From contig NZ_LR134167.1 in assembly GCF_900635775.1 (NCBI RefSeq), positions 2,141,001 to 2,205,000 of the forward strand: a stretch of DNA of 64,000 nt, in the 5' to 3' direction. The stretch comes from Avibacterium volantium. GTDB lineage: Bacteria; Pseudomonadota; Gammaproteobacteria; Enterobacterales; Pasteurellaceae. The first letter of the stretch is position 1, and the number at the start of each line of letters is the position of its first letter. The notes beneath the pieces were generated by a model. It did no database searches and was not told the DNA's origin. It saw nothing but the letters and a program-made list of their open reading frames with translations. Positions 1 through 64,000 of the stretch are shown here, in pieces. The position numbers and the translations under genes were made by a program.

Positions 1-418
1 TACTGATATTTTCTTGCTGTAAAACTTTGGCAAACAAAGGTGTGATCTCAGGATCAAAATATTGCGAAAATTCCCCCGCACTTATGCCACGACTTGGCGT
101 TTTCTGAAATAGACTTATTCGCTCGCACCAAGCAAAATGCGCGGGGTCATCAAAAGTGCGGTGGTTTTTTGTTGAATTTTTAAACTCAAGACGATAGACA
201 GAATCCGCATAATCTAAGGGTAATTTTTCGCATTCCTGTTGCAGATGTTGGCTGCTTATTGGCAAGAGCACTACATCATTTTCCGCATAATATTTTTGCT
301 GCGCATTCATTGCTCGATAAAAATGCAGTTCTTCTTGATTAAACAACATTGCGATCATCAATAATGAGCTAAGCAACAACAATAAGGTTAGGGTAACAAT
401 GCCTTTTTGTGCCTTCAT
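1..418 (-). CDS. comP: ComP-like competence pseudopilin (3' part outside window)
   Basis: The ORF is open from an ATG at 418 to the window edge, so the C-terminus is missing. The product starts MKAQKGIVTLTLLLLLSSLL: a short basic leader, a G/I junction and a long hydrophobic helix, as in type IV pilin-like proteins, although the usual glutamate at +5 is absent. Its ATG overlaps the stop of comO (ATGA, 4 bp), so the two are translationally coupled. In H. influenzae the third gene of the comNOPQ competence operon (HI0938-0941) has this position and makeup, and those pseudopilins are needed for DNA uptake. The name rests on position and N-terminal architecture, not on alignment. comQ would be expected just outside the window. 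Confidence 0.7.
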   Translation of the reverse strand, partial: MKAQKGIVTLTLLLLLSSLLMIAMLFNQEELHFYRAMNAQQKYYAENDVVLLPISSQHLQQECEKLPLDYADSVYRLEFKNSTKNHRTFDDPAHFAWCERISLFQKTPSRGISAGEFSQYFDPEITPLFAKVLQQENIS

Positions 419-1137
419 TCTGTCCTGCCTTGATTGAGCAAAGGAATCACTGTTTCATTTTCATATTCAATATGCGGTTGTTTGACGAGTTGCCCTTTTA
501 ACTGTGCCACAAGTAACAAAGGTTCTTTTAGCCACCGCAAAGAAAAATGGGTGATCACAATTTCACGATCATCAAACAGATCCACCCAACCCCCTTTCTC
601 ACACGCGGGTTGCTGAATGTAAGTTTGACATTCTTCTTTTGTGCATTTTTGCTTAACGGTGTTTTTGTAAGTTAAGCGCGTTTCTAGCATTTTTTGCTTT
701 AGGCGATAACCAAACAATTCACGTTCAATTTCTTTTGCTCGGTTTTTACCATTTTCAACGCATAATCCTTTGGTGTAAGTAGAGCCAATACAACCTGAAT
801 TATCCAAATCATAGAAAAATAACACACAGCTATTCGGCTTTTCTCCCAAGGCTTGGCTAATAACAAGACTTGTGCCTTGGCTGTCTTGCTCGAACAAGGC
901 AAGATTATCCACTTTACGCTTTCCAACGGCTGCACGAAATCCCGTGCGGCGTAAATCTTTGCCGATTAATTGCAGGGTTCTTTCTATTTCGGCTTGTAAA
1001 AACAGCCGTGCATTCATTTGCTGAATTTGCCATTGGCTATGTTGATAAAATTTCACGATGGCGATTAATAATAGGCTAGATACCATCAAGGCGATCATCA
1101 AACCTAGCAAACTTTGCCCTTTTAAATAGCGGTTCAT
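415..1137 (-). CDS. comO: ComO-like competence pseudopilin
   Basis: The product has 240 residues. It begins MNRYLKGQSLLGLMIALMVS, a prepilin-type leader with a likely PilD cleavage after Gly7, followed by a ~20-residue hydrophobic helix. The rest is a soluble domain with several cysteines (around residues 103-190) that could form disulfides in the periplasm. The start ATG directly follows the comN stop, and the stop overlaps the comP start, so this is the middle gene of an operon. It matches the second gene of the H. influenzae comNOPQ competence operon. The likely role is a minor pseudopilin in the DNA-uptake pilus. Family assignment is by gene order and the prepilin signature. Confidence 0.75.
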   Translation of the reverse strand: MNRYLKGQSLLGLMIALMVSSLLLIAIVKFYQHSQWQIQQMNARLFLQAEIERTLQLIGKDLRRTGFRAAVGKRKVDNLALFEQDSQGTSLVISQALGEKPNSCVLFFYDLDNSGCIGSTYTKGLCVENGKNRAKEIERELFGYRLKQKMLETRLTYKNTVKQKCTKEECQTYIQQPACEKGGWVDLFDDREIVITHFSLRWLKEPLLLVAQLKGQLVKQPHIEYENETVIPLLNQGRTE

Positions 1138-1662
1138 CTAAGGCTCTCCGCACGCACTGAGCGAATTTCCCTGTTTTAGCTTTAAGCTACCCACATTAAA
1201 AAAAGAAAATAAGGTTTTCGCTTGCCCTGCTTGCAATAAGAAGCAGTCCGCTTGAATGGTGTTGCGGATACCGCTGAATCTAGCCATTTCTTGCGGAAAA
1301 TAATGTTTACTGCTAATCATTGTTTGCGTTGGAAACAAGGGTTGATAAATATTCGCCATTAGCTCCTCTGGACATAAGTGCGGTTGCAAACAGTTGCATA
1401 TTTTGTCGCTTTTGACTTGGGCCGCAATGCACCATTTTTGACTTGCTAGATCGCGATTTGCCACTAAAAACCATACTTGATTAGAATTTTCTACGCGCCG
1501 TTGAATGGTACGGAAAAATAAATATAAGCGCTGTTGCTCTTTGCTTAACACCGATTGTTCCTGATTCTGTTGCCATACGGGCAAGGCCGTAAGCAATAGC
1601 ATACTGGAAATCAATAGCACGATAAGAAATTCTAATAGCGTGAAACCTTTCATTTTAGCCAT
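1138..1662 (-). CDS. comN: ComN-like competence pseudopilin
   Basis: The product has 174 residues and a canonical type IV prepilin N-terminus: MAKMKG then FTLLEFLIVLLISS, with cleavage expected after Gly6 and the conserved Glu five residues later. A globular Cys-containing domain follows. It is the first gene of the comN-comO-comP operon. Upstream lie an uptake-signal inverted pair and a CRP-S site at 1769-1790, about 107 bp from the start codon, which points to competence-regulated expression. A second in-frame ATG lies three codons downstream (1653), and neither has a strong ribosome site. Known homologues in H. influenzae are needed for transformation. Confidence 0.8.
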   Translation of the reverse strand: MAKMKGFTLLEFLIVLLISSMLLLTALPVWQQNQEQSVLSKEQQRLYLFFRTIQRRVENSNQVWFLVANRDLASQKWCIAAQVKSDKICNCLQPHLCPEELMANIYQPLFPTQTMISSKHYFPQEMARFSGIRNTIQADCFLLQAGQAKTLFSFFNVGSLKLKQGNSLSACGEP

Positions 1663-1682
1663 AATAAAAACACGGATTTTTC

Positions 1683-1742
1683 AACCGCACTTTTGCCTTT
1701 GTTTATCGGTAATTTTCTATACGCAAGCCTAACAAGTGCGGT
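1683..1742. repeat. Inverted pair of Hin-type uptake signal sequences
   Basis: AACCGCACTT at 1683-1692 and CAAGTGCGGT at 1733-1742 are opposed copies of the Pasteurellaceae uptake motif, about 40 bp apart. They lie in the comN leader, between the CRP-S site and the gene. Confidence 0.8.
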
Positions 1743-1768
1743 GCTTTTTTAGTAGGAAATGAAGAAGG

Positions 1769-1790
1769 TTTTGGAATCGAGATCGCAAAA
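1769..1790 (-). promoter_or_regulatory. CRP-S (Sxy-dependent CRP) site of the comNOP operon
   Basis: The site reads TTTTGGAATC-GA-GATCGCAAAA. The competence CRP-S consensus is TTTTGCGATC-NN-GATCGCAAAA, so 18 of 20 defined positions match. The C in the core half-site, typical of CRP-S rather than CRP-N sites, is present in the right half. If the site is centred at -41.5, transcription would start near 1738, with an A/T-rich -10 at about 1745-1750 on the minus strand. Homologous sites drive comN in H. influenzae. Confidence 0.75.
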
Positions 1791-1887
1791 ATAATCAGAA
1801 AACGAGAATAAAACCTAAGAATGTAATAGATGAAAAATAATAAGGTGGAAGATAGATTATTATAAAAATTTAGGGATAAATTGATGA

Positions 1888-1963
1888 TGGTGGGTCGTGA
1901 AGGATTCGAACCTTCGACCAACGGATTAAAAGTCCGCTGCTCTACCGACTGAGCTAACGACCC
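1888..1963 (-). tRNA. tRNA-Lys (TTT)
   Basis: This is a 76-nt cloverleaf with encoded CCA. The acceptor stem is GGGTCGT/ACGACCC, and the anticodon loop CTTTTAA gives anticodon TTT. It is the last of three near-identical tandem copies in transcription order. Confidence 0.97.
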
Positions 1964-1987
1964 TAAGTATAGTTAATGGCTTTGAAG

Positions 1988-2063
1988 TGGTGGGTCGTGA
2001 AGGATTCGAACCTTCGACCAACGGATTAAAAGTCCGCTGCTCTACCGACTGAGCTAACGACCC
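1988..2063 (-). tRNA. tRNA-Lys (TTT)
   Basis: This 76-nt gene is identical in sequence to its neighbours and has encoded CCA and a TTT anticodon in the loop CTTTTAA. It is the middle copy of the triplet, separated by spacers of 24-28 bp, so the three are probably one transcript. Confidence 0.97.
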
Positions 2064-2091
2064 TAAATATATTTAGGCTGTTACGTTTGAT

Positions 2092-2167
2092 TGGTGGGTC
2101 GTGAAGGATTCGAACCTTCGACCAACGGATTAAAAGTCCGCTGCTCTACCGACTGAGCTAACGACCC
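2092..2167 (-). tRNA. tRNA-Lys (TTT)
   Basis: This is the first copy of the tandem tRNA-Lys triplet in transcription order: 76 nt, anticodon TTT, encoded CCA. It lies downstream of the pal terminator. Confidence 0.97.
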
Positions 2168-2295
2168 GAACAGGTATCATTGCGTAACGGAGGCTTATAA
2201 TACTGTTTTTATTTTAATAATCAATAAAAATTTTCTATTTTTTGTTTGTTTGCACGAATAAACAACAACTAAATCACACTTTACCACGCAGATAA

Positions 2296-2330
2296 ATAAA
2301 AAAACCGAGCATTCAAGGCTCGGTTTTTTT
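2296..2330 (-). terminator. Rho-independent terminator of tol-pal operon
   Basis: The stem ACCGAGC/GCTCGGT encloses a 7-nt loop and is followed by a run of U on the minus strand, 20-50 bp beyond the pal stop codon. Confidence 0.85.
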
Positions 2331-2349
2331 ATTTCGTCAATAAGGCAGA

Positions 2350-2814
2350 TTAGTATGCTAACACTGCACGACGGTTTTTAGAATATGCAGCTTCAGTGTG
2401 GCCTAACTCAGCTGGTTTTTCTTCACCGTAAGAAACGGTTGAAAGCTGACCTGCTTGAACACCTTTAGCAGATAAATAGTGCGCTACTGCGTCAGCACGG
2501 CGTTGACCTAATGCGATGTTGTACTCTGGCGTACCGCGTTCGTCAGTGTTACCTTCAACAACCACTTTAGATGCTGGAGTTGCTGTTAAATATGCAGCGT
2601 GCGCATCTAAGATTTGTTGGTATTCACCTTCGATGTTGTATTTATCGAATGCGAAGTAAACAGTGTTATAACGTTGTTGTAAATCTTGAACTGAGTAACC
2701 GCCAAAAGTTTGGGCAGTTGTTGTTTCTGCAGCACTTTCATTTTTTGAAGAACTACAAGCTGCTAATACAGCTACTGAGCCAGCTACAACTAATAATTTT
2801 GCAAAGTTTTTCAT
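2350..2814 (-). CDS. pal: Peptidoglycan-associated lipoprotein Pal (P6)
   Basis: The 154-residue product is an outer-membrane lipoprotein that binds peptidoglycan and TolB as part of the Tol-Pal complex for envelope integrity and outer-membrane constriction at division. The signal peptide ends in the lipobox VLAAC with Cys20 as the lipidation site. An OmpA-like domain follows (about residues 50-150), with the peptidoglycan-binding stretch [20 protein letters not shown] and RRADAV. Length and sequence match the H. influenzae P6 antigen (153 aa). It is the last gene of the ybgC-tolQRAB-pal run, separated from tolB by 10 bp, and a terminator follows. Confidence 0.97.
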
Positions 2815-2824
2815 TAACTTTCTC

Positions 2825-4132
2825 CTAGTTTTTAGTTAAATATGGGGACCAAGCTGGAAATTTAACTTGCCCATCACTTCCCGGTAGGCGTGCTTTAAAA
2901 CGCCCATCAGCAGAAACCAATTGTAGCACCTTTCCTAACCCTTGTGTAGAGCTATAAATAATCATAATTCCGTTTGGAGAGATGCTTGGACTTTCATCTA
3001 AGAAAGTCGAACTCAACATTTCTGTTTCACCTGTCGCAAGATCTTTTTTCATAATATGATCCGCGGCAATCATAATTAATGTACTACCATCAGCAGAAAT
3101 TTGTCCGCTATAGGTGCGACCACCAGAACTTAGTAAGGTTGCGCCACCACCGCTTGCGCTCATTTGATATACTTGCGGCGAACCTGCTCTATCAGAAGTA
3201 AAAATAATGGATTGACCATCTGGCGACCACGCAGGTTCAGTGTTGTTACCTGAACCGCTCGTTAATTGTGAAACGCTGCCGCTGGCTAAATTCATCACAT
3301 AAATATTTAACACCCCATCTTTTGATGAAGCGAAGGCTAATCTTGAGCCATCAGGCGAAAACGCTGGCGCACCATTATGTCCTTTAAAAGACGCAACCAC
3401 GCGGCGTGCGCCTGAACGTAAATCTTGCACTACAAGCTGAGATTTGCGGTTTTCAAAAGAAACATAAGCAAGTTTATTGCCATCTGGCGACCAAGCTGGT
3501 GACATCAATGGCTGTGCGCTTTGGGTAACAATAAATTGGTTATGTCCATCATAATCAGCGACACGCACTTGATAAGGTTTTGAACCACCATTTTTTTGCA
3601 CCACATAGGCGATTTTTGTTCTAAATGCCCCACGAATGCCCGTGAGTTTTTCAAACACTTCATCACTTACCGTATGCGCGCCTAAACGAATTGCGCTGGC
3701 TGGAACGGCATATTGATTTTGTGCCAATACTGCCCCAGCTGTGCCAGATGCACCAATGGTATCTACAAGCTGATAAGCAATGCTGTATCCATTGCCATTT
3801 GGCGTAACTTGCCCAACAACGATAGCATCAATGCCTAAAGATGACCAGGCATCAGCATTCACTTCTGAAGCTGAAGTAGGTTGTTGTGGCATTTTTGCTG
3901 GCGAAATTGGATTGAATTTACCGCTATTGCGTAAATCTGCAGAAATAATTTCTGCCACGTCAGTTGGCATTGCGCCTGCGCCATTCCATTTAAATGGTAC
4001 AACGGCGATAGGGCGCGCGCTATCAACCCCTTCGTCAATCACAATACGAACTTCGTCATCTGCTAAGGCGACATTTGCCAATAGCACCCATAGCATCGTT
4101 AAAAACTGTGTGATACGAATCATTACTTTCAT
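2825..4132 (-). CDS. tolB: Tol-Pal system periplasmic beta-propeller TolB
   Basis: The product has 435 residues from the ATG at 4132, which has AAGG eight bases upstream. A GTG at 4141 is also in frame but is less likely. A signal peptide ending around LANVALA leads into the TolB N-terminal domain (to about residue 160), then a six-bladed propeller. Three blade repeats are visible as [24 protein letters not shown] and [12 protein letters not shown]. TolB shuttles between Pal and the TolA/OmpF side in the periplasm. It lies between tolA and pal in the standard order. Confidence 0.96.
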
Positions 4133-4159
4133 AAAATTCACCTTAAATTGTTAAACCAA

Positions 4160-5374
4160 TTATTTCAAATCAAAATCAATAACTGGTGATTTATATTTAC
4201 TATAAATAGCATCTGATGGCGCAGCCGGGACTTTCTTCGTTCTTGCCACAGCACTCATTGCCGCAGAACAAATATCATCAGGGCCAGAAATTCTTTGATA
4301 ACTTGAGATCGTGCCATCACGTTGCAATTGAATACGAATGCGACAGACTTTCCCTGCAAAGCTCGGATCTTTTAAGAAACGGCGTTGAATTTCTTTCTTA
4401 ATGACGCCAGCATAGCGATCACCTTCTTTTTTGCCATCGCCTGCGCCTAAACCTGCACCACTGCCTTGGCTGCCTGCTTTATTTGCATTACCGCCAACTT
4501 TAGCACTGCCACCACCAATATCACCACCGTTAAGAAAATCATCTAATGCGGCTTGTTGGGCGCGGCGTTTGTTGGCTTCAGCCTTTGCTTTCACTTCTGC
4601 CTTAGCTTTGTCTGCTTTTGCCTTGGCTTCAGCTTTCGCTTTAGCTTCTGCCTCTGCTTTGGCTTTTGCAGCAGCTTCAACCTTTGATTTTTCCGCTTGA
4701 GCTTTTTTCTCTGCGTCCGCTTTAGCTTTTGCCTCCGCCGCTGCTTTTTCGGCTTTTAACTTGGCTTCTTTTTCAGCTTGTTCTTTGGCTTTTTTCGCTT
4801 GCTCAGCGGCTTTCGCCTTGGCTTCTTCTTCAGCTTTTTTGGCCTGCGCGGCTAAACGTTTTGCTTCAGCTTCTGCTTTTAGCTTTGCCGCTTCCGCTTG
4901 TTGTTTCGCCTTTGCTTCTTGCAACTTCTGTTTTTCTAAGGCGATGCGAGCTTGTTCTTCACGTTGCCTTTGTTGCTCTGCCAACTGTTCTTGTTGTTTT
5001 TTCAGTTCAAGCTGTTTTTGACGCTCTTGCTCCAGCTGTTTTTCAAGCTGCTTTTGGCGTTCCAATTCTTGCTGACGTTTTTGTTCTTCTAACTGTGCTT
5101 GTTTTTGTTCTTGTGGATCGGGTTCTTTCTGCTGTGGTTGAGTAGGTTTATCCACCTGCCCTTTTTTCTGTTGTTGCAAACGTCCCCATTCCTGTGCAGC
5201 AGATCCTGTATCGACCATCACGGCGCTGATCACATCGCCATCACCTTCACCGCCGCCCATTATTTCTACTTTGTAATAAAGCGAGCCAAGAATTAACAAG
5301 CCAAATAGAATAATGTGCAGAATAATTGAAATGGCAAAGGCGCCAATTCCGTTATTTCGTTGATTATTACGCAC
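4160..5374 (-). CDS. tolA: Tol-Pal cell-envelope protein TolA
   Basis: The 404-residue inner-membrane protein links the TolQR motor to TolB-Pal across the periplasm. One transmembrane helix lies at about residues 13-35. A very long Lys/Ala/Glu/Gln-rich helical domain follows (about 60-270) with KAKAEAEAKAKAE-type repeats, then a Gly-rich hinge (GGGSAKVGG..GSGAGLGAG). The C-terminal domain (about 315-404) has the two cysteines of the TolA III fold (KVCRIRI, DDICSAA). The start codon is GTG at 5374, with AGG about eight bases upstream; no in-frame ATG is better placed. It sits between tolR and tolB. Confidence 0.95.
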   Translation of the reverse strand: MRNNQRNNGIGAFAISIILHIILFGLLILGSLYYKVEIMGGGEGDGDVISAVMVDTGSAAQEWGRLQQQKKGQVDKPTQPQQKEPDPQEQKQAQLEEQKRQQELERQKQLEKQLEQERQKQLELKKQQEQLAEQQRQREEQARIALEKQKLQEAKAKQQAEAAKLKAEAEAKRLAAQAKKAEEEAKAKAAEQAKKAKEQAEKEAKLKAEKAAAEAKAKADAEKKAQAEKSKVEAAAKAKAEAEAKAKAEAKAKADKAKAEVKAKAEANKRRAQQAALDDFLNGGDIGGGSAKVGGNANKAGSQGSGAGLGAGDGKKEGDRYAGVIKKEIQRRFLKDPSFAGKVCRIRIQLQRDGTISSYQRISGPDDICSAAMSAVARTKKVPAAPSDAIYSKYKSPVIDFDLK

Positions 5375-5390
5375 AATAGACCTACTTACC

Positions 5391-5813
5391 TTAAATTGGG
5401 TTTGTCATTAATCCAACAGACTTTATTCCTGCTAGATGCAGTAAATTGAGTGCTTTAATCACTTCTTCATAAGGCACATCTTTCGCTCCGCCAACCAAGA
5501 ACATTGTGTTGTTGTCTTTGTCATATTCTTGTTTAGCCATTTGCGTAACCATTTCTTCTGTGAGATTTTCACTGCGTTCACCGCCAATGGAAAGGCTATA
5601 TTGACCAATGCCTGAAACTTCTAAAATAACTGGCACTTTGTCTTCATTGGATACGGATTGGCTTTCCACCGCATCTGGCAATTCCACTTGCACACTTTGT
5701 GAAATGATTGGTGCAGTTGCCATAAAAATAAGCAATAGCACTAATAACACATCTAAAAATGGCACTATATTGATTTCAGATTTTATATCACGACGTTTAC
5801 GACGATAAGACAT
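5391..5813 (-). CDS. tolR: Tol-Pal motor protein TolR
   Basis: The product has 140 residues of the ExbD/TolR family. A basic N-terminus precedes a single transmembrane helix starting INIVPFLDVLLVLLLIFM. Asp21 in that helix corresponds to the proton-carrying Asp23 of E. coli TolR. The rest is a periplasmic domain. With TolQ it forms the proton-driven motor that energises TolA. It lies between tolQ and tolA in the conserved operon. Confidence 0.96.
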   Translation of the reverse strand: MSYRRKRRDIKSEINIVPFLDVLLVLLLIFMATAPIISQSVQVELPDAVESQSVSNEDKVPVILEVSGIGQYSLSIGGERSENLTEEMVTQMAKQEYDKDNNTMFLVGGAKDVPYEEVIKALNLLHLAGIKSVGLMTNPI

Positions 5814-5862
5814 TATTGCCTCTAAAAACTTTGCTAAAAATCACCGCACTTTGTGCGACATA

Positions 5863-6546
5863 CTATTGATGACGACCGAAAACTTGACGATGCAAGATGG
5901 TGGTAAATTCATCAATAAAGTTACCATAATTTTGCTCAAGTTTATTGACGCGTAAACTTAAACGGTTATACGCCATTACCGCAGGAATTGCGGCAAATAA
6001 ACCGATTGCTGTTGCGATCAAAGCTTCTGCGATCCCCGGTGCAACCATTTGCAAGGTAGCTTGTTTTGCCCCGCTTAGCGCCATAAAGGCGTGCATAATT
6101 CCCCAAACCGTACCGAATAAGCCGATATATGGGCTGATTGATGCGACCGTAGCTAGGAATGGTACGCGTGTTTCCACATCTTCAATTTCACGGTTCATTG
6201 CCAAATTCATTGCGCGCGTGCTGCCTTGAATAATGGCTTCTGGGGCATCTGGGTTAGCTTTTTTCAAACGTGAAAACTCTTTAAAGCCGACATAGAAAAT
6301 TTGTTCGCTACCTGTTAAACCATCACGGCGGTTAGATAGGCCTTCGTATAATTTATTTAGTTCTTCGCCAGACCAAAAGCGATCTTCAAACGCTGAGGAA
6401 TCTTTTAAGGCTTTGGTTAATACGCGGCTGCGTTGGATAATGATCGCCCAAGACATAATGGAAAACGCGATCAGGATTACAATTACAATTTGAACCACTA
6501 CACTGGCTTTTAAAAACAGTTCCAAAAAGTTCAATTCACTGGTCAT
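5863..6546 (-). CDS. tolQ: Tol-Pal motor protein TolQ
   Basis: The product has 227 residues of the MotA/TolQ/ExbB family. Three hydrophobic helices are visible, near residues 15-37, 135-160 and 170-193, with the conserved stretch [21 protein letters not shown] and the closing [17 protein letters not shown]. The protein is the inner-membrane proton-channel subunit of the Tol motor. ybgC lies 45 bp upstream and tolR 49 bp downstream; an uptake signal sits between tolQ and tolR. Confidence 0.97.
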
Positions 6547-6591
6547 TACATAGCTCCAAAAAATAGGATAGTAAAATAGGTAAGTGTTTAT

Positions 6592-6990
6592 TTACCCGTT
6601 AAATGCTGCTTTAATTTCTTGTGGAATAGCAACAGGTTTCATTTTTGTGAGATCCACACAGGCCACTTTTACTTCAGCCGTACAAATCAGCACATCATTA
6701 CGTTTTATTTGCTGCGAAAACAAAATTGTTGCGCCTTTAATGCCGCTTACTTCTGTTTCCACCGTTAATAAATCATCTAGCTTTGCGGCAAGACGATAAT
6801 CAATCTGCATTGTTTTGACAACAAATGCGAGATTATGTTCATCAAGCAATGCCTGTTGAGAAAAGCCTAGCTCACGCAGATAATCGGTTCTTGCTCGCTC
6901 AAAAAAATGCAGATAACGGGCGTGATAAACCACTCCGCCTGCATCGGTATCTTCATAATAAACTCGTATTGGTAGAGAAAATCTTTGCAT
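6592..6990 (-). CDS. ybgC: Acyl-CoA thioesterase YbgC
   Basis: The 132-residue 4-hydroxybenzoyl-CoA-type thioesterase has a single hotdog fold. The active-site signature YYEDTDAGGVVYHARYLHFF carries the catalytic Asp16 (Asp18 in E. coli). Known members hydrolyse short-chain acyl-CoA or act on acyl-ACP at the membrane. It is the first gene of the tol-pal run, which is its usual position. Confidence 0.95.
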   Translation of the reverse strand: MQRFSLPIRVYYEDTDAGGVVYHARYLHFFERARTDYLRELGFSQQALLDEHNLAFVVKTMQIDYRLAAKLDDLLTVETEVSGIKGATILFSQQIKRNDVLICTAEVKVACVDLTKMKPVAIPQEIKAAFNG

Positions 6991-7078
6991 AAATTATCAA
7001 CCTTGAGTTTTTAATCGTTGTTTTTTAATACAGAAAATTGCCGTATTGTAGAGAGCTTAATCAGGATTAGCAAGAAAT

Positions 7079-7156
7079 AAAGTGCGGTGAAAATTAAAAA
7101 GATTTTTGCTTTATTTGCTGATATAAGAAAAACTTGGCAAAAAATCACCGCACTTT
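7079..7156. repeat. Inverted pair of uptake signals between ybgE and ybgC
   Basis: AAAGTGCGGTGA (7079-7090) and TCACCGCACTTT (7145-7156) are perfect 12-bp inverted copies. They end just before the 3' end of ybgE, so a transcript from the cyd operon could fold here, and they may act as its terminator. Confidence 0.7.
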
Positions 7157-7173
7157 GATAAATGCGTATTTGA

Positions 7174-7476
7174 TCAATGCGTGAACGCTGGCAAAAGGAA
7201 ATGTTGCACTAAGGCAATGATGCCAACGATATAACCAACATAAGGGAAAAATACCCCTTTCCAAATGGCTGCCCGAATTTCAAACCCAATGCCGTGAATC
7301 CATAAAATCACTGTTGCCCACAAAATAAAAATAACCCAAACAGGTGGGGCTGTTCTTAATTGTGTGGCAAATTCATTAATATTAAAGAAAAAGCAAAGGG
7401 TTAATGCAATAGCTAAGATCAACGAAAGGGCTCGCCAAGAGCCCTTATTTACTAAATGATATGCTTTATCAATCAT
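7174..7476 (-). CDS. ybgE: Cytochrome bd operon protein YbgE
   Basis: The product has 100 residues from the ATG at 7476. A longer reading from 7515 would overlap cydX out of frame and is unlikely. Three hydrophobic segments are visible: SLILAIALTLCFFFNI, WVIFILWATVILWIHGIGF and VGYIVGIIALVQHFLL. It matches the small inner-membrane protein encoded at the end of the cyd operon in enterics and Pasteurellaceae. Its function is not firmly known. The start lies 4 bp after the cydX stop, which suggests coupling. Confidence 0.9.
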   Translation of the reverse strand: MIDKAYHLVNKGSWRALSLILAIALTLCFFFNINEFATQLRTAPPVWVIFILWATVILWIHGIGFEIRAAIWKGVFFPYVGYIVGIIALVQHFLLPAFTH

Positions 7477-7480
7477 TGAC

Positions 7481-7579
7481 TTACTCGTCAAATTTACCTG
7501 TTTTTTCAATGCCAATGGTAATCACTGCACTTAGCATTATGGCAAACAAGACACCCACTACCCATAAAACATAAAACAT
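7481..7579 (-). CDS. cydX: Cytochrome bd oxidase small subunit CydX
   Basis: This is a 32-residue protein, too short for most gene finders. It begins MFYVLWVVGVLFAIMLSAVI and ends in a charged tail (EKTGKFDE). A single transmembrane helix with Tyr3 and Trp6 is the hallmark of CydX, the accessory subunit that stabilises the haem pocket of CydAB. It lies 11 bp after cydB and 4 bp before ybgE, exactly as in the E. coli cydAB-cydX-ybgE order. AGGAGC sits close upstream of the ATG. Confidence 0.95.
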   Translation of the reverse strand: MFYVLWVVGVLFAIMLSAVITIGIEKTGKFDE

Positions 7580-7590
7580 AATTTCGCTCC

Positions 7591-8727
7591 TTAGTATAAT
7601 GAGTTTTTGTTGTCTTCGATGAAATCACTGTCCAAACGACCAAACATTTTGATGTATGACCAGATGGTGTAAGACAATAAGATCACCACAAACACTAATG
7701 CAAAACCAAGCATTAAGGTTAAGGTTAATTGGCTTGATGTTGAATCCCACATTAATAGGCTCATATCAGGGTGAGAGCTTGATGGCATTACAAATGGGAA
7801 CATTGCCACGCCACAAGTTAAGATCACGCCAGCCATTGTTAATGATGAGAACAAGAAGGCAAAGCCACAGCGGTTTGCTTTCGATGCCAATACATTTAAT
7901 AACGCGCCACCTACTGCTAAAGCAGGGAAGATGAACAATACAGGGGCATCAAAGTAGTTTTTGAACCACGCGCCCGCTTCAACTGCCACTTGTTTTGTTA
8001 ATGGTGATGAAGGTGCATTGTGATCCACTACGCTAGTTACCACATAGCCATCTTTGAAGTATAACCACACGCCTGCTAATACGAAGGTGATTAAGGTTGC
8101 CATTGCGCCAACTTGGGTAATCACTCTTGCACGCTCACGCAATTCAGAAGTGGTTTTTAATTGTAACCACGCACCACCTTGCGTAATGAGCATTGATAAG
8201 CTAATTAAGCCGCAAAGTAAGGCAAATGGGTTTAATAATTCAAAGAATGATCCTGTGTAGAAAATTTGGTGCATATCATTGAAATAGAATGGCACACCTT
8301 GTAATAGGTTACCAAAGGCCACACCAAATACTACCGATGGCACAAATCCACCAATGAATAAGCCCCAATCCCATAGCTTGCGCCATAATGGATTGTCGAT
8401 TTTAGCGCGATATTCTAAGCCCACTGGACGGAAGAATAATGCCGCTAACACTAAGATCATTGCAATAAAGAAACCTGAAAATGAGGTTGCATAAACCAAT
8501 GGCCAAGCTGCAAACATTGCACCGCCAGCAGTTAATAACCACACTTGGTTTCCGTCCCAGTGGGGAGCGATTGAGTTGATCATAATGCGTTTTTCCACTT
8601 CTTTTTTACCTGCAAATGGTAATAGTGTTAAAACGCCCATATCAAATCCATCGGTTACTACGAAGCCAATCAGTAATACACCAACGAGAACCCACCAAAC
8701 AAAACGTAAAAATTCGTAATCAATCAT
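7591..8727 (-). CDS. cydB: Cytochrome bd ubiquinol oxidase subunit II
   Basis: The product has 378 residues and about eight transmembrane helices. It starts MIDYEFLRFVWWVLVGVLLI and holds the conserved GFDMGV and PHWDGNQVWLL stretches of CydB. With CydA it forms the high-affinity quinol oxidase used at low oxygen; CydB carries no haem itself in most species but is structurally essential. cydA ends 14 bp upstream, and cydX follows. Confidence 0.97.
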   Translation of the reverse strand: MIDYEFLRFVWWVLVGVLLIGFVVTDGFDMGVLTLLPFAGKKEVEKRIMINSIAPHWDGNQVWLLTAGGAMFAAWPLVYATSFSGFFIAMILVLAALFFRPVGLEYRAKIDNPLWRKLWDWGLFIGGFVPSVVFGVAFGNLLQGVPFYFNDMHQIFYTGSFFELLNPFALLCGLISLSMLITQGGAWLQLKTTSELRERARVITQVGAMATLITFVLAGVWLYFKDGYVVTSVVDHNAPSSPLTKQVAVEAGAWFKNYFDAPVLFIFPALAVGGALLNVLASKANRCGFAFLFSSLTMAGVILTCGVAMFPFVMPSSSHPDMSLLMWDSTSSQLTLTLMLGFALVFVVILLSYTIWSYIKMFGRLDSDFIEDNKNSLY

Positions 8728-8741
8728 AGTTAGGCTCCTAA

Positions 8742-10304
8742 TTATTTAGATGACTGCTCAAAGTAGTAACGACCTGTTTTTAATGCACTCGGGCCAAGAC
8801 GAGCATATTTAAACATTAAGTACATTTCCACTACTAAGAAAATAGTATAAAGGGCGCAAATCAGACCGATTGAGAACCATAATTCGCCAGTGGTTAAGTT
8901 CGATGCCGCCACACCAACTGGTAACATATCGTAAATAGCCCAAGGCTGACGACCATATTCCGCTAAGAACCAGCCACTTTCAATGGCAAGCCACGGAAGC
9001 GGGAGTCCCCATAATAATGCGTGTAACAAGAAGCGGCTTTTACCCACTGTTTTACGCACATTTTGTACCACAGCGGCAATCATTAAGATTAGAATTAAAC
9101 CACCTGCTGCCATCATTACACGGAATGCCCAGAATGTTGGCCCAACATTAGGTACAGTATCTAAGGTTGCTTGCTTAATTTGTGATTCTGTTGCATCAAC
9201 CACTTTGTCTGTATAGCGTTTTAATAGTAAGCCATAACCAAGATCACCACGCACCGCATCAAATTGTGCTTTGGTTTCTTCATTGATTTGACCTGCTTTT
9301 TTCTCTGCTCTTAATTGTTCAAGCAAACCATAAGCCACCATACCTTGACGAACACGTTGTTCATTCACCACTAAAATATCGTTGATCCCTGCAAAGGTTT
9401 TATCCAATGAACGGGTTACGATAATCCCTGCGGCGTAAGGAATTTGTAAGGCAAAATCATTATGTCTTTCTGCTTGATTTGGCACAACAATCATATTCCA
9501 GTTAGCTGGTGCGGGTTCAGTATGCCATTCACCTTCCATTGCGGCTAATTTCATTGGTTGTTTTTGTCCGATTTCATAACCAGATTCATCACCCATAATT
9601 AGCACAGACACAACGGCAATAATACCGAATACAGAAGCGACAGAGAAAGAACGTTTGGCAAAACCAATATCACGCCCTTTTAAGATGTAATAAGCGCTAA
9701 TTGCTAAAACAAAGAATGCCCCTGAAACATAACCTGCAGATAAAGTGTGTAGGAATTTACTTTGTGCAACTGGATTTAACCAAAGATCCATAAAGCTGGT
9801 CATTTCCATTCGCATTGTTTCAAAATTGAAATCTGAGCCTACTGGTGCTTGCATCCAGCCGTTTGCCACCAAAATCCACATTGCAGAAAGGTTTGAACCG
9901 AAAGCTACGCAGTATGTTGAGAGTAAGTGCTTACCTTTTGATAAACGATCCCAACCGAAGAAGAATAACCCAACAAAGGTAGATTCTAAGAAGAAGGCTA
10001 ATAATGCCTCAATTGCCAGTGGTGCACCAAAAATATCGCCCACATAATGTGAATAATATGACCAGTTAGTCCCGAACTGGAATTCCATTGTAATACCAGT
10101 TGTTACCCCTAAGGCAAAGTTAATACCAAATAACTTACCCCAGAATTTTGTCATATCTTTATAAACTTCTTTGCCTGTTGCCACATAAAGGGTTTCCATA
10201 ATCACAAGAATGAAAGATAAACCCAATGTTAATGGCACAAACAAGAAGTGATATAACGCAGTTAATGCAAACTGCAATCTAGAGAGTTCAACAACGTCTA
10301 ACAT
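8742..10304 (-). CDS. cydA: Cytochrome bd ubiquinol oxidase subunit I
   Basis: The 520-residue haem-bearing subunit of cytochrome bd holds His19 (in [15 protein letters not shown]), the expected axial ligand for one of the b haems near the N-terminus. It also has GWMQAPVG and the extended Q-loop region (about residues 250-330) with the quinol-binding segment KLAAMEGEW. The subunit reduces oxygen in the inner membrane, drawing on ubiquinol. It is the first gene of cydABX-ybgE. A near-consensus FNR site lies 200 bp upstream, which fits the known oxygen control of this operon. Confidence 0.97.
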
Positions 10305-10720
10305 CTCAACTCCTTGTAAATATTACAAGTTCTAAACCAATGATTACTGTGTAATCACCCCAAAATCTTAAAGGTACACCCTTAAGCCAAGTTAATTGAA
10401 TTATCTTCGCAAGAATTATACAGATAACCCAAGATCGGTATGTATTCTACTACTAAAAGTGTGGATAAAAAATAGTAAAAAATGTAACACCGATCACATT
10501 TTTTAGATTTAAATCAAAAATAAACCCATAGAAAGTATGAGCTCTTTTGACAAGCTTCAAATTATAGTTTCTCTTAACATTTTTACAACAAGAATTGTGC
10601 GTTACCTCGCAAAATAGAATAAAAAATGATGAATAACTAGACTTTCCCCTCAGATTTTGCTAACTTTCGCAAAGCTCATTTTTTATTATATTTTTACAGA
10701 TTGAAAATAAGGGAGTTTTA
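10305..10720. other. 416-bp AT-rich divergent intergenic region
   Basis: This is the gap between cydA (minus) and a small secreted protein (plus). Apart from the FNR-like site at 10504-10517 it is AT-rich. I see no ORF, RNA gene or repeat in it. Promoters for both directions must lie here. Confidence 0.6.
10504..10517 (-). promoter_or_regulatory. Putative FNR-binding site upstream of cydA
   Basis: On the minus strand the sequence is TTGAT-TTAA-ATCTA, nine of ten matches to the FNR consensus TTGAT-N4-ATCAA. It lies ~190 bp from the cydA start and a similar distance from the divergent gene, so the target is not certain. The cyd operon is a classic FNR/ArcA target. Confidence 0.5.
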
Positions 10721-11035
10721 ATGAAAATAATGAAGGGAATTATGTTCGTGGCAACGCTTGCTGCAACTGCATTTATGAGCGTTTCAATTTCAGCAGCACC
10801 ACAACAAACAGAGAAAAATACAATCCCTCAGCAATGTGCCAAACTCTTTAAAGAAACCGAAAACCTCATTGCCGAAGCGGAAAAACAACCAGGAACACAC
10901 ACCCAGTTAAACAAAATTAAGAGTAAGCTAAACCAAAGCAAAAAACAGATTCTTGAAATGGAACTTGCAACACAAATGAAAAGTTGTGATGCAGCGTTAG
11001 CAAAACTGGCTTCGAAACAACAAAATACACTGTAA
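10721..11035 (+). CDS. Small secreted protein, unknown function (possible DUF5339)
   Basis: The product has 104 residues. An N-terminal signal peptide (cleavage likely after SVSISAA) is followed by a short, highly charged helical domain of about 75 residues. It has two cysteines (QQCAKLF and KSCDAAL) and many Lys, Gln and Glu. This C-helix-helix-C pattern resembles the small Pasteurellaceae periplasmic family DUF5339, an attribution made from memory. A terminator follows directly. GGGAG lies about eight bases before the ATG. No function can be assigned. Confidence 0.75.
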   Translation: MKIMKGIMFVATLAATAFMSVSISAAPQQTEKNTIPQQCAKLFKETENLIAEAEKQPGTHTQLNKIKSKLNQSKKQILEMELATQMKSCDAALAKLASKQQNTL

Positions 11036-11041
11036 TGATTA

Positions 11042-11074
11042 AAAAGGCTTGTTAAAAAACAAGCCTTTCTTTTA
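11042..11074 (+). terminator. Rho-independent terminator
   Basis: The stem AAGGCTTGTT/AACAAGCCTT is followed by TTCTTTTA. It ends the small secreted-protein gene and probably also hpt from the other side. Confidence 0.85.
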
Positions 11075-11095
11075 TCTTCACTGTCTCTACAAAAA

Positions 11096-11638
11096 TTAAT
11101 CTTCTTGTAAAACCACTTTCCCAATGTAACCAAAATTACGATAACGCTGCGCGTAATCAATACCGTAGCCCACCACAAATTCATCAGGAATAGTGAAACC
11201 TACCCAATCCACTGGCACTTCCACTTCACGGCGTGAAGGTTTATCCAATAAAGTACAAATACACAGTGAAGCAGGCTCACGCAGTTTTAGCATTTCACGC
11301 ACTTTTTGCAAGGTGTAACCGGTGTCAATAATATCTTCCACAATGAGAACCTGTTCGTTACGAATATCGCCATCAAGATCTTTGCTAATTTTCACATCGT
11401 GATTTGTCGTCATTCCGCTACCATAGCTTGTGGTAGTCATAAATTCTACTTCCACTGGTAAATCAATTTCACGCACCAGATCTGCCATAAACATAAATGA
11501 ACCACGCAACAAACCAACCACAATCAGCTTTTCTACCTTTTGCTGATGATAATATTGCGTAATCTCACGGCCCAATTCGCTAATTCTTGCACGTACATCT
11601 TGTTCCGAAATCATCACATCTACATAGTGTTTTTTCAT
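11096..11638 (-). CDS. hpt: Hypoxanthine phosphoribosyltransferase
   Basis: The 180-residue purine-salvage enzyme makes IMP (and GMP) from hypoxanthine (or guanine) and PRPP in the cytoplasm. The PRPP-binding motif [13 protein letters not shown] is in the middle of the protein, and the substrate-stacking region [15 protein letters not shown] is near the C-terminus. Length matches E. coli Hpt (178 aa). It stands alone; upstream is the terminator of the candidate small RNA. Confidence 0.95.
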
Positions 11639-11701
11639 TATTAATTTACCTTTAAGCCCGCCAATGGCGAAATGATTGAGTTAAAAACGGTGAAATTGTA
11701 G

Positions 11702-11824
11702 CAAAAAAAAGGCCGAGATATAAGTCTCAGCCTTTTAAATACCCTAACGAATTTACTTTCTACTCTACTTGTTTGGAGCATCTTAAAAATGAATCATCAT
11801 TTTCAACAACAATACTTAACAAAC
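11702..11824 (-). ncRNA. Candidate Fur-repressed small RNA (RyhB/HrrF-like in logic)
   Basis: A strong sigma70 promoter with a Fur-type operator over its -35 region fires into a ~123-nt non-coding stretch. That stretch ends in a terminator (stem AAGGCTGAGA/TCTCGGCCTT, then eight U on the minus strand, 11702-11736). No ORF longer than five codons is seen. A second hairpin (AAAATGA-TGAT-TCATTTT) sits mid-transcript. Iron-repressed trans-acting RNAs such as RyhB, and HrrF of H. influenzae, have this design. I cannot tell whether this is the HrrF orthologue. Alternatively, the promoter could drive hpt by read-through. Confidence 0.65.
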
Positions 11825-11830
11825 GCCTCC

Positions 11831-11875
11831 ATTCTAGCAAACTAAAAAGCATTGTCAATAAGAATAATTCTCATT
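11831..11875 (-). promoter_or_regulatory. Promoter with Fur-box-like operator
   Basis: On the minus strand, AATGAGAATTATTCTTATT (11857-11875) is a near-perfect palindrome of the Fur type. It overlaps a consensus -35 TTGACA (11853-11858). After a 16-bp spacer comes TAGAAT (11831-11836) preceded by an extended -10 TG. Start of transcription is expected near 11824. Confidence 0.7.
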
Positions 11876-11882
11876 TATAAAA

Positions 11883-13232
11883 TTAATTTCCTGATACCTT
11901 CATTTTTTCTAACAAGATTGAACCAGTTTGAATGTTAGAGCGGTGTTCAACATCGTCCGCCACGGCGACAATTTGCTTAAACATTTCGGGAAGTGATCCT
12001 GCAATGGTAATTTCAGCTACTGGATATTGGATTTGCCCATTTTCCACCCAAAATCCTGCTGCACCACGGGAGTAATCACCAGTAACGAGATTGACGCCTT
12101 GCCCCATAAGATCCGTAACTAGCAAGCCCGTTTCCATTTTTTCTAAAAGTGCGGTCAATCCCCCTTGCAAATTTGGTTTCACTAACCAATTATGAATACC
12201 TCCGGCGTGGCCCGTGCTTTGCATACCGAGTTTTCGCCCACTATAACTGGTTAATAAGTAAGTTTGCAAAATGCCTTGGTCAATAATTTCCATATCACGA
12301 GTTCGCACACCTTCACTATCAAAAGGTGAAGAAGCCAATTTCCCAATTAAATGTGGGCGTTCACTAATGTGAAACCAATCTGGCAAAATTTGCTTGCCTA
12401 AGGCATCTAATAAAAAACTCGCTTTACGGTATAAACTGCCGCCACTAATCGCTGCGGTCAAATGACTGATTAATCCTGTTGCCACATCATTTAAAAACAC
12501 TACTGGCACTTCTTGGGTCGCAATTTTTTGCGGATTTAAACGTGATAAGGCTTTTTTCGCCGCATTTTCTCCCACCCAAGCTGGATTTTCTAACTTATCT
12601 GGATAACGTGAAATGGTATATTCATAATCACGCTCAAGCTGATTGTTTTCCCCCGCAATCATCGAACAAGAAAGGGAATAACGGCTAGACAAATAGCTCT
12701 GCAACATTCCATAACTATTACCATAAACTCGCACGCCAGTATGAGAATTAAAGGCTGCCCCTTCACTATTCACAATACGCTCATCATAATCCAACGCCGC
12801 TTTTTCTGCATTCAATGCTAACGTTGCCGCCTGATCCACATCAATTTCAGTGGGGTGATAAAGGGATAAATCTGGCGCATCAAACACCATTAAATCGCGA
12901 TCAGCCAAGCCTGCGCAATCATCAGGCGACGTATATTTTGCAATGGCAAGAGCTGCTTCCACGGCATTTTTGATCGCCACAGGGCTTAAATCAGAAGTGG
13001 ACGCATTGCCCTTTTGTTGACCTAAATAAACCGAAATACCTAATGCCCCATCATTATTAAATTCCACATTTTCAATTTCTTGCAAACGAGTGGAAACAGA
13101 AAGCCCATTTACTTTGGTCACGGCAACTTCCGCGCTTGCGCCCGCTTTTGTTGCAATATCAATGGCATAACTCACAGCCTCACGCAATTCTTGTTCTTGC
13201 TGTTTTAAAAGTGCGGTAGGATTTTGTTGCAT
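11883..13232 (-). CDS. pmbA: Metalloprotease-like protein PmbA (TldE)
   Basis: The 449-residue PmbA/TldE protein is the partner of TldD. TldD/E degrade unfolded or natural peptides such as microcin B17 precursor and CcdA in the cytoplasm; the TldE subunit lacks the zinc HExxxH motif, and none is seen here. Family stretches include [17 protein letters not shown] near the N-terminus, STSDLS, and the C-terminal [15 protein letters not shown] and [16 protein letters not shown]. It diverges from yjgA, as in E. coli. Confidence 0.95.
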
Positions 13233-13350
13233 TTTTTAACCTCTTATCAAAATTTACCGTATTCTATCCCATTTTCCCTTATCTCGCTAATTTAGCCGAA
13301 ATTATGCTACACTAACGCCCATTTAGCGCATTTAGATTTAGGAAAACCTT

Positions 13351-13884
13351 ATGGCAAAACGTAGAAAAGAACAATTTGATTGGGAAGATGAAGAACAAGA
13401 AGAAATTATTTGGGTAAGCAAAAGTGAAATAAAACGTGATGCGGAAGCCTTAAAACAGCTTGGTGAAAAATTGGTAAATCTAACCAAAACCAACTTAGAA
13501 AAAATTCCATTGGAAGAAAATATTCTTGATGCCATCGCGCTCGCTCAACGCTTACAAAAAGAAGCAAAACGCCGCCAGCTACAATATATTGGTAAACTAC
13601 TGCGCCAAGTAGATGCAGAGCCAATTCAAGAAGCCTTGGATAAAATCGAGAATAAACACAATCACCAACAAGCGCTGTTACATAAATTAGAATTACTGCG
13701 TGATGAACTCATCGCCAAAGGGGACGAAGCATTAAGCAATGTACTGAATGACTACCCCTATGCTGATCGCCAACATCTGCGCAACCTAATCCGCGCAGCG
13801 CAAAAAGAAAAAGCACAAAACAAACCACCAAAAGCCTATCGTGAGATTTTTCAATATTTGAAAGAATTGGCGATTGAGGAATAA
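13351..13884 (+). CDS. yjgA: Ribosome biogenesis factor YjgA (DarP)
   Basis: The 177-residue DUF615 protein is highly charged and all-helical. It starts [20 protein letters not shown] and contains [24 protein letters not shown], the family signature. DarP/YjgA associates with late 50S ribosomal precursors in E. coli. AGGAAAA precedes the ATG, and a terminator follows. The divergent pairing with pmbA supports the call. Confidence 0.95.
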
Positions 13885-13908
13885 TTTGTAATCCCCACAT
13901 ATCTCAAT

Positions 13909-13938
13909 AAAAATGGCACGCTTAACGTGCCATTTTTT
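13909..13938 (+). terminator. Rho-independent terminator of yjgA
   Basis: The stem AAATGGCACG/CGTGCCATTT with loop CTTAA is followed by TTT, about 25 bp after the yjgA stop. Confidence 0.85.
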
Positions 13939-13959
13939 GCTGAAAACGCTTGTTTTATC

Positions 13960-14239
13960 CTATTCATCTAATAACCACTTCCAAATTTCAACTGTTTCAG
14001 GTTTTGGTGTACCTTTCTCCATTCCTAATTGAATAGCAATATGTTGCAACTGCTTTGCAAGCGCTGGCTGTCCACATAAATTAAGGCTTACGATAATACG
14101 AGAAATTTTTTTGTCTTCGTGTCCAATATGCTTAATCCAATAATCTCGATTCTTTACTTCCTCGCTAATTTTGAGTTCACTATTTTCCAAATATAATCCC
14201 CAATAACGGATGATATGTTTAAACGTTGTTAAAAATTTA
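13960..14239 (-). pseudogene. 3' remnant of an unidentified gene cut by IS1016
   Basis: An open frame runs from the IS edge to a stop at 13960, about 90 codons. The only usable internal starts are a TTG at 14190 or none at all, so it is probably the C-terminal part of a longer protein whose 5' end was removed by the element. The visible peptide includes RDYWIKHIGHEDKKISRIIV and KPETVEIWKWLLDE. I do not recognise the family. The frame would join in phase with the truncated gene on the far side of the island (21364-21679) if the island were removed with one 8-bp duplication. Confidence 0.5.
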
Positions 14240-14952
14240 GGGGCTGTAGTAGATTAGCCCTAAATTTCACACCATTTTCGCAATATTTTTAACTGCTCTT
14301 TTGGTGTCCCAAAGTTAAACCGAAATTCACATTCCTTCAAGAATAAAGGAAAGTTTTTTCGGTTAATTCCATTATATTTTCGCAGTATCCGCTTCGCCTG
14401 ATTCCAAAAATTTTCAATGCCATTAATATGATTTTGTTTCACCGCAAATAGCTCGGAATGATTGATTCGTTCGTGGTGAAATTCACTCACATCAAGCGCA
14501 TCATAACTGCGATAAGTGTCCGTATAAACCCAGCTATCAGGCTTGATTTTTCTTTTAATAACAGGGAGTAATGTTTCAATCTTGGTGTTTTCAACCACAA
14601 CAGTAAATACCTTTCCTTGTCGTTTTAGTCACCCAAAAACAGCAACTTTTCCAGCCGCTCCTCGTCCTCGTTTTCCCTTTCGATGACCACCAAAATAGCT
14701 TTCGTCTAGTTCAATTTCCCCCTCAAAAATCTCGTTAACTTCAAGGGATAAATGATAGCCAATCACAAGCCTGATTTTATGGTAGAACAAAGCGGCTGTA
14801 TTCGGTTGAATATCTAGCAAATTTGCTGCCGTTCTTGCAGTAACTTCTGCGACAAAAAACTCAAGCAGTTTTTTCTGTATGGATTTCTTTAATTTACAAT
14901 ATGTTATCTTCATTTTTGTAGTATAGCATTGTTGCTAATCTACTACAGCCCC
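14240..14952 (-). mobile_element. IS1016-type element (IS1595 family), copy 1
   Basis: The 713-bp element is bounded by perfect 18-bp inverted repeats GGGGCTGTAGTAGATTAG and CTAATCTACTACAGCCCC. It is nearly identical to copy 2 at 20651-21363 but in the opposite orientation. Its transposase is interrupted by a stop codon. The 8-bp flanks AAAATTTA and ATTTTTTA are not a good duplication, so the flanks have been rearranged or mutated. Confidence 0.93.
14260..14913 (-). pseudogene. IS1016-type transposase with in-frame stop
   Basis: The coding span is 654 bp, the same as the intact copy. One base differs critically: GGG-TTA-CTA in the intact copy is GGG-TGA-CTA here (around 14629), turning Leu into a stop after VAVFG. 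Downstream the frame continues unchanged to the usual end RKWCEI. Three more substitutions relative to copy 2 are seen (Leu/Phe, Ile/Asn, Tyr/His). The DDE-type ISXO2-like domain is split, so this copy should not make active transposase, although copy 2 could mobilise it in trans. Confidence 0.93.
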
Positions 14953-15507
14953 ATTTTTTATATAAATATATGTAATACTGTCACTATTTTCTTTTTTGTC
15001 TAATTTAAATGATGTTTTATTATCAAAATAAGGATTAATTTCATCAATGATTATTTTTTCAAGTATTCTTTTTTCTTTGAAAAATGTGAATATAAAGCCA
15101 TTAAATAATCTAAGGTTTAATTTATTATTATGAGAGATTTGAATAAATCCTACTACAGGTTTATTTGAAATTTTCAATACAATAGAATTTATATTCTCTA
15201 GAGGAATGTGATGACATATTTGTCTATTTTTGAAAACAATGATTGAATCTTCATAAAGTTTTATGCTATATTTTGAACTTATGACAAATTGGTTTATTAT
15301 AAGAAGAAGTATAAAGGAAATACCAAGTATAAGCCCATAAACTTTAGAAATATCAATAACAGAAGGTTTTTTGACAATGTCATAATTAAATATTTGTTCA
15401 ATAAAAGGAGCTATTAAGAAAAAAAGGACTATCCAAACTGACATTGCTAAAATCAGCTTGCTTATTGTTAAAGCTTTAAACTCATATTGACTATTATATT
15501 GTTTCAT
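14935..15507 (-). CDS. Membrane protein of unknown function, C-terminus replaced by IS1016 end
   Basis: The product has 190 residues from ATG 15507 (MKQYNSQYEFKALTISKLIL); a longer start at 15567 is possible but has no support. Two hydrophobic helices (about 15-37 and 50-72) are followed by a beta-rich cytoplasmic domain reminiscent of the bacterial PH-like/YcxB fold. The last residues (NGAVVD, then TAG) are encoded by the IS1016 inverted repeat, so the native C-terminus is lost. Codon use is very AT-rich compared with the housekeeping genes. The function is unknown and it may be non-functional. Confidence 0.55.
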   Translation of the reverse strand: MKQYNSQYEFKALTISKLILAMSVWIVLFFLIAPFIEQIFNYDIVKKPSVIDISKVYGLILGISFILLLIINQFVISSKYSIKLYEDSIIVFKNRQICHHIPLENINSIVLKISNKPVVGFIQISHNNKLNLRLFNGFIFTFFKEKRILEKIIIDEINPYFDNKTSFKLDKKENSDSITYIYIKNGAVVD

Positions 15508-15567
15508 ATTGAAGTCATTTAAACTTTTTTGGAAAATAAAAAAGGGTTGACGAAATTTGTGTTGCAA

Positions 15568-15815
15568 AACATAATCATTTCAAAGTCAACCCCATGTTGT
15601 ATAAAATACTCGACAAAGATACAATAAAAAATGAAATAATTCCACATTTGCCACGAGCAAAAAGAGGCTTTCAAGATCCGTAGGATGGGCTTCAGCCCAT
15701 CAAAGGGGATAAATTACATTAAATGATGGGCTAAAGCCCATCCTACCCGAGCCTCTCCCACAATTTGTGTAAATGCCTGTTTCTGAGATAATACATTAGA
15801 TACAGGTATTTTATT
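15568..15815. other. Intergenic stretch before the IS256 transposase
   Basis: It contains the REP-like inverted pair (15680-15746), the left end of the IS256-family element and a GGGTTGAC/GTCAACCC inverted repeat (about 15543-15593) upstream of the truncated membrane gene. No further gene is seen. Confidence 0.6.
15680..15746. repeat. REP-like inverted repeat pair
   Basis: GTAGGATGGGCTTCAGCCCA and its mirror TGGGCTAAAGCCCATCCTAC are 23-bp arms matching at 22 positions, separated by 21 bp. Each arm is itself a short hairpin (TGGGCT/AGCCCA). This is the layout of a paired REP sequence, a type often linked to RAYT transposases. None is visible in the window. The IS256-family element starts within a few bases of the right arm. 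Confidence 0.75.
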
Positions 15816-17063
15816 ATGAACGAAAAACAACTCCACGCCTTGGCAGCAGAATTTGCCAAAAACCTCAAAACGCCGGAAGACCTTAATCAGTTTTCTCGAA
15901 TGCTCAAAAAAATCACGGTCGAAGCAGCCCTAAACGCGGAACTGACTGACCACCTTGGTTATGAAAAACATCAGCCACGAAAAGGCAAAAATGCGCGTAA
16001 CGGCTATACGTCCAAAACTGTGATGTGTGATGAGGGTGAAATGGAAATTGATACCCCTCGTGACCGTGAGGGCACCTTTGAACCGCAGCTTATCAAGAAA
16101 AACCAAACCCGAATTACCGGAATGGACGAGCAGATTATCGCCTTATATGCCAAAGGCTTAAGCAATCAAGAAATCGTCGAAATGTTCAAAGAACTCTATG
16201 ATGCTGATGTGTCAACGAGCTTGATTTCTCGCGTGACAGATTCGGTTAAAGAGCGCGTCTTGGAATGGCAAAATCGCCCGCTTGATGCGGTGTATCCGAT
16301 TGTTTATTTAGATTGCATCGTGGTCAAAGTGCGTCAAGACGGGCGGATTATCAACAAGTCCGTCTTTGTGGCGTTGGGTGTGAATTTGGAGGGGCATAAA
16401 GAATTACTCGGACTCTGGATTGCCGAAAACGAAGGCGCGAAGTTCTGGGCAAACGTGCTAACAGAGCTGCAAAATCGCGGTTTAAAAGACATTTTAATTG
16501 CGTGTGTGGACGGTTTAAAAGGCTTTCCTGACGCCATTAATGCCGTTTATCCCCAAACCAAGATTCAGCTTTGCATTGTGCATTTGGTGCGTAATAGTTT
16601 GAAATATGTGTCATGGAAAGATTACAAGGCGGTGACTGCGGATTTAAAACAGGTGTATCAAGCCCCGACGGAGATGCAAGCACGCGAGAATTTGACCGCA
16701 CTTTCGCAAAAATGGCAGGAAAAATACCCGCTTGTAGCGAGAGGTTGGGAGGAGAATTGGGCGAATATCGCGACATTTTTTGATTATCCGTCGGATATTC
16801 GCAAAGCGATTTATACCACCAATGCGGTGGAGTCACTCAATAGCGTGATTCGGCGAGTCATTAAAAAACGCAACGTATTCCCGACGGATGAGTCGGTGTT
16901 CAAGGTAATATGGCTGGCGATGAAAGATGCGTCAAAGAAATGGACAATGCCGATTCAAAACTGGAAACAGGCAATGAATCGTTTTATGATTGATTTTGGT
17001 GATCGCCTCGACGATCACCGTTAAGTTGAAATGGGTGTTTACACAGAATTTGGGATAGGGTCC
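15749..17063 (+). mobile_element. IS256-family insertion sequence
   Basis: The element is about 1.3 kb and holds one mutator-type transposase. Imperfect terminal inverted repeats are visible: left TCCCACAATTTGTGTAAA and right, read on the other strand, TCCCAAATTCTGTGTAAA. Exact ends are uncertain by a few bases, and no clean target duplication is seen. An AAGTGCGGT-type uptake signal lies inside the transposase gene. Confidence 0.85.
15816..17024 (+). CDS. IS256-family (mutator-type) transposase
   Basis: The 402-residue DDE transposase starts MNEKQLHALAAEFAKNLKTP. Family signatures are the N-terminal ELTDHLGYEKH..GKNARNGYTSKT, the first catalytic Asp region YPIVYLDCIVVKVR, the second ACVDGLKGFPDAI, and the final Glu region YTTNAVESLNSVIRR. 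Length is normal for the family (about 400 aa) and no interruptions are seen, so it may be active. It lies inside the IS1016-bounded island. Confidence 0.95.
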   Translation: MNEKQLHALAAEFAKNLKTPEDLNQFSRMLKKITVEAALNAELTDHLGYEKHQPRKGKNARNGYTSKTVMCDEGEMEIDTPRDREGTFEPQLIKKNQTRITGMDEQIIALYAKGLSNQEIVEMFKELYDADVSTSLISRVTDSVKERVLEWQNRPLDAVYPIVYLDCIVVKVRQDGRIINKSVFVALGVNLEGHKELLGLWIAENEGAKFWANVLTELQNRGLKDILIACVDGLKGFPDAINAVYPQTKIQLCIVHLVRNSLKYVSWKDYKAVTADLKQVYQAPTEMQARENLTALSQKWQEKYPLVARGWEENWANIATFFDYPSDIRKAIYTTNAVESLNSVIRRVIKKRNVFPTDESVFKVIWLAMKDASKKWTMPIQNWKQAMNRFMIDFGDRLDDHR

Positions 17064-17095
17064 GAAAATCCCTCTATTTTTATAGTTAGATACCA

Positions 17096-17457
17096 CTATT
17101 CCACTTTAAACATCCCCATCATACCGAGGTTTTCATGTTCTAAAATATGGCAATGGTACATTTTCAACCCAGTATGTCCTTGCTTAAAGCGAACAATCAC
17201 TTTTTCATAAGGGCGTAAATTAACCACATCTTTTAACGCTCTGCCTTCTGGCTTAAAGGTTTTACCGTTTAACGTATGTTGAATTACTTCAAATTGAGTG
17301 CCATGCAAATGGAATGGATGATCCATATGGCTTTCATTGAAGATTTCCCACTGTTCCACTTCATTCAATTTGGTAACAAAATCAATACGGTTCATATCAA
17401 AGGTTTGACCGTTGATTAAGAACATCCCATCCATCATTGGCGGAATAGGGTTATTCT
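17096..17457 (-). pseudogene. Multicopper oxidase, C-terminal fragment
   Basis: Only the last ~115 residues of a CueO-type periplasmic copper oxidase remain. The fragment carries copper ligands of the third cupredoxin domain: HPFHLHG and YHCHILEHENLGMMG (HCH-x3-H-x4-M). An in-frame TAG lies just before NPIPPMMDGMFLINGQ, and the upstream sequence resembles an IS1016-type end, so the N-terminal domains were removed. Full-length enzymes are around 500 aa and oxidise Cu(I). It is probably dead, but it shows that the island once held copper-resistance genes. Confidence 0.85.
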
Positions 17458-17479
17458 AACCTGAAATTAGATTTCCCTA

Positions 17480-17497
17480 GTTATCTAGTACAGCCCC
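17480..17497. repeat. Degenerate IS1016-type terminal repeat
   Basis: The sequence TTATCTAGTACAGCCCC resembles the intact IS1016 right end (CTAATCTACTACAGCCCC) and lies next to the truncated oxidase. It looks like a scar of a third, deleted element. Confidence 0.45.
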
Positions 17498-17511
17498 TTA
17501 AATATTTGTTT

Positions 17512-17591
17512 AAAACACCGTTTGGAGCAATTCAAGCGGTGTTTTCGTGTGGAAATTTTGCAAAAATGAACTTTCAGGCTGCCTGAAAAAC
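17512..17591 (-). terminator. Terminator plus Neisseriaceae-type uptake sequence, module 1
   Basis: An AAAACACCG...CGGTGTTTT hairpin is followed by a spacer and then AGGCTGCCTGAA (17576-17587). That 12-mer equals the AG-simDUS dialect described for Simonsiella, and its complement reads as the Kingella dialect. The same terminator-spacer-uptake-sequence unit recurs at 18681-18759. It sits at the 3' end of the MerR-type regulator. Confidence 0.7.
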
Positions 17592-17592
17592 A

Positions 17593-17991
17593 TTATCCTT
17601 TATCTTTAATACTTTTAATGATTTGACAATTTTCAATTTCTTTATTTTGACAACCAATAATTTGTTCCAAAAATGATTTAACTTCTTGTAATTGCTTAAT
17701 TTGTTCGTTGATATGTGATAAATGTTTTTGGGTTAATTCATCAACATCATCACATTGATGATTGGGAGTTGTTTGAAATGTCAATAAGACCTGAATGTCA
17801 TTTAAAGAAAAACCGATATTGCGACAAGTTTTAATAAAGCGTAATTGTTCTAGCTGATTTTCATCAAAAACTCGGTAGCCATTAGCTTGAAAAGTTGGCT
17901 TGATTAAGCCTTGTTTTTCATAATAACGAATGGTTTCTAAATGCACGCCTGTTTGTTCACTGGCTTGTTTAATTTGAAAAATTTTTGACAT
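17593..17991 (-). CDS. MerR-family metal-responsive regulator (CadR/PbrR-like)
   Basis: The product has 132 residues from ATG 17991 (MSKIFQIKQASEQTGVHLET). The winged HTH occupies residues 3-70 with the MerR signature ETIRYYEKQGLI, and the C-terminal dimerisation helix is at 83-112. Cysteines at 80, 114 and 122 match the spacing of the Cd/Pb-binding residues of CadR/PbrR, so cadmium, lead or zinc is a likely inducer. It is transcribed divergently from a CDF transporter, with a 19-bp-spaced promoter and dyad between them, the classic MerR arrangement. A longer frame to 18072 would cross that promoter and is rejected. Confidence 0.88.
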   Translation of the reverse strand: MSKIFQIKQASEQTGVHLETIRYYEKQGLIKPTFQANGYRVFDENQLEQLRFIKTCRNIGFSLNDIQVLLTFQTTPNHQCDDVDELTQKHLSHINEQIKQLQEVKSFLEQIIGCQNKEIENCQIIKSIKDKG

Positions 17992-17996
17992 TGTAC

Positions 17997-18027
17997 TTGA
18001 CTCTGTAATAACTACGGAGTTTATATT
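17997..18027 (+). promoter_or_regulatory. MerR-type operator-promoter of the CDF gene
   Basis: The -35 TTGACT (17997-18002) and -10 TATATT (18022-18027) are separated by an over-long 19-bp spacer. The spacer region contains the dyad ACTCTGT-N7-ACGGAGT (18000-18020). Long spacers with a dyad are diagnostic of MerR-activated promoters. Confidence 0.85.
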
Positions 18028-18060
18028 ATAGCAAATTTCAATCATCTTTCGGAGTTTGTT

Positions 18061-18675
18061 ATGGCGTGCCAAAGTTGTTGCAGTTCAAATCAGCCCATTC
18101 ATCAATCACCCAAGTACAAAAAAGCCTTGTGGATTGTCTTGATATTAAATTTATCAATGTTCTTTGTGGAAATTGTAATGGGGATTAAATCGGGTTCAAC
18201 TTCGCTGTTGTCGGACAGCTTGGATTTCTTGGGCGATAGTGCCAATTATTTGATAAGTTTGATTGTTTTGCCAATGGCATTAAGTTACCGTGCCAAAGCA
18301 TCTATGGTTAAGGGGCTAACGATGGGCGTTTTTGGCTTATTTATTTTAATTACAACCATTTATCGTGCGTTTTATGGGGAAATTCCCAGTTATAGCGAAA
18401 TGAGTATTGTGGGATTTTTGGCGTTATTGGTGAATGTGTCGGCATTGTTGATATTATTAAAATTCCGTGATGGCGACAGTAATGTCCGAAGTGTATGGGT
18501 ATGTTCTCGCAATGATGCGATTGGTAATGTGGCAGTGATTTTGGCTGGCATAGCAGTTTATTTTTTTCAATCAAAATATCCTGATTTAATTGTGGCGTTT
18601 ATTTTGGCATTTTTAGCATTACAAGCCAGTCAAGAAATCATCAAAAGGGCTTGGGTGGAAGTAAAAGTCAGTTAA
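18061..18675 (+). CDS. Cation diffusion facilitator-type metal transporter, short form
   Basis: The 204-residue membrane protein has a Cys-rich N-terminus (MACQSCCSSNQ), then about five or six transmembrane helices. Metal-site motifs of the CDF family are visible: LLSDSLDFLGDSANY in the second helix and SRNDAIGNVAVI in the fifth. It lacks the usual C-terminal cytoplasmic domain (typical CDFs are about 300 aa). It probably exports a divalent metal such as Zn, Cd or Pb. It is controlled by the divergent MerR-type regulator. A terminator and uptake-sequence module follows. Confidence 0.85.
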   Translation: MACQSCCSSNQPIHQSPKYKKALWIVLILNLSMFFVEIVMGIKSGSTSLLSDSLDFLGDSANYLISLIVLPMALSYRAKASMVKGLTMGVFGLFILITTIYRAFYGEIPSYSEMSIVGFLALLVNVSALLILLKFRDGDSNVRSVWVCSRNDAIGNVAVILAGIAVYFFQSKYPDLIVAFILAFLALQASQEIIKRAWVEVKVS

Positions 18676-18680
18676 TTTAT

Positions 18681-18759
18681 AAACACCGTTTGAATTTGAT
18701 TTTCAAGCGGTGTTTTTGTTTGAGAATTTTGCAAAATAACTTTCAGGCAGCCTGAAAAA
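18681..18759 (+). terminator. Terminator plus Neisseriaceae-type uptake sequence, module 2
   Basis: AAACACCGTTTGAA...TTCAAGCGGTGTTT forms a hairpin followed by U. After a spacer comes AGGCAGCCTGAA (18745-18756), identical to the AG-kingDUS dialect. The module is a near-repeat of 17512-17591 and separates the CDF and acr3 3' ends. Confidence 0.75.
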
Positions 18760-18760
18760 C

Positions 18761-19774
18761 CTACACCCCTTTATTTTCCAGCGATTTTCGGTTTATCCAC
18801 CACACCAGCGACAACATCACAGGCACTTCAACCAACACGCCCACCACCGTTGCCAATGCCGCCCCTGAATTTAAACCAAATAAAGCAATCGCCACCGCCA
18901 CCGCCAATTCAAAAAAATTGCTTGTGCCGATTAAGCAAGCAGGGGCGGAAATGGCGTGGGGCAATTTAAGCCATTTTGCCCAAATCGCACTCAAGGCAAA
19001 AATGCCGTAAGTCTGCACCAATAAAGGAATGGCAATCAGCAGGATAATCATCGGCTTATCCACAATGGTTTGTGCCTGAAACGCAAACAACAGCACCACC
19101 GTCAATAACAATCCCAAGATAGACAAAGGCTTAAAACGCTGGCTGAATTGGCGAATTTTGTGTTCATCTTGCAAAGATTTGCGAGTGGCAACTCCCACAA
19201 GCAAAGGCAACACCAAATACAGCAACACGCTAAAAAACAGCGTATCCCACGGGATTGTGATGTCGTTGATACCCAAAAGTAGCCCAGCAATCGGGGCAAA
19301 GGCAAAAATCATAATCACATCATTTAAAGACACTTGCACCAGCGTGTAATTGGGGTCGCCTTTGACCAGTTGAGACCAAACAAAAACCATTGCCGTACAA
19401 GGTGCAACCCCAAGCAAAATCATACCTGCAATGTATTCGTTTGCCGATTGTTCATCTACCCAGCCAGCAAAAAACACCTTAAAAAACAACCAGCCAACAA
19501 GTGCCATCGTAAAAGGCTTAATCAACCAATTCACCGTTAAAGTCAGCCACAGCCCTTTGGGATTGTGGCGGATATTTTTAATGGCAAGCCAGTCAATTTG
19601 TATCATCATCGGATAAATCATCAGCCAAATCAGCACCGCAATCGGCAAATTGATTTGAGCCACCTGCATTGTGGCAATCCATTGAAAATAAGGCGTAAAC
19701 CAAATACCCAGCCCCACGCCAAGCAAAATCGCCAACCCCACCCACACACTCAAAAATCGTTCAAAAATGCCCAT
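18761..19774 (-). CDS. acr3: Arsenite efflux transporter Acr3
   Basis: The product has 337 residues from ATG 19774, two bases after the arsC stop; upstream in-frame ATGs would overlap arsC. Ten transmembrane helices are predicted by eye. The family signature [16 protein letters not shown] holds the conserved Cys needed for As(III) extrusion. It belongs to the BASS/Acr3 superfamily rather than ArsB. It exports arsenite made by ArsC. It forms an operon arsR-arsC-acr3. Base composition is noticeably more GC-rich than in neighbouring housekeeping genes. Confidence 0.95.
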
Positions 19775-19775
19775 T

Positions 19776-20186
19776 TTATGCCCCTTGTACGCGGATGATT
19801 TCGCCATCTTCTTTGACAAAATCACTGTGTAATACCACAGGTGAAATGCTCAGAAACACTTCGCTTGGACGGCACAAACGCACGCCTTTTTCGGTGATGA
19901 CAATCGGGCGGTTGATTAAAATGGGGGCGGTTAGCATTGCCTTGATGATGTCGTTGTCACTCACCTCGTTGTCCAAATTAAATTGTTGATATTCAGGCAC
20001 ATTACTTCGCAAAAGCTCTCTGGGCGTGATGTTCATTTGCTTAATCAGTTGGCGTAGTGTGCGTTCATCGGGCGGGGTGTCCAGATAATGAATAATGGTC
20101 GGCTCAATGCCCAAATGGCGAATCAAAGCCAGCGTGTTGCGAGAAGTACCACATTTGGGATTGTGATAAATGCTGATTGGGTGCAT
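19776..20186 (-). CDS. arsC: Arsenate reductase ArsC, glutaredoxin-coupled
   Basis: The 136-residue enzyme reduces arsenate to arsenite using glutathione and glutaredoxin. The catalytic Cys12 lies in [14 protein letters not shown]. The three oxyanion-binding arginines of the R773-type enzyme are present in [20 protein letters not shown] and RLCRPSEV. Length matches E. coli ArsC (141 aa). It stands between arsR and acr3, with a partial copy of the ArsR operator palindrome upstream at 20199-20218. Confidence 0.96.
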
Positions 20187-20198
20187 AGTATGTTCCTT

Positions 20199-20218
20199 AC
20201 TTCAAGAGTTATTGAAAT
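20199..20218 (-). promoter_or_regulatory. Second ArsR-operator-like palindrome before arsC
   Basis: ACTTCAAGAG-TTATTGAAAT matches the main operator at 20596-20617 at all but a few positions and keeps the TTCAA/TTGAA arms. It lies between arsR and arsC, 12 bp above the arsC start. Confidence 0.5.
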
Positions 20219-20236
20219 GAATGGGCAAAAAATTTG

Positions 20237-20566
20237 CTAACACGATTGGCAAAATTTTTCGCAATCGCCACCGCTTACGTTTTCACAACAGCGATGCAAT
20301 AAAAACTCAATCAAGCCGTTCATCATCGCCAAATTGGCGAAATAACGGACAAATTTTCCCTGCTGTTCACTGTAAACAAGGTTGGCGTTTGCCAAAGTTT
20401 TTAAGTGAAACGACAGATTATTGGGGGCAAGATTGAGCTGTTTTGCCAAATCGCCCGCCACCATACCACGCCCCCCTTCGGCGGTCAGAGCTTGGAAAAT
20501 GGCAAGGCGTGTGGGCGAAGCAAGACTTTCAAACAGTTTGCTGGCGTGTTCGGTGTTCATATTCAT
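20237..20566 (-). CDS. arsR: Arsenic-responsive repressor ArsR, C-terminal-cysteine type
   Basis: The 109-residue winged-helix repressor of the ArsR/SmtB family has an HTH spanning about residues 36-62 (GDLAKQLNLAPNNLSFHLKTL). It lacks the CxC in the DNA-recognition helix of the R773 type. Instead, cysteines cluster at the C-terminus: 93, 94, 102, 106 and 109 (LHRCCENVSGGDCEKFC). That matches the As(III) site described for Acidithiobacillus ferrooxidans ArsR. It is the first gene of arsR-arsC-acr3. A second ATG lies two codons in. Confidence 0.93.
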   Translation of the reverse strand: MNMNTEHASKLFESLASPTRLAIFQALTAEGGRGMVAGDLAKQLNLAPNNLSFHLKTLANANLVYSEQQGKFVRYFANLAMMNGLIEFLLHRCCENVSGGDCEKFCQSC

Positions 20567-20595
20567 AGGCGGTTAGTATAGCAGGGTGTGTTTTT

Positions 20596-20617
20596 CATTT
20601 CAATAGGTATTGAAATG
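20596..20617 (-). promoter_or_regulatory. ArsR operator (perfect palindrome)
   Basis: The arms CATTTCAATA and TATTGAAATG flank GG, giving a perfect 22-bp inverted repeat, 30-50 bp upstream of arsR and next to TATACTA, a plausible -10. Its position and symmetry fit autoregulation by ArsR. Confidence 0.75.
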
Positions 20618-20628
20618 ATGTTTGTGTG

Positions 20629-20643
20629 TTCAGGTAGCCTGAA
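20629..20643. repeat. Neisseriaceae-type DNA uptake sequence (Eikenella dialect)
   Basis: The sequence reads TTCAGGTAGCCTGAA. Its complement contains AGGCTACCTGAA, the AG-eikDUS dialect. It abuts the left end of IS1016 copy 2, at the outer edge of the ars operon. Confidence 0.7.
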
Positions 20644-20650
20644 AAATTTA

Positions 20651-21363
20651 GGGGCTGTAGTAGATTAGCAACAATGCTATACTACAAAAATGAAGATAAC
20701 ATATTGTAAATTAAAGAAATCCATACAGAAAAAACTGTTTGAGTTTTTTGTCGCAGAAGTTACTGCAAGAACAGCAGCAAATTTGCTAGATATTCAACCG
20801 AATACAGCCGCTTTGTTCTACCATAAAATCAGGCTTGTGATTGGCTATCATTTATCCCTTGAAGTTAACGAGATTTTTGAGGGGGAAATTGAACTAGACG
20901 AAAGCTATTTTGGTGGTCATCGAAAGGGAAAACGAGGACGAGGAGCGGCTGGAAAAGTTGCTGTTTTTGGGTTACTAAAACGACAAGGAAAGGTATTTAC
21001 TGTTGTGGTTGAAAACACCAAGAATGAAACATTACTCCCTGTTATTAAAAGAAAAATCAAGCCTGATAGCTGGGTTCATACGGACACTTATCGCAGTTAT
21101 GATGCGCTTGATGTGAGTGAATTTCACCACGAACGAATCAATCATTCCGAGCTATTTGCGGTGAAACAAAATCATATTAATGGCATTGAAAATTTTTGGA
21201 ATCAGGCGAAGCGGATACTGCGAAAATATAATGGAATTAACCGAAAAAACTTTCCTTTATTCTTGAAGGAATGTGAATTTCGGTTTAACTTTGGGACACC
21301 AAAAGAGCAGTTAAAAATATTGCGAAAATGGTGTGAAATTTAGGGCTAATCTACTACAGCCCC
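20651..21363 (+). mobile_element. IS1016-type element (IS1595 family), copy 2
   Basis: The 713-bp element has perfect 18-bp terminal repeats identical to copy 1 and carries an intact transposase. The 8-bp flanks are AAAATTTA and AATATTTA, a possible target duplication with one mismatch. It is inverted relative to copy 1, so the two can act as the ends of a composite element or recombine to invert the island. Confidence 0.95.
20690..21343 (+). CDS. IS1016-type transposase, intact
   Basis: The 217-residue ISXO2-like DDE transposase of the IS1595 family has an N-terminal zinc-less HTH region, IELDESYFGGHRKGKRGRG (first catalytic Asp), WVHTDTYRSYDAL (second Asp) and HINGIENFWNQAKRILRKYNG (Asn/Glu region typical of IS1016). 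It is full length, unlike copy 1, which has a TGA where this has TTA (Leu). It could mobilise both copies. Confidence 0.95.
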   Translation: MKITYCKLKKSIQKKLFEFFVAEVTARTAANLLDIQPNTAALFYHKIRLVIGYHLSLEVNEIFEGEIELDESYFGGHRKGKRGRGAAGKVAVFGLLKRQGKVFTVVVENTKNETLLPVIKRKIKPDSWVHTDTYRSYDALDVSEFHHERINHSELFAVKQNHINGIENFWNQAKRILRKYNGINRKNFPLFLKECEFRFNFGTPKEQLKILRKWCEI

Positions 21364-21679
21364 AATATTTAAGCTGTTTTTCTGCGAGTTTGAGTAATAG
21401 TGATTGCTGCTCATTCAAAACGGGTAGCGCAAATCCAGCTGAACGCTCTTTCCAATAATAGGTATAAGGCTTGCTATCGTTGTTACATTCTAAATCGTCA
21501 AAATGTAAGCAAAGTGCTTGTAGCGTTCTCTGAATACTACGTAAATCACGATTAAAGCCTAAATCTTTCAGTTTTTCGTGAATCGTTTTTGCCTCTATGC
21601 TCGCTGGCAGCCTAGGAATAATCCTTAAAATTTCTATCTGCAAAAGCGTAGCATCAATATCTTTTGGTCGAGTTGTCAT
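21364..21679 (-). pseudogene. WYL-type transcriptional regulator, truncated by IS1016
   Basis: The first ~105 residues remain: a winged HTH with TLLQIEILRIIPR..KTIHEKLKDLGFNRDLRSIQRTLQAL, then the linker and LPVLNEQQSLLLKLAEKQLKY that precedes the WYL domain in such proteins. The WYL ligand-binding domain (expected another ~200 residues) is missing. Reading continues into the IS1016 end and stops inside it (to 21311). It marks the right-hand boundary of the island in an ancestral gene. Confidence 0.7.
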
Positions 21680-21795
21680 AATTTTATAATTTCCTCTAGC
21701 TTCAATTATAAAATTATAGCAAAAGCAAGTGAATATTTTGTGAGAATAGTGAGGAGTTTAGGGCTAATCTAATATAGATATAGCCCTTATATATT

Positions 21796-22680
21796 TTACT
21801 TCGGCGCTTGCATAAAGCGGAAGAAGTCGCTGTCTGGTTTGAGAATCAGCATATTGTTTGATTCTGCAAAGCTTTTTTCGTAGGCTTTCATACTACGCAC
21901 AAAGCTGTAAAATTCAGGTTCTTGCGCAAAGGCATCGGCGTAGAGTTTGGCGGCGGCGGCATCACCGTTACCGCGCAATTCTTGTGCCGTTTTATTGGCG
22001 GTGGCCAGAATCACTGTAACTTTACGATCCACATCGGCTTGGATAAATGCGGCTTTTTCTTTACCTTGTGAACGATGTTCACGGGCCACTGCATCACGCT
22101 CTGCACGCATACGCTGGTAGATTGATGAAGACACTTCATCAGGGAGATTGATTTGTTTTACTCGTACATCAACCACTTCAATCCCTAATTCTGAGGTGCT
22201 ATCTTGCCCTGTATTCAAGGCTTTGCGCGCACCAACCATTAATTCGCCGCGTGTCCCTGACACAATGTCTTTAATGGTGCGTGAACCCACTTCAGAGCGT
22301 AAACGGTCATTCACTTTACGGCGTAATAAGTTAGACGCTTGAGTATAATCGCCACCACCTGTTGCGGTGAAGAAACGGCCGAAATCACTGATTCGCCATT
22401 TCACATAAGAATCCACTAAAAGATCCTTTTTCTCAACGGTAACAAAGCGATCTGGCGCGCCATCAAGGGTGCGAATACGCGCATCTAACACTTTCATTGA
22501 GTCAATAAATGGGATTTTAAGGTGTAAACCTGGCTCATACACCTCCACTTTATTGTCAGAATCACGATGAACTTTACCGAAACGCAACATAATACCGCGC
22601 GTGCCTTCATCTACAATCACAAGGCTAGAATAAATCACCGCAAGCAATACCAGTAAAACAGGGGTTAAAATCTTACGCAT
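21796..22680 (-). CDS. hflC: FtsH modulator HflC
   Basis: The 294-residue SPFH/band-7 protein has an N-terminal membrane anchor (about residues 5-22) and a large periplasmic SPFH domain with DSYVKWRISD. A coiled coil follows with MRAERDAVAREHRSQGKEKA. HflK and HflC form a large cage around the FtsH protease in the inner membrane and modulate its substrate choice. Its start overlaps the hflK stop (TAATG). Confidence 0.96.
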   Translation of the reverse strand: MRKILTPVLLVLLAVIYSSLVIVDEGTRGIMLRFGKVHRDSDNKVEVYEPGLHLKIPFIDSMKVLDARIRTLDGAPDRFVTVEKKDLLVDSYVKWRISDFGRFFTATGGGDYTQASNLLRRKVNDRLRSEVGSRTIKDIVSGTRGELMVGARKALNTGQDSTSELGIEVVDVRVKQINLPDEVSSSIYQRMRAERDAVAREHRSQGKEKAAFIQADVDRKVTVILATANKTAQELRGNGDAAAAKLYADAFAQEPEFYSFVRSMKAYEKSFAESNNMLILKPDSDFFRFMQAPK

Positions 22681-23903
22681 TAGTTAAATCTCCCTTGGCG
22701 ATTTTCAGATGATTGTTGATAGCTCTCACTGTTGGAAAAAGAGCGAGTTTCGGAATAAATTTCCTGATTTTTCACCGCACTTTGTGAATTTGATGAGTTA
22801 GGTGCGGTGCTTTTTGGGCTATTTTTTTGCGATAAAATTTTATCGAGCGGCAGCACACTTAAATTATTTCCGTTGCTATCAAGCAATACTTTTGGCGTGT
22901 TTGCCATCACTTTTTCCATCGTTTGAATATATAAGCGATCACGCAATAATTGCGGCGCGGCTTTAAATTCAGGCAATAAGCGTTGGAAACGTTCCACTTC
23001 CCCTTGAGCATTTAACACCACTTGATCTTTATAGGCGGTGGCTTCTTCAATAATGCGTTGTGCATTACCACGTGCGATTGGCTCTTGCTCGCGGGCATAG
23101 GCTTCCGCTTCACGAATATAGCGTTGCTCATCTTCTTGTGCTTTGATCGCATCATCAAAGGCGGCTTTCACTTCTTCAGGTGGGCGCGCAGATTGGAAGT
23201 TCACATCAAGCACTTCTAACCCCATATCATAAGGCTGAATAATGCCATTCAAGGCTTTCCAAGTGTCTTCACGCACAATAGAACGCCCTGTGGTTAAAAT
23301 ATCGTCCATTGACATATGGCCAATCACATAACGCAACGCACTGTCGGTGGCTTGGTTTAAGCTGTCATCTGCATTGGTTACGCTGAATAAATATTTCGCT
23401 GGATCACTCACTCGATATTGCACGGTCATTTCCACTTTCACCATATTTTCATCGCGAGTAAGCATTGCGCCTTGGGTTTTCAGCTCTTTCACCTGTTCCA
23501 CATTAACGGGGATCACTTTATCTACGAAAGTCGGTTTCCAGTTCAAACCCGGTTGTACGATTTTTTCCAGCTCACCAAAACGTAACACCACGCCACGCTC
23601 TGCTTCTTTTACGGTATAAAAACCGCTCACGCCCCAAACAATCGCACCAATCACCGCGGCAACAGGTAACAATTTACCTAAGCCGAATGACAGGCCTTTG
23701 CCACCGCTATTATGGTTGCCACCATTTTGGCCACCACCGAGTTTTTTCAATAAATTACTAAAGACTTCTTCAAGATCAGGTGGGGATTGTTCCTGCTTAT
23801 TGCGCTTATCCCATTGGTTATTTGGATCGGATTTGTTATCCGATTGATTTGGGTTGCTCCCTGGTTTTCCCCAAGGATCTTGATCTGAACCATTAAAGGA
23901 CAT
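22680..23903 (-). CDS. hflK: FtsH modulator HflK
   Basis: The product has 407 residues from ATG 23903, which has GGAG eight bases upstream; an ATG at 23915 is poorer. A Gly/Asn/Gln-rich cytoplasmic tail (about 1-75) precedes one membrane helix (LLPVAAVIGAIVWGVSGFY). The SPFH domain (about 95-260) and a helical region with YAREQEPIARGNAQRIIEEA follow. It partners HflC, encoded next. The C-terminal tail is Ser/Asn/Gln-rich and partly encoded by uptake-signal DNA (CACCGCACTTTG), as often happens in this family. Confidence 0.95.
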   Translation of the reverse strand: MSFNGSDQDPWGKPGSNPNQSDNKSDPNNQWDKRNKQEQSPPDLEEVFSNLLKKLGGGQNGGNHNSGGKGLSFGLGKLLPVAAVIGAIVWGVSGFYTVKEAERGVVLRFGELEKIVQPGLNWKPTFVDKVIPVNVEQVKELKTQGAMLTRDENMVKVEMTVQYRVSDPAKYLFSVTNADDSLNQATDSALRYVIGHMSMDDILTTGRSIVREDTWKALNGIIQPYDMGLEVLDVNFQSARPPEEVKAAFDDAIKAQEDEQRYIREAEAYAREQEPIARGNAQRIIEEATAYKDQVVLNAQGEVERFQRLLPEFKAAPQLLRDRLYIQTMEKVMANTPKVLLDSNGNNLSVLPLDKILSQKNSPKSTAPNSSNSQSAVKNQEIYSETRSFSNSESYQQSSENRQGRFN

Positions 23904-23998
23904 TCTTTTCTCCATTTGTCAAAAAATTGTTACAAGTCTAAACAAAATAATAAGTGAAGTCTAGGGCGGATTGCCCGCTTTTCCTTCCCTTTAAACCG

Positions 23999-24733
23999 TC
24001 AAAATTTCGTTAAAGTGCGGTTCACTTTATAGCAAATTTTTTGCCTTAATTCAGTGGAAATTAAACTTTTATCATTCCAATACAAATAATGCGCTGTTGC
24101 CAGGGTTTCATTAGCAAAAACGGCCAAATAAAAGGGCAATTCTTGCGTAAATATGGCTTCCCCTTGCGGGCAATAGGCTGAAAATAATTGTAGGCTATCA
24201 GCTTGGTGATCCACTTCCGATAATTTCACAATGCCTACACCTTGTGATTTCAACAGCGCTTCACGCAAACACCAAATACGATAAAAAGCCGTTCTTTTGT
24301 CGAACTGCTTGGCAAACCATTGTTGTTCTTGTTCGGGAGCGAAATGACCAAGCAAGGCGGCATAATCCCGTTCTTTTTGCGGAAATTCAATGTCAATTCC
24401 CACCGCACTTTGGTTTTCATTTTTTTCATTAACCTTGAGCATCACTGCCACCCAATCGCCTGAATGACTGATATTAAAATCAATATTCGGTTTGGGGAAA
24501 TGCGGCCGTTGGGTTGGGCTATATTGAATGTCTGCTAAAAGTGCGGTGGAAATTTTTGCGGTTTTTAATAATTGCCATAGCAAAAAATGTGCCACCCAAC
24601 GGCAACGATAACGTTGCAACAAACGTGGTTGTTCAGGCGGTGCTTGACGTAATTTATAGCTTAATAATTCTGTGGGAATTTGGCTAAAAGGATAAGCCTG
24701 TTGAATATTTCCCCACGCAATAAAAATGCTCAT
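23999..24733 (-). CDS. 4'-phosphopantetheinyl transferase (Sfp/AcpT type)
   Basis: The 244-residue enzyme attaches phosphopantetheine from CoA to carrier proteins. Signature motifs are FNISHSG (86-92), GIDIE (112-116, Mg-binding Asp/Glu) and WCLREALLKSQG (154-165, with the catalytic Glu and Lys). It resembles the Sfp/AcpT group rather than the short AcpS, and H. influenzae has such a gene. No peptide synthetase is nearby; ACP itself (30057-30287) may be the target. Two uptake signals lie within the coding region and a third at its 3' end. Confidence 0.9.
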   Translation of the reverse strand: MSIFIAWGNIQQAYPFSQIPTELLSYKLRQAPPEQPRLLQRYRCRWVAHFLLWQLLKTAKISTALLADIQYSPTQRPHFPKPNIDFNISHSGDWVAVMLKVNEKNENQSAVGIDIEFPQKERDYAALLGHFAPEQEQQWFAKQFDKRTAFYRIWCLREALLKSQGVGIVKLSEVDHQADSLQLFSAYCPQGEAIFTQELPFYLAVFANETLATAHYLYWNDKSLISTELRQKICYKVNRTLTKF

Positions 24734-24763
24734 TGACGCTCCTTGTTACGCAGGGAAAGAAAA

Positions 24764-25027
24764 TTAATGTTGAAAACGTGCCAAACGCGCACGGCAGAAT
24801 TGTTCTTGTTTCTCAGCAGAGAGTTTTGTAAATTCTTTGCGATATTGTGCAAAATCCTGTTGCAACGCCTGCAAGGTTTCCGCTGGTAAGGTGGATGTGG
24901 CAACATTCTCATCTAAAATATTAAAATAGGTTTGGCAGCTGTTAGCTAATTTAGCCGATTGAGTAACATTCAGCACTGAACTACAAGCAGATAACAATAA
25001 GCTGATAACGACAATAAATTTTTTCAT
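24764..25027 (-). CDS. Small predicted lipoprotein, unknown function
   Basis: The 87-residue protein has the lipobox LLSAC (Cys15) and a short helical domain with two further cysteines (NSCQTYFN and EQFCRARL). Its C-helix-helix-C pattern recalls the secreted protein at 10721-11035, so the two may share a fold. It lies between the phosphopantetheinyl transferase and htpG, 30 bp from the former. No function can be assigned. Confidence 0.8.
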   Translation of the reverse strand: MKKFIVVISLLLSACSSVLNVTQSAKLANSCQTYFNILDENVATSTLPAETLQALQQDFAQYRKEFTKLSAEKQEQFCRARLARFQH

Positions 25028-25100
25028 ACCATTCCTTTTTATAAGTCAAAAAATAAGCGTTGCCTAGTTTTAGACAACGCCTCTATTCTAACCTAATTTA

Positions 25101-26981
25101 TTAAGATAACAACTCATTTACACGTTTAATGAATGCGGTTGGATTTTCCAGCGATCCGCGCTCCGCAAACATGGCTTGCTCAAGCAGTAATTCCACCCAA
25201 TTTGCAAAGGCTGCATCGTCTGTCATCTCCGCCACTTTTTTCACTAACGAATGATCTGGATTTAGCTCAAAGGTATATTTCACTTCTGGCACTGGCAGCC
25301 CACTCATTGCAAACAATTTCGCCATTTGTGTGGTCATTTGATCGTTATCCGTTGAAACCACCGCTGGGGTATCCGTTAAACGATGGGTTAAACGTACCGC
25401 TTTCACGCGATCCCCCAATAAGGTTTTCACGCGTTCAACGAAAGCACCAAAGGCTTCATCTTGTGCCTTTTGTTCTTCCTGTTCTTGATCCGCTAAATCG
25501 CCTAAATCAAGATCGGACTTGGTGATTGGCTGCAATGGTTTGCCATCAAATTCGGTGAGATAACTTACCATCCATTCATCAATACGATCAGAAAGCAACA
25601 ACACTTCAATGCCTTTCTTATTAAACAACTCTAAGTGCGGGCTATTTTTCGCCGCAATATAGCTATCTGCCGTGATGTAATAAATGGCTTTTTGACCTTC
25701 TTTCATTCGCGAAACATAATCTTGCAAGGAAACAGTTTGCTCGCTGCTATCATTATGGGTTGAAGCAAAACGATATAAACGGGCAATTTGCTCGCGGTTA
25801 GCCACATCTTCCGCCACACCTTCTTTTAATACCAAGCCAAATTCTTTCCAGAATCGTAAATATTGCTCTGGATTGTCTTTCGCTAATTTTTCTAACATTT
25901 GTAATGAACGCTTGGTAAGCGCTTTACGCAAGGCGGCGGTTACTTTGTTATCTTGCAGAATTTCGCGAGAAACGTTGAGCGGTAAATCATTACTATCAAT
26001 TAAACCACGAATAAAACGCAGATAATTCGGCATAAATTGTTCCGCATCGTCCATAATAAACACACGTTGCACATAGAGCTTCAAGCCTTGTTTGTGATCA
26101 CGGTTAAAGAGATCCCAAGGGGCTTTAGACGGCACATAAAGCAGGCTGGTATATTCTTGATTTCCTTCTACTTTATTGTGCACCCATAAAAGCGGATCCG
26201 CAAAATCGTGGCTTAAATGTTTGTAAAATTCTTTATATTCTTCATCAGAGATTTCGCCTTTTGAGCGTGTCCACAAGGCTTGGGCTTTGTTGATCTTTTC
26301 CCATTTCACGCCAGTTTCTTTGCCTTCATCATCATATTCTGGCGTCAAAATTTCTACTGGCAAACCAATATGATCGGAATATTTGCTGATGATTTCACGC
26401 AAACGCCACGCGTTGGCAAACTCTTTATCTTCCGCACGCAAGTGCAATGTGATCTCCGTTCCACGATCTTTTTTCTCAATGTTTTCAACGGTATATTCAC
26501 CTTCACCAGTGGATTCCCACAACACACCTTGATCTGCTGGCACACCTGCGGCACGGGTTTTCACGGTTACTTTATCCGCCACAATAAAGGCAGAATAAAA
26601 ACCAACACCAAATTGTCCGATAAGCTGGCTGTCTTTCGCTTGATCCGCGCCAAGTGCGCTCAAAAATTCTTTCGTTCCTGATTTCGCAATCGTCCCTAAA
26701 TGATCGATCACTTGCTCACGCGTCATTCCAATTCCGTTATCGCTAATGGTGATCGTTCCTTTTTCTTCATCAAAGCTGATACGCACTTTTAAATCGCCAT
26801 CACCTTCATATAATTCTGGTGCAGAAAGCGCTTTAAAACGCAACTTGTCCGCCGCATCAGACGCATTTGAGATTAGCTCACGCAGGAAGATTTCTTTATT
26901 CGAGTAAAGTGAGTGGATCATTAATTGAAGTAATTGTTTAACTTCAGATTGAAATCCACGAGTTTCTTGATTTTTGTTCAT
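25101..26981 (-). CDS. htpG: Chaperone HtpG (bacterial Hsp90)
   Basis: The product has 626 residues from ATG 26981 with AGAGGA upstream; the longer frame to 27038 is unlikely. The N-terminal GHKL ATPase carries [17 protein letters not shown] and [11 protein letters not shown]. The middle domain includes [10 protein letters not shown] and [11 protein letters not shown], and the C-terminal dimerisation domain ends VNELLS. It is a cytoplasmic ATP-dependent chaperone. It is probably monocistronic. Confidence 0.97.
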
Positions 26982-27136
26982 ATTGTATCCTCTCTTTTGC
27001 AATGGGATCTTATATAGGAATAAATAAAGGAATTTCAACGGGGGATTTTTTGTTCGGTGAAAGTTTAAGCATTTCTGCTGTAATAAAAATGCGGTGAAAA
27101 ATGATCTGCCCCCAAAAAGTTAGACTATATTCTAAT

Positions 27137-27931
27137 TTAATTCAAGGACTGAGTTCTGTATTCCACAGGGCTTAGTCCTTTGAGCTTCACTTGAATACGC
27201 TCATTGTTGTAGTAATGAATGTACTCGTGAATCACTTTTTCAAGCTGTTCAAAGGTTTCAAACCGCTTGCCAAAGTAACATTCCGTCTTCAATCGCCCGA
27301 AAAAGCTTTCCATCGCACCATTATCAAGGCAATTACCTTTTCTCGACATACTTTGCTTAATACCGTGTTTTTTCAATATCTCCCGATAACTCATCATTTG
27401 ATACTGCCATCCTTGGTCGGAATGCAGTATCGGTTTTTCCCCCGCTAATCGGTTCACCGCTTGGGTCAACATTCTGGTTATCTGCTCAAAATTCGGACTT
27501 CTCGCCACATTATAAGCAATAATTTCGTTATTAAACAAGTCTTTAATCGGCGATAAATACACTTTGCCTTCCGCACATTTGAACTCGGTGATATCCGTTA
27601 CCCACTTCTCATTCGGCATCGTTGCCGTAAAATCCCGTTGCAACAGATTATCGGCAATTTGTCCCACTTTGCCTTGGTAAGAACGATATTTTCTCTGCTT
27701 ACTTTTTCCTTTTAACCCCAAACGTTGCATTATCGCTTGCACCCTTTTGTGGTTGATAATCAAGTATTTCCTTAATTCCAAGGTAATTCGACGATAACCA
27801 TAATTTTCGTCATTTTTGCGATAAATTTCCTCTATTTTCTGTGAAATCGCTACATTTTTATCCGACTTTGGCTTGAGATGATAAAAGAACGAACTGCGTG
27901 CCAATCCGATTAGCCTGAGTAACAATTCCAA
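27137..27931 (-). CDS. IS150-group transposase OrfB (integrase domain)
   Basis: There are 264 residues from a TTG. The frame stays open further upstream ([18 protein letters not shown]) and is normally reached by a -1 ribosomal shift from orfA at the AAAAAG run near 27967. An HTH_21 segment ([18 protein letters not shown]) is followed by the rve integrase core with the DDE residues in [19 protein letters not shown] and [14 protein letters not shown]. It is full length and appears intact. Confidence 0.93.
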
Positions 27932-27954
27932 CGGGAAATGCGAGCGTAAGGCAT

Positions 27955-28464
27955 TTACGATGACGGCTTTTTCTGCATTTTTTGTTGGTTGAGTTCCTGC
28001 AACTTTTTTAGCATTGCATTCTCCGCTTCTAATTCCAAAATTCGGTAACGCAAGCGTTCTTCTTCTGTTTTGGGCGTTGGTGGCATTTTAGGTGAGTTGA
28101 GTTTCATACTTGGACGACCTTTAGGTTTGAGTAATAACCCATCTATACCTTGTTTTTCAAAGCGTTGCAACCATTGACTAATTATCCCTGAACTGGGGAT
28201 ATCAAAGCGAAAGCAGGCGGCTTCAGCGGAGCACTGGCCTTTTTTGATAGCTTGAATAACCTTTAATTTAAACTCAACAGAATAATATCGTTTTTTACCT
28301 AACACAGCTAATCCATTGATTCCATTATGATTAAATTTCGCAATCCAACGTGCTAACGTTCTTTGGGGAAGCTGAAAATACTGGCGAGTAAGCGAACGGT
28401 TTTTTCCATTTTGATGATAAAAGTCGAGCACTTGTTGTTTGAAACGTTGAGTATATTTAGTCAT
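27955..28464 (-). CDS. IS150-group transposase OrfA
   Basis: The 169-residue protein has two helix-turn-helix units (about 5-50 and 60-115; [17 protein letters not shown] and [19 protein letters not shown]), and a leucine-zipper-like C-terminus ([20 protein letters not shown]). It ends just after the A5G slippage run, so a -1 shift would fuse it to OrfB and make the active transposase. Confidence 0.9.
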
Positions 28465-28552
28465 AAAAAATCTGCACCTTAATCAATTGGTTGTTTAGTC
28501 CAACTTTTGGGGTGCAGATCAAAATCACCGCACTTTGCTATTATGAAATGAG

Positions 28553-29893
28553 TTATCTAATCACAATCTGTGCAATGGTATATCCAACCATACAAGCTAC
28601 CACGACCCCAATTAGCCCCGGCACCATAAAGCTGTGGTTGAAGTAGTATTTCCCAATTTTGGTTGTACCTGTTACGTCAAAGTTCACCGTTGCGATGTCT
28701 GACGGATAATTTGGAATAAAGAAATAACCGTAAGTGGCTGGCATTAAGCCCACTAATAATGGCGCTGGTAAGCCTAGACCAATTCCCACTGGCAACATCA
28801 TTACTGCGGTGGCGGCTTGGCTGTTGATCACCACGGATACGGCAAACAATGCAAAGGCGAATGTCCAAGGGTAAGTGCTTACCATTTCAGTAATGCCTGC
28901 TTTAAATTGTGGCATTGCGAATTTGAAGTAAGTATCACTCATCCACGCAATCCCGAAAATCGCAATAGCAGCCACCATACCTGATTTAAACACCACGCCA
29001 TTTGGCACGATTTGCGGATTGGTTTTAGTCACCAATAAAATAATCCCACCAAAACATAGCATCATCATTTGAATGATGTAAGACATTGAAATCGGTTTGA
29101 TTTTTTCACCCACGCCAACTGTACGAATTTCTGGGAACATTGCGATGAACACAATCACAACAAGGGCTAATAAGAATAAATAAACCGATTGTTTCGCCGC
29201 TGGTGGCAAGGTTTCATTTAAAGTGGTGCTAGTGGTATTTAAAATACGCTCACGCCAAATTGGATCTTGCAAACGGCGTTGGTATTCTGGATCTTGCTCA
29301 AGTTCTTTACCACGGCGCATACTATAAAGCGATAAGGCAATAGTTCCCGCCAAGGTTGCTGGCACAGTTACGCAAATAATATCCAACAAGCTGATATGAT
29401 CGAAGCCCGGCAACTCCGTGATACGCCCTAAATAAAACACCACGGCCGCAGATAATGGGCTGGAAGTAATCGCTAATTGCGATGCCACAGAAGCCGCTGC
29501 CATTGGGCGTTCTGGACGAATTTTATTTTTCAATGCTACATCACCAATGATCGGCATAATAGAATACACCGAATGGCCTGTTCCGAGCATAAAGGTCATT
29601 AAATAAGTTACCAATGGCCCAAGCAAGGTAACCCGTTTCGGATTATTACGCAGAATTTTTTCCGCCACTTGCAGCATAAATTTCAGCCCGCCTGCTGCTT
29701 CTAATACGGAAGCACAGGTTACCACGGCTAATATGATCAGCATTACATCAATCGGGGCTTTTCCTAATGGCATACGCAACACGAAAACTTCAATTGCCAA
29801 GCCAATTCCCGATACCACACCCAAACCAATACCACCGTATCGGCTACCGATATAAAGCATTAATAATAGAAACAAAAATTCTAAATAAAGCAT
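28553..29893 (-). CDS. dcuB: Anaerobic C4-dicarboxylate transporter
   Basis: The 446-residue Dcu-family inner-membrane antiporter starts MLYLEFLFLLLMLYIGSRYG and has about ten to twelve helices. Family stretches are EAAGGLKFMLQVAEKILRNN, MLGTGHSVYSIMPIIGDVA and FNHSFMVPG. It exchanges fumarate, malate or aspartate for succinate in fumarate respiration. DcuA and DcuB are hard to separate by eye; the HSVYSIMP variant and H. influenzae precedent favour DcuB. Its 3' terminator palindrome has been split by the IS150-group element. Confidence 0.88.
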   Translation of the reverse strand: MLYLEFLFLLLMLYIGSRYGGIGLGVVSGIGLAIEVFVLRMPLGKAPIDVMLIILAVVTCASVLEAAGGLKFMLQVAEKILRNNPKRVTLLGPLVTYLMTFMLGTGHSVYSIMPIIGDVALKNKIRPERPMAAASVASQLAITSSPLSAAVVFYLGRITELPGFDHISLLDIICVTVPATLAGTIALSLYSMRRGKELEQDPEYQRRLQDPIWRERILNTTSTTLNETLPPAAKQSVYLFLLALVVIVFIAMFPEIRTVGVGEKIKPISMSYIIQMMMLCFGGIILLVTKTNPQIVPNGVVFKSGMVAAIAIFGIAWMSDTYFKFAMPQFKAGITEMVSTYPWTFAFALFAVSVVINSQAATAVMMLPVGIGLGLPAPLLVGLMPATYGYFFIPNYPSDIATVNFDVTGTTKIGKYYFNHSFMVPGLIGVVVACMVGYTIAQIVIR

Positions 29894-30016
29894 AGTCTAT
29901 CCCTAAAATGAGTTATAAAAATTTCCGTTAGCAATCATACTTTATTTACAATTTTCTACAATATTCTTGGTGGGATTATTTGATGAAAAGGCTATCTAAA
30001 TCAAATTTTTATGGAG

Positions 30017-30051
30017 GAAAAAAAATTAAGGCGGTTTTTACACCGCCTTAA
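30017..30051 (-). terminator. Rho-independent terminator of acpP
   Basis: The stem TTAAGGCGG/CCGCCTTAA is followed on the minus strand by a U-rich run, directly after the acpP stop. Confidence 0.88.
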
Positions 30052-30056
30052 TGTGA

Positions 30057-30287
30057 TTATTGGTTGTTTTGAACATAATCAATTGCTGATTGAACAGTGG
30101 TGATTTTTTCAGCTTCTTCATCAGGAATTTCGATATCGAATTCTTCTTCTAAAGCCATCACTAATTCAACAGTGTCTAAAGAGTCTGCACCTAAATCTTC
30201 AACGAAAGAAGCTTCTGGTTTAACGTCTTCTTCTTTAACACCTAATTGTTCAACAATGATTTTTTTTACGCGTTCTTCAATGCTCAT
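30057..30287 (-). CDS. acpP: Acyl carrier protein
   Basis: The 76-residue acidic carrier protein of fatty-acid synthesis has the phosphopantetheine attachment site [18 protein letters not shown] with Ser36. It is nearly identical to E. coli AcpP. It is the last gene of the yceD-rpmF-plsX-fabHDG-acpP cluster but is separated from fabG by 311 bp and has its own terminator, so it probably also has its own promoter. AGGAAAAG lies before the ATG. Confidence 0.98.
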
Positions 30288-30598
30288 TTGCTTTTCCTAT
30301 TATAGTTAGCCATAAAATAATGGTTTTATAGTGTATGTATTTTTAGCTAAGTTGCAACCTATTTTTGCAAGGTCAAACCACAAATCAACTAACAAAAATA
30401 CATTCGCTAAAAATAAGTTACGTTACTTTGCTAACGCAACAGCCAACGTAAACAATTTACATCGCTGGGGGCGATTTTAGCATTAAGCCCCCCGCTTGGC
30501 TATGCTTTCGTGCAAGAAATTGTTTTAAATCAAAGATTAAACAGAAAATCTTTTCCGTGATAGAATAAATTTTCCTTTTAAATCTTAGGGTTATGGCA
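30288..30598. other. 311-bp gap between fabG and acpP
   Basis: The gap is AT-rich. TTGCAA and TACACT, 16 bp apart on the minus strand about 50-75 bp above acpP, are a plausible acpP promoter. No ORF with a supported start is seen. There is no clear repeat or RNA gene. Confidence 0.5.
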
Positions 30599-31327
30599 TT
30601 ACGCCATATACATTCCACCATTAACGTGTAGGGTAGAACCAGTGATGTAACCTGCATCATCAGAGGCTAAAAATGCCACTGCTTTGGCAATATCTTTTGG
30701 TTCGCCTAAACGACCCGCAGGCACGTTAGCCAAGGTTGCCGCTTTTTGTTCTTCCGTTAATGCGTCTGTCATATCTGTGGCAATAAAGCCAGGAGCAACC
30801 ACGTTTACGGTGATTCCGCGTGAAGCCACTTCTTTGGCAAGGGCTTTGCTGAAACCAATTAAACCTGCTTTTGCCGCGCAATAGTTCGCTTGTCCGGGGT
30901 TACCCATTGAGCCAACCACCGAGCCAATGGTGATAATGCGTCCAAAGCGTTTTTTCATCATTGAACGTAACATTGCTTTGGAAAGATGGAATACCGATGT
31001 GAGATTAGTTTGCAAAATATCAAACCATTCTTCATCTTTCATTCGCATTAATAGGTTATCACGGGTGATCCCTGCGTTATTAACAAGAATGTCAATATCG
31101 CCGAAATCAGCTTTGATTTGTGCAAGCACAGCATCAATAGATTGCGCGTCTGCAACATTCAATACAAGGCCTTTGCCTTTTTCACCTAAGTAAGCTGAAA
31201 TGCTCTCAGCTCCTTTTTCAGAAGTGGCTGTGCCGATCACAAATGCGCCTTTTGCACTTAATTCTTCTGCAATCGCGCGTCCAATCCCACGGGTTGCCCC
31301 TGTTACTAACGCAATTTTACCTTGCAT
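30599..31327 (-). CDS. fabG: 3-oxoacyl-ACP reductase FabG
   Basis: The 242-residue NADPH-dependent short-chain dehydrogenase/reductase performs the first reduction of fatty-acid elongation. The cofactor loop is TGATRGIG and NNAG is present; the catalytic set is Ser136, Tyr149 and Lys153 (NYCAAKAGL). It ends with the usual ITGSTLHVNGGMYMA. It lies 23 bp after fabD. Confidence 0.98.
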   Translation of the reverse strand: MQGKIALVTGATRGIGRAIAEELSAKGAFVIGTATSEKGAESISAYLGEKGKGLVLNVADAQSIDAVLAQIKADFGDIDILVNNAGITRDNLLMRMKDEEWFDILQTNLTSVFHLSKAMLRSMMKKRFGRIITIGSVVGSMGNPGQANYCAAKAGLIGFSKALAKEVASRGITVNVVAPGFIATDMTDALTEEQKAATLANVPAGRLGEPKDIAKAVAFLASDDAGYITGSTLHVNGGMYMA

Positions 31328-31350
31328 AATTGTTCTCCTAATTGTCTTTT

Positions 31351-32295
31351 TTAGGCTTCGGTTAATACCGCGTGCGCTTTTTCTAGCGATGCTACATCAT
31401 TGACGGCAACGGCGGTTAATTCTTTCACAATACGGCTTGTTAAACCGGTAAGCACTTTATTTGGGCCAATTTCTACTAACACTTCAATGCCATTTTGAGC
31501 CATTTTTTCTACGGTTTCAGTCCAGCGTACAGGGCTGTATAGCTGACGAATAAGTGCGGTGCGAATTTCTTCACTTTTTTCTTCTGCTTTCACATCAACA
31601 TTATTGATCACCGCAACTTCAGGGGCTTTAATGGCAATGCTTTCTAACGATACGGCAAGTTGATCTGCCGCTGGTTTCATTAAGGCACAGTGAGAAGGCA
31701 CGCTCACCGCTAAAGGTAAGGCTCGTTTTGCGCCAGCTTCTTTACAGGCTGCTGCTGCACGTTCTACGGCTGCTTTTGCGCCTGCAATCACCACTTGCCC
31801 CGGTGAGTTAAAATTCACTGCTGAAACCACTTCGCCTTGCTCGGCGTCTTTACAAGCTTTGATGATTGATTCGTTATCTAAACCAATAATAGCATACATT
31901 GCGCCTGTGCCTTCTGGCACGGCTTGTTGCATTAATTTTCCGCGTAATTCCACTAATTTAATGGCATCTTGGAAATCAATGACACCTGCGCAAACTAAGG
32001 CAGAATATTCGCCAAGGCTATGGCCTGCCATTACACTTGGTTTTAAATCTGGATATTGTTGTTGCCAAACACGATAAATTGCCACGGAAGCGGCTAAAAG
32101 TGCGGGCTGAGTTTGCCAAGTTTTGTTTAATTCTTCCGCAGGGCCTTGTTGTACGAGTTGCCATAAATCATAACCAAGTACTTCAGAGGCTTGCTTAAAA
32201 GTTTGTTCTACAACGGGAAATTGATTAGCTAAATCCGCTAACATTCCCACTGCTTGAGATCCTTGTCCTGGGAAAACCATTGCAAATTTTTTCAT
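31351..32295 (-). CDS. fabD: Malonyl-CoA:ACP transacylase FabD
   Basis: The 314-residue enzyme transfers malonyl from CoA to ACP. FPGQGSQAVGML near the N-terminus and the nucleophile elbow GHSLGEYSAL with Ser93 are visible; the partner His lies in VSVPSHCALM. It sits between fabH and fabG in the conserved order. One uptake signal lies inside the gene. Confidence 0.98.
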   Translation of the reverse strand: MKKFAMVFPGQGSQAVGMLADLANQFPVVEQTFKQASEVLGYDLWQLVQQGPAEELNKTWQTQPALLAASVAIYRVWQQQYPDLKPSVMAGHSLGEYSALVCAGVIDFQDAIKLVELRGKLMQQAVPEGTGAMYAIIGLDNESIIKACKDAEQGEVVSAVNFNSPGQVVIAGAKAAVERAAAACKEAGAKRALPLAVSVPSHCALMKPAADQLAVSLESIAIKAPEVAVINNVDVKAEEKSEEIRTALIRQLYSPVRWTETVEKMAQNGIEVLVEIGPNKVLTGLTSRIVKELTAVAVNDVASLEKAHAVLTEA

Positions 32296-32342
32296 TCTTA
32301 TATCCTATTTTCGATTTTGAGTTGCTATTCTAGCAGATAAAT

Positions 32343-33293
32343 TTAAAAACGAACTAAGGCTGCACCCCAAGTCCAACCACCGCCAAAGGCTTCTAATAAG
32401 ACTAATTGACCACGCTGAATACGTCCATCACGCACTGCTTCATCAAGGGCAGTTGGCACGGTGGCGGCACTGGTATTGCCATAGCGATCAAGGGTGATCA
32501 CCACTTGCGACATATCCATTTCTAGTTTTTTCGCGGTGGCACTGATAATGCGTAAATTCGCTTGATGTGGCACTAACCAGTCAATATCTTTTTTATCTAA
32601 GTTATTGAAAGCAAGGGTTTCTTCCACCACGTTTGACAATTGGCTCACCGCCAATTTGAAAGTGGCATTGCCTTGCATTGAGATATAACCAGAATGGGTA
32701 TCCTTAGGTTCAGCCTGTGGTAATACGAGCATATTATCGGTATCAGGCGAAGCGTGTAAGTGGGTGGAAATAATGCCTGTATTTTCATCAGCTTCTAAAA
32801 TTACCGCACCTGCACCATCACCAAATAACACCACAGTGCTGCGATCGGTTTCATCAAGATGACGTGAGTTTAAATCCGCACCGATCACCAAGGCTTTTTT
32901 CACTTGCCCGTTACGCACGAATTGATCCGCCACTGAAAGGGCATACACAAAACCTGTACAAGCCGCTGCAACATCAAAGGCAATGGCATCTTTAATGCCA
33001 AGAAGGCCTTGAATTTGGCAAGCTGCACTTGGGTAAGAATGAGAATTCGTGGTTGTGCCAACCACAATGAGATCGATTTCTTGTGGATCGATATTGACCA
33101 TTGCTAAGGCGTTTTGCGCTGCCGCTGCGCCCATTGTTGCAACGGTTTCATTCTCACCTGCAATACGGCGTTCTTTAATGCCTGAACGCGTGGTGATCCA
33201 CTCATCTGAGGTATCCACCATTTTTTCTAAATCGGCATTTGTTCTCACTTGTTCTGGCGCATAGCTACCAGTGGCTAAAATTCTACTATACAT
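32343..33293 (-). CDS. fabH: 3-oxoacyl-ACP synthase III FabH
   Basis: The 316-residue enzyme initiates fatty-acid synthesis by condensing acetyl-CoA with malonyl-ACP. The catalytic Cys112 is in [14 protein letters not shown], and the His and Asn partners are in [10 protein letters not shown] and [12 protein letters not shown]. It ends [14 protein letters not shown]. It lies between plsX and fabD. Confidence 0.98.
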
Positions 33294-33323
33294 AACAATT
33301 TCTAATGATTAATGAATTGAAAG

Positions 33324-34358
33324 CTAATATCTTTGCAAGCCAGCTAAAATCTTTTCAGGGATTTTTTGTCTTGCTTGCTGTGCCGCATCAGCAATGGCGT
33401 AAGCAAAGCCATCAATGTTAGCACTGCCGTGGCTTTTGACGACCACAGCGGTTAAACCAATTAATGACGCGCCGTTATATTGGTCTGGATTAATTTGTTT
33501 TAAGCGTTGATAGCTCCCTTTCAACAAGAAAGTTCGCACAAACCAGCGAAAAATCGGTTTTAAAATATGATTTGTTTTATTCAATGTTGGACTGCCTTTG
33601 AATAAAGAAATCACATTCTTTGCTGCGCCCTCTAAGGTTTTTAATGCTACATTGCCCACAAAACCGTCATTGACAATCACATCAGCTTTGCCATTGAGCA
33701 ATAAATCTCCCTCAATAAAACCAATGTAATTTAAGGTGGGATTTTGCTTCAATAATTCTGCCGCATCACGAATAGATTTATATCCTTTAATTTCTTCGAT
33801 GCCAATATTTAGCAACGCAATACGCGGAAAAACCAGATCTAAACAATTCTCGGCAAAAATTGATCCCATTAATGCAAATTGATAGAGATTTTCTGCACTA
33901 CATTCAATATTGGCGCCAAGATCAAGCATTACGGAACGATCACCATTCATTGTGGGAATCACAGAAATTAACGCAGGACGCTCAATTCCTTTCAGCGGTT
34001 GCAATAAAATTTTAGCTAAACCCATTAATGCTGCCGTATTACCTGCACTCACGCACGCTTGCGCCTCGCCTTTTTGCACCGCTTCAATGGCTAAACGCAT
34101 TGATGTGCCTTTGCTATGGCGCAGGGCATAAGACAAACCTTGGGTATTTTCAATGATTCTGCTGCAATGGCAAACCTTGATGCGATCTTGCAACGCAGTG
34201 GGGATATTTTCTAATAAAGGGAGAATTTTTTGGCTATCGCCAAATAATAAAAGAGAAAGCATCGGATCTTGTTCCAACGCTTTTATGGATGCTGGGATAG
34301 TAACACGGGGACCAATGTCCCCGCCCATCACATCTAACGCAAGGGTTAGACGGCTCAA
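33324..34358 (-). CDS. plsX: Phosphate acyltransferase PlsX
   Basis: The 344-residue enzyme makes acyl-phosphate from acyl-ACP for phospholipid synthesis. It begins with LALDVMGGDIGPRVTIPA, and the family stretches SAGNTAALMGLAK and VNDGFVGNVALKTLEG are present. The gene order rpmF-plsX-fabH is conserved across proteobacteria. Confidence 0.97.
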   Translation of the reverse strand: MSRLTLALDVMGGDIGPRVTIPASIKALEQDPMLSLLLFGDSQKILPLLENIPTALQDRIKVCHCSRIIENTQGLSYALRHSKGTSMRLAIEAVQKGEAQACVSAGNTAALMGLAKILLQPLKGIERPALISVIPTMNGDRSVMLDLGANIECSAENLYQFALMGSIFAENCLDLVFPRIALLNIGIEEIKGYKSIRDAAELLKQNPTLNYIGFIEGDLLLNGKADVIVNDGFVGNVALKTLEGAAKNVISLFKGSPTLNKTNHILKPIFRWFVRTFLLKGSYQRLKQINPDQYNGASLIGLTAVVVKSHGSANIDGFAYAIADAAQQARQKIPEKILAGLQRY

Positions 34359-34383
34359 GTGAATACCTTATATAAAAAAGGAA

Positions 34384-34554
34384 TTACTTGTTGATCACTT
34401 TACGACCGCGGTAATAACCGTCAGCAGTAACGTGGTGACGTAAATGGGTTTCGCCAGTTGCTTTATCTACTGATACTGCTGCAGTAGTTAAGGCATCGTG
34501 TGAACGACGCATATCACGACGTGAACGAGATTTTTTATTTTGTTGAACAGCCAT
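34384..34554 (-). CDS. rpmF: 50S ribosomal protein L32
   Basis: The 56-residue basic protein starts [20 protein letters not shown] and ends [11 protein letters not shown], which is L32. It was missing from a long-ORF scan because of its size. AGGAGTA lies before the ATG. It is between yceD and plsX in the standard operon. Confidence 0.98.
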
Positions 34555-34571
34555 TGGCTATACTCCTAAAT

Positions 34572-35096
34572 TTACTTTTGCTTTAAACTAGCTAATACAG
34601 CGAACGGGTTCGGTTTTTTTGCCAATTCTTCGGGCAATTCGCCAAAAACCTGTTCAGCCACGGACACTTCACAGTGTTCAGATGAATGCATTGGCACAAT
34701 CGGCAGACATAACATCAATTCATCTTCAATTGTTGCCAGTAAATCTATTTCCCCAAACTCGTTAAGTTCAATAGGTTCATAAATCTCTGGTAACGCATCG
34801 GCTTGATCCAAATTAGAAACAGGGCTATATGCAAACTCGGCTTCCAAGATTTGGTTAAAAGGTTCACCGCAGCGCTGACAAGTGAGTTCCACTTCAACCT
34901 GAGCTTTGCCTTTCATTACCACTAATTTTTGTGAATCAATGAAAAATGATAATGTTACCTGTGCATCGCTGAGCACTTTATTTACTGATTCAGCTAGGCG
35001 ACCAAGTTGGTTGATTGCATAATAGCCATCATAATCCAATCTACGCTGTGCATCCTTTACCGGATCAGTTGTAAGGGGTAGTTTTACCTTTTGCAT
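34572..35096 (-). CDS. yceD: Large ribosomal RNA accumulation protein YceD (DUF177)
   Basis: The 174-residue DUF177 protein carries the family's CxxC ([11 protein letters not shown]) and the C-terminal [20 protein letters not shown]. It is linked to 23S rRNA accumulation in E. coli and plants. It is the first gene of the rpmF-plsX-fab operon, 17 bp before rpmF. Confidence 0.95.
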
Positions 35097-35179
35097 AGGG
35101 CGTGCATATTACCTTTTGATGTTCAATTAGTCAAAGGAAATTATGATTTTTTATGCGAAAAGTGCGAATTTCCTTTTTC

Positions 35180-35827
35180 TTAAATTTGATCTTGTTTTTC
35201 TAAACGGAAAAATTCTGCTTGGGGAAAATGTTGGTGCAAATAATTTTCCAAATAACGCGCCGTTTCATCATTGATGGTTTCATCGCCTAAGGGATAGCGA
35301 TTATAAATTAATCCTTTTAATTCAATATGATACTGTTTGCAGGCTAACAAACTAAGCAAGGTGTGATTAATACTGCCCAGTTTTCCTGAGGTTACTAAAA
35401 TCACAGGATAGCCTTGCGCGGCCACATAATCTAAGGTGGTGTGCTGTTCATCATAAGGCACGCACAGGCCACCTGCGCCTTCCAATAGCACATAATCATA
35501 ACGCGCTGCCAGCTCGTCTGTTGCTTGGCGGATAAGTGCGGTGCAAATTTCACGATTTTCTAGGCGCGCGGCGAGATGCGGCGAACAAGGGTAAGAAAAT
35601 AAATAAGGGCAGGTTAGCCCTTGCTGATCTTCGGGCAATAGCTCAATGCCTTGCAATTTGCGGTGTTGCACAATGTCTTCAGAAATTTCTTCACAGCCTG
35701 TTTGGATCATTTTTTGCGTAATGACCGAAAAACCTTGTTCCGCGAGTTTTTTCGCATACCAGCCTGTGGCGATGGTTTTTCCTACATCGGTGTCAATGCC
35801 CGAAATAAAGATCACTTGCCCTGTCAT
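35180..35827 (-). CDS. bioD: Dethiobiotin synthetase BioD
   Basis: The 215-residue enzyme closes the ureido ring of dethiobiotin from DAPA, CO2 and ATP. The P-loop GIDTDVGKT is at the N-terminus, and LLEGAGGLCVPYD is the substrate loop. It is the last gene of the bioA-bioF-bioG-bioC-bioD operon. One uptake signal lies in the gene. Confidence 0.96.
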   Translation of the reverse strand: MTGQVIFISGIDTDVGKTIATGWYAKKLAEQGFSVITQKMIQTGCEEISEDIVQHRKLQGIELLPEDQQGLTCPYLFSYPCSPHLAARLENREICTALIRQATDELAARYDYVLLEGAGGLCVPYDEQHTTLDYVAAQGYPVILVTSGKLGSINHTLLSLLACKQYHIELKGLIYNRYPLGDETINDETARYLENYLHQHFPQAEFFRLEKQDQI

Positions 35828-35841
35828 TTTGTTTCCCCTTG

Positions 35842-36600
35842 CTATAATTTTTGTGCCAAAATAAAAAGTGGCTGATAATTCAACCGCACTTGTCCTTGCG
35901 GATTTTCATATTGCGCTTTGTAATCTGCAATAAATTGTTGCAATCGTCCCTTTGTCCAACGTCCTTGCCCTGTGGCAGTTACGCCAGTGGCTTTGAGATG
36001 TTGCAACACCGCTAACGGATTAGAAAAATACAACGGCATCGCTTGTTCAAATAAGGCTTTGATCTCAAATCTTTCACTCAGCCATTGTTGCCATTGCTCC
36101 AAATCAGGATAATCCAAGCCAATTCCCGTTAATGCACGAATTTCGGCTAAATTTTGTGGGGCAAAGGTGCTAATCAGCAAGATGCCATTTTCACGCAATA
36201 AATCGGCACATTTATTGATGAAACCGTGCGGATCAGCAAACCACTGCACCGCAGAAGCGGAAGCGATGAGATCATAATGCGCAGGAAACGGATAGTTTTC
36301 CCCATCGCCTTGATAAAAAACAACATTCTCTTGTGGAAATAGGGCGTTAAGTTGGCTTTTCACATCGCATAAATCGTTAAATGCCCAAGATTTCACTTGT
36401 AAATGTTGCGCTAAAAGTTGGCTAAAATGCCCCGTGCCACAACCAATTTCCAGCACTTGTGAAAAAGCCGTTCTGCCCGTTTGCAATAACAGCTGTAACA
36501 GTTGCTGATTAATTTGCTGCTGCGCTTGTGCTTGGCTGTCGTAGCTCTGCAAGGCTTGGCTAAAGCATTGCGCAACGCGAGATTTATTTACCGCCTTCAT
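35842..36600 (-). CDS. bioC: Malonyl-ACP O-methyltransferase BioC
   Basis: The 252-residue SAM-dependent methyltransferase masks malonyl-ACP as its methyl ester so that the fatty-acid pathway can build pimeloyl-ACP. The SAM site VLEIGCGTGHFS is at residues ~49-60, and the acidic loop FYQGDGENYPF follows. It directly follows the bioG stop in the operon. The name is supported by operon context. Confidence 0.94.
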   Translation of the reverse strand: MKAVNKSRVAQCFSQALQSYDSQAQAQQQINQQLLQLLLQTGRTAFSQVLEIGCGTGHFSQLLAQHLQVKSWAFNDLCDVKSQLNALFPQENVVFYQGDGENYPFPAHYDLIASASAVQWFADPHGFINKCADLLRENGILLISTFAPQNLAEIRALTGIGLDYPDLEQWQQWLSERFEIKALFEQAMPLYFSNPLAVLQHLKATGVTATGQGRWTKGRLQQFIADYKAQYENPQGQVRLNYQPLFILAQKL

Positions 36601-37290
36601 TTAAAATAACTCAGCCCATGCGTGAAATTGCGCAAAAGGATAGTGCGGCAATGGCATTGTTTGTAAGACAAATTCTGTGCCATTTTGCACCGCACTTTGC
36701 TTTTGCTCAGCGGCATAAGTTTGCCAAAAGTTGAGCTGATTTTGGCTAGGGAAAATACGATCTTTCTCCCCAATAATGGCTTTTGTCCAGTTCAGCGATT
36801 TTCCATTATCTTGCTGAATAGATTGATAAAGTTCGCCTAATTCTGACCGCACTTGCTGCCAATCACGTTGCCCTGCTAATTGGCTATATTGCTCGAACGT
36901 GGCGCTATCACCGCACATTCTGCGCTGAAATTTGGCTAAATTACGTTCATCTAGCTGTTCTAGAGTGCCGATAAATACCGCTTGCGGAATGCCCATAGCA
37001 TCATCACAAGGCTTGCCTGTGCCGTTAATGGCAGTCGCGCTGACAAAGGGCGTTTGCCCAAGTACTTTATTTGCCACCCACACGCCCATTGACCAAGCCA
37101 CCACACGGATCTGCGAATAAGGGGAAAGATCCACATTAAATATCAGATCTTGATAGTCATAGCACAGCAGTAAATCGGTGTTTTCTGGTAACGCTAAGTG
37201 AGAAACCGCACTGGCTGGCGTTCCCCAGCCCGCAAAATAAATGATTAAATTTGGATTATTATCTGCGCGCTTGATTAATTCTATTTGCAT
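36601..37290 (-). CDS. bioG: Pimeloyl-ACP methyl ester esterase BioG
   Basis: The 229-residue alpha/beta hydrolase of the DUF452/BioG family replaces BioH in many Pasteurellaceae. It removes the methyl ester to release pimeloyl-ACP. The nucleophile elbow is [11 protein letters not shown] (Ser in the GxSxG-like WSMG), and oxyanion region YFAGWGTP is near the start; the His is near the C-terminus in [11 protein letters not shown]. It overlaps bioF by 10 bp and abuts bioC. Confidence 0.93.
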
Positions 37291-38465
37291 TGTTGTTGCT
37301 CAAATTCCATTAAGGTTGTGAGAAAAGCGTCCACTTCTTGCTCTGTCATATCCGCTGTTAAAGAAACGCGAATGCGTGATGTACCTTTTGGTACCGTAGG
37401 CGGACGGATCGGCAAACAATAATAGCCTTGTTGTTGCAAGGCAAGCGCCGTTGCCACGGTTTTTTGATTATCACCGATAATATAAGGAATAATACCGCTT
37501 TCGCTCAGAATCGATTGGGCTAAATTCTCGCGAAAAAAGCACCGCACTTTTTTGCTTAGCTGATGTAAATGTTGGCGGCGCGTAGCAAAGTGCGGGAGTT
37601 TTTCAAACAGAAATGTGCTCCACGCCACACACAATGGCGGCAGTGCGGTAGAAAAAATCAGCGGTCGCATTTTATTAATTAAATAATCTTTAATGAGCTG
37701 ATCGCACACCACATAAGCGCCCATTGATGCCAAGGCTTTGCCAAAGGTGCCAACTAAAAAATCGATCTCTTGCACGCAACCTTGCTGTTCCGCAATGCCT
37801 AATCCTGTGTTGCCATAAGCCCCGATGGCGTGGGCTTCGTCCACATAAAGCATCACATTGCCAAAGCGATGTTTCAACGCTACAAGCTGGCGTAAATCTA
37901 CCACATCACCGTCCATACTAAAAATGCTTTCGGTAACGATGATCATTCGTTGGTAATGGGCTTGATGTTTTGCTAATAAGGTTTCTAAGTGATTGAAATC
38001 ATTATGCCGATAGCGCACGAAATCTGCCTCGCTCAAACGAATGCCATCAATGATACTGGCGTGAACCAGTTTATCCGCCACGATCAGGGTTTTCTTATTT
38101 GCCACGGCGGGTAAAATGCCGATGTTGGCGTGATAGCCACTATTAAACAACAAGCACGCCTCACGTCCAAATCGGCTTGCCATCAGGCTTTCGAGCTGTT
38201 CGTAAATGGCGAAAGATCCCGTTAATAACCTTGAGGAAGAGGAAGTAAAGTGTGGTAGGTTTTCGCCATAGTTTTTTAAAAATTCGCTTTTTAACGCGTC
38301 ATCATTGGCAAGACCTAAATAATCATTAGAAGACATATTGAGCATTGTGCGTCCGTCTTTGACGATCATTTTGCCTTGATGATCTAACTGTGGAAGCTGA
38401 CGAAACTGCCCTTGAGCTTTAAGTTCAGCCAGTGTTTGTGCAAAATCAGCCAAATGATTATTCAT
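37281..38465 (-). CDS. bioF: 8-amino-7-oxononanoate synthase BioF
   Basis: There are 394 residues from ATG 38465; an upstream extension to 38564 lies inside bioA. This PLP enzyme condenses pimeloyl-ACP with alanine. [32 protein letters not shown] and the PLP lysine in [16 protein letters not shown] are visible. Its start overlaps the bioA stop by 8 bp. Confidence 0.97.
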
Positions 38466-39747
38466 TGTAAACCTCTTTGAGTACCGCCAATAAGCCTTGC
38501 GTGAGCTGGCTGAGCTGGGCGGACGAAATAATAAAAGGAGGCATAATATACACCAAATGCCCAAAAGGACGTAGCCAAATGCCTTTTTCTACAAATTTTG
38601 GTTGCAATACAGCTAAATCCACTGGGGCTTTCATTTCTAACACGCCAATAGCGCCTAATACGCGTACTTCTTTCACCGATTGGAAATTTTTTGCTGCCGC
38701 CAGTTCGGTTTTTAATTGCTGTTCAATGGCGTTTACCTTGCCTTGCCAATCGCTTTCCAATAATAAATCAATGGATGCACTGGCAATGGCGCAAGCGAGC
38801 GGATTGCCCATAAAGGTTGGCCCGTGCATAAAACATTTTGCTTCGCCGTTGCAAATGGTTTCGGCAATATGTGCGGTGGTGACGGTGGCGGAAAGGGTTA
38901 AATAGCCGCCTGTTAAGGCTTTGCCTAAGCAGATAATATCAGGCTTGATGTTGGTATATTCTGTGGCAAACAGTTTGCCTGTACGCCCAAAGCCTGTGGC
39001 GATTTCATCAAAAATCAGCAAGACGCCATATTCATCACACAAGGCGCGCGCTTTTTCTAAATAGGTCGGCGAATAAAAATACATTCCCCCCGCACCTTGC
39101 ACAATCGGCTCTAAAATTAAGGCGGCAATTTCACCGCTCTTTTCTGCCAGTAAATCTTTGAGCGGCTGAATATCAGCCTCTTGCCATTGTCCGTCAAAGG
39201 TGGTTTTCGGTTGCGGTAAAAAATATTGCACGGGCAGGCCTTTGGCAAACAGACTATGCATTCCGGTAATCGGATCGCACACGGACATTGCGTGCCAAGT
39301 GTCGCCGTGGTAGCCCGAACGAATGGTGGCGAATTTGTAACGCTGGCTTTCACCTTTGGCTTGCTGATATTGCACCGCCATTTTCATCGCCACTTCCACC
39401 GCCACCGAGCCACTATCGGCAAAGAAAATTTTATCCAAGCCCGCAGGCAATAATCGCACTAAACGCTGCGCCAATTCGCCAGCGGGATCGTGGGTAAATC
39501 CACCGAACATAATATGGCTCATTTTCTCTAACTGATCTTTCGCCGCTTGGTTCAATTTCGGGTGATTATAACCGTGTAACGCCGCCCACCAAGAAGACAT
39601 TCCATCAATAAGCCGCTTGCCATTTTTCAACGTGATTTCCACCCCGTCCGCACGTTCCACCGCAAACATCGGCGCATCGCTGTTAATGCGTGAATAAGGG
39701 TGCCAGATGTGGTTTTTATCGATATTAAGGAGGGATTGTTCTTGCAT
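38458..39747 (-). CDS. bioA: Adenosylmethionine-8-amino-7-oxononanoate aminotransferase BioA
   Basis: The 429-residue class-III aminotransferase uses SAM as amino donor to make DAPA. It starts with [13 protein letters not shown], then [32 protein letters not shown] and the PLP lysine in [12 protein letters not shown]. It is the first gene of bioAFGCD. bioB is not in the window. Directly upstream is a tandem hairpin array. Confidence 0.97.
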
Positions 39748-39751
39748 TTTT

Positions 39752-40415
39752 AACCTGTTATTTCAGCAAACTTTAGGGAGAACGATGTATTCGCCCGCAT
39801 CTCATATCATTTGGGGTAGGGACGGACCTGTGTCCGTCCGTATATCATCATTAATTTTCGGGCGAACACATAGGTGCCCCCCTACATCAATATAAACGAA
39901 CACTGCTCTTTTTCACCTATCATTTCAGTAAATTCTAGGGAGAACGATGTATTCGCCCGCCTCTCATATCATTTTTTGTAGGGACGGACCTGCGTGTCCG
40001 TCCGTAATAAGCATTAATTTTCGGGCGCACACATAGGTGCGCCCCTACACCAATATAATAGAGAACGAGCAATGCTATTTTTAACCTATAATTTCAGTAA
40101 ATTCTAGGGAGAACCGATGTAGTCGTCAGTATCTCATATCATTTTTTGTAGGGACGGACCTGTGTCCGTCCGTATATCATCATTAATTTTCGGGCACACA
40201 CATAGGTGCGCCCCTACACCAATATAATAGAGAACGAACACTGCTCTTTTTCACCTATCATTTAAGTAAATTCTAGGGATAGCGATGTACTCACCCGAAT
40301 CTCATATTATTTTTGGTAGGGACGGACCTGTGTGTCCGTCCGTAATAATCATTAATTTTCGGGCGCACACACAGGTGCGTTCCTACATCAATACAATCGA
40401 AAACGAACACTACCC
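39752..40415. repeat. Four tandem ~165-bp units, each with a paired REP-like hairpin
   Basis: The anchor CTAGGGAGAACGATG and its variants recur at spacings of 162, 169 and 169 bp. Each unit contains one hairpin GGACGGAC-CTGT-GTCCGTCC and a second, inverted hairpin GGGCGCAC-ACATAG-GTGCGCCC. Together the two hairpins form an inverted pair bounded by GTAGGG and CCCTAC. Unit 1 is the most degenerate. This fills the whole 764-bp space between bioA and psd apart from the psd promoter. No protein is encoded. Confidence 0.88.
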
Positions 40416-40511
40416 CCATTCCTGTGATAAATCAAGGCAAAATCCGCATATCGTTGCACAAGTAGGATAAGTTGATATAATCGCCCTTCCATTTTAACAA
40501 AGGAAAACCTT

Positions 40512-41402
40512 ATGACATTAAAAACGCAAATACCTTTAACGTATTGGCAACGTGTAAAAGTGGCTTTTCAATATGTAATGCCGCAACTTTATTTAACCCA
40601 GCTTGCTGGTTGGTTTGCAAAGCAACGTTGGGGAGCGCTAACCCATTTAGTGATTAAATTATTCGCGAAAAAATACCAAGTCAATATGCAAGAAGCGCTG
40701 AAACCAAATTTTAATGATTATGCGACCTTTAATGAATTTTTTATCCGTCCTTTAGCGGAAGGGGCGAGAAAAATTGATGAAAATCCTACCGCACTTTGTT
40801 TACCCGCAGACGGCTGCGTGAGCCAGCTCGGGCATATTGATGAAGATCGTTTATTACAAGCCAAAGGACACGATTTTAGCCTTGCCGATCTGCTTGCCAA
40901 TGATAAAGAATTGGTCGAGGCCTTTAAAAATGGTGAATTCGCCACAATATACCTTTCACCGAGAGATTATCATCGTGTACATATGCCTTGTGATGGCACA
41001 TTACGCAAAATGATTTATGTACCGGGTGAACTGTTTTCAGTTAATCCATTTTTGGCAGAACACGTTCCGAATTTATTTGCTCGTAACGAACGCGTGATCT
41101 GCGTGTTTGATACGGAATTTGGGCAAATGGTACAAATTTTAGTGGGGGCAACCATCACAGCAAGCATCAGCACCCAATGGGCTGGCGTGATTAACCCACC
41201 GCGCAGCAAAGAGGTGAAAGTCTGGACATATAGCGGTGAAAATGCCGTGAAATTACGCAAAGGTCAAGAAATGGGCGCGTTCCAGCTTGGTTCTACGGTA
41301 ATCAATCTATTCCAGCCAAACCAAGTGAAATTGGCAGAACAGTTGGCGGTTGATGTGCCAGTGCATATGGGCGAAGTGTTAGCTTATAAAAACACGATGT
41401 AA
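40512..41402 (+). CDS. psd: Phosphatidylserine decarboxylase proenzyme
   Basis: The 296-residue inner-membrane enzyme makes phosphatidylethanolamine. The self-cleavage site LGST is at residues 259-262 ([13 protein letters not shown]), splitting the chain before Ser261 to give the pyruvoyl prosthetic group. The active-site stretch [14 protein letters not shown] is present. AGGAAAA lies before the ATG. FKBP follows 48 bp downstream. Confidence 0.97.
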
Positions 41403-41449
41403 TAAATCGCTTAATCAAACACATTTATTTTTAATAGAAGGAAAAAACA

Positions 41450-42082
41450 ATGTCAGAACAATTTTTTAACCAAGTCGCTTTAGATGATGTTTCTGCCAAA
41501 GGCAGTTACGGTATCGGTTTACAAATCGGTCAGCAATTAGTTGATAGCAAATTAGCAGTCAAAGCAGATGCCGTGGCGAAAGGGATCTTTGATGCGTTAA
41601 ATCAAAATGCGCTAGCGATTGATTTAAACGAAGTGAGCCAAGCCTTACAACAACTGCAACAACAAGCCGCAGAAGCAGCGCAAGCCCAATTCAAAAAAAT
41701 TGAAGAAGAAGGCAAAGCCTATCTTGCAGAAAATGCGAAAAAAGACGGCGTGAAAGTAACAGATTCAGGCTTACAATATGAAGTGTTAGTGGAAGGTAAC
41801 GGAAAAATCCCAAGCAAACAAGATCAAGTACGCGTTCATTACACAGGAACATTGCCAGATGGCACCGTATTCGACAGCTCCGTACAACGTGGCCAACCTG
41901 CTGAATTTCCTGTAAGCGGTGTAATCCCGGGTTGGGTTGAAGCCCTTTCAATGATGCCAGTTGGCTCAAAATGGAAACTCACCATTCCACACAACCTTGC
42001 CTACGGCGAGCGCGGCGCAGGTGCAGCAATCCCACCATTTAGCACCTTAGTGTTTGAAGTGGAATTGTTGGATATTCTTTAA
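41450..42082 (+). CDS. fklB: FKBP-type peptidyl-prolyl isomerase (FklB/FKBP22 type)
   Basis: The product has 210 residues. The N-terminal helical dimerisation domain (about 1-90; [18 protein letters not shown]) is followed by a C-terminal FKBP fold ([55 protein letters not shown]). No signal peptide is visible, which favours cytoplasmic FklB over periplasmic FkpA. It ends with a terminator that is part of a duplicated segment. Confidence 0.93.
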
Positions 42083-42099
42083 TTTATCTTCCGCATAAA

Positions 42100-42165
42100 A
42101 AAGACCTAGCTATTTCGCTAGGTCTTTTCTTTTCAGATTAGAAAAATTCTTGAAAAAACAACCGC
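42100..42165. repeat. Direct repeat 1 (terminator plus flank) left of the XRE islet
   Basis: The terminator hairpin AAGACCTAGC/GCTAGGTCTT plus a TTTTCTTTT run and AGAAAAATTCTTGAAAAAAC recurs at 43078-43141 with only a few changes. Here it ends fklB. The two copies bracket the lipoprotein and XRE genes. Confidence 0.85.
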
Positions 42166-42229
42166 ACTTTGTTTTTTATCCTGTCGGTAGCGTTATACTA
42201 GAATAATTCTTATTGCTTAGGTAGAATGC

Positions 42230-42568
42230 TTACTTGTTAGCACAACCAGGTAAACTGCGATCCAAAACTTGTGTTCCTTCTGCAATATATTTTGTTCTAA
42301 ATCCACTTTCTACAGAAATAACAACATCAGAAAGTGCGACTGCACATCGATCTGTTTCAATAGCTCTATCTACAGCATTTTTCATATATACGATACCAAA
42401 TGTGGTTTTATCTTCACCTTTAACTCTTTCACCAAGAACTAATTTTCCTGAATTAAGATTCACATTTTTCGTACTAGCCAATGTAAAATCAGCTACTCTG
42501 TGAGTGACACAAGCACTCAACATTAATGTAGTGGCTGCAACAAAAATAGACTTCGAAATAAGTTTCAT
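42230..42568 (-). CDS. Small lipoprotein of unknown function
   Basis: The 112-residue product has the lipobox LSAC (Cys20) and the segments DFTLASTKNVNLNSG, RVKGED and AVDRAIETDRCAVALSDVVI. I recall this pattern from small lipoproteins in enterobacterial genomes and prophages, but cannot name a function. It diverges from an XRE regulator and is inside a direct-repeat-flanked islet. Confidence 0.7.
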   Translation of the reverse strand: MKLISKSIFVAATTLMLSACVTHRVADFTLASTKNVNLNSGKLVLGERVKGEDKTTFGIVYMKNAVDRAIETDRCAVALSDVVISVESGFRTKYIAEGTQVLDRSLPGCANK

Positions 42569-42670
42569 CGTTATACCTCATAAAATATATGTTAGAATCT
42601 TTGATATTATTTACTAGAGGAATATGTTTATCTAGTTATAAGTAGGTATAAAATACAATCAATAAAGGTG

Positions 42671-42682
42671 TTGACAAGTCAA
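42671..42682. promoter_or_regulatory. Possible operator between lipoprotein and XRE genes
   Basis: TTGAC-AA-GTCAA is a short perfect inverted repeat 14 bp before the XRE start codon. It could be an autoregulatory site for the XRE protein. Confidence 0.35.
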
Positions 42683-42695
42683 TAAGTGGTGAGCT

Positions 42696-43088
42696 ATGAA
42701 AGTTAAAGACCAAATAAAAATGAGAAGAGAAGCTAATAAATGGACGCAAGAGGAAATGGCAAATAGGTTACATATGTCAACCAATAATTACGCAAAACTA
42801 GAACGTGGAGAAACGAAACTCAACCTTCATCGTTTAGAGCAAATTGCTAATGTATTTAATATTGATGTCATTGAGCTGATGAATTCTGGGGAGAAAAATG
42901 TCACTTTTCTTATGAATGATCACAATACAAATTATTATGGTAGCTCAGAAAAACAGATACAAGAAAATGAAAAACTACAATTAATCATCAACCACCAAAA
43001 AGAATTACTCTTGCAAAAAGACAACGAAATTAATGCACTAAAAACTCTCGTTGAGTTATTGCAGAAGAATACTATGCAAAAGACCTAG
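42696..43088 (+). CDS. XRE-family HTH regulator with coiled-coil tail
   Basis: The product has 130 residues. The HTH_3 domain is at about 5-62 (RREANKWTQEEMANRLHMSTNNYAKLERGETK). The C-terminus is a predicted coiled coil (ENEKLQLIINHQKELLLQKDNE). The final codons and stop lie within the duplicated terminator segment. No partner toxin is seen. It may control the divergent lipoprotein gene. Confidence 0.85.
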   Translation: MKVKDQIKMRREANKWTQEEMANRLHMSTNNYAKLERGETKLNLHRLEQIANVFNIDVIELMNSGEKNVTFLMNDHNTNYYGSSEKQIQENEKLQLIINHQKELLLQKDNEINALKTLVELLQKNTMQKT

Positions 43089-43141
43089 CTTGGCTAGGTC
43101 TTTTCTTTTCCAATTAGAAAAATTCTTGAAAAAACAACCGC
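43078..43141. repeat. Direct repeat 2 right of the XRE islet
   Basis: GACCTAGC-TTG-GCTAGGTC with the following ~45 bp matches 42100-42165. The loop is 3 bp shorter, and two or three other positions differ. It provides the stop codon and terminator of the XRE gene. Confidence 0.85.
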
Positions 43142-43162
43142 TCTTTTATTTTCTTCATCTAG

Positions 43163-45736
43163 CTAAAATAACTCCTGTGGTTCAGAAGATTTTACACCAC
43201 CGTTCAAACGCTCTAATAATTCAGGTGGTACATAATAACCTTTTTCCTCAACATAAGAGCGAGTAGGTTCTGTACCTTTGATGAAATACTCTTTACGCCC
43301 CTTTCCTGTGGAAAGTAGACCAGAAATGGTATCAATACTTTTTTCTATAATATTTTTCGGTATCGGGATCTCCCGTACAGGAATATTTTTCAAGCTCGCT
43401 TTCATATAAGCAACCCACGCAGGCATTGCGGTTTGTGCGCCGGCTTCGCCTTTGCCTAAATTGCGTTTGTTGTCATCAAAGCCAACATAAACCGCCGTGG
43501 TAATATTTGCCCCGAAACCGGCATACCAAGCCACTTTTGAATTATTGGTTGTCCCTGTTTTTCCACCAATATCAGAACGCTTAATTTGATTTGCCATTCG
43601 CCAGCTTGTACCTTTCCAACCTAGACCTTGTTCGCCGTAAATTGCGGTATTCAATGCACTACGAATTAAGAAAGCTAATTCACCACTAATTACGCGAGGT
43701 GCATACTGCACTTGATCGTTGGCTTTTTTATCTTGCGCCATAAAATCAATTGCGTTTTCATCTAATTTTTTATTTTGGCGATCAAGTTCTGGAATATCAT
43801 TAGGTTGCTCATCTTGATCTAGTTCTTCACCATTGGTGCTGCTATCCGTAGAAACTAAATTATCAGGCTTCTCTAAATCAAGGTTTTTAAACCCATCTAA
43901 TTTTTCAGTTTCCCCATAAATCACAGGAATGTTATCACAGGTAACACAAGCAATTTGTGGATTCGCAACAAACAGCTCTTTGCCGCTATTATCAAGGATT
44001 TTTTCAATAAGGTAAGGATTTACCAAGAAACCACCGTTATCAAACACCGCATAAGCACGAGCCATTTCAAGTGGGGTGAATGAAGCTGCCCCTAAAGCAA
44101 GGGCTTCGCTAGCGAAATATTGATCACGCTGGAAGCCAAAGCGTTGCAAGAAATCGGCGGTAAAATCAATACCTGCCATTTGGATTGCACGGATCGCAAT
44201 CATATTTTTGGATTGCCCTAAGCCCACACGCAAGCGCATTGGGCCGTCATAACGATTTGGTGAGTTTTTCGGTGTCCACACCTTTTGCCCCGGTTTTTTG
44301 ATCACGATAGGGGAATCTTGTAGCACGCTTGATAAGGTTAGCCCTTTTTCTAATGCGGCAGCATAAATGAAAGGCTTGATTGATGACCCCACTTGCACTA
44401 AAGATTGAGTAGCGCGGTTAAATTTGCTTTGCTCAAAGCTAAAGCCGCCCACTAAGGCTTCGATCGCACCATTATCACTATTTAATGAAACTAAGGCAGA
44501 ATTTACTTCTGGCACTTGAGAAAGTTGCCATTCACCATTACCACGCTGACGCAACCAAATTTGTTCGCCTGCTTTTGGTTGTCTTTTGCCTGCCCAGCGC
44601 ATTGCTGCCGGGGAAAGCGTGATGCTGTTGCCATCATCTAATAATACTTTTGCGCCCGCTTTGCTAGTTTCCAATACGGCAGCTGGCACTAAAGGCGCTG
44701 AATTAGGCAATTTTTTTAGCGCATCAATAATTTTATCTTCGTCCCAAGCGGTTTCGCCCTTTTTCCATAACACAGCCGCACCGCGGTAGCCGTGGCGCAT
44801 ATCATAAGCGAGCAAATTATCACGCACGGCTTTTTGCGCTTCGGCCTGATCGGCAGAAAGCACGGTAGTATAAACTTTATAACCACTAGTATAGGCGTTT
44901 TCTTCGCCAAAACGTTTCACCATTTCTTGGCGTACCATTTCGGTAACATAATCCGCTTTAAAATCTAACTGTGCACCGTGATAGCTCGCTACGATAGGCT
45001 CGTTAATGGCTTCATCATATTCCGCTTTGCTGATGTATTGCATTTCTAACATTCGCCCTAGCACCACATTACGGCGTGCCGTTGCACGTTTAAGAGAATA
45101 GAGCGGATTCATTGTGGAAGGCGCTTTTGGCAAGCCTGCGATCACCGCCATTTCTGATAAGGTGAGCTGATCGAGCGATTTCCCGAAATAGGTTTTCGCA
45201 GCCGCCGCCACACCATAAGCGCGATAGCCAAGGTAAATCTTGTTCAAATATAGTTCTAAAATTTCATCTTTGCTTAGGGTGTTTTCAATTTCAATCGCTA
45301 AAATGGCTTCTTTCGCTTTACGCACGATATTTTTTTCTGGCGTTAAGAAGAAGTTACGCGCGAGCTGTTGAGTAATGGTACTCGCCCCTTGTGAAGCACC
45401 GCCTTTAGTAATCGCAACACTCACCGCACGAGCAATGCCCACAGGATCTAAACCGTGATGTTCATAAAAACGGCTATCTTCTGTGGCAAGCACCGCCTCA
45501 ATTAATTTTTTTGGCACGTCATTCAGTTTCACGGGAATACGGCGCTGTTCGCCCACTTCACCAATGAGTTTGCCGTCAGCGGTATAAATCTGCATCGGTT
45601 GCTGTAATTCCACGGTTTTTAGGGAATCTACACTTGGCAAGCCTGATTTTAGTTGAACATAAATAATTCCTGCGACAACACAGCCTAAAATGATCATTGT
45701 CAGCAAGCTACTTAAAATTAATTTTGCGATCCGCAT
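43163..45736 (-). CDS. mrcA: Penicillin-binding protein 1A
   Basis: The 857-residue bifunctional peptidoglycan synthase has an N-terminal membrane anchor, then a GT51 glycosyltransferase domain (VLATEDSRFYEHHGLDPVG, SQGASTITQQLARNFF). An OB-like region is followed by the transpeptidase with SxxK in VGSSIKPFIYAA and KTGTTN. The start codon lies inside a CRP-S site that faces comA. The gene order mrcA/comA-E (hofM-Q) is conserved in gammaproteobacteria. Confidence 0.97.
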   Translation of the reverse strand: MRIAKLILSSLLTMIILGCVVAGIIYVQLKSGLPSVDSLKTVELQQPMQIYTADGKLIGEVGEQRRIPVKLNDVPKKLIEAVLATEDSRFYEHHGLDPVGIARAVSVAITKGGASQGASTITQQLARNFFLTPEKNIVRKAKEAILAIEIENTLSKDEILELYLNKIYLGYRAYGVAAAAKTYFGKSLDQLTLSEMAVIAGLPKAPSTMNPLYSLKRATARRNVVLGRMLEMQYISKAEYDEAINEPIVASYHGAQLDFKADYVTEMVRQEMVKRFGEENAYTSGYKVYTTVLSADQAEAQKAVRDNLLAYDMRHGYRGAAVLWKKGETAWDEDKIIDALKKLPNSAPLVPAAVLETSKAGAKVLLDDGNSITLSPAAMRWAGKRQPKAGEQIWLRQRGNGEWQLSQVPEVNSALVSLNSDNGAIEALVGGFSFEQSKFNRATQSLVQVGSSIKPFIYAAALEKGLTLSSVLQDSPIVIKKPGQKVWTPKNSPNRYDGPMRLRVGLGQSKNMIAIRAIQMAGIDFTADFLQRFGFQRDQYFASEALALGAASFTPLEMARAYAVFDNGGFLVNPYLIEKILDNSGKELFVANPQIACVTCDNIPVIYGETEKLDGFKNLDLEKPDNLVSTDSSTNGEELDQDEQPNDIPELDRQNKKLDENAIDFMAQDKKANDQVQYAPRVISGELAFLIRSALNTAIYGEQGLGWKGTSWRMANQIKRSDIGGKTGTTNNSKVAWYAGFGANITTAVYVGFDDNKRNLGKGEAGAQTAMPAWVAYMKASLKNIPVREIPIPKNIIEKSIDTISGLLSTGKGRKEYFIKGTEPTRSYVEEKGYYVPPELLERLNGGVKSSEPQELF

Positions 45737-45743
45737 CGTAAAA
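45722..45743 (+). promoter_or_regulatory. CRP-S (Sxy-dependent CRP) site of comABCDE
   Basis: The sequence TTTTGCGATC-CG-CATCGTAAAA matches the CRP-S consensus at 18 of 20 defined positions. The site overlaps the mrcA start codon (45734-45736 on the minus strand). With a -41.5 geometry, comA transcription would start near 45774, with CAAAAT (45761-45766) as -10 and a leader of about 120 nt. H. influenzae has the same competence regulatory site in front of comA. Confidence 0.85.
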
Positions 45744-45894
45744 TTCTCTCTTCATTCGTGCAAAATTGAAAAAAATCAGAAAAACTAAAACCCGAAATTT
45801 TAGCTTAACTACTTCCTTAAAACGTAAGTATAAAGTTTAGTCAAGGAAATCCAAAGCTAAAAGTGCATTTAAAATGAATATTTAAGTAGGAAGA

Positions 45895-46695
45895 ATGAAG
45901 AAAACGAACAATTTCACCACACAAAAACAAGTTGGTGTGTGGAAACAAGGTGAAAATTATGAATGTGTTTGGTTTGATGAAAAAAATCAACCACAAGCCT
46001 GTACCCTATCTTCACCAATTTCCTTGCCACAACTTGCCGCACAGCTTATACCACAATCAAGCAATAATGCCTTGAAAACAATAAAATTTATCACCGCAAT
46101 TTCACCACAATACACTTGGATCAAAAATCTGTTATTGCCACAAATTTTAACTGCCGCAGAATGTGAGCAACAATGTCGATTTTTATTATCGCAAGAATTG
46201 CCCCTTCCCCTTGAAGAAATCTGGTTTGATTATCAATCAGAACCGCTCAAGCAAGGCTTCAAACTAAGTATTTTTGCCATAAAAAAACAAACTGCCTTGG
46301 ATTATCTCAACGCTTACGCCCCTTTTCCTATTCAAGTATTGGATTGCTGTATCCACGCGATAATCCGCGCCTTTCAATATCTCACAGGGGCTAGCACGGA
46401 AAAACAGGTGCTTTTTCTTTACCGAGATAAGCAACACACCTTTGCCGTTCAGCCCAACGCCTCAGCGGTTCAATTTATACAACAAACTGACAAAAATCTC
46501 ACCGCACTTGCTGAAATGTTCTGCCAGCGTTATTCCTTGCAGCCTGAGCAAATTTATTACTATTGCGATGATTTACCAAACGCCTTGCCTGATCACTGGC
46601 AGAAAGTCGAAACGGATTTGCCCTTTATCGCCTTAGGCAATGCCTTATGGCAACAATCTTTCTGGCAACAGAAAGGAGAAACAAATGGCGATTAA
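45895..46695 (+). CDS. comA: Competence protein ComA (PilM/HofM-like)
   Basis: The product has 266 residues and is the first gene of comABCDE. The weakly conserved actin-like PilM family is suggested by position and by the pattern KFITAISPQYTWIKNLLLP..LPLPLEEIWFDYQ. PilM is the cytoplasmic anchor of type IV pilus assembly. It overlaps comB by 11 bp (GGAGAAACAAATGGCGATTAA). It has a CRP-S site upstream. One uptake signal is inside. Confidence 0.88.
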   Translation: MKKTNNFTTQKQVGVWKQGENYECVWFDEKNQPQACTLSSPISLPQLAAQLIPQSSNNALKTIKFITAISPQYTWIKNLLLPQILTAAECEQQCRFLLSQELPLPLEEIWFDYQSEPLKQGFKLSIFAIKKQTALDYLNAYAPFPIQVLDCCIHAIIRAFQYLTGASTEKQVLFLYRDKQHTFAVQPNASAVQFIQQTDKNLTALAEMFCQRYSLQPEQIYYYCDDLPNALPDHWQKVETDLPFIALGNALWQQSFWQQKGETNGD

Positions 46696-47209
46696 TTTGC
46701 TACCGTGGCGACTGGCAGCACATCATAAAAATATGAAAAAATTATTACTGCGAGCGGGAATTTGCTTCGCCATAAGCCTGGCTTGCCACCTTGCGATGCT
46801 CAACGTTTTACAAGCAGAACAAGCCATCGCGCCACAAAAGAATGCGCAATATGAAACACTTTCTCAAAATTTAAACCAAACTATTGAGCAGATTAGTGCC
46901 TTAAGACAACACTATGTTTATCAGCAAGAACAACAAAGTTTGCCATCGCAAGAGGTTATTCAATTTTTAGACTGGCTTGCTGCGCTTCCTTTGCAACAAG
47001 GAGAATTAAATGACGTGGCGCTTACGCAAGAAAAATTATTGCTCAATGGTTTTACAGAAGATCAACAAGAATTTGAGCAATTACAGCAACGCATCACGCA
47101 ATTAGCGCTATTTAGCCATTCACAACTCACACAATTTCAGCCCACAGGTTCACAGCTGACTTTTGAATTTCAATTAAAAAATGAACAAGATGATGAAGCA
47201 AATTTTTAA
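46685..47209 (+). CDS. comB: Competence protein ComB (PilN/HofN-like)
   Basis: The product has 174 residues from ATG 46685, which follows AAAGGAGA; a longer reading from 46640 runs inside comA. The first residues AINLLPWR are the PilN signature that docks on PilM. One membrane helix (LLRAGICFAISLACHLAML) and a periplasmic coiled coil follow. It is an inner-membrane part of the DNA-uptake pilus machine. It overlaps comC. Confidence 0.9.
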   Translation: MAINLLPWRLAAHHKNMKKLLLRAGICFAISLACHLAMLNVLQAEQAIAPQKNAQYETLSQNLNQTIEQISALRQHYVYQQEQQSLPSQEVIQFLDWLAALPLQQGELNDVALTQEKLLLNGFTEDQQEFEQLQQRITQLALFSHSQLTQFQPTGSQLTFEFQLKNEQDDEANF

Positions 47210-47729
47210 TAATCCGTATAATTTACTCGGCAAGCTCGCCCAGCTTTCAGCTACCAAGCAATACGCTCTATTACTGATTTTTACCTTTTTGCCTCTGTCT
47301 TTTTGGATTATGGAATATCAGCAAATTCAACAACAAAATAGCCAAACAGATCGCCAAATTCTGCAATTAGAACAAGATTTGGTACATCAAAAACAAATTT
47401 TAAGCTCACTACAACAAAATACACAAAATACGTTTACGCCTGAACTCACAAGCGATATTGCCCAAATAAATCAAGTTTTGCGTCCACAGGATTTTCAACT
47501 ACAAGTAAAAAATAGCCAATGGGATTTTTACCAATCTCCTTATTTAACAATGCAATTAATCGGCAATTTCAATAAGTTACGTCAATTTTTGACCGCACTT
47601 TTAGAACGCACGCCGCAACTCAATGTATTACAACTGCATATTTACAAAACACGCGAAAACCCGCTTTCACAACTCTCGCTAATCACAGAAGTTCGTTTTA
47701 AACTTTCTTTACCCAAGGATAAACAATGA
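47181..47729 (+). CDS. comC: Competence protein ComC (PilO/HofO-like)
   Basis: There are 182 residues from 47181; ATGs at 47190 and 47193 are also possible, and none has a strong ribosome site. One membrane helix (YALLLIFTFLPLSFWIM), a coiled coil and a small ferredoxin-like periplasmic domain fit PilO. The stop overlaps comD (ATGA). One uptake signal lies inside. Confidence 0.88.
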   Translation: MNKMMKQIFNNPYNLLGKLAQLSATKQYALLLIFTFLPLSFWIMEYQQIQQQNSQTDRQILQLEQDLVHQKQILSSLQQNTQNTFTPELTSDIAQINQVLRPQDFQLQVKNSQWDFYQSPYLTMQLIGNFNKLRQFLTALLERTPQLNVLQLHIYKTRENPLSQLSLITEVRFKLSLPKDKQ

Positions 47730-48085
47730 AAAAAGCGTTTCTTTTTCTCATACTGCTCAGCCCCTTTGTTTCTGCACAAGATCCTTTTGATAAAACACAG
47801 CGCACAGCACAGGCGGCAATCATCGCTCAGCCAAGTTCTACAAATTGCCCTACACATAAAAAAATCTTGGCGGAAGAGGCTTCTTTTCAACAGCTCAAGT
47901 TAGTTGGAATCATTCAGTTTCCAGAAAACAGCAAAGCAATTTTTACTGATAAAAATCAACAAGTTATGCTTATTCAAAAGGAAGAGGTGGTTGCACAAGA
48001 AAGATTGCAGATTAAGGATATTTCACCACAGCAAATTACACTTTTTGACTGTATGCAATCACAATTTGTTTATTTAACCTTTTAG
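47726..48085 (+). CDS. comD: Competence protein ComD (PilP/HofP-like)
   Basis: The 119-residue protein has an N-terminal signal (AFLFLILLSPFVSAQDPF) and a PilP-like beta domain with QQLKLVGIIQFPENSKAIFTD. PilP links the inner-membrane PilNO to the secretin. It lacks a lipobox. It overlaps comC and is 9 bp before comE. Confidence 0.88.
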   Translation: MKKAFLFLILLSPFVSAQDPFDKTQRTAQAAIIAQPSSTNCPTHKKILAEEASFQQLKLVGIIQFPENSKAIFTDKNQQVMLIQKEEVVAQERLQIKDISPQQITLFDCMQSQFVYLTF

Positions 48086-48094
48086 GAGAAAAAA

Positions 48095-49498
48095 ATGCGA
48101 TTATTAAAGTGCGGTGCGTTTTTTCTGAGTTTTTCATTATTTGCCAGCGCAAGCGAAAAACCAAGCGAAACCTTTTCAATTCGCTTACAGCAAGCCCCTT
48201 TGGTACAGACCGTGCAACAGCTCGCAGCACAACAGAAGGTTAATTTAGTGATCGATGACGAATTGCAAGGTTCAATTTCGTTACAACTGCAACAAACAAC
48301 CCTCGCGCAATTTTTGCAAGTGGTTGCCAAAATAAAGCAGCTCCAATTCTGGCAGGAAAACGGTATTTATTATCTCAGTAAAGCCCCACAAAATTCTTCG
48401 CCAGAAGTAGCCAATAATCTTCCTACTGAATTTGTAGATACATTGCCTGAGCCAGCACTTCCCAGATTATCAACAATGACAATAAAATTGCACTATGCCA
48501 AAGCGTCTGAAGTGATGAAAACGCTCACTTCGGGCAGTGGCTCGTTGCTTTCAGCAAATGGCAGTATGAGTTTTGATGATCGCAGTAACCTATTGATTAT
48601 TAAAGATGAAAAAGCCATATTAAACCAAATGAAACGCTTGGTTACGGAAATGGATAAGCCCATTGAACAAATTGCTATTGAAGCGCGCATTGTTACTATT
48701 AGTGATGAAAGTTTGAAAGAACTTGGCGTGCGTTGGGGGATTTTTACGCCAACAGATGCCAGCCATAAAGTAATGGGTAGCCTGAATGCGAATGGTTTTG
48801 CCAATATTACTGATAATCTCAACGTCAATTTCGCTACCACCAACACCCCAGCAGGCTCGGTGGCGTTGCAGATTGCCAAAATTAATGGAAGATTGCTTGA
48901 TTTAGAATTAACCGCCTTGGAGCGAGAAAATAGCGTAGAAATTATCGCTAGCCCAAGTTTGCTTACCACTAATAAGAAAAGTGCGAGTATTAAGCAAGGG
49001 ACGGAAATTCCTTATGTGGTGAATAATAATAAAAATGACAGCCAGAGCATTGAGTTTCGCGAAGCGGTGCTGGGGCTAGAAGTAACGCCACATTTATCCA
49101 AAAATAACGGCATTTTGTTGGATTTGGTGGTGAGCCAAAATGCCCCTGGTGGGCGTGTGGCTTATGGCGAAAACGAAGTCATTGCTATTGATAAGCAAGA
49201 AATTAACACGCAAGTTTTTGCACAAGATGGGGAAACCATTGTGCTAGGTGGTATCTTTCACGATACCATTACCAAAGCCTTAGATAAAGTGCCTGTGCTG
49301 GGTGATATTCCTGTGATTAAACGCTTGTTTAGTAAAGAAGTAGAGCGTCATCAAAAACGGGAATTGGTGATTTTCGTCACACCGCATTTGATCAAAAAAG
49401 GGCAACAGGCCGAAAAACAAAGTGCGGTGAAAAATCCGCCAAAAAATCACCGCACTTCGTCATCTTCTAGCAAGATTTCGCACAAATCTGGTAAATAA
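48095..49498 (+). CDS. comE: Competence secretin ComE (PilQ/HofQ-like)
   Basis: The 467-residue outer-membrane secretin has a signal peptide ending near FASA, a secretin N0/STN domain (FSIRLQQAPLVQTVQQLAAQQK) and N1 domains. The secretin core follows (EIIASPSLLTTNKKSASIKQGTEIPY, LGLEVTPHL, TIVLGGIF, VPVLGDIPVIKRLFS). It forms the pore through which transforming DNA or the pilus passes. A Ser/Lys-rich tail is partly encoded by two opposed uptake signals. No comF follows. Confidence 0.95.
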   Translation: MRLLKCGAFFLSFSLFASASEKPSETFSIRLQQAPLVQTVQQLAAQQKVNLVIDDELQGSISLQLQQTTLAQFLQVVAKIKQLQFWQENGIYYLSKAPQNSSPEVANNLPTEFVDTLPEPALPRLSTMTIKLHYAKASEVMKTLTSGSGSLLSANGSMSFDDRSNLLIIKDEKAILNQMKRLVTEMDKPIEQIAIEARIVTISDESLKELGVRWGIFTPTDASHKVMGSLNANGFANITDNLNVNFATTNTPAGSVALQIAKINGRLLDLELTALERENSVEIIASPSLLTTNKKSASIKQGTEIPYVVNNNKNDSQSIEFREAVLGLEVTPHLSKNNGILLDLVVSQNAPGGRVAYGENEVIAIDKQEINTQVFAQDGETIVLGGIFHDTITKALDKVPVLGDIPVIKRLFSKEVERHQKRELVIFVTPHLIKKGQQAEKQSAVKNPPKNHRTSSSSSKISHKSGK

Positions 49499-49570
49499 AT
49501 CTGCTTTGACGGTTGAAAAAGGTGGGCATTTATTGAGATAATCCCCATTATTTTTTGGGTGATCTTTTAG

Positions 49571-49604
49571 CAACCATATTCGATTTTGTGGTTGTCTTTT
49601 TATT
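49571..49604 (+). terminator. Probable terminator after comE
   Basis: CAACCA...TGGTTG with a 12-nt loop is followed by TCTTTTTATTT. The stem is short, so it may be weak. Confidence 0.45.
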
Positions 49605-49654
49605 TGTCGGAAAGATCAATTATTTTAAATTTTATTAAAGAAGAACAACGAAAA

Positions 49655-50182
49655 ATGGCAGAGAAACGTAATATTTTCTTAGTAGGCCCAATGGGAGCAG
49701 GGAAAAGCACTATTGGTCGTCAATTAGCGCAAATGTTAGGAATGGATTTTATTGATACAGATGCGGAAATTGAACAACGTGCTGGCGCTGACATTAGCTG
49801 GATTTTTGATGTTGAAGGTGAAGAAGGCTTCCGCAAACGCGAAGAACGTATTATTAATGAATTAACACAAAAACAAGGCATTGTGCTTTCCACAGGCGGC
49901 GGTGCGGTGATGTCAAAAGAAAACCGTAATCACCTTTCTGCCCGTGGCATCGTGATCTATTTAGAAACCACGGTGGAAAAACAATTCCAACGTACTCAAC
50001 GTGATAAAAAACGTCCATTATTGCAAGATGTGGAAGATCCGCGTCAAGTGTTAGAAGATCTATCAAAAATTCGTAATCCGCTCTATCAAGAAGTGGCGGA
50101 TATTACCTTACCTACTGATGATCAAAGTGCCAAAGTAATGGCAAATCAAATTGTTGATTTAATTGAAAATATCAACGGCTAA
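49655..50182 (+). CDS. aroK: Shikimate kinase I
   Basis: There are 175 residues from ATG 49655; a longer frame from 49586 has no homology-like sequence and crosses the terminator. The P-loop GPMGAGKST is followed by the shikimate-binding [11 protein letters not shown] and STGGGAVM. It phosphorylates shikimate in chorismate synthesis. aroB follows 17 bp downstream. Confidence 0.97.
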
Positions 50183-50199
50183 TTAAGCAAAAGGAAAAA

Positions 50200-51291
50200 A
50201 TGATGTTGTGCGTAAATGTTGAATTAAAAGAACGCCGTTATCCTATTTATATCGGCGCAGGCCTGCTTTCTGATCCGAGTGTTTATCCCCTAAAATCGGG
50301 TGATAAAGTGATGATCGTGAGCAATCCAACTATTGCACAACATTATCTTGCGCAGGTAACGAAAACCTTGGCGGAATTGGGCTGTCAGGTTGATCACCTG
50401 TTATTGCCTGATGGGGAACAATACAAAAATCTTGAGTCGCTTAATCTGATTTTTACCGCCTTATTAGAAAAAAATCACGGCCGCGATACCACCTTAATTG
50501 CTCTAGGTGGCGGTGTGATTGGTGATGTAGTGGGCTATGCCGCAGCTAGTTATCAACGTGGTGTGCGTTTTATCCAAATTCCAACTACCTTACTTGCGCA
50601 AGTGGATTCTTCTGTGGGGGGGAAAACCGCAGTTAATCACCCTTTAGGTAAAAATATGATTGGGGCGTTTTATCAGCCTTGCACCGTGATTGTCGATACG
50701 CTCACCTTGAATACCTTGCCAAAACGCGAAGTCAATGCTGGTTTAGCGGAAGTGATTAAATATGGCGCGATTTTAGATTATCCTTTCTTTGAATGGCTAG
50801 AACAGCACATTGATGAATTGGTTGCTCTTGAACAAGCGCCGTTGCAGCAATGTATCGCACGTTGTTGTCAAATTAAAGCGGACGTGGTGGCAAGAGATGA
50901 AACAGAAAAAGGCGATCGCGCATTGCTCAACTTAGGCCATACTTTTGGCCACGCCATTGAAACCCATTTAGGCTATGGGCAATGGCTACATGGTGAAGCC
51001 GTAGCCGCGGGTTCAATGATGGCGGCTGCGCTTTCTGAAATGTTAGGGGATTTATCAGTGCAAGATGTCGGGCGTTTAGAAAAGCTCTTTGCACGCGCTA
51101 ATTTGCCAACCCTTTCGCCAGATACAATGCAACCCGAAGATTATTTACCGCATATGATGCGCGATAAAAAAGTGCTAGCAGGCAAGTTACGCCTTGTATT
51201 GTTAAAATCGCTCGGGCAAGCTTATGTGGCGAGCGATAGCGACAAAGATCTTGTTCTCGCCGCCATTGCACGTTGCACACAAACTGACTGA
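50200..51291 (+). CDS. aroB: 3-dehydroquinate synthase
   Basis: The 363-residue NAD- and metal-dependent enzyme of the shikimate pathway holds the conserved [37 protein letters not shown] and metal ligands in [17 protein letters not shown] precedes the ATG. It forms an operon with aroK and dam. The usual damX between aroB and dam is absent. Confidence 0.97.
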
Positions 51292-51296
51292 TCTCA

Positions 51297-52163
51297 ATGT
51301 ATCCTGATGCGACAATTTTCCCACAACAAAAATACCGCCCTTTTCTAAAATGGGCGGGGGGAAAGTTTCGTCTTACGGATCAAATCAATAAATTATTTCC
51401 TAAGAAAAAACAATGTCTTATTGAACCTTTCGTGGGGGCAGGGGCTGTTTTTTTGAATAGCCAATTTGAACGCTATATTTTGGTGGATATTAATGCGGAT
51501 TTGATCAATCTATTTAACACCGTTAAACAAGATGTCAATTTGTATATTGAAGCGGTGAAAACCGTCTTTTTTCACCCTGATGCGAATACGCCAGACTATT
51601 ATTACGCACGGCGCGCTCAGTTTAATCAATCCACCAATAACTTTGAGCGTTCTGTGTTGTTTTTGTATCTCAATCGCTTTGGATTCAATGGCTTATGTCG
51701 TTACAACAGCAAAAACGAGTTTAACGTGCCATTTGGACGCTATAAAACTCATTATTTCCCCGAAATTGAGCTACGCTATTTTGCCCATAAAGCACAAAGT
51801 GCGGTGTTTATTTGCGCAGATTTTCACGAAGCCTTTAAATTTGCTGATGAAAATTCCGTGATCTATTGCGATCCGCCTTATGCACCGCTCAAACAAGAAA
51901 GCAATTTCACCAGTTATGCTGGCAATGAATTTTCGTTAGACCACCAGAAAGCCTTGGCTGAATTGGCACACCGCACAGCAAGGGAACGACAAATTCCGGT
52001 GCTAATTTCTAATCACGATACCAAATTTACCCGTCAAATCTACCACGGGGCGAAAATTAAACGCTTAAAAGTGCAACGCTCTATCAGCCAAGCTTCGCAC
52101 AAACGAATTAAGGTAAACGAGCTGATCGCCAGCTTTCACGGGCAAAAGACTCAACGTGGCTGA
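51297..52163 (+). CDS. dam: DNA adenine methylase Dam
   Basis: The 288-residue enzyme methylates adenine in GATC. The motif order is FLKWAGGKFRL (SAM motif I), FVGAGAVFLN and the catalytic CDPPYAPL. The start lies 5 bp after the aroB stop. Its 3' end overlaps the convergent DUF721 gene by about 13 bp. It functions in mismatch repair and in timing of replication and transcription. Confidence 0.97.
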   Translation: MYPDATIFPQQKYRPFLKWAGGKFRLTDQINKLFPKKKQCLIEPFVGAGAVFLNSQFERYILVDINADLINLFNTVKQDVNLYIEAVKTVFFHPDANTPDYYYARRAQFNQSTNNFERSVLFLYLNRFGFNGLCRYNSKNEFNVPFGRYKTHYFPEIELRYFAHKAQSAVFICADFHEAFKFADENSVIYCDPPYAPLKQESNFTSYAGNEFSLDHQKALAELAHRTARERQIPVLISNHDTKFTRQIYHGAKIKRLKVQRSISQASHKRIKVNELIASFHGQKTQRG

Positions 52164-52465
52164 GTGATTAAGGCGGGATTGACTTTAAATTGAAGTTGCT
52201 GAATCTGCGGATTTAGGCCCTGCACTTTTGCCAAGAGATCTTTTTCTTTGAATAACAAACTTTGGCGTACCATCGCATTTGCCACTTCAATCACCAACGT
52301 GGTTTCGGAAAAATTGGCAACACGATAAAAGCCTTTAAATTGATTGGGAAATAGGCGTTCTACTTGCTCGTTCAGTTGTTGTAACAAAATGCCTTTTTGC
52401 ATAATTTTGCCTAGGCTGGAATTTTCTAGCACATCTTGTACGTTGGTTGGTTTACTGTATCGCAT
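52151..52465 (-). CDS. DciA-like DUF721 protein
   Basis: The 104-residue DUF721 protein has a compact KH-like fold with ANAMVRQSLLFKEKDLLAKV. Related DciA proteins help load the replicative helicase DnaB in many bacteria; in Pasteurellaceae and enterics that carry DnaC the role is unclear. It converges on dam and overlaps it. It starts divergently from secM. Confidence 0.85.
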   Translation of the reverse strand: MRYSKPTNVQDVLENSSLGKIMQKGILLQQLNEQVERLFPNQFKGFYRVANFSETTLVIEVANAMVRQSLLFKEKDLLAKVQGLNPQIQQLQFKVNPALITQPR

Positions 52466-52571
52466 CGCTTGTTTTCGGCTTTTTTGCCCTAATATTACAC
52501 ATCAGAATAAGACATTGTAGTGATTTTCCGCTACAATAACAGCGAATTTTTAATTAAAAATAAGTTACCGA

Positions 52572-52883
52572 ATGATTTCATCTAAAAGCACACAGCATTT
52601 TTGGTCGCAATTACTACTCAGTATGATTGCGATCTTTGCCTTGCCTAATGCGCAAGGCGTGGAAAATGCTGGGCTTGCCTGTGAAAACTATTCGCGCGAA
52701 CAGCGCCAAATGCAACAGCTTGCTTGTCATCAGCGAGTTGCTCACAAACAAATTATTCAACAGCAACAAAAACCAAGCAAAAAAAGTTTTGTTGCGCCGA
52801 AAATTCTCACTAAAAAAGCACCGCACTTTGTTTTTCCTGTACTCAGTGCCGCCACGCCGATCCGTGCAGGCCCTACGGCTTAA
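52572..52883 (+). CDS. secM: Secretion monitor SecM, divergent arrest peptide
   Basis: The 103-residue product has a long Sec signal peptide (QHFWSQLLLSMIAIFALPNAQG) and a short, poorly conserved middle. The C-terminus reads FVFPVLSAATPIRAGPTA. The IRAGP core matches the E. coli SecM stall motif (GIRAGP), but the upstream FxxxxWIxxxxG pattern is not kept and a Pro precedes IRAGP. That resembles the PIRxxP-type arrest reported for another Pasteurellaceae SecM (Mannheimia). Position directly before secA settles the call. Uptake-signal DNA encodes part of the middle region. Confidence 0.85.
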   Translation: MISSKSTQHFWSQLLLSMIAIFALPNAQGVENAGLACENYSREQRQMQQLACHQRVAHKQIIQQQQKPSKKSFVAPKILTKKAPHFVFPVLSAATPIRAGPTA

Positions 52884-52913
52884 CCTTTCTTTCTAGTAAA
52901 TACCTTTTAACTG

Positions 52914-52933
52914 ATTTCAGCAACCGCTGAAAT
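52914..52933 (+). promoter_or_regulatory. secM-secA intergenic hairpin
   Basis: ATTTCAGC-AACC-GCTGAAAT is an 8-bp perfect stem lying 35 bp before the secA start. In E. coli, a hairpin in this gap hides the secA ribosome site until SecM stalls. Here the stem does not itself cover the start, so other pairings would be needed. Confidence 0.55.
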
Positions 52934-52968
52934 TGAATTTAACCTATTGATATAAAAGAAATAAAATT

Positions 52969-55686
52969 ATGTTTAGAACTATTTTTACAAAAATTTTTGG
53001 TAGCCGTAATGATCGCATTCTGCGCCGTTTGAATAAACAAGTGATCAAAATTAACAAAATGGAGCCGGAGTTTGAAGCCTTAAGCGATGAACAGTTGCAA
53101 GGCAAAACAGCAGAATTTCGTGAGCGCTTAAAAAATGGTGAAAGCCTACAAAGCTTATTGCCAGAAGCCTTTGCCACCGTGCGTGAAGCGAGTAAACGTG
53201 TACTAGGTATGCGCCATTTTGATGTGCAGCTCATTGGCGGTATGGTGCTGAATAATCGTTGCATCGCAGAAATGCGCACAGGGGAAGGGAAAACCCTTAC
53301 CGCAACCTTGCCTTGCTATCTTAATGCTTTAACAGGAAAAGGCGTTCACGTTGTTACGGTGAATGATTACCTTGCGCGCCGCGATGCGGAAACTAACCGC
53401 CCATTATTTGAATTTTTAGGGATGACCGTTGGGGTAAACGTGCCGGGCTTGCCAGCAGAAGAAAAACGTGCTGCCTATGCTGCGGATATTACCTATGCCA
53501 CTAACAGTGAATTAGGTTTTGATTATTTGCGTGATAATTTAGCTCATTCAGCACAAGATCGCTTCCAAAAAGAGCTTTATTACGCTTTGGTTGATGAAGT
53601 GGATTCTATTTTGATTGACGAAGCGCGTACACCGTTGATCATTTCAGGGCCTGCGGAAGACAGTTCAGAACTTTATATTGCCATTGATAAATTGATTCCT
53701 CATTTAATCAAACAAGATAAAGAAGACACCGAAGAATACCAAGGTGATGGTGATTACACCTTGGATCTGAAAAGCAAACAGGCGTATCTCACAGAACGTG
53801 GGCAAGAAAAAATCGAGCAATGGCTGATTGATCAAGGCCTGATGCAAGAAACCGAATCTCTGTATTCCCCTGCTAAAGTCACGTTGTTACACCACGTTTA
53901 TGCCGCATTGCGCGCCCATACATTGTTTGAACGTGATGTGGATTACATTGTAAAAGATGGCGAAATTATCATTGTTGATGAGCATACAGGACGCACAATG
54001 GCAGGTCGCCGTTGGTCAGAAGGTTTACACCAAGCTATTGAAGCAAAAGAAGGTGTGCCAATTCAAAATGAAAACCAAACGGTCGCTTCTATCACTTACC
54101 AAAACTATTTCCGTCTTTATGAAAAATTAGCCGGAATGACAGGGACAGCGGACACCGAAGCCTTTGAATTCCAACAAATTTATGGCTTGGAAACCATTGT
54201 GATCCCAACTAATCGCCCAATGATTCGCGATGATCGCACGGATTTAATGTTTGAAAATGAACAATACAAATTTGCTGCGATTATTGAAGAAATTAAGGAT
54301 TGCATTGCGCGTAACCAACCCGTGCTGGTGGGAACGGCGTCTATCGAAAAATCAGAATTGCTATCTGATGCTTTAACCAAAGCAGGCATTAAGCATAGCG
54401 TATTAAACGCAAAATTCCACGCCCAAGAAGCGGAAATTATTGCCAATGCAGGTTATCCTGGGGCAGTAACCATTGCCACCAATATGGCAGGACGTGGTAC
54501 AGATATTGTGCTTGGTGGTAACTGGAAAGCTGAAGTGGCGAAATTGGATAACCCAACAGAAGCGCAAATTGAAGAAATCAAAGCCAAATGGCAAGAACGC
54601 CACGATATTGTAAAACAAGCGGGTGGCTTGCATATTATCGGTACGGAACGCCACGAATCACGCCGTATTGATAACCAGCTGCGTGGACGTTCAGGCCGCC
54701 AAGGCGACCCAGGTTCATCACGTTTTTACTTATCCTTAGACGATGCGTTAATGCGTATTTACTTAAACGAAGGTAAGCTCAATATGATGCGCAAAGCCTT
54801 CAGCACACCAGGTGAAGCAATGGAATCGAAATTGCTCACGAAAGTGATCGCTTCTGCGCAAGCAAAAGTTGAAGCGCATAACTTTGACGGTCGTAAAAAT
54901 CTATTAGAATTTGATGACGTTGCCAACGATCAACGCCACGCGATTTATCAACAACGTAATGAGCTGTTGGATAACGAAAACATCGCTGACACCATTGAAG
55001 TGATCCGCCAAGATGTCTTCAACAGCGTGATTGATCAATATATTCCACCAAATTCCTTAGAAGAAATGTGGGATATTCCGGGGCTAGAACAGCGTTTAAG
55101 ACAAGATTTCGCTTTAGACTTACCAATCAGCCAATGGTTGGAAGAAAATAATGCCTTGCACGAAGAAACCTTGCGCGAGCGTATTATTGACGCGGCAGTT
55201 GCGGAATATAAACGTAAAGAAGAACTGGTTGGTTCAGAGTCAATGCGTCATTTTGAAAAAGGTGTAATGCTGCAAACCCTTGATGAACTTTGGAAAGAAC
55301 ATTTATCTGCAATGGATCACCTACGCCGTGGTATTCACTTGCGTGGCTATGCACAAAAAGATCCAAAACAAGAGTATAAAAAAGAATCTTTCCAAATGTT
55401 CACGGATATGCTTGATTCCTTGAAATTGAGTGTGATTACCACCTTAAGCCGAGTTCAAATTCGTACTCAAGAAGAAATTGAGCAAGCAGAAAGATTGCAG
55501 CAAGAAATGGCAGCGCGTGAGCAAGCAAAAATGCAATATAACACCGCTGATGATCAGCAAGCTCAAGGAGAGCAAACGCCATTGCCACCATCAGATCGTA
55601 AGATTGGGCGTAATGAACCTTGCCCTTGCGGTTCTGGTAAGAAATACAAACATTGCCACGGCAATCGCGCGGCGAAATATAGTTAA
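52969..55686 (+). CDS. secA: Preprotein translocase ATPase SecA
   Basis: The 905-residue motor of Sec export carries Walker [14 protein letters not shown], the DEAD motif [35 protein letters not shown] and helicase motif [14 protein letters not shown]. The zinc-binding C-terminal tail [14 protein letters not shown] is present. It follows secM by about 85 bp. mutT lies beyond an uptake-signal terminator. It is full length. Confidence 0.98.
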
Positions 55687-55698
55687 TCCATAAAATAT

Positions 55699-55738
55699 AA
55701 AGTGCGGTGAAAAATTTTTGATTTTTTTACCGCACTTT
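55699..55738 (+). terminator. Uptake-signal palindrome terminator of secA
   Basis: AAAGTGCGGT and ACCGCACTTT are opposed Hin uptake signals 20 bp apart, forming a stem directly after secA. Such pairs are known to serve as terminators. Confidence 0.8.
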
Positions 55739-55754
55739 TGATTAAGGAGAAAAA

Positions 55755-56156
55755 ATGGCGAAACCCATTATCCAAGTAGCAGCAGGTATTATTCGTAATG
55801 AATTTGGGCAGATTTATCTCACTCAACGCCTTGAGGGACAAGATTTTGCTCAAGCCCTAGAATTCCCCGGTGGAAAAGTTGATAAAGGTGAAACACCCGA
55901 ACAAGCTCTTGCTAGAGAGCTAGAAGAAGAAATTGGTATTCATATTCTCAACGCCAGCTTATTTGAGCGTTTTACCTTTGAATATCCGTCCAAGATCATT
56001 CAATTTTCTTTTTACCTTGTAGAACAATGGGTGGGTGAACCCTTTGGACGAGAAGGGCAAGAGGGAATGTGGATTGCGCAATCTGAACTTGATGCCAGCC
56101 AATTTCCCCCAGCGAACAGCAAACTTATTCAACGCTTATTGGCTGAAAATGCATAA
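55755..56156 (+). CDS. mutT: 8-oxo-dGTP diphosphatase MutT
   Basis: The 133-residue Nudix hydrolase removes 8-oxo-dGTP from the nucleotide pool. The Nudix box GGKVDKGETPEQALARELEE with following EIGI fits Gx5Ex7REUxEExGU. The order secM-secA-mutT matches E. coli. AAGGAG precedes the ATG. Confidence 0.97.
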   Translation: MAKPIIQVAAGIIRNEFGQIYLTQRLEGQDFAQALEFPGGKVDKGETPEQALARELEEEIGIHILNASLFERFTFEYPSKIIQFSFYLVEQWVGEPFGREGQEGMWIAQSELDASQFPPANSKLIQRLLAENA

Positions 56157-56170
56157 TTTATCGATAACAA

Positions 56171-56203
56171 AAAAAGCATTATGTGGACAACATAATGCTT
56201 TTT
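56171..56203 (+). terminator. Rho-independent terminator of mutT
   Basis: The stem AAAAAGCATTATG/CATAATGCTTTTT is a 13-bp perfect match. It lies between mutT and the convergent small ORF and can serve both strands. Confidence 0.88.
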
Positions 56204-56214
56204 CATTTCACTCC

Positions 56215-56373
56215 TTAACAACAAATATCCTGAACCACAAATTGCAATGAATGGCGTTCGTGTAAGCGGAATTTTCGCTGTTTCAAACGTTTTAATCTTA
56301 AAGCTCGCACTTGCGATAAACGGAAGAGTTTAGTGTTGTTTTTCTTCAAAAATGTTTTTCTTTTTACTGCCAT
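56215..56373 (-). CDS. Small basic protein of unknown function
   Basis: The 52-residue ORF begins MAVKRKTFLKKNNTKLFRLS and ends VVQDICC. It is very rich in Lys and Arg, with Leu at regular spacing, and has no signal peptide. AGAGGA lies six bases before the ATG, and a strong bidirectional terminator follows the stop. It starts 51 bp downstream of mltF on the same strand. It looks like a nucleic-acid-binding or ribosome-linked small protein, but I do not recognise the family. Confidence 0.55.
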   Translation of the reverse strand: MAVKRKTFLKKNNTKLFRLSQVRALRLKRLKQRKFRLHERHSLQFVVQDICC

Positions 56374-56424
56374 AATATCCTCTATTTTCTATCAAAATTC
56401 ACAGCCTAAGGGAAACGCCCTAAA

Positions 56425-57837
56425 TTATTTGCTGCGTTGTGGTAAAGGTTTGTTTTGTTCTTCTTGGTTTTGCTGTACGCGGTGATAATTCACAATGCTG
56501 TTCATATATCGGCGAATATTTTCCACATATTGGAACGCTTCATAACCTCGTGCATAACCATATTTTAAATTTGTGTAGTAACGTTTTTCTGCCAGTAAAG
56601 GAAGATTTTTCTTCACATCAAGCCAGTTATCAGGATCACCGCCAAGGCTTTTCGTTAAACGGCGCACATCAAGTAAATGCCCTAGCCCCATATTATAAGC
56701 ACATAAGGCAAACCAAATGCGATCTTCTTGGCGAATGGTATTTGGCATTTGCGCAAGTAATAAATGCAAATATTCCGCCCCCGCTTTAATGCTTTGCTCC
56801 GCATCTAAGCGATTGTTGATTTTCATTCGCTCCGCTGTCGCCTTAGTAAGCATCATCATTCCGCGCACCCCTGTTGGCGAAGTGGCTTCTGGGTTCCAAT
56901 GTGATTCTTGATAAGCAATAGCAGCTAACAAGCGCCAATCTAAATCTCCTTTGTACTTATCAAAAAGAGCGGCATATTTCGGTAAAATTGTTTCTATCGC
57001 GTTTAAATAAGAACGAGTGTCCACATAATCAAACTGTGCAAGATGATTAAAATATTTTTCTTCAATGCGTGCAATAAGCCCTGTTTCAATGGCATTATTC
57101 ATAAAATCAAGCAAGGCGGCTTGCAGCTCGTTATAAGTGTTATTCGCCAGATACCAATGAATGGTTGCTTCATCAGTAACATCAAAGGCAACTGCAAGCT
57201 GTGGCTTAATTTGTTGGGTAATGGAAATATCTATTGAGTTAGCAATGGTGTAATCAATTTTACTTTCCGCAACTTGCAGCAATAATTCTTCTTGGCTTTG
57301 ATCCACTGTCGTCCATTGCAAATCAGGATATTGCTCTTTAAAACGATTAAGCAATACATTAAGCTCCGAACCTTTCGCCACCACTAAGCGACCATTTAAT
57401 CTTGCTAGCGAATTCGGGCGATTTTCTCCTTTACGGTAAACCAGTTGCCACGAGGCAGAAGAATACGCCGGCCCAAGCTGAAACTGTTCTAATTTTTCAG
57501 GCTGATAAAGCAAATTCGCTGCGGCTAAATCAATTTGATGAGTGGATAACGCAGAAAACAGTGCTTGAACGCTATCCATTGGGCGAATATCCAATTCTAC
57601 ATTCAAATAATCGGCAAAGGCTTTCGTCAGTTCATATTCAAACCCCGTTGCGCCCTCCGAACCAATGAAATAAGAAATAGGATTATTCAGTGTGCCAACA
57701 ATCAGTTTGCCTTTGGTTTGCACCATTGCATAAGGGTTATCTTCCGATTGCATTATGCGCTGCCACGGGAACACCATATCAATGGCCCATAATAATAAGG
57801 CAACGGCACTCACTATGCGTAAAAATAAACCTTTCAA
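56425..57837 (-). CDS. mltF: Membrane-bound lytic murein transglycosylase F
   Basis: The 470-residue periplasmic enzyme is anchored at the membrane. The N-terminal signal or anchor is followed by an SBP-3 domain (about 40-265; [29 protein letters not shown]), then an SLT lysozyme-like domain with the catalytic Glu in [23 protein letters not shown]. It cleaves glycan strands during wall remodelling. The usual lipobox is not seen; the N-terminus reads as an uncleaved helix or standard signal. Confidence 0.95.
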
Positions 57838-57888
57838 TCTCGCTCTACTCTATCATCACAACACATTTTATGTGTTTGGTTAAATTTA

Positions 57889-57927
57889 AAAGTGCGGTAA
57901 AAAATCATTAAATTTTGTACCGCACTT
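57889..57927 (-). terminator. Uptake-signal palindrome terminator of gmhA
   Basis: AAAGTGCGGTA and TACCGCACTT form an inverted pair between gmhA and mltF, about 20 bp past the gmhA stop. Confidence 0.75.
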
Positions 57928-57948
57928 ATCAAATTAAATGAAAATAAA

Positions 57949-58575
<627 letters not shown>

Positions 58576-58619
58576 TTAATCTATCACGATTTTGCCATTA
58601 ATTCATTATATTTCCGTGC

Positions 58620-61600
58620 CTAGGGTTGTAACGCTTGAAGCAATTCTGTAACAAAATCCAACCGCACTTTGTTATCGGTTAAATCACGCTGAAATCTAAA
58701 TTTCGTTGGGCCGTCAAAGCGATACACCGCAGGGGATTGCTGAATAAGCTGCAAGAATTTTGTTGGATCAAGGCTCGCTTGAGGGGAAAACTCAATAAAG
58801 CCACCTTGTGCTGTCGCTTCAATACGAATGATCTGCAATGGCTTGGCTTGCAAACGCAGTTGGGCAATTTGTAATAAATTTTTGGCTGGCTGTGGCAATA
58901 GCCCGAAGCGGTCGATAAGCTCCACTTTTAATTCATCAAGCTCTTGTGTATTTTCTGCCCCTGCAATGCGTTTATAAAAACCAAGACGCATATTCACATC
59001 GCCTAGGTAGTCATCTGGCAATAAGGCTGGAATACGCAAATCAATTTCAACTTGGCGTTGGGTGAGTTCATCAAGAGAAGGTTCACGCCCATCTTTCAGC
59101 GCATTCACCGCACTTTCTAGCAGATCCATATATAACGAAAAACCAATACTTTCAATTTGTCCGCTTTGTTCATCACCCAACAATTCACCCGCTCCGCGAA
59201 TTTCTAAATCTTGCGTTGCCAACATAAAGCCTGCCCCAAGATTATCCAAACTTTCCAAGGCTTCAAGGCGTTTTAACGCATCTTTTGTCATTGCTTTTGG
59301 CGGTGGCGTGAGCAAATAGGCATAGGCTTGATGATGCGAACGCCCCACTCGCCCACGCAGTTGGTGTAATTGCGCTAAACCAAAGCGATCCGCGCGTTCA
59401 ATGATGATGGTGTTCGCCGTTGGAACATCAATCCCTGTTTCAATAATAGTGGAACAAACTAGCACGTTATAGCGCTGATGATAAAAATCAGACATCACAC
59501 GTTCTAGCTCACGCTCTCGCATTTGCCCGTGTCCAATCACAATGCGCGCTTCTGGTACAAGTGCGGCAAGATTTTCGGCACAATTTTCAATGCTCGCCAC
59601 ATCATTATGCAAATAATAAACTTGCCCACCACGCAGAATTTCACGCAAAATTGCTTCACGAATAATTAAATCATCAGCCTGTCGCACAAAGGTTTTAATC
59701 GTTAAACGGCGTGCAGGTGGTGTAGAGATAATAGAAAGATCACGAATACCATTCATCGCCATATTTAAGGTGCGTGGAATTGGCGTTGCCGTAAGGGTGA
59801 GAATATCCACATTGGCACGCAGTTGCTTGATTTTTTCTTTTTGACGCACGCCGAAACGGTGTTCTTCATCAATAATCAGCAAGCCGAGATCCTTAAATTT
59901 CACTTCTGGCTGAATCAGTTTGTGCGTGCCGATTAGAATATCAATCTTGCCTTCCGCTAAATCAGCAAGCAGAGCTTTTTGCTCTTTCGCCGTTTTAAAG
60001 CGTGAAAGCACTTCCACATTCACTGGCAAGTTGGCAAAGCGATCTTTAAAATTTTCATAATGTTGCTGAGCAAGAAGCGTGGTCGGCACAAGCACCGCCA
60101 CTTGTTTATGGTTCATCACTGCCAAAAATGCGGCACGCATTGCCACTTCTGTTTTACCAAATCCCACATCACCACAAACTAAACGATCCATCGCTTTCGG
60201 CTGCGTCATATCAGAAATTACCGCATTAATCGCCGTCATTTGATCCAAGGTTTCTTCAAAAGGGAAAGTGGCTGAAAACTGCATAAACTCATCGCGATCA
60301 TAATGAAAGGCAAAGCCTTTTTGCGCTTCGCGGCGCGCGTACACATCAAGCAATTCAGCTGCCACATCACGAATTTTCTCCGCTGCTTTCTGGCGACTTT
60401 TCGCCCAAGCATCACTGCCTAATTTATGCAATGGCGCGGTTTCTTCCGAGCCGCCTACATAACGGCTAATCAAATGCAGTGAGGTTACCGGCACATAAAG
60501 TTTGGAATCATTAGCATATTGCAGTAGCAAAAATTCCGATTTTATTCCCGCATTTTCTAGCGTAACCAAGCCTGCATAACGCCCTACCCCGTGATCTAAA
60601 TGCACCACAGGCTGACCAATTTTAAGCTCCGCTAAATGACGAATTAAGGTATCAGGGTTAACCGATTTTTGTCGATCTCGGCTGCGCTGTTGCACACGCT
60701 CGCCGAGCAATTCCGTTTCCGTAATCAACGCAAGAGAAGCCTTGCCTTTATCCACAATAAAACCACGATCTTGGCTACAAATCAGCAAACTTTGCTTTTC
60801 TTGCAAGTCTGAAAGATGCGCAATTTGTTTTGGTCTTAATTTCAGCGGACTGAGCAAATCAAGCAAGGTTTCGCGCCGCCCTTCTGTTTCCACACAAAAG
60901 ACAATATCACCATTAAACTGCGTCATAAATTGTTGCAAAGGTAAGAGCGGTTCTTTTTGTTGCAATTTTAGGCTTAAATCAGGCAAGGCTTGCACAGGCA
61001 AGTTTTGCTGACGCACAGAAGCACGCGCCACTTTCTCCGTTTTCAGGGTGATTTTTGGAAAATGTTTGAGCTGATGATTAATTTGGTCAATGGGCAACCA
61101 AAGCTGATCTGGCGGTAATAAAGGGCGCATTGGGTCAACACGGCGGCTTTCATAACGCTGTTCACAATCTTGATAAAAACGCTCACCTTGTTGCTGGTTA
61201 CTCTCAAAATCTACAAATAGCGTTTGTTCAGGCAAATAATCAAATAAGGTGGCCATTTTCTCAAAAAACAATGGCTGCCAATACTCAATCCCTGCTGCCA
61301 GAGTGCCTTTGCTAACCTGTTGATAAATATGCTCAGGATCACGGCGAATCTCACCAAAGGTATCACGAAATTTCGCGCGGAAAAATTCAATGCCTTTGCT
61401 ATCGGTAGGGAACTCTTGCGCAGGCAATAAACGAATTGAAGGAATTTCTTCTAATGTGCGCTGCGTATCCACATCAAACGTGCGAATGCTATCAATCTCA
61501 TCATCAAAAAAATCTAAACGAAAAGGCACCGCACTTCCCATTGGAAACAGATCGAGCAACGCCCCACGCAACGCATATTCGCCGTGTTCCAGCACCTGTT

Positions 61601-62057
61601 CCACCGCACGATAACCCGCATTTTCTAACTTCAAACGGAAATCATTAATCACAATGCGATCGCCTTTTTTAATCAACAACACATTGTGCTGCAAATACTC
61701 AGGCGGACAAATTTTTTGCATTAAGGTGCTGATCGGCAAAATGAAAATGCCGTTTTTGGCATTTTGCAAATGGAATAACGCACTAAGCCGTGAAGAAATA
61801 ATGTCTTGATGCGGCGAAAAGCTGTCATAAGGCAAGGTTTCCCAATCAGGAAAAAAGGTAACAGGCTGCGAAACGAATTCCGCCAAAACTTTCGATAAAC
61901 GCACCGCACTTCGCGTATCTGGCGTTACAACTACGGTAAGCCCTTGGTGGCTTTGGGCAATTTCTGCAAGGGCTAAGGTATCGCTACCTGCAATAACATT
62001 GGCTAAAATTTTGTGATCATTGGCTTGCGTTGGGATATTCAAATCAAAATACATCAT
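58620..62057 (-). CDS. mfd: Transcription-repair coupling factor Mfd
   Basis: The 1145-residue protein has an N-terminal UvrB-like domain, an RNA-polymerase-interacting domain (~470-550; VVHLDHGVGRYAGL), RecG-like helicase motifs (CGDVGFGKTEVAMRAAF, IIDEEHRFGVRQKEKIK, LTATPIPRTLNMA, QLRGRVGRS) and a C-terminal TRCF domain. It removes stalled RNA polymerase at lesions and recruits UvrA. Several uptake signals occur inside. Confidence 0.98.
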   Translation of the reverse strand: MMYFDLNIPTQANDHKILANVIAGSDTLALAEIAQSHQGLTVVVTPDTRSAVRLSKVLAEFVSQPVTFFPDWETLPYDSFSPHQDIISSRLSALFHLQNAKNGIFILPISTLMQKICPPEYLQHNVLLIKKGDRIVINDFRLKLENAGYRAVEQVLEHGEYALRGALLDLFPMGSAVPFRLDFFDDEIDSIRTFDVDTQRTLEEIPSIRLLPAQEFPTDSKGIEFFRAKFRDTFGEIRRDPEHIYQQVSKGTLAAGIEYWQPLFFEKMATLFDYLPEQTLFVDFESNQQQGERFYQDCEQRYESRRVDPMRPLLPPDQLWLPIDQINHQLKHFPKITLKTEKVARASVRQQNLPVQALPDLSLKLQQKEPLLPLQQFMTQFNGDIVFCVETEGRRETLLDLLSPLKLRPKQIAHLSDLQEKQSLLICSQDRGFIVDKGKASLALITETELLGERVQQRSRDRQKSVNPDTLIRHLAELKIGQPVVHLDHGVGRYAGLVTLENAGIKSEFLLLQYANDSKLYVPVTSLHLISRYVGGSEETAPLHKLGSDAWAKSRQKAAEKIRDVAAELLDVYARREAQKGFAFHYDRDEFMQFSATFPFEETLDQMTAINAVISDMTQPKAMDRLVCGDVGFGKTEVAMRAAFLAVMNHKQVAVLVPTTLLAQQHYENFKDRFANLPVNVEVLSRFKTAKEQKALLADLAEGKIDILIGTHKLIQPEVKFKDLGLLIIDEEHRFGVRQKEKIKQLRANVDILTLTATPIPRTLNMAMNGIRDLSIISTPPARRLTIKTFVRQADDLIIREAILREILRGGQVYYLHNDVASIENCAENLAALVPEARIVIGHGQMRERELERVMSDFYHQRYNVLVCSTIIETGIDVPTANTIIIERADRFGLAQLHQLRGRVGRSHHQAYAYLLTPPPKAMTKDALKRLEALESLDNLGAGFMLATQDLEIRGAGELLGDEQSGQIESIGFSLYMDLLESAVNALKDGREPSLDELTQRQVEIDLRIPALLPDDYLGDVNMRLGFYKRIAGAENTQELDELKVELIDRFGLLPQPAKNLLQIAQLRLQAKPLQIIRIEATAQGGFIEFSPQASLDPTKFLQLIQQSPAVYRFDGPTKFRFQRDLTDNKVRLDFVTELLQALQP

Positions 62058-62288
62058 AAGGCTAAGTGCGGTGCTTTTTTCATCTATTTTTACGGATTAA
62101 AATTGTGCCTAGTTTAGCGGAAATCCCCAAACTTGCAAAGGAAAACACTGTTTTTTTACACAGTATCAAAACTCAAATAATCCACCGCTCACTTTGACTG
62201 CCCCTATTTTAACCAGTTAAGCACCGAAGGCGGAAAAACGCTTGACGAAAGCCGATGAAATCTTTATATTCAGCCACTACTTCCCGAT

Positions 62289-62378
62289 GGTGAGATGTCC
62301 GAGTGGTTGAAGGAGCACGCCTGGAAAGCGTGTATGTGCGAAAGTGCATCGGGGGTTCGAATCCCCCTCTCACCGCCA
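62289..62378 (+). tRNA. tRNA-Ser (GGA)
   Basis: This is a 90-nt class II tRNA with a long variable arm and encoded CCA. The acceptor is GGTGAGA/TCTCACC, and the anticodon loop CTGGAAA gives GGA. Confidence 0.96.
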
Positions 62379-62431
62379 TTCTATACTTTAAAATTCCCTT
62401 TTCTTTTCAATAAGTAAACGTATTTTTATCG

Positions 62432-62463
62432 TAAAAAAGGATTTATTCCTTAAAATAAATCCC
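62432..62463 (-). terminator. Rho-independent terminator of cysK
   Basis: The stem GGATTTAT/ATAAATCC is followed on the minus strand by six U. It lies 25-55 bp past the cysK stop. Confidence 0.7.
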
Positions 62464-62488
62464 TTAAACCATTTGTAGTCAATAATGA

Positions 62489-63439
62489 TTAACCTTCAAT
62501 TCCCTCAAACAATGCGGTGCTTAAATAGCGCTCTGCAGCGGAAGGGAGAATGGCGACAATCAGTTTATCGGCAAATTCGGGTAATTTGGCAAGGCGGTCA
62601 GCCGCTGCTACTGCGGCACCTGATGAAATGCCGGCTAGAATCCCTTCTTCCGCCATTAGACGGCGCGCGGTAGCAATGGCGGTTTCGCTATCCACACGTT
62701 CTACGCGATCGATTAAGGAAAGATCGAGATTTTTTGGGATAAATCCTGCGCCGATACCTTGAATTTTATGCGGGCCGGGTTTCACTTCTTCGCCATTTAA
62801 GGTTTGTGTGATCACTGGGCTTTCTTCAGGCTCAACGGCAACGGAAAGAATTTGTTTGCCTTGATCAAGTTTGATGGCTCGTGAAATTCCTGTGATTGTG
62901 CCGCCTGTACCCACGCCAGCGACCAACACATCAATTTTGCCGTCCGTATCATTCCAAATTTCCACGCCCGTGGTTTGGCGGTGAATCTCTGGGTTGGCAG
63001 GATTTTCAAATTGTTTCAGCATTACATAACGGTTTGGATCGCTTGCCACAATTTCTTCCGCTTTTGCAATGGCGCCTTTCATTCCTTTCGCCCCTTCGGT
63101 TAGCACAAGATTAACGCCCAAGCCTCTTAATAAGCGTTTGCGCTCAGAACTCATTGTTTCTGGCATTGTGAGCGTTAATTTATAACCGCGAGCGGCCGCC
63201 ACATAGGCTAAGGCGATCCCTGTGTTACCGCTAGTGGCATCAACAATTTCTTTCTCTTTGGTGAGAATACCGTCTTTTTCCGCTTGCCAGATCATATTCG
63301 CACCAATGCGACATTTCACGCTAAAACTTGGGTTACGCCCTTCAATTTTCACTACAAGATTGCCATTATTGCCAAAATGTTTTAGGCGGACTAAAGGTGT
63401 GCGTCCGATGGAATAAGAATTATCGCTATAAATTGTCAT
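62489..63439 (-). CDS. cysK: Cysteine synthase A
   Basis: There are 316 residues from ATG 63439; the frame to 63487 is longer but lacks support. This PLP-dependent O-acetylserine sulfhydrylase carries PLP Lys42 in [14 protein letters not shown], the substrate loop [11 protein letters not shown] and the phosphate loop [11 protein letters not shown]. It makes cysteine from sulfide. cysZ lies just upstream on the same strand. Confidence 0.97.
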
Positions 63440-63500
63440 TGTGTTCACCTGTTTAATTTGAATTAAAAGTGCGGTCATTTTTAGCATAGTTTTTCAGCAA

Positions 63501-63542
63501 TAAAAAATAGCCGTTTGCTATATTTTATAACCAACGGCTATT
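63501..63542 (-). terminator. Rho-independent terminator of cysZ
   Basis: AATAGCCGTT and AACGGCTATT enclose a 17-nt loop and are followed on the minus strand by TTTTTTATT. It lies between cysZ and cysK. Confidence 0.8.
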
Positions 63543-63558
63543 TAGGCTTTAATTTCAA

Positions 63559-64000
63559 TTAGTTAATAAAGCGGTCTGACTGATTTTTTAACGCTTCTCG
63601 CTGATTATTGACAATTTTCGCGCGACTATTTTGTGTTGATTTGTGATGCGGTTTAAATTCAAATAAGGCGTTATCGCGATACTTTTCCACCCACATTGCC
63701 GTTGCTCCGCATACTGCCACAGGAATAATCACCAAATTGATGATTGGCACAAAGGTACAAAAGGTAATTAAGCTGCCAAAGGTTAAACTTAGCGTGCGTG
63801 TTTCGCCCAATTCATTACGCATAATATGGAAAGGAATTTTGTGGTTATCAAAAGGGTAATCGCAATATTGGATCGCCATCATCCACGCAGTAAATAAAAA
63901 GGTCAGCACAGGCACGATAGACTGCCCTAATACAGGAATAAAACTTAGTAAAAACAAGGCGATAAGTTTTGGTAAGCTATACCATAATTTTTGCCATTCA
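63559..64000 (-). CDS. cysZ: Sulfate transporter CysZ (5' part outside window)
   Basis: The C-terminal ~146 residues are visible, and the frame is open to the window edge ([20 protein letters not shown]). Three hydrophobic segments are present, with [29 protein letters not shown] and [20 protein letters not shown], both typical of CysZ. The protein imports sulfate for cysteine synthesis. The cysZ-cysK order is conserved in gammaproteobacteria. Confidence 0.92.

Follow-up and report, generated by a model that had tools for sequence, protein, structure and literature searches.

Neisserial uptake-sequence dyads in the repeats of a putative metal- and metalloid-resistance cassette of Avibacterium volantium

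The window analysed here is a stretch of 64,000 nucleotides from the genome of Avibacterium volantium. Two gene modules lie between positions 17510 and 20643 (Table 1): a merR-family gene transcribed divergently from the short cation diffusion facilitator gene cdf, and an arsR-arsC-acr3 operon that converges on cdf. The products of the latter (ArsR, glutaredoxin-type ArsC and Acr3) all exceed the curated family cut-offs, which identifies an ars operon with Acr3. The MerR-family protein falls short of both curated cut-offs that might have assigned it, those of CadR-PbrR (its best NCBIfam model, 112.3 bits versus 151.45) and CueR (100.2 versus 147.4). Its start was picked from relatives annotated at 132 aa, longer in-frame starts also being present. 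The predicted cdf promoter has a 19-bp spacer, the spacing of MerR-type promoters; its inverted repeat (ACTCTGTA..TACGGAGT) was also picked up by a computed repeat listing, and a promoter scan covering spacers of 16-18 nt did not return it.

Table 1. Genes, repeats and sites in and around the block (positions in the window)
Feature	Position	Strand	Basis
IS1595-family element, left copy, transposase frame interrupted (split over two ORFs)	14233..14952	-	inverted repeat of 20651-21370, 720 nt, 99%
C-terminal fragment of CueO-like multicopper oxidase	17096..17437	-	Pfam Cu-oxidase_2 3e-30; CueO model positions 422-528 of 529
Probable remnant end of second IS1595-family element, approximate extent	17440..17508		sequence; on that side G023 has a stretch with 68% similarity to the IS copies of the window
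Composite repeat R1, made up of hairpin ACACCG..CAAGCGGTGT, AATTTTGCAAAA (resembling Apl-USS segment 3) and dyad	17510..17591	+	folding z -2.9; ~82% like R2 of G023
Overlapping sim/king DUS dyad TTCAGGCTGCCTGAA	17573..17587		motif scan
merR-family regulator, 132 aa from ATG at 17991	17593..17991	-	Pfam MerR_1 2.3e-19
Predicted cdf promoter of the MerR type: TTGACT and TATATT separated by a 19-bp spacer, inverted repeat ACTCTGTA..TACGGAGT	17997..18027	+	read from sequence
cdf, short cation diffusion facilitator, 204 aa	18061..18675	+	Pfam Cation_efflux 4.3e-17; TIGR01297 87.7 bits, above 82.35 cut-off
Composite repeat R2, located between the convergent genes cdf and acr3: terminator hairpin plus T-run, AATTTTGCAAAA, dyad	18676..18760	+	folding z -4.6
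Overlapping sim/king DUS dyad TTCAGGCAGCCTGAA	18742..18756		motif scan
acr3, arsenite efflux permease, 337 aa from ATG at 19774	18761..19774	-	TIGR00832 394.6 bits, cut-off 282.8
arsC, glutaredoxin-type arsenate reductase, HNPKCGTSR motif	19776..20186	-	TIGR00014 123.6 bits, cut-off 106
Possible ArsR site 5' of arsC (CTTCAAGAGTTATTGAAATG)	20200..20219		sequence
arsR, ArsR/SmtB repressor with C-terminal cysteines	20237..20566	-	NF033788 63.5 bits, cut-off 55
Inverted repeat CATTTCAATAGGTATTGAAATG, likely ArsR operator	20596..20617		sequence
Decayed dyad TTCAGGTAGCCTGAA	20629..20643		alignment with G206, G090, G023
IS1595-family element, right copy, intact 217-aa transposase	20651..21370	+	Pfam DDE_Tnp_IS1595 2.9e-34; NCBIfam transpos_IS1595

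An earlier note on this DNA had reported three 12-mers typical of Neisseriaceae, and all of them are present: AGGCTGCCTGAA (sim type) at 17576(+), AGGCAGCCTGAA (king type) at 18745(+) and AGGCTACCTGAA (eik type) at 20629-20640(-), the last three bases away from the 20632 given there. They do not represent three dialects. The sim and king 12-mers are the two strands of one 15-bp palindrome, the overlapping sim/king dyad TTCAGGCWGCCTGAA, and therefore do not count as separate tags in the block; the hits at 17573(-) and 17576(+) are a single palindrome, as are those at 18742(-) and 18745(+). The third site is a decayed dyad and not an Eikenella tag, because the matching spot holds the exact TTCAGGCTGCCTGAA in genome G090 and TTCAGACTGTCTGAA in the Neisseriaceae genome G206. 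Positions 20629-20643 depart from an exact dyad by substitution, whereas 17573-17587 and 18742-18756 are exact. An inherited Eikenella-dialect DUS was thus rejected, and the suggested Eikenella-type donor is not supported.

A scan of the whole genome (2,230,476 bases) found two exact dyads, both inside the block and both at the 3' ends of gene units. The motif AGGCNNCCTGAA occurs ten times genome-wide, five of them within these 3.1 kb, and its reversed control once. In 3000 third-order Markov sequences of block length the three 12-mers averaged 0.0017 occurrences, and none of the 3000 reached the observed 5; the motifs in the block are real and far beyond chance. The Haemophilus-type (Hin) uptake motif AAGTGCGGT, which the same note had found missing between about 17.06 and 20.65 kb, has no copy between 16704 and 22773, a gap that is the longest of its kind in the window. 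However, at its genome density (1564 copies) only about 2.2 would be expected per 3.15 kb (Poisson probability of absence approximately 0.11, by our own arithmetic), so that the gap alone proves little and was dropped as a stand-alone argument. With a GC content of 40.8%, the block does not stand out from the remainder of the window (41.3%).

The exact dyad is a foreign element in Pasteurellaceae, and one group of Neisseriaceae is rich in it: there are 0-11 per genome among 140 Pasteurellaceae, with at least one in 41 of these, and 726-2067 per genome in 10 of 83 Neisseriaceae (the per-genome counts are complete, the dyad positions only partly listed). Hughes-Games et al. (2020; PMC7371117) associate Simonsiella muelleri, Alysiella crassa and Kingella negevensis with the overlapping sim/king dyads. 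G206, which is among the ten dyad-rich genomes, has 9 exact dyads in the 12 kb around its ars unit. A 60-kb stretch of G002 holds a mixture of Apl, Hin, AT, AG and dyad tags. A second tagged region was used in a homology search; of the matches listed, none extended over more than 11% of the query. A literature search, with most subscription papers outside its reach, found no title reporting neisserial DUS dyads in Pasteurellaceae chromosomes.

The merR/cdf module is bounded by the composite repeats R1 and R2, in which a terminator hairpin with a near-complete Apl-type USS is followed by a neisserial dyad. Both contain CAAGCGGT and, 15 nt further, TTTTGCAA, resembling the Apl core and segment 3. 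Segment 3 (AAAATTTTGCAAAT) lies at its usual spacing, the match being close and not letter for letter; in place of the 9-bp core ACAAGCGGT both repeats have TCAAGCGGT, identical at 8 of 9 positions. The first two positions of the core are weak, according to Redfield et al. (2006; PMC1626085). The pattern CAAGCGGT.{12,18}TTTTGCAA is found twice in the 3.1 kb and 65 times in 400 kb of G007, and is absent from 400 kb of G207, 240 kb of G223 and 380 kb of G000. The composite repeat is no ordinary neisserial sequence, because the 400-kb sample of G207, for all its 268 dyads, has a single ACACCG..CGGTGTTTT hairpin and lacks the long Apl-type form. The strict composite pattern occurs in only 8 of the 83 Neisseriaceae (5 copies in G206, 7 in G207 and a single copy in each of the remaining six); the AATTTTGCAAAA middle is missing from some of the copies. 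One G206 repeat, folded without its left arm, gave a z of -0.04.

The closest copies of each gene among the loci compared reside in other Pasteurellaceae (99.7-100% DNA identity in G023 and G025). In G206 the acr3-arsC-arsR unit is 96.3% identical over an alignment of 1951 positions (acr3 97.4%, arsC 95.1%, arsR 98.8%) and cdf is 97.2% identical, the two modules being on separate contigs, each with its own repeats. The merR gene shares only 79.6% identity with its G206 counterpart, as opposed to 97.2% for the adjoining cdf, and the window-type allele (at least 96% aa identity) was found only in Pasteurellaceae among 24 loci compared. The single donor that the earlier note proposed for all the metal genes is not supported.

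Copies of cdf with at least 93% aa identity are present in 24 of the 140 Pasteurellaceae (this genome included) and 4 of the 83 Neisseriaceae; a phylum sample of 398 genomes gave no match above 50% outside Pasteurellaceae among the matches listed. Of the 24 Pasteurellaceae loci, 21 have an exact dyad no more than 1.5 kb away from cdf and the other three have altered forms; an exact dyad also accompanies cdf in three of the four neisserial loci, and the fourth, G170, has its own AG dialect around the gene and no dyad. None of six loci examined at 69-86% identity has an exact dyad within 1.5 kb. In the CDF tree the dyad clade is nested in a series of Pasteurellaceae lineages, which root cdf, and two distant neisserial rows branch deeper than these. 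L119 and L132 were dropped as short from a CDF tree based on DNA, and L131 gave no match for it. In the Acr3 tree the families are mixed, and the rows that branch deepest within their shared clade (supports 82-88) are Neisseriaceae, as would be expected if the ars part were of neisserial origin. This tree, the product of a quick tree search, used the first 45 of 80 named loci (L162, under 240 aa, left out), with N. weixii and the window's gene each present twice and only 11 of 74 inner branches starred. Placement inside Pasteurellaceae, which the earlier note had regarded as evidence against its neisserial donor, is thus observed for CDF and not for Acr3.

In other genomes the edges of the modules lie mostly at the dyad. 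Eight further contexts 3' of cdf were compared with the acr3 context; counted from where the R2 dyad ends, their breaks lie at -17, -3, +1, +3, +5, +6, +13 and +26 nt. Of 153 pairs of loci, 140 diverge, and in 88 of these the point of divergence lies between -5 and +9 nt relative to the end of the dyad; pair counts are not independent, and we therefore rely on the distinct contexts. In G028 the acr3 context is shared, yet the break lies 100 nt further, inside acr3. At the left edge of the copy on a P. multocida plasmid, the merR dyad abuts an incomplete acr3, which stops at the internal DUS of that gene. Such breakpoints at terminators could instead reflect selection for whole transcription units.

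Taking these data into account, it is probable that the block is a two-module metal- and metalloid-resistance cassette that once resided in a Neisseriaceae lineage with overlapping dyads and now circulates in Pasteurellaceae. Contact with a dyad-dialect lineage is well supported, given the 96% DNA identity of acr3-arsC-arsR to the dyad-rich G206. Of the Kingella/Simonsiella/Eikenella-like donor named in the earlier note, this retains a neisserial source of the dyad-dialect kind and discards Eikenella. A simple one-way gift, i.e. transfer of the whole 3.1-kb block in one piece from a single Kingella/Simonsiella/Alysiella-like donor, would explain the dialect (that of such Neisseriaceae, according to PMC7371117), the ars identity and the deep neisserial rows of Acr3. 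It is nevertheless unlikely and not supported by the data: the G206 modules lie apart, cdf roots in Pasteurellaceae, merR is not the neisserial allele, R1 and R2 have Apl-type features, and it is other Pasteurellaceae that hold the closest copies. A native Pasteurellaceae origin of the genes, with a merely fortuitous likeness of their terminators to DUS, is conceivable insofar as the dyads fold as short hairpins that score as terminators and share their repeats with two Apl-USS-like features. Such an origin is strongly disfavoured, to the point of being highly improbable, because of the simulation and the dyads at matching places in both families, the proteins there being 93-98% identical.

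A stronger contender, which we still hold to be the less probable reading, is carriage by plasmids, ICEs or integrase elements with hosts in both families, without transformation, the dyads being passengers from an earlier neisserial host. A 275-kb plasmid of P. multocida has a copy next to integrase genes, a 24-kb plasmid of G. parasuis has another, and the copy of R. heidelbergensis has an integrase-like ORF (judged by eye) in its vicinity. The cassette could therefore have been moved by conjugation or site-specific recombination. Here the cargo is flanked, as in IS-bounded composite elements, by two inverted 720-nt copies (99% identical), both presumably IS1016-like. Comparison with G023 gives identities of 95.5-96.7% for the chromosomal flanks and 99.4% for the cassette plus IS, the inner segment being inverted relative to its flanks in that genome. 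Against such a vehicle, the ten ORFs at 14.9-21.7 kb (transposases, the CueO fragment, all five genes of the cassette and two ORFs that matched no family) include no conjugation or integrase family, as an ICE would require, and it is the repeats, not one constant end of an element, that set the edges of the merR/cdf module.

The favoured history is thus one in which the cassette would have shuttled between the families, been assembled by recombination at repeats and later spread within the genus between IS copies. ArsR would repress arsC-acr3, ArsC would reduce arsenate to arsenite and Acr3 export it, while the MerR protein would drive the divergent cdf promoter and CDF export a divalent cation. 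The composite repeats probably end transcription, the R2 hairpin serving cdf and the R2 dyad the convergent acr3 unit. Short homology at the repeats may have joined the modules in varying combinations, transformation in a neisserial host may have favoured and kept the dyads, and later spread in the genus may have involved IS-flanked movement or recombination.

More tentatively, and we would rather bet against it, the composite repeats may be bilingual uptake and recombination joints, combining an Apl-type USS and a neisserial dyad in one terminator through residence in both families. The CDF module would then have made a round trip from Apl-type Pasteurellaceae to dyad-dialect Neisseriaceae and on to Hin-type Pasteurellaceae. 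This is suggested by the long Apl form in both repeats (which, being related, count as one event), by the Pasteurellaceae branches adjoining the dyad clade in the CDF tree, by the mixed tags of the G002 stretch, and by a perfect Apl core within 61 nt 3' of cdf, at the position of R2, in 5 of 14 outgroup copies (68-86% identity; two of the five alike from one genome, three with the core on the opposite strand). Against it stand the outgroup copies closest to the clade, at 83% and 86%, neither of which has such a core there, the latter seemingly with an IS end in its place, as well as the deeper neisserial CDF rows and the imperfect core of R2.

Uptake sequences are thought to confine the transformation of each family to its own DNA. 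The dyads in 41 of 140 Pasteurellaceae genomes, at some of whose sites they were examined, are a possible tracer of leaks across this barrier, and the joints at tags suggest that tags shape the cutting and joining of accessory genes. If bilingual repeats do serve both uptake systems, the barrier would be porous in a specific way, and competent cells of either family could take up and splice such cassettes.

Kroll et al. reportedly traced Haemophilus-Neisseria exchange in 1998 via uptake sequences, with Haemophilus tags in the meningococcus; as in that case, the uptake sequences of one family in the other are evidence of transfer, the direction here being opposite, with neisserial tags in Pasteurellaceae. 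In gene content and curated family scores the ars operon resembles others of the arsR-arsC-acr3 type, from which it differs in being joined to a divergent merR-cdf pair via an uptake-sequence repeat. ICEHs1 of Histophilus somni (PMC6048870) appears, from its title, to be a further case of metal-tolerance genes on mobile Pasteurellaceae DNA. R1 and R2 resemble the core and segment 3 of the Apl-type USS of Actinobacillus/Mannheimia, as described in PMC1626085, but have T instead of A as the first core base, a host of the Hin type and a neisserial dyad directly 3'. The ICEriNK islands of Neisseria and Kingella, as described in PMC7371117, are similar in that their foreign tags are overlapping sim/king dyads, that DUS dialect traces the origin of the acquired DNA and that the tags point to neisserial relatives of the K. 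negevensis/Simonsiella/Alysiella kind; the same paper suggests that similar tracing should work in Pasteurellaceae. In contrast to those islands, the present case has a Pasteurellaceae recipient, a 3.1-kb resistance cassette without conjugation genes and an Apl-type USS feature in its repeats.

The A. volantium genome (G000), a single contig of 2,230,476 bases of which the window spans 2,141,001-2,205,000, is rich in Hin-type USS, one of the uptake tags of the Pasteurellaceae: AAGTGCGGT occurs 1564 times (799 forward, 765 reverse), compared with 83 occurrences of the reversed control. The 3.1-kb cassette of metal genes (Table) carries tags of the Neisseriaceae. An earlier note had reported sim, king and eik DUS 12-mers in this block, and all three were found there; simulation gave a mean of 0.0017 for the three, and none of 3000 third-order Markov sequences attained five. 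Two of the sites are 15-bp palindromes (dyads): one strand reads as simDUS, its complement as kingDUS. The third, read as an Eikenella tag, is a decayed dyad, and the eik assignment was ruled out. When motifs were counted across the genome, exact dyads proved exclusive to the block (two copies, both inside it), but AGGCNNCCTGAA did not: five of its ten copies lie within 17573-20640, the others at 1,332,961, 1,348,854, 2,124,484, 2,126,379 and 2,131,170 of the contig. The absence of Hin USS from the block, also invoked in that note, belongs to the widest gap in the window, yet it is weak evidence, because the genome density predicts only about 2.2 copies in 3.15 kb.

Exact dyads are present in 41 of 140 Pasteurellaceae genomes (maximum 11 per genome) and at least once in 70 of 83 Neisseriaceae genomes, ten of which contain 726-2067. 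Hughes-Games et al. 2020 (PMC7371117) describe overlapping sim/king dyads as the commonest arrangement in Simonsiella muelleri and as frequent also in Alysiella crassa and in Kingella negevensis; the S. muelleri arrangement is likewise called overlapping by Frye et al. 2013 (PMC3630211). A second tagged region, with sim, AT-DUS, AG-DUS and eik 12-mers, lies beyond the window (G000:C1:2124484-2131181; L123:7484-14181). Its genes, judged by eye, appear to encode oxidoreductases and MarR-type and LysR-type regulators, two Hin USS stand among the tags, and coverage by the plasmid collection was at most 11% among the matches listed.

Features of the cassette and its surroundings (window coordinates)
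Feature	Position	Strand	Remark
IS1595-family copy	14233-14952		inverted relative to the other copy, 99%
IS1595-family copy	20651-21370		inverted relative to the other copy, 99%
Gap in Hin USS	16695-22774		widest within the window
CueO-like fragment	17096-17437		adjoins the cassette
Cassette	17510-20643
Repeat R1	17510-17591
Dyad in R1	17573-17587
merR		minus	divergent from cdf
cdf		plus	divergent from merR
Repeat R2	18676-18760
Dyad in R2	18742-18756
arsR, arsC, acr3		minus	consecutive in that order

The functions of the cassette proteins are predicted from family membership: ArsC, Acr3, CDF and ArsR passed curated family cut-offs, while the MerR protein is nearest to the CadR/PbrR model, scoring under that model's cut-off. 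In the gap between merR and cdf, TTGACT and TATATT, 19 bp apart, span an inverted repeat, a layout usual for MerR-controlled promoters. An inverted repeat upstream of arsR would suit a putative ArsR operator.

The same five-gene order occurs in Rodentibacter heidelbergensis and on a Pasteurella multocida plasmid (77% DNA identity, 95% of the query covered), and a Glaesserella parasuis plasmid carries merR-cdf without the ars unit (94%); all three copies have exact or near-exact dyads at corresponding positions. CDF proteins of at least 93% amino acid identity were found in 24 of 140 Pasteurellaceae genomes (A. volantium counted) and 4 of 83 Neisseriaceae genomes; in a 398-genome phylum sample, no match above 50% outside the Pasteurellaceae was among those listed. 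Acr3 is 100% identical in G023, in G025 and in a truncated copy in G024, and 98% identical in the Pasteurellaceae genome G090 and the Neisseriaceae genome G206. In G206, which has 1861 dyads, the ars unit and merR-cdf sit on separate contigs; DNA identity to the window is 97.4% for acr3, 95.1% for arsC, 98.8% for arsR and 97.2% for cdf, but 79.6% for merR, and the merR-cdf module is therefore itself mosaic. In another Pasteurellaceae genome (G139, locus L296), a non-overlapping inverted DUS-like hairpin, TTCAGGCAGCCTTGCTGCCTGAA, lies directly 3' of a 55%-identical cdf, and the 4-kb locus also holds one exact dyad.

A quick-search tree of 85 Acr3 rows puts the window gene in a seven-row clade (support 100) together with its duplicate row, four more Pasteurellaceae rows and G206, nested in a 39-row two-family clade (support 99) whose deepest branches are neisserial (supports 82-88). 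In the CDF protein tree (50 rows, careful search, with 12 other proteobacterial rows as the root), the earliest branches are two distant neisserial rows; next come six Pasteurellaceae rows over five branches, two forks being weakly supported, and then the dyad clade of 30 rows, 26 from Pasteurellaceae and 4 from Neisseriaceae (99/98). The two halves of the cassette therefore differ in history: from the tree orders, that of the ars unit appears neisserial, and that of cdf appears to be of the Pasteurellaceae, with later neisserial contact. The proposal that the metal genes came from a Kingella/Simonsiella/Eikenella-like donor was right in observation, and in interpretation right in kind but wrong in detail. 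Neisserial contact is upheld by the dyads, the ars identities to G206 and the deep neisserial branches of Acr3; the Eikenella tag, a single donor and a simple one-way transfer are not, given the decayed dyad, the divergent merR and a CDF dyad clade that follows Pasteurellaceae branches.

Both repeats bounding merR-cdf share one layout: a hairpin whose right arm holds CAAGCGGTG, then AATTTTGCAAAA, then the dyad. The Apl-type USS of Pasteurellaceae is ACAAGCGGT with AAAATTTTGCAAAT downstream, its first core positions being weak (Redfield et al. 2006, PMC1626085). Two copies of the long form CAAGCGGT.{12,18}TTTTGCAA lie in the block (simulated mean 0.0003; two reached in none of 3000 sequences), and 400 kb of the Apl-type genome G007 (179 Apl and 9 Hin cores) holds 65. 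The long form was absent from 400 kb of G207, 240 kb of G223, 380 kb of the A. volantium genome and 66 kb of selected G206 contigs (cdf contig excluded), and present at the cdf loci of both G206 and G207. Among Pasteurellaceae, 21 of 140 genomes hold the strict composite pattern, and among Neisseriaceae 8 of 83, the neisserial copies mostly in G206 (five) and G207 (seven, five of them inside 8 kb). Folding is strong for R1 (z -2.9), R2 (z -4.6) and one G207 repeat (z -5.3). The composite repeat seems to mark DNA that has been shuttled, not one family or the other; bearing tags of both, it is the most interesting and the least proven element described here. A 60-kb stretch of the Pasteurellaceae genome G002 (L275-L277; G002:C2:180001-240000) mixes 19 Apl cores, 13 Hin, 10 AT-DUS, 4 AG-DUS and 11 dyads, and holds five composite repeats.

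The IS1595-family copies, which we take to be IS1016-like, enclose the block, an IS256-family element and the cueO fragment, and in G023, a genome of the same genus, the segment between them (14233-21370) is inverted with respect to the flanks. The cassette plus IS is 99.4% identical to that of G023, the shared chromosomal flanks only 95.5-96.7%; we therefore infer that the cassette was probably exchanged inside the genus once the species had separated, or else evolves more slowly. Sequence like 17063-17452 lies near cdf copies in G023, G024, G025, G046, G055, G056 and the P. multocida plasmid.

Outward from cdf, R2 is retained and the sequence beyond it varies over at least nine contexts, eight of which break from the acr3 context at -17, -3, +1, +3, +5, +6, +13 and +26 nt from the dyad end. 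Outward from merR, contexts diverge past the R1 hairpin; the P. multocida type diverges at the dyad, which abuts a partial second acr3 copy (L091:5666-6016) whose end is a DUS internal to acr3. Similar fragments occur in L011, L189, L200, L202 and L203. In the window, the left side of R2 matches the cdf contig of G206 and the right side its ars contig, as would be expected if the modules were joined within the repeat. Alternatively, selection for whole transcription units might account for the joints, as might site-specific recombination. Annotated integrase genes lie next to the cassette on the P. multocida plasmid (L091:10066-13625), and in R. heidelbergensis an ORF that by eye resembles an integrase gene adjoins it (L011:10554-12281); these genes are a possible candidate vehicle. 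An integrase acting at a DUS site has been proposed by Hughes-Games et al. (PMC7371117).
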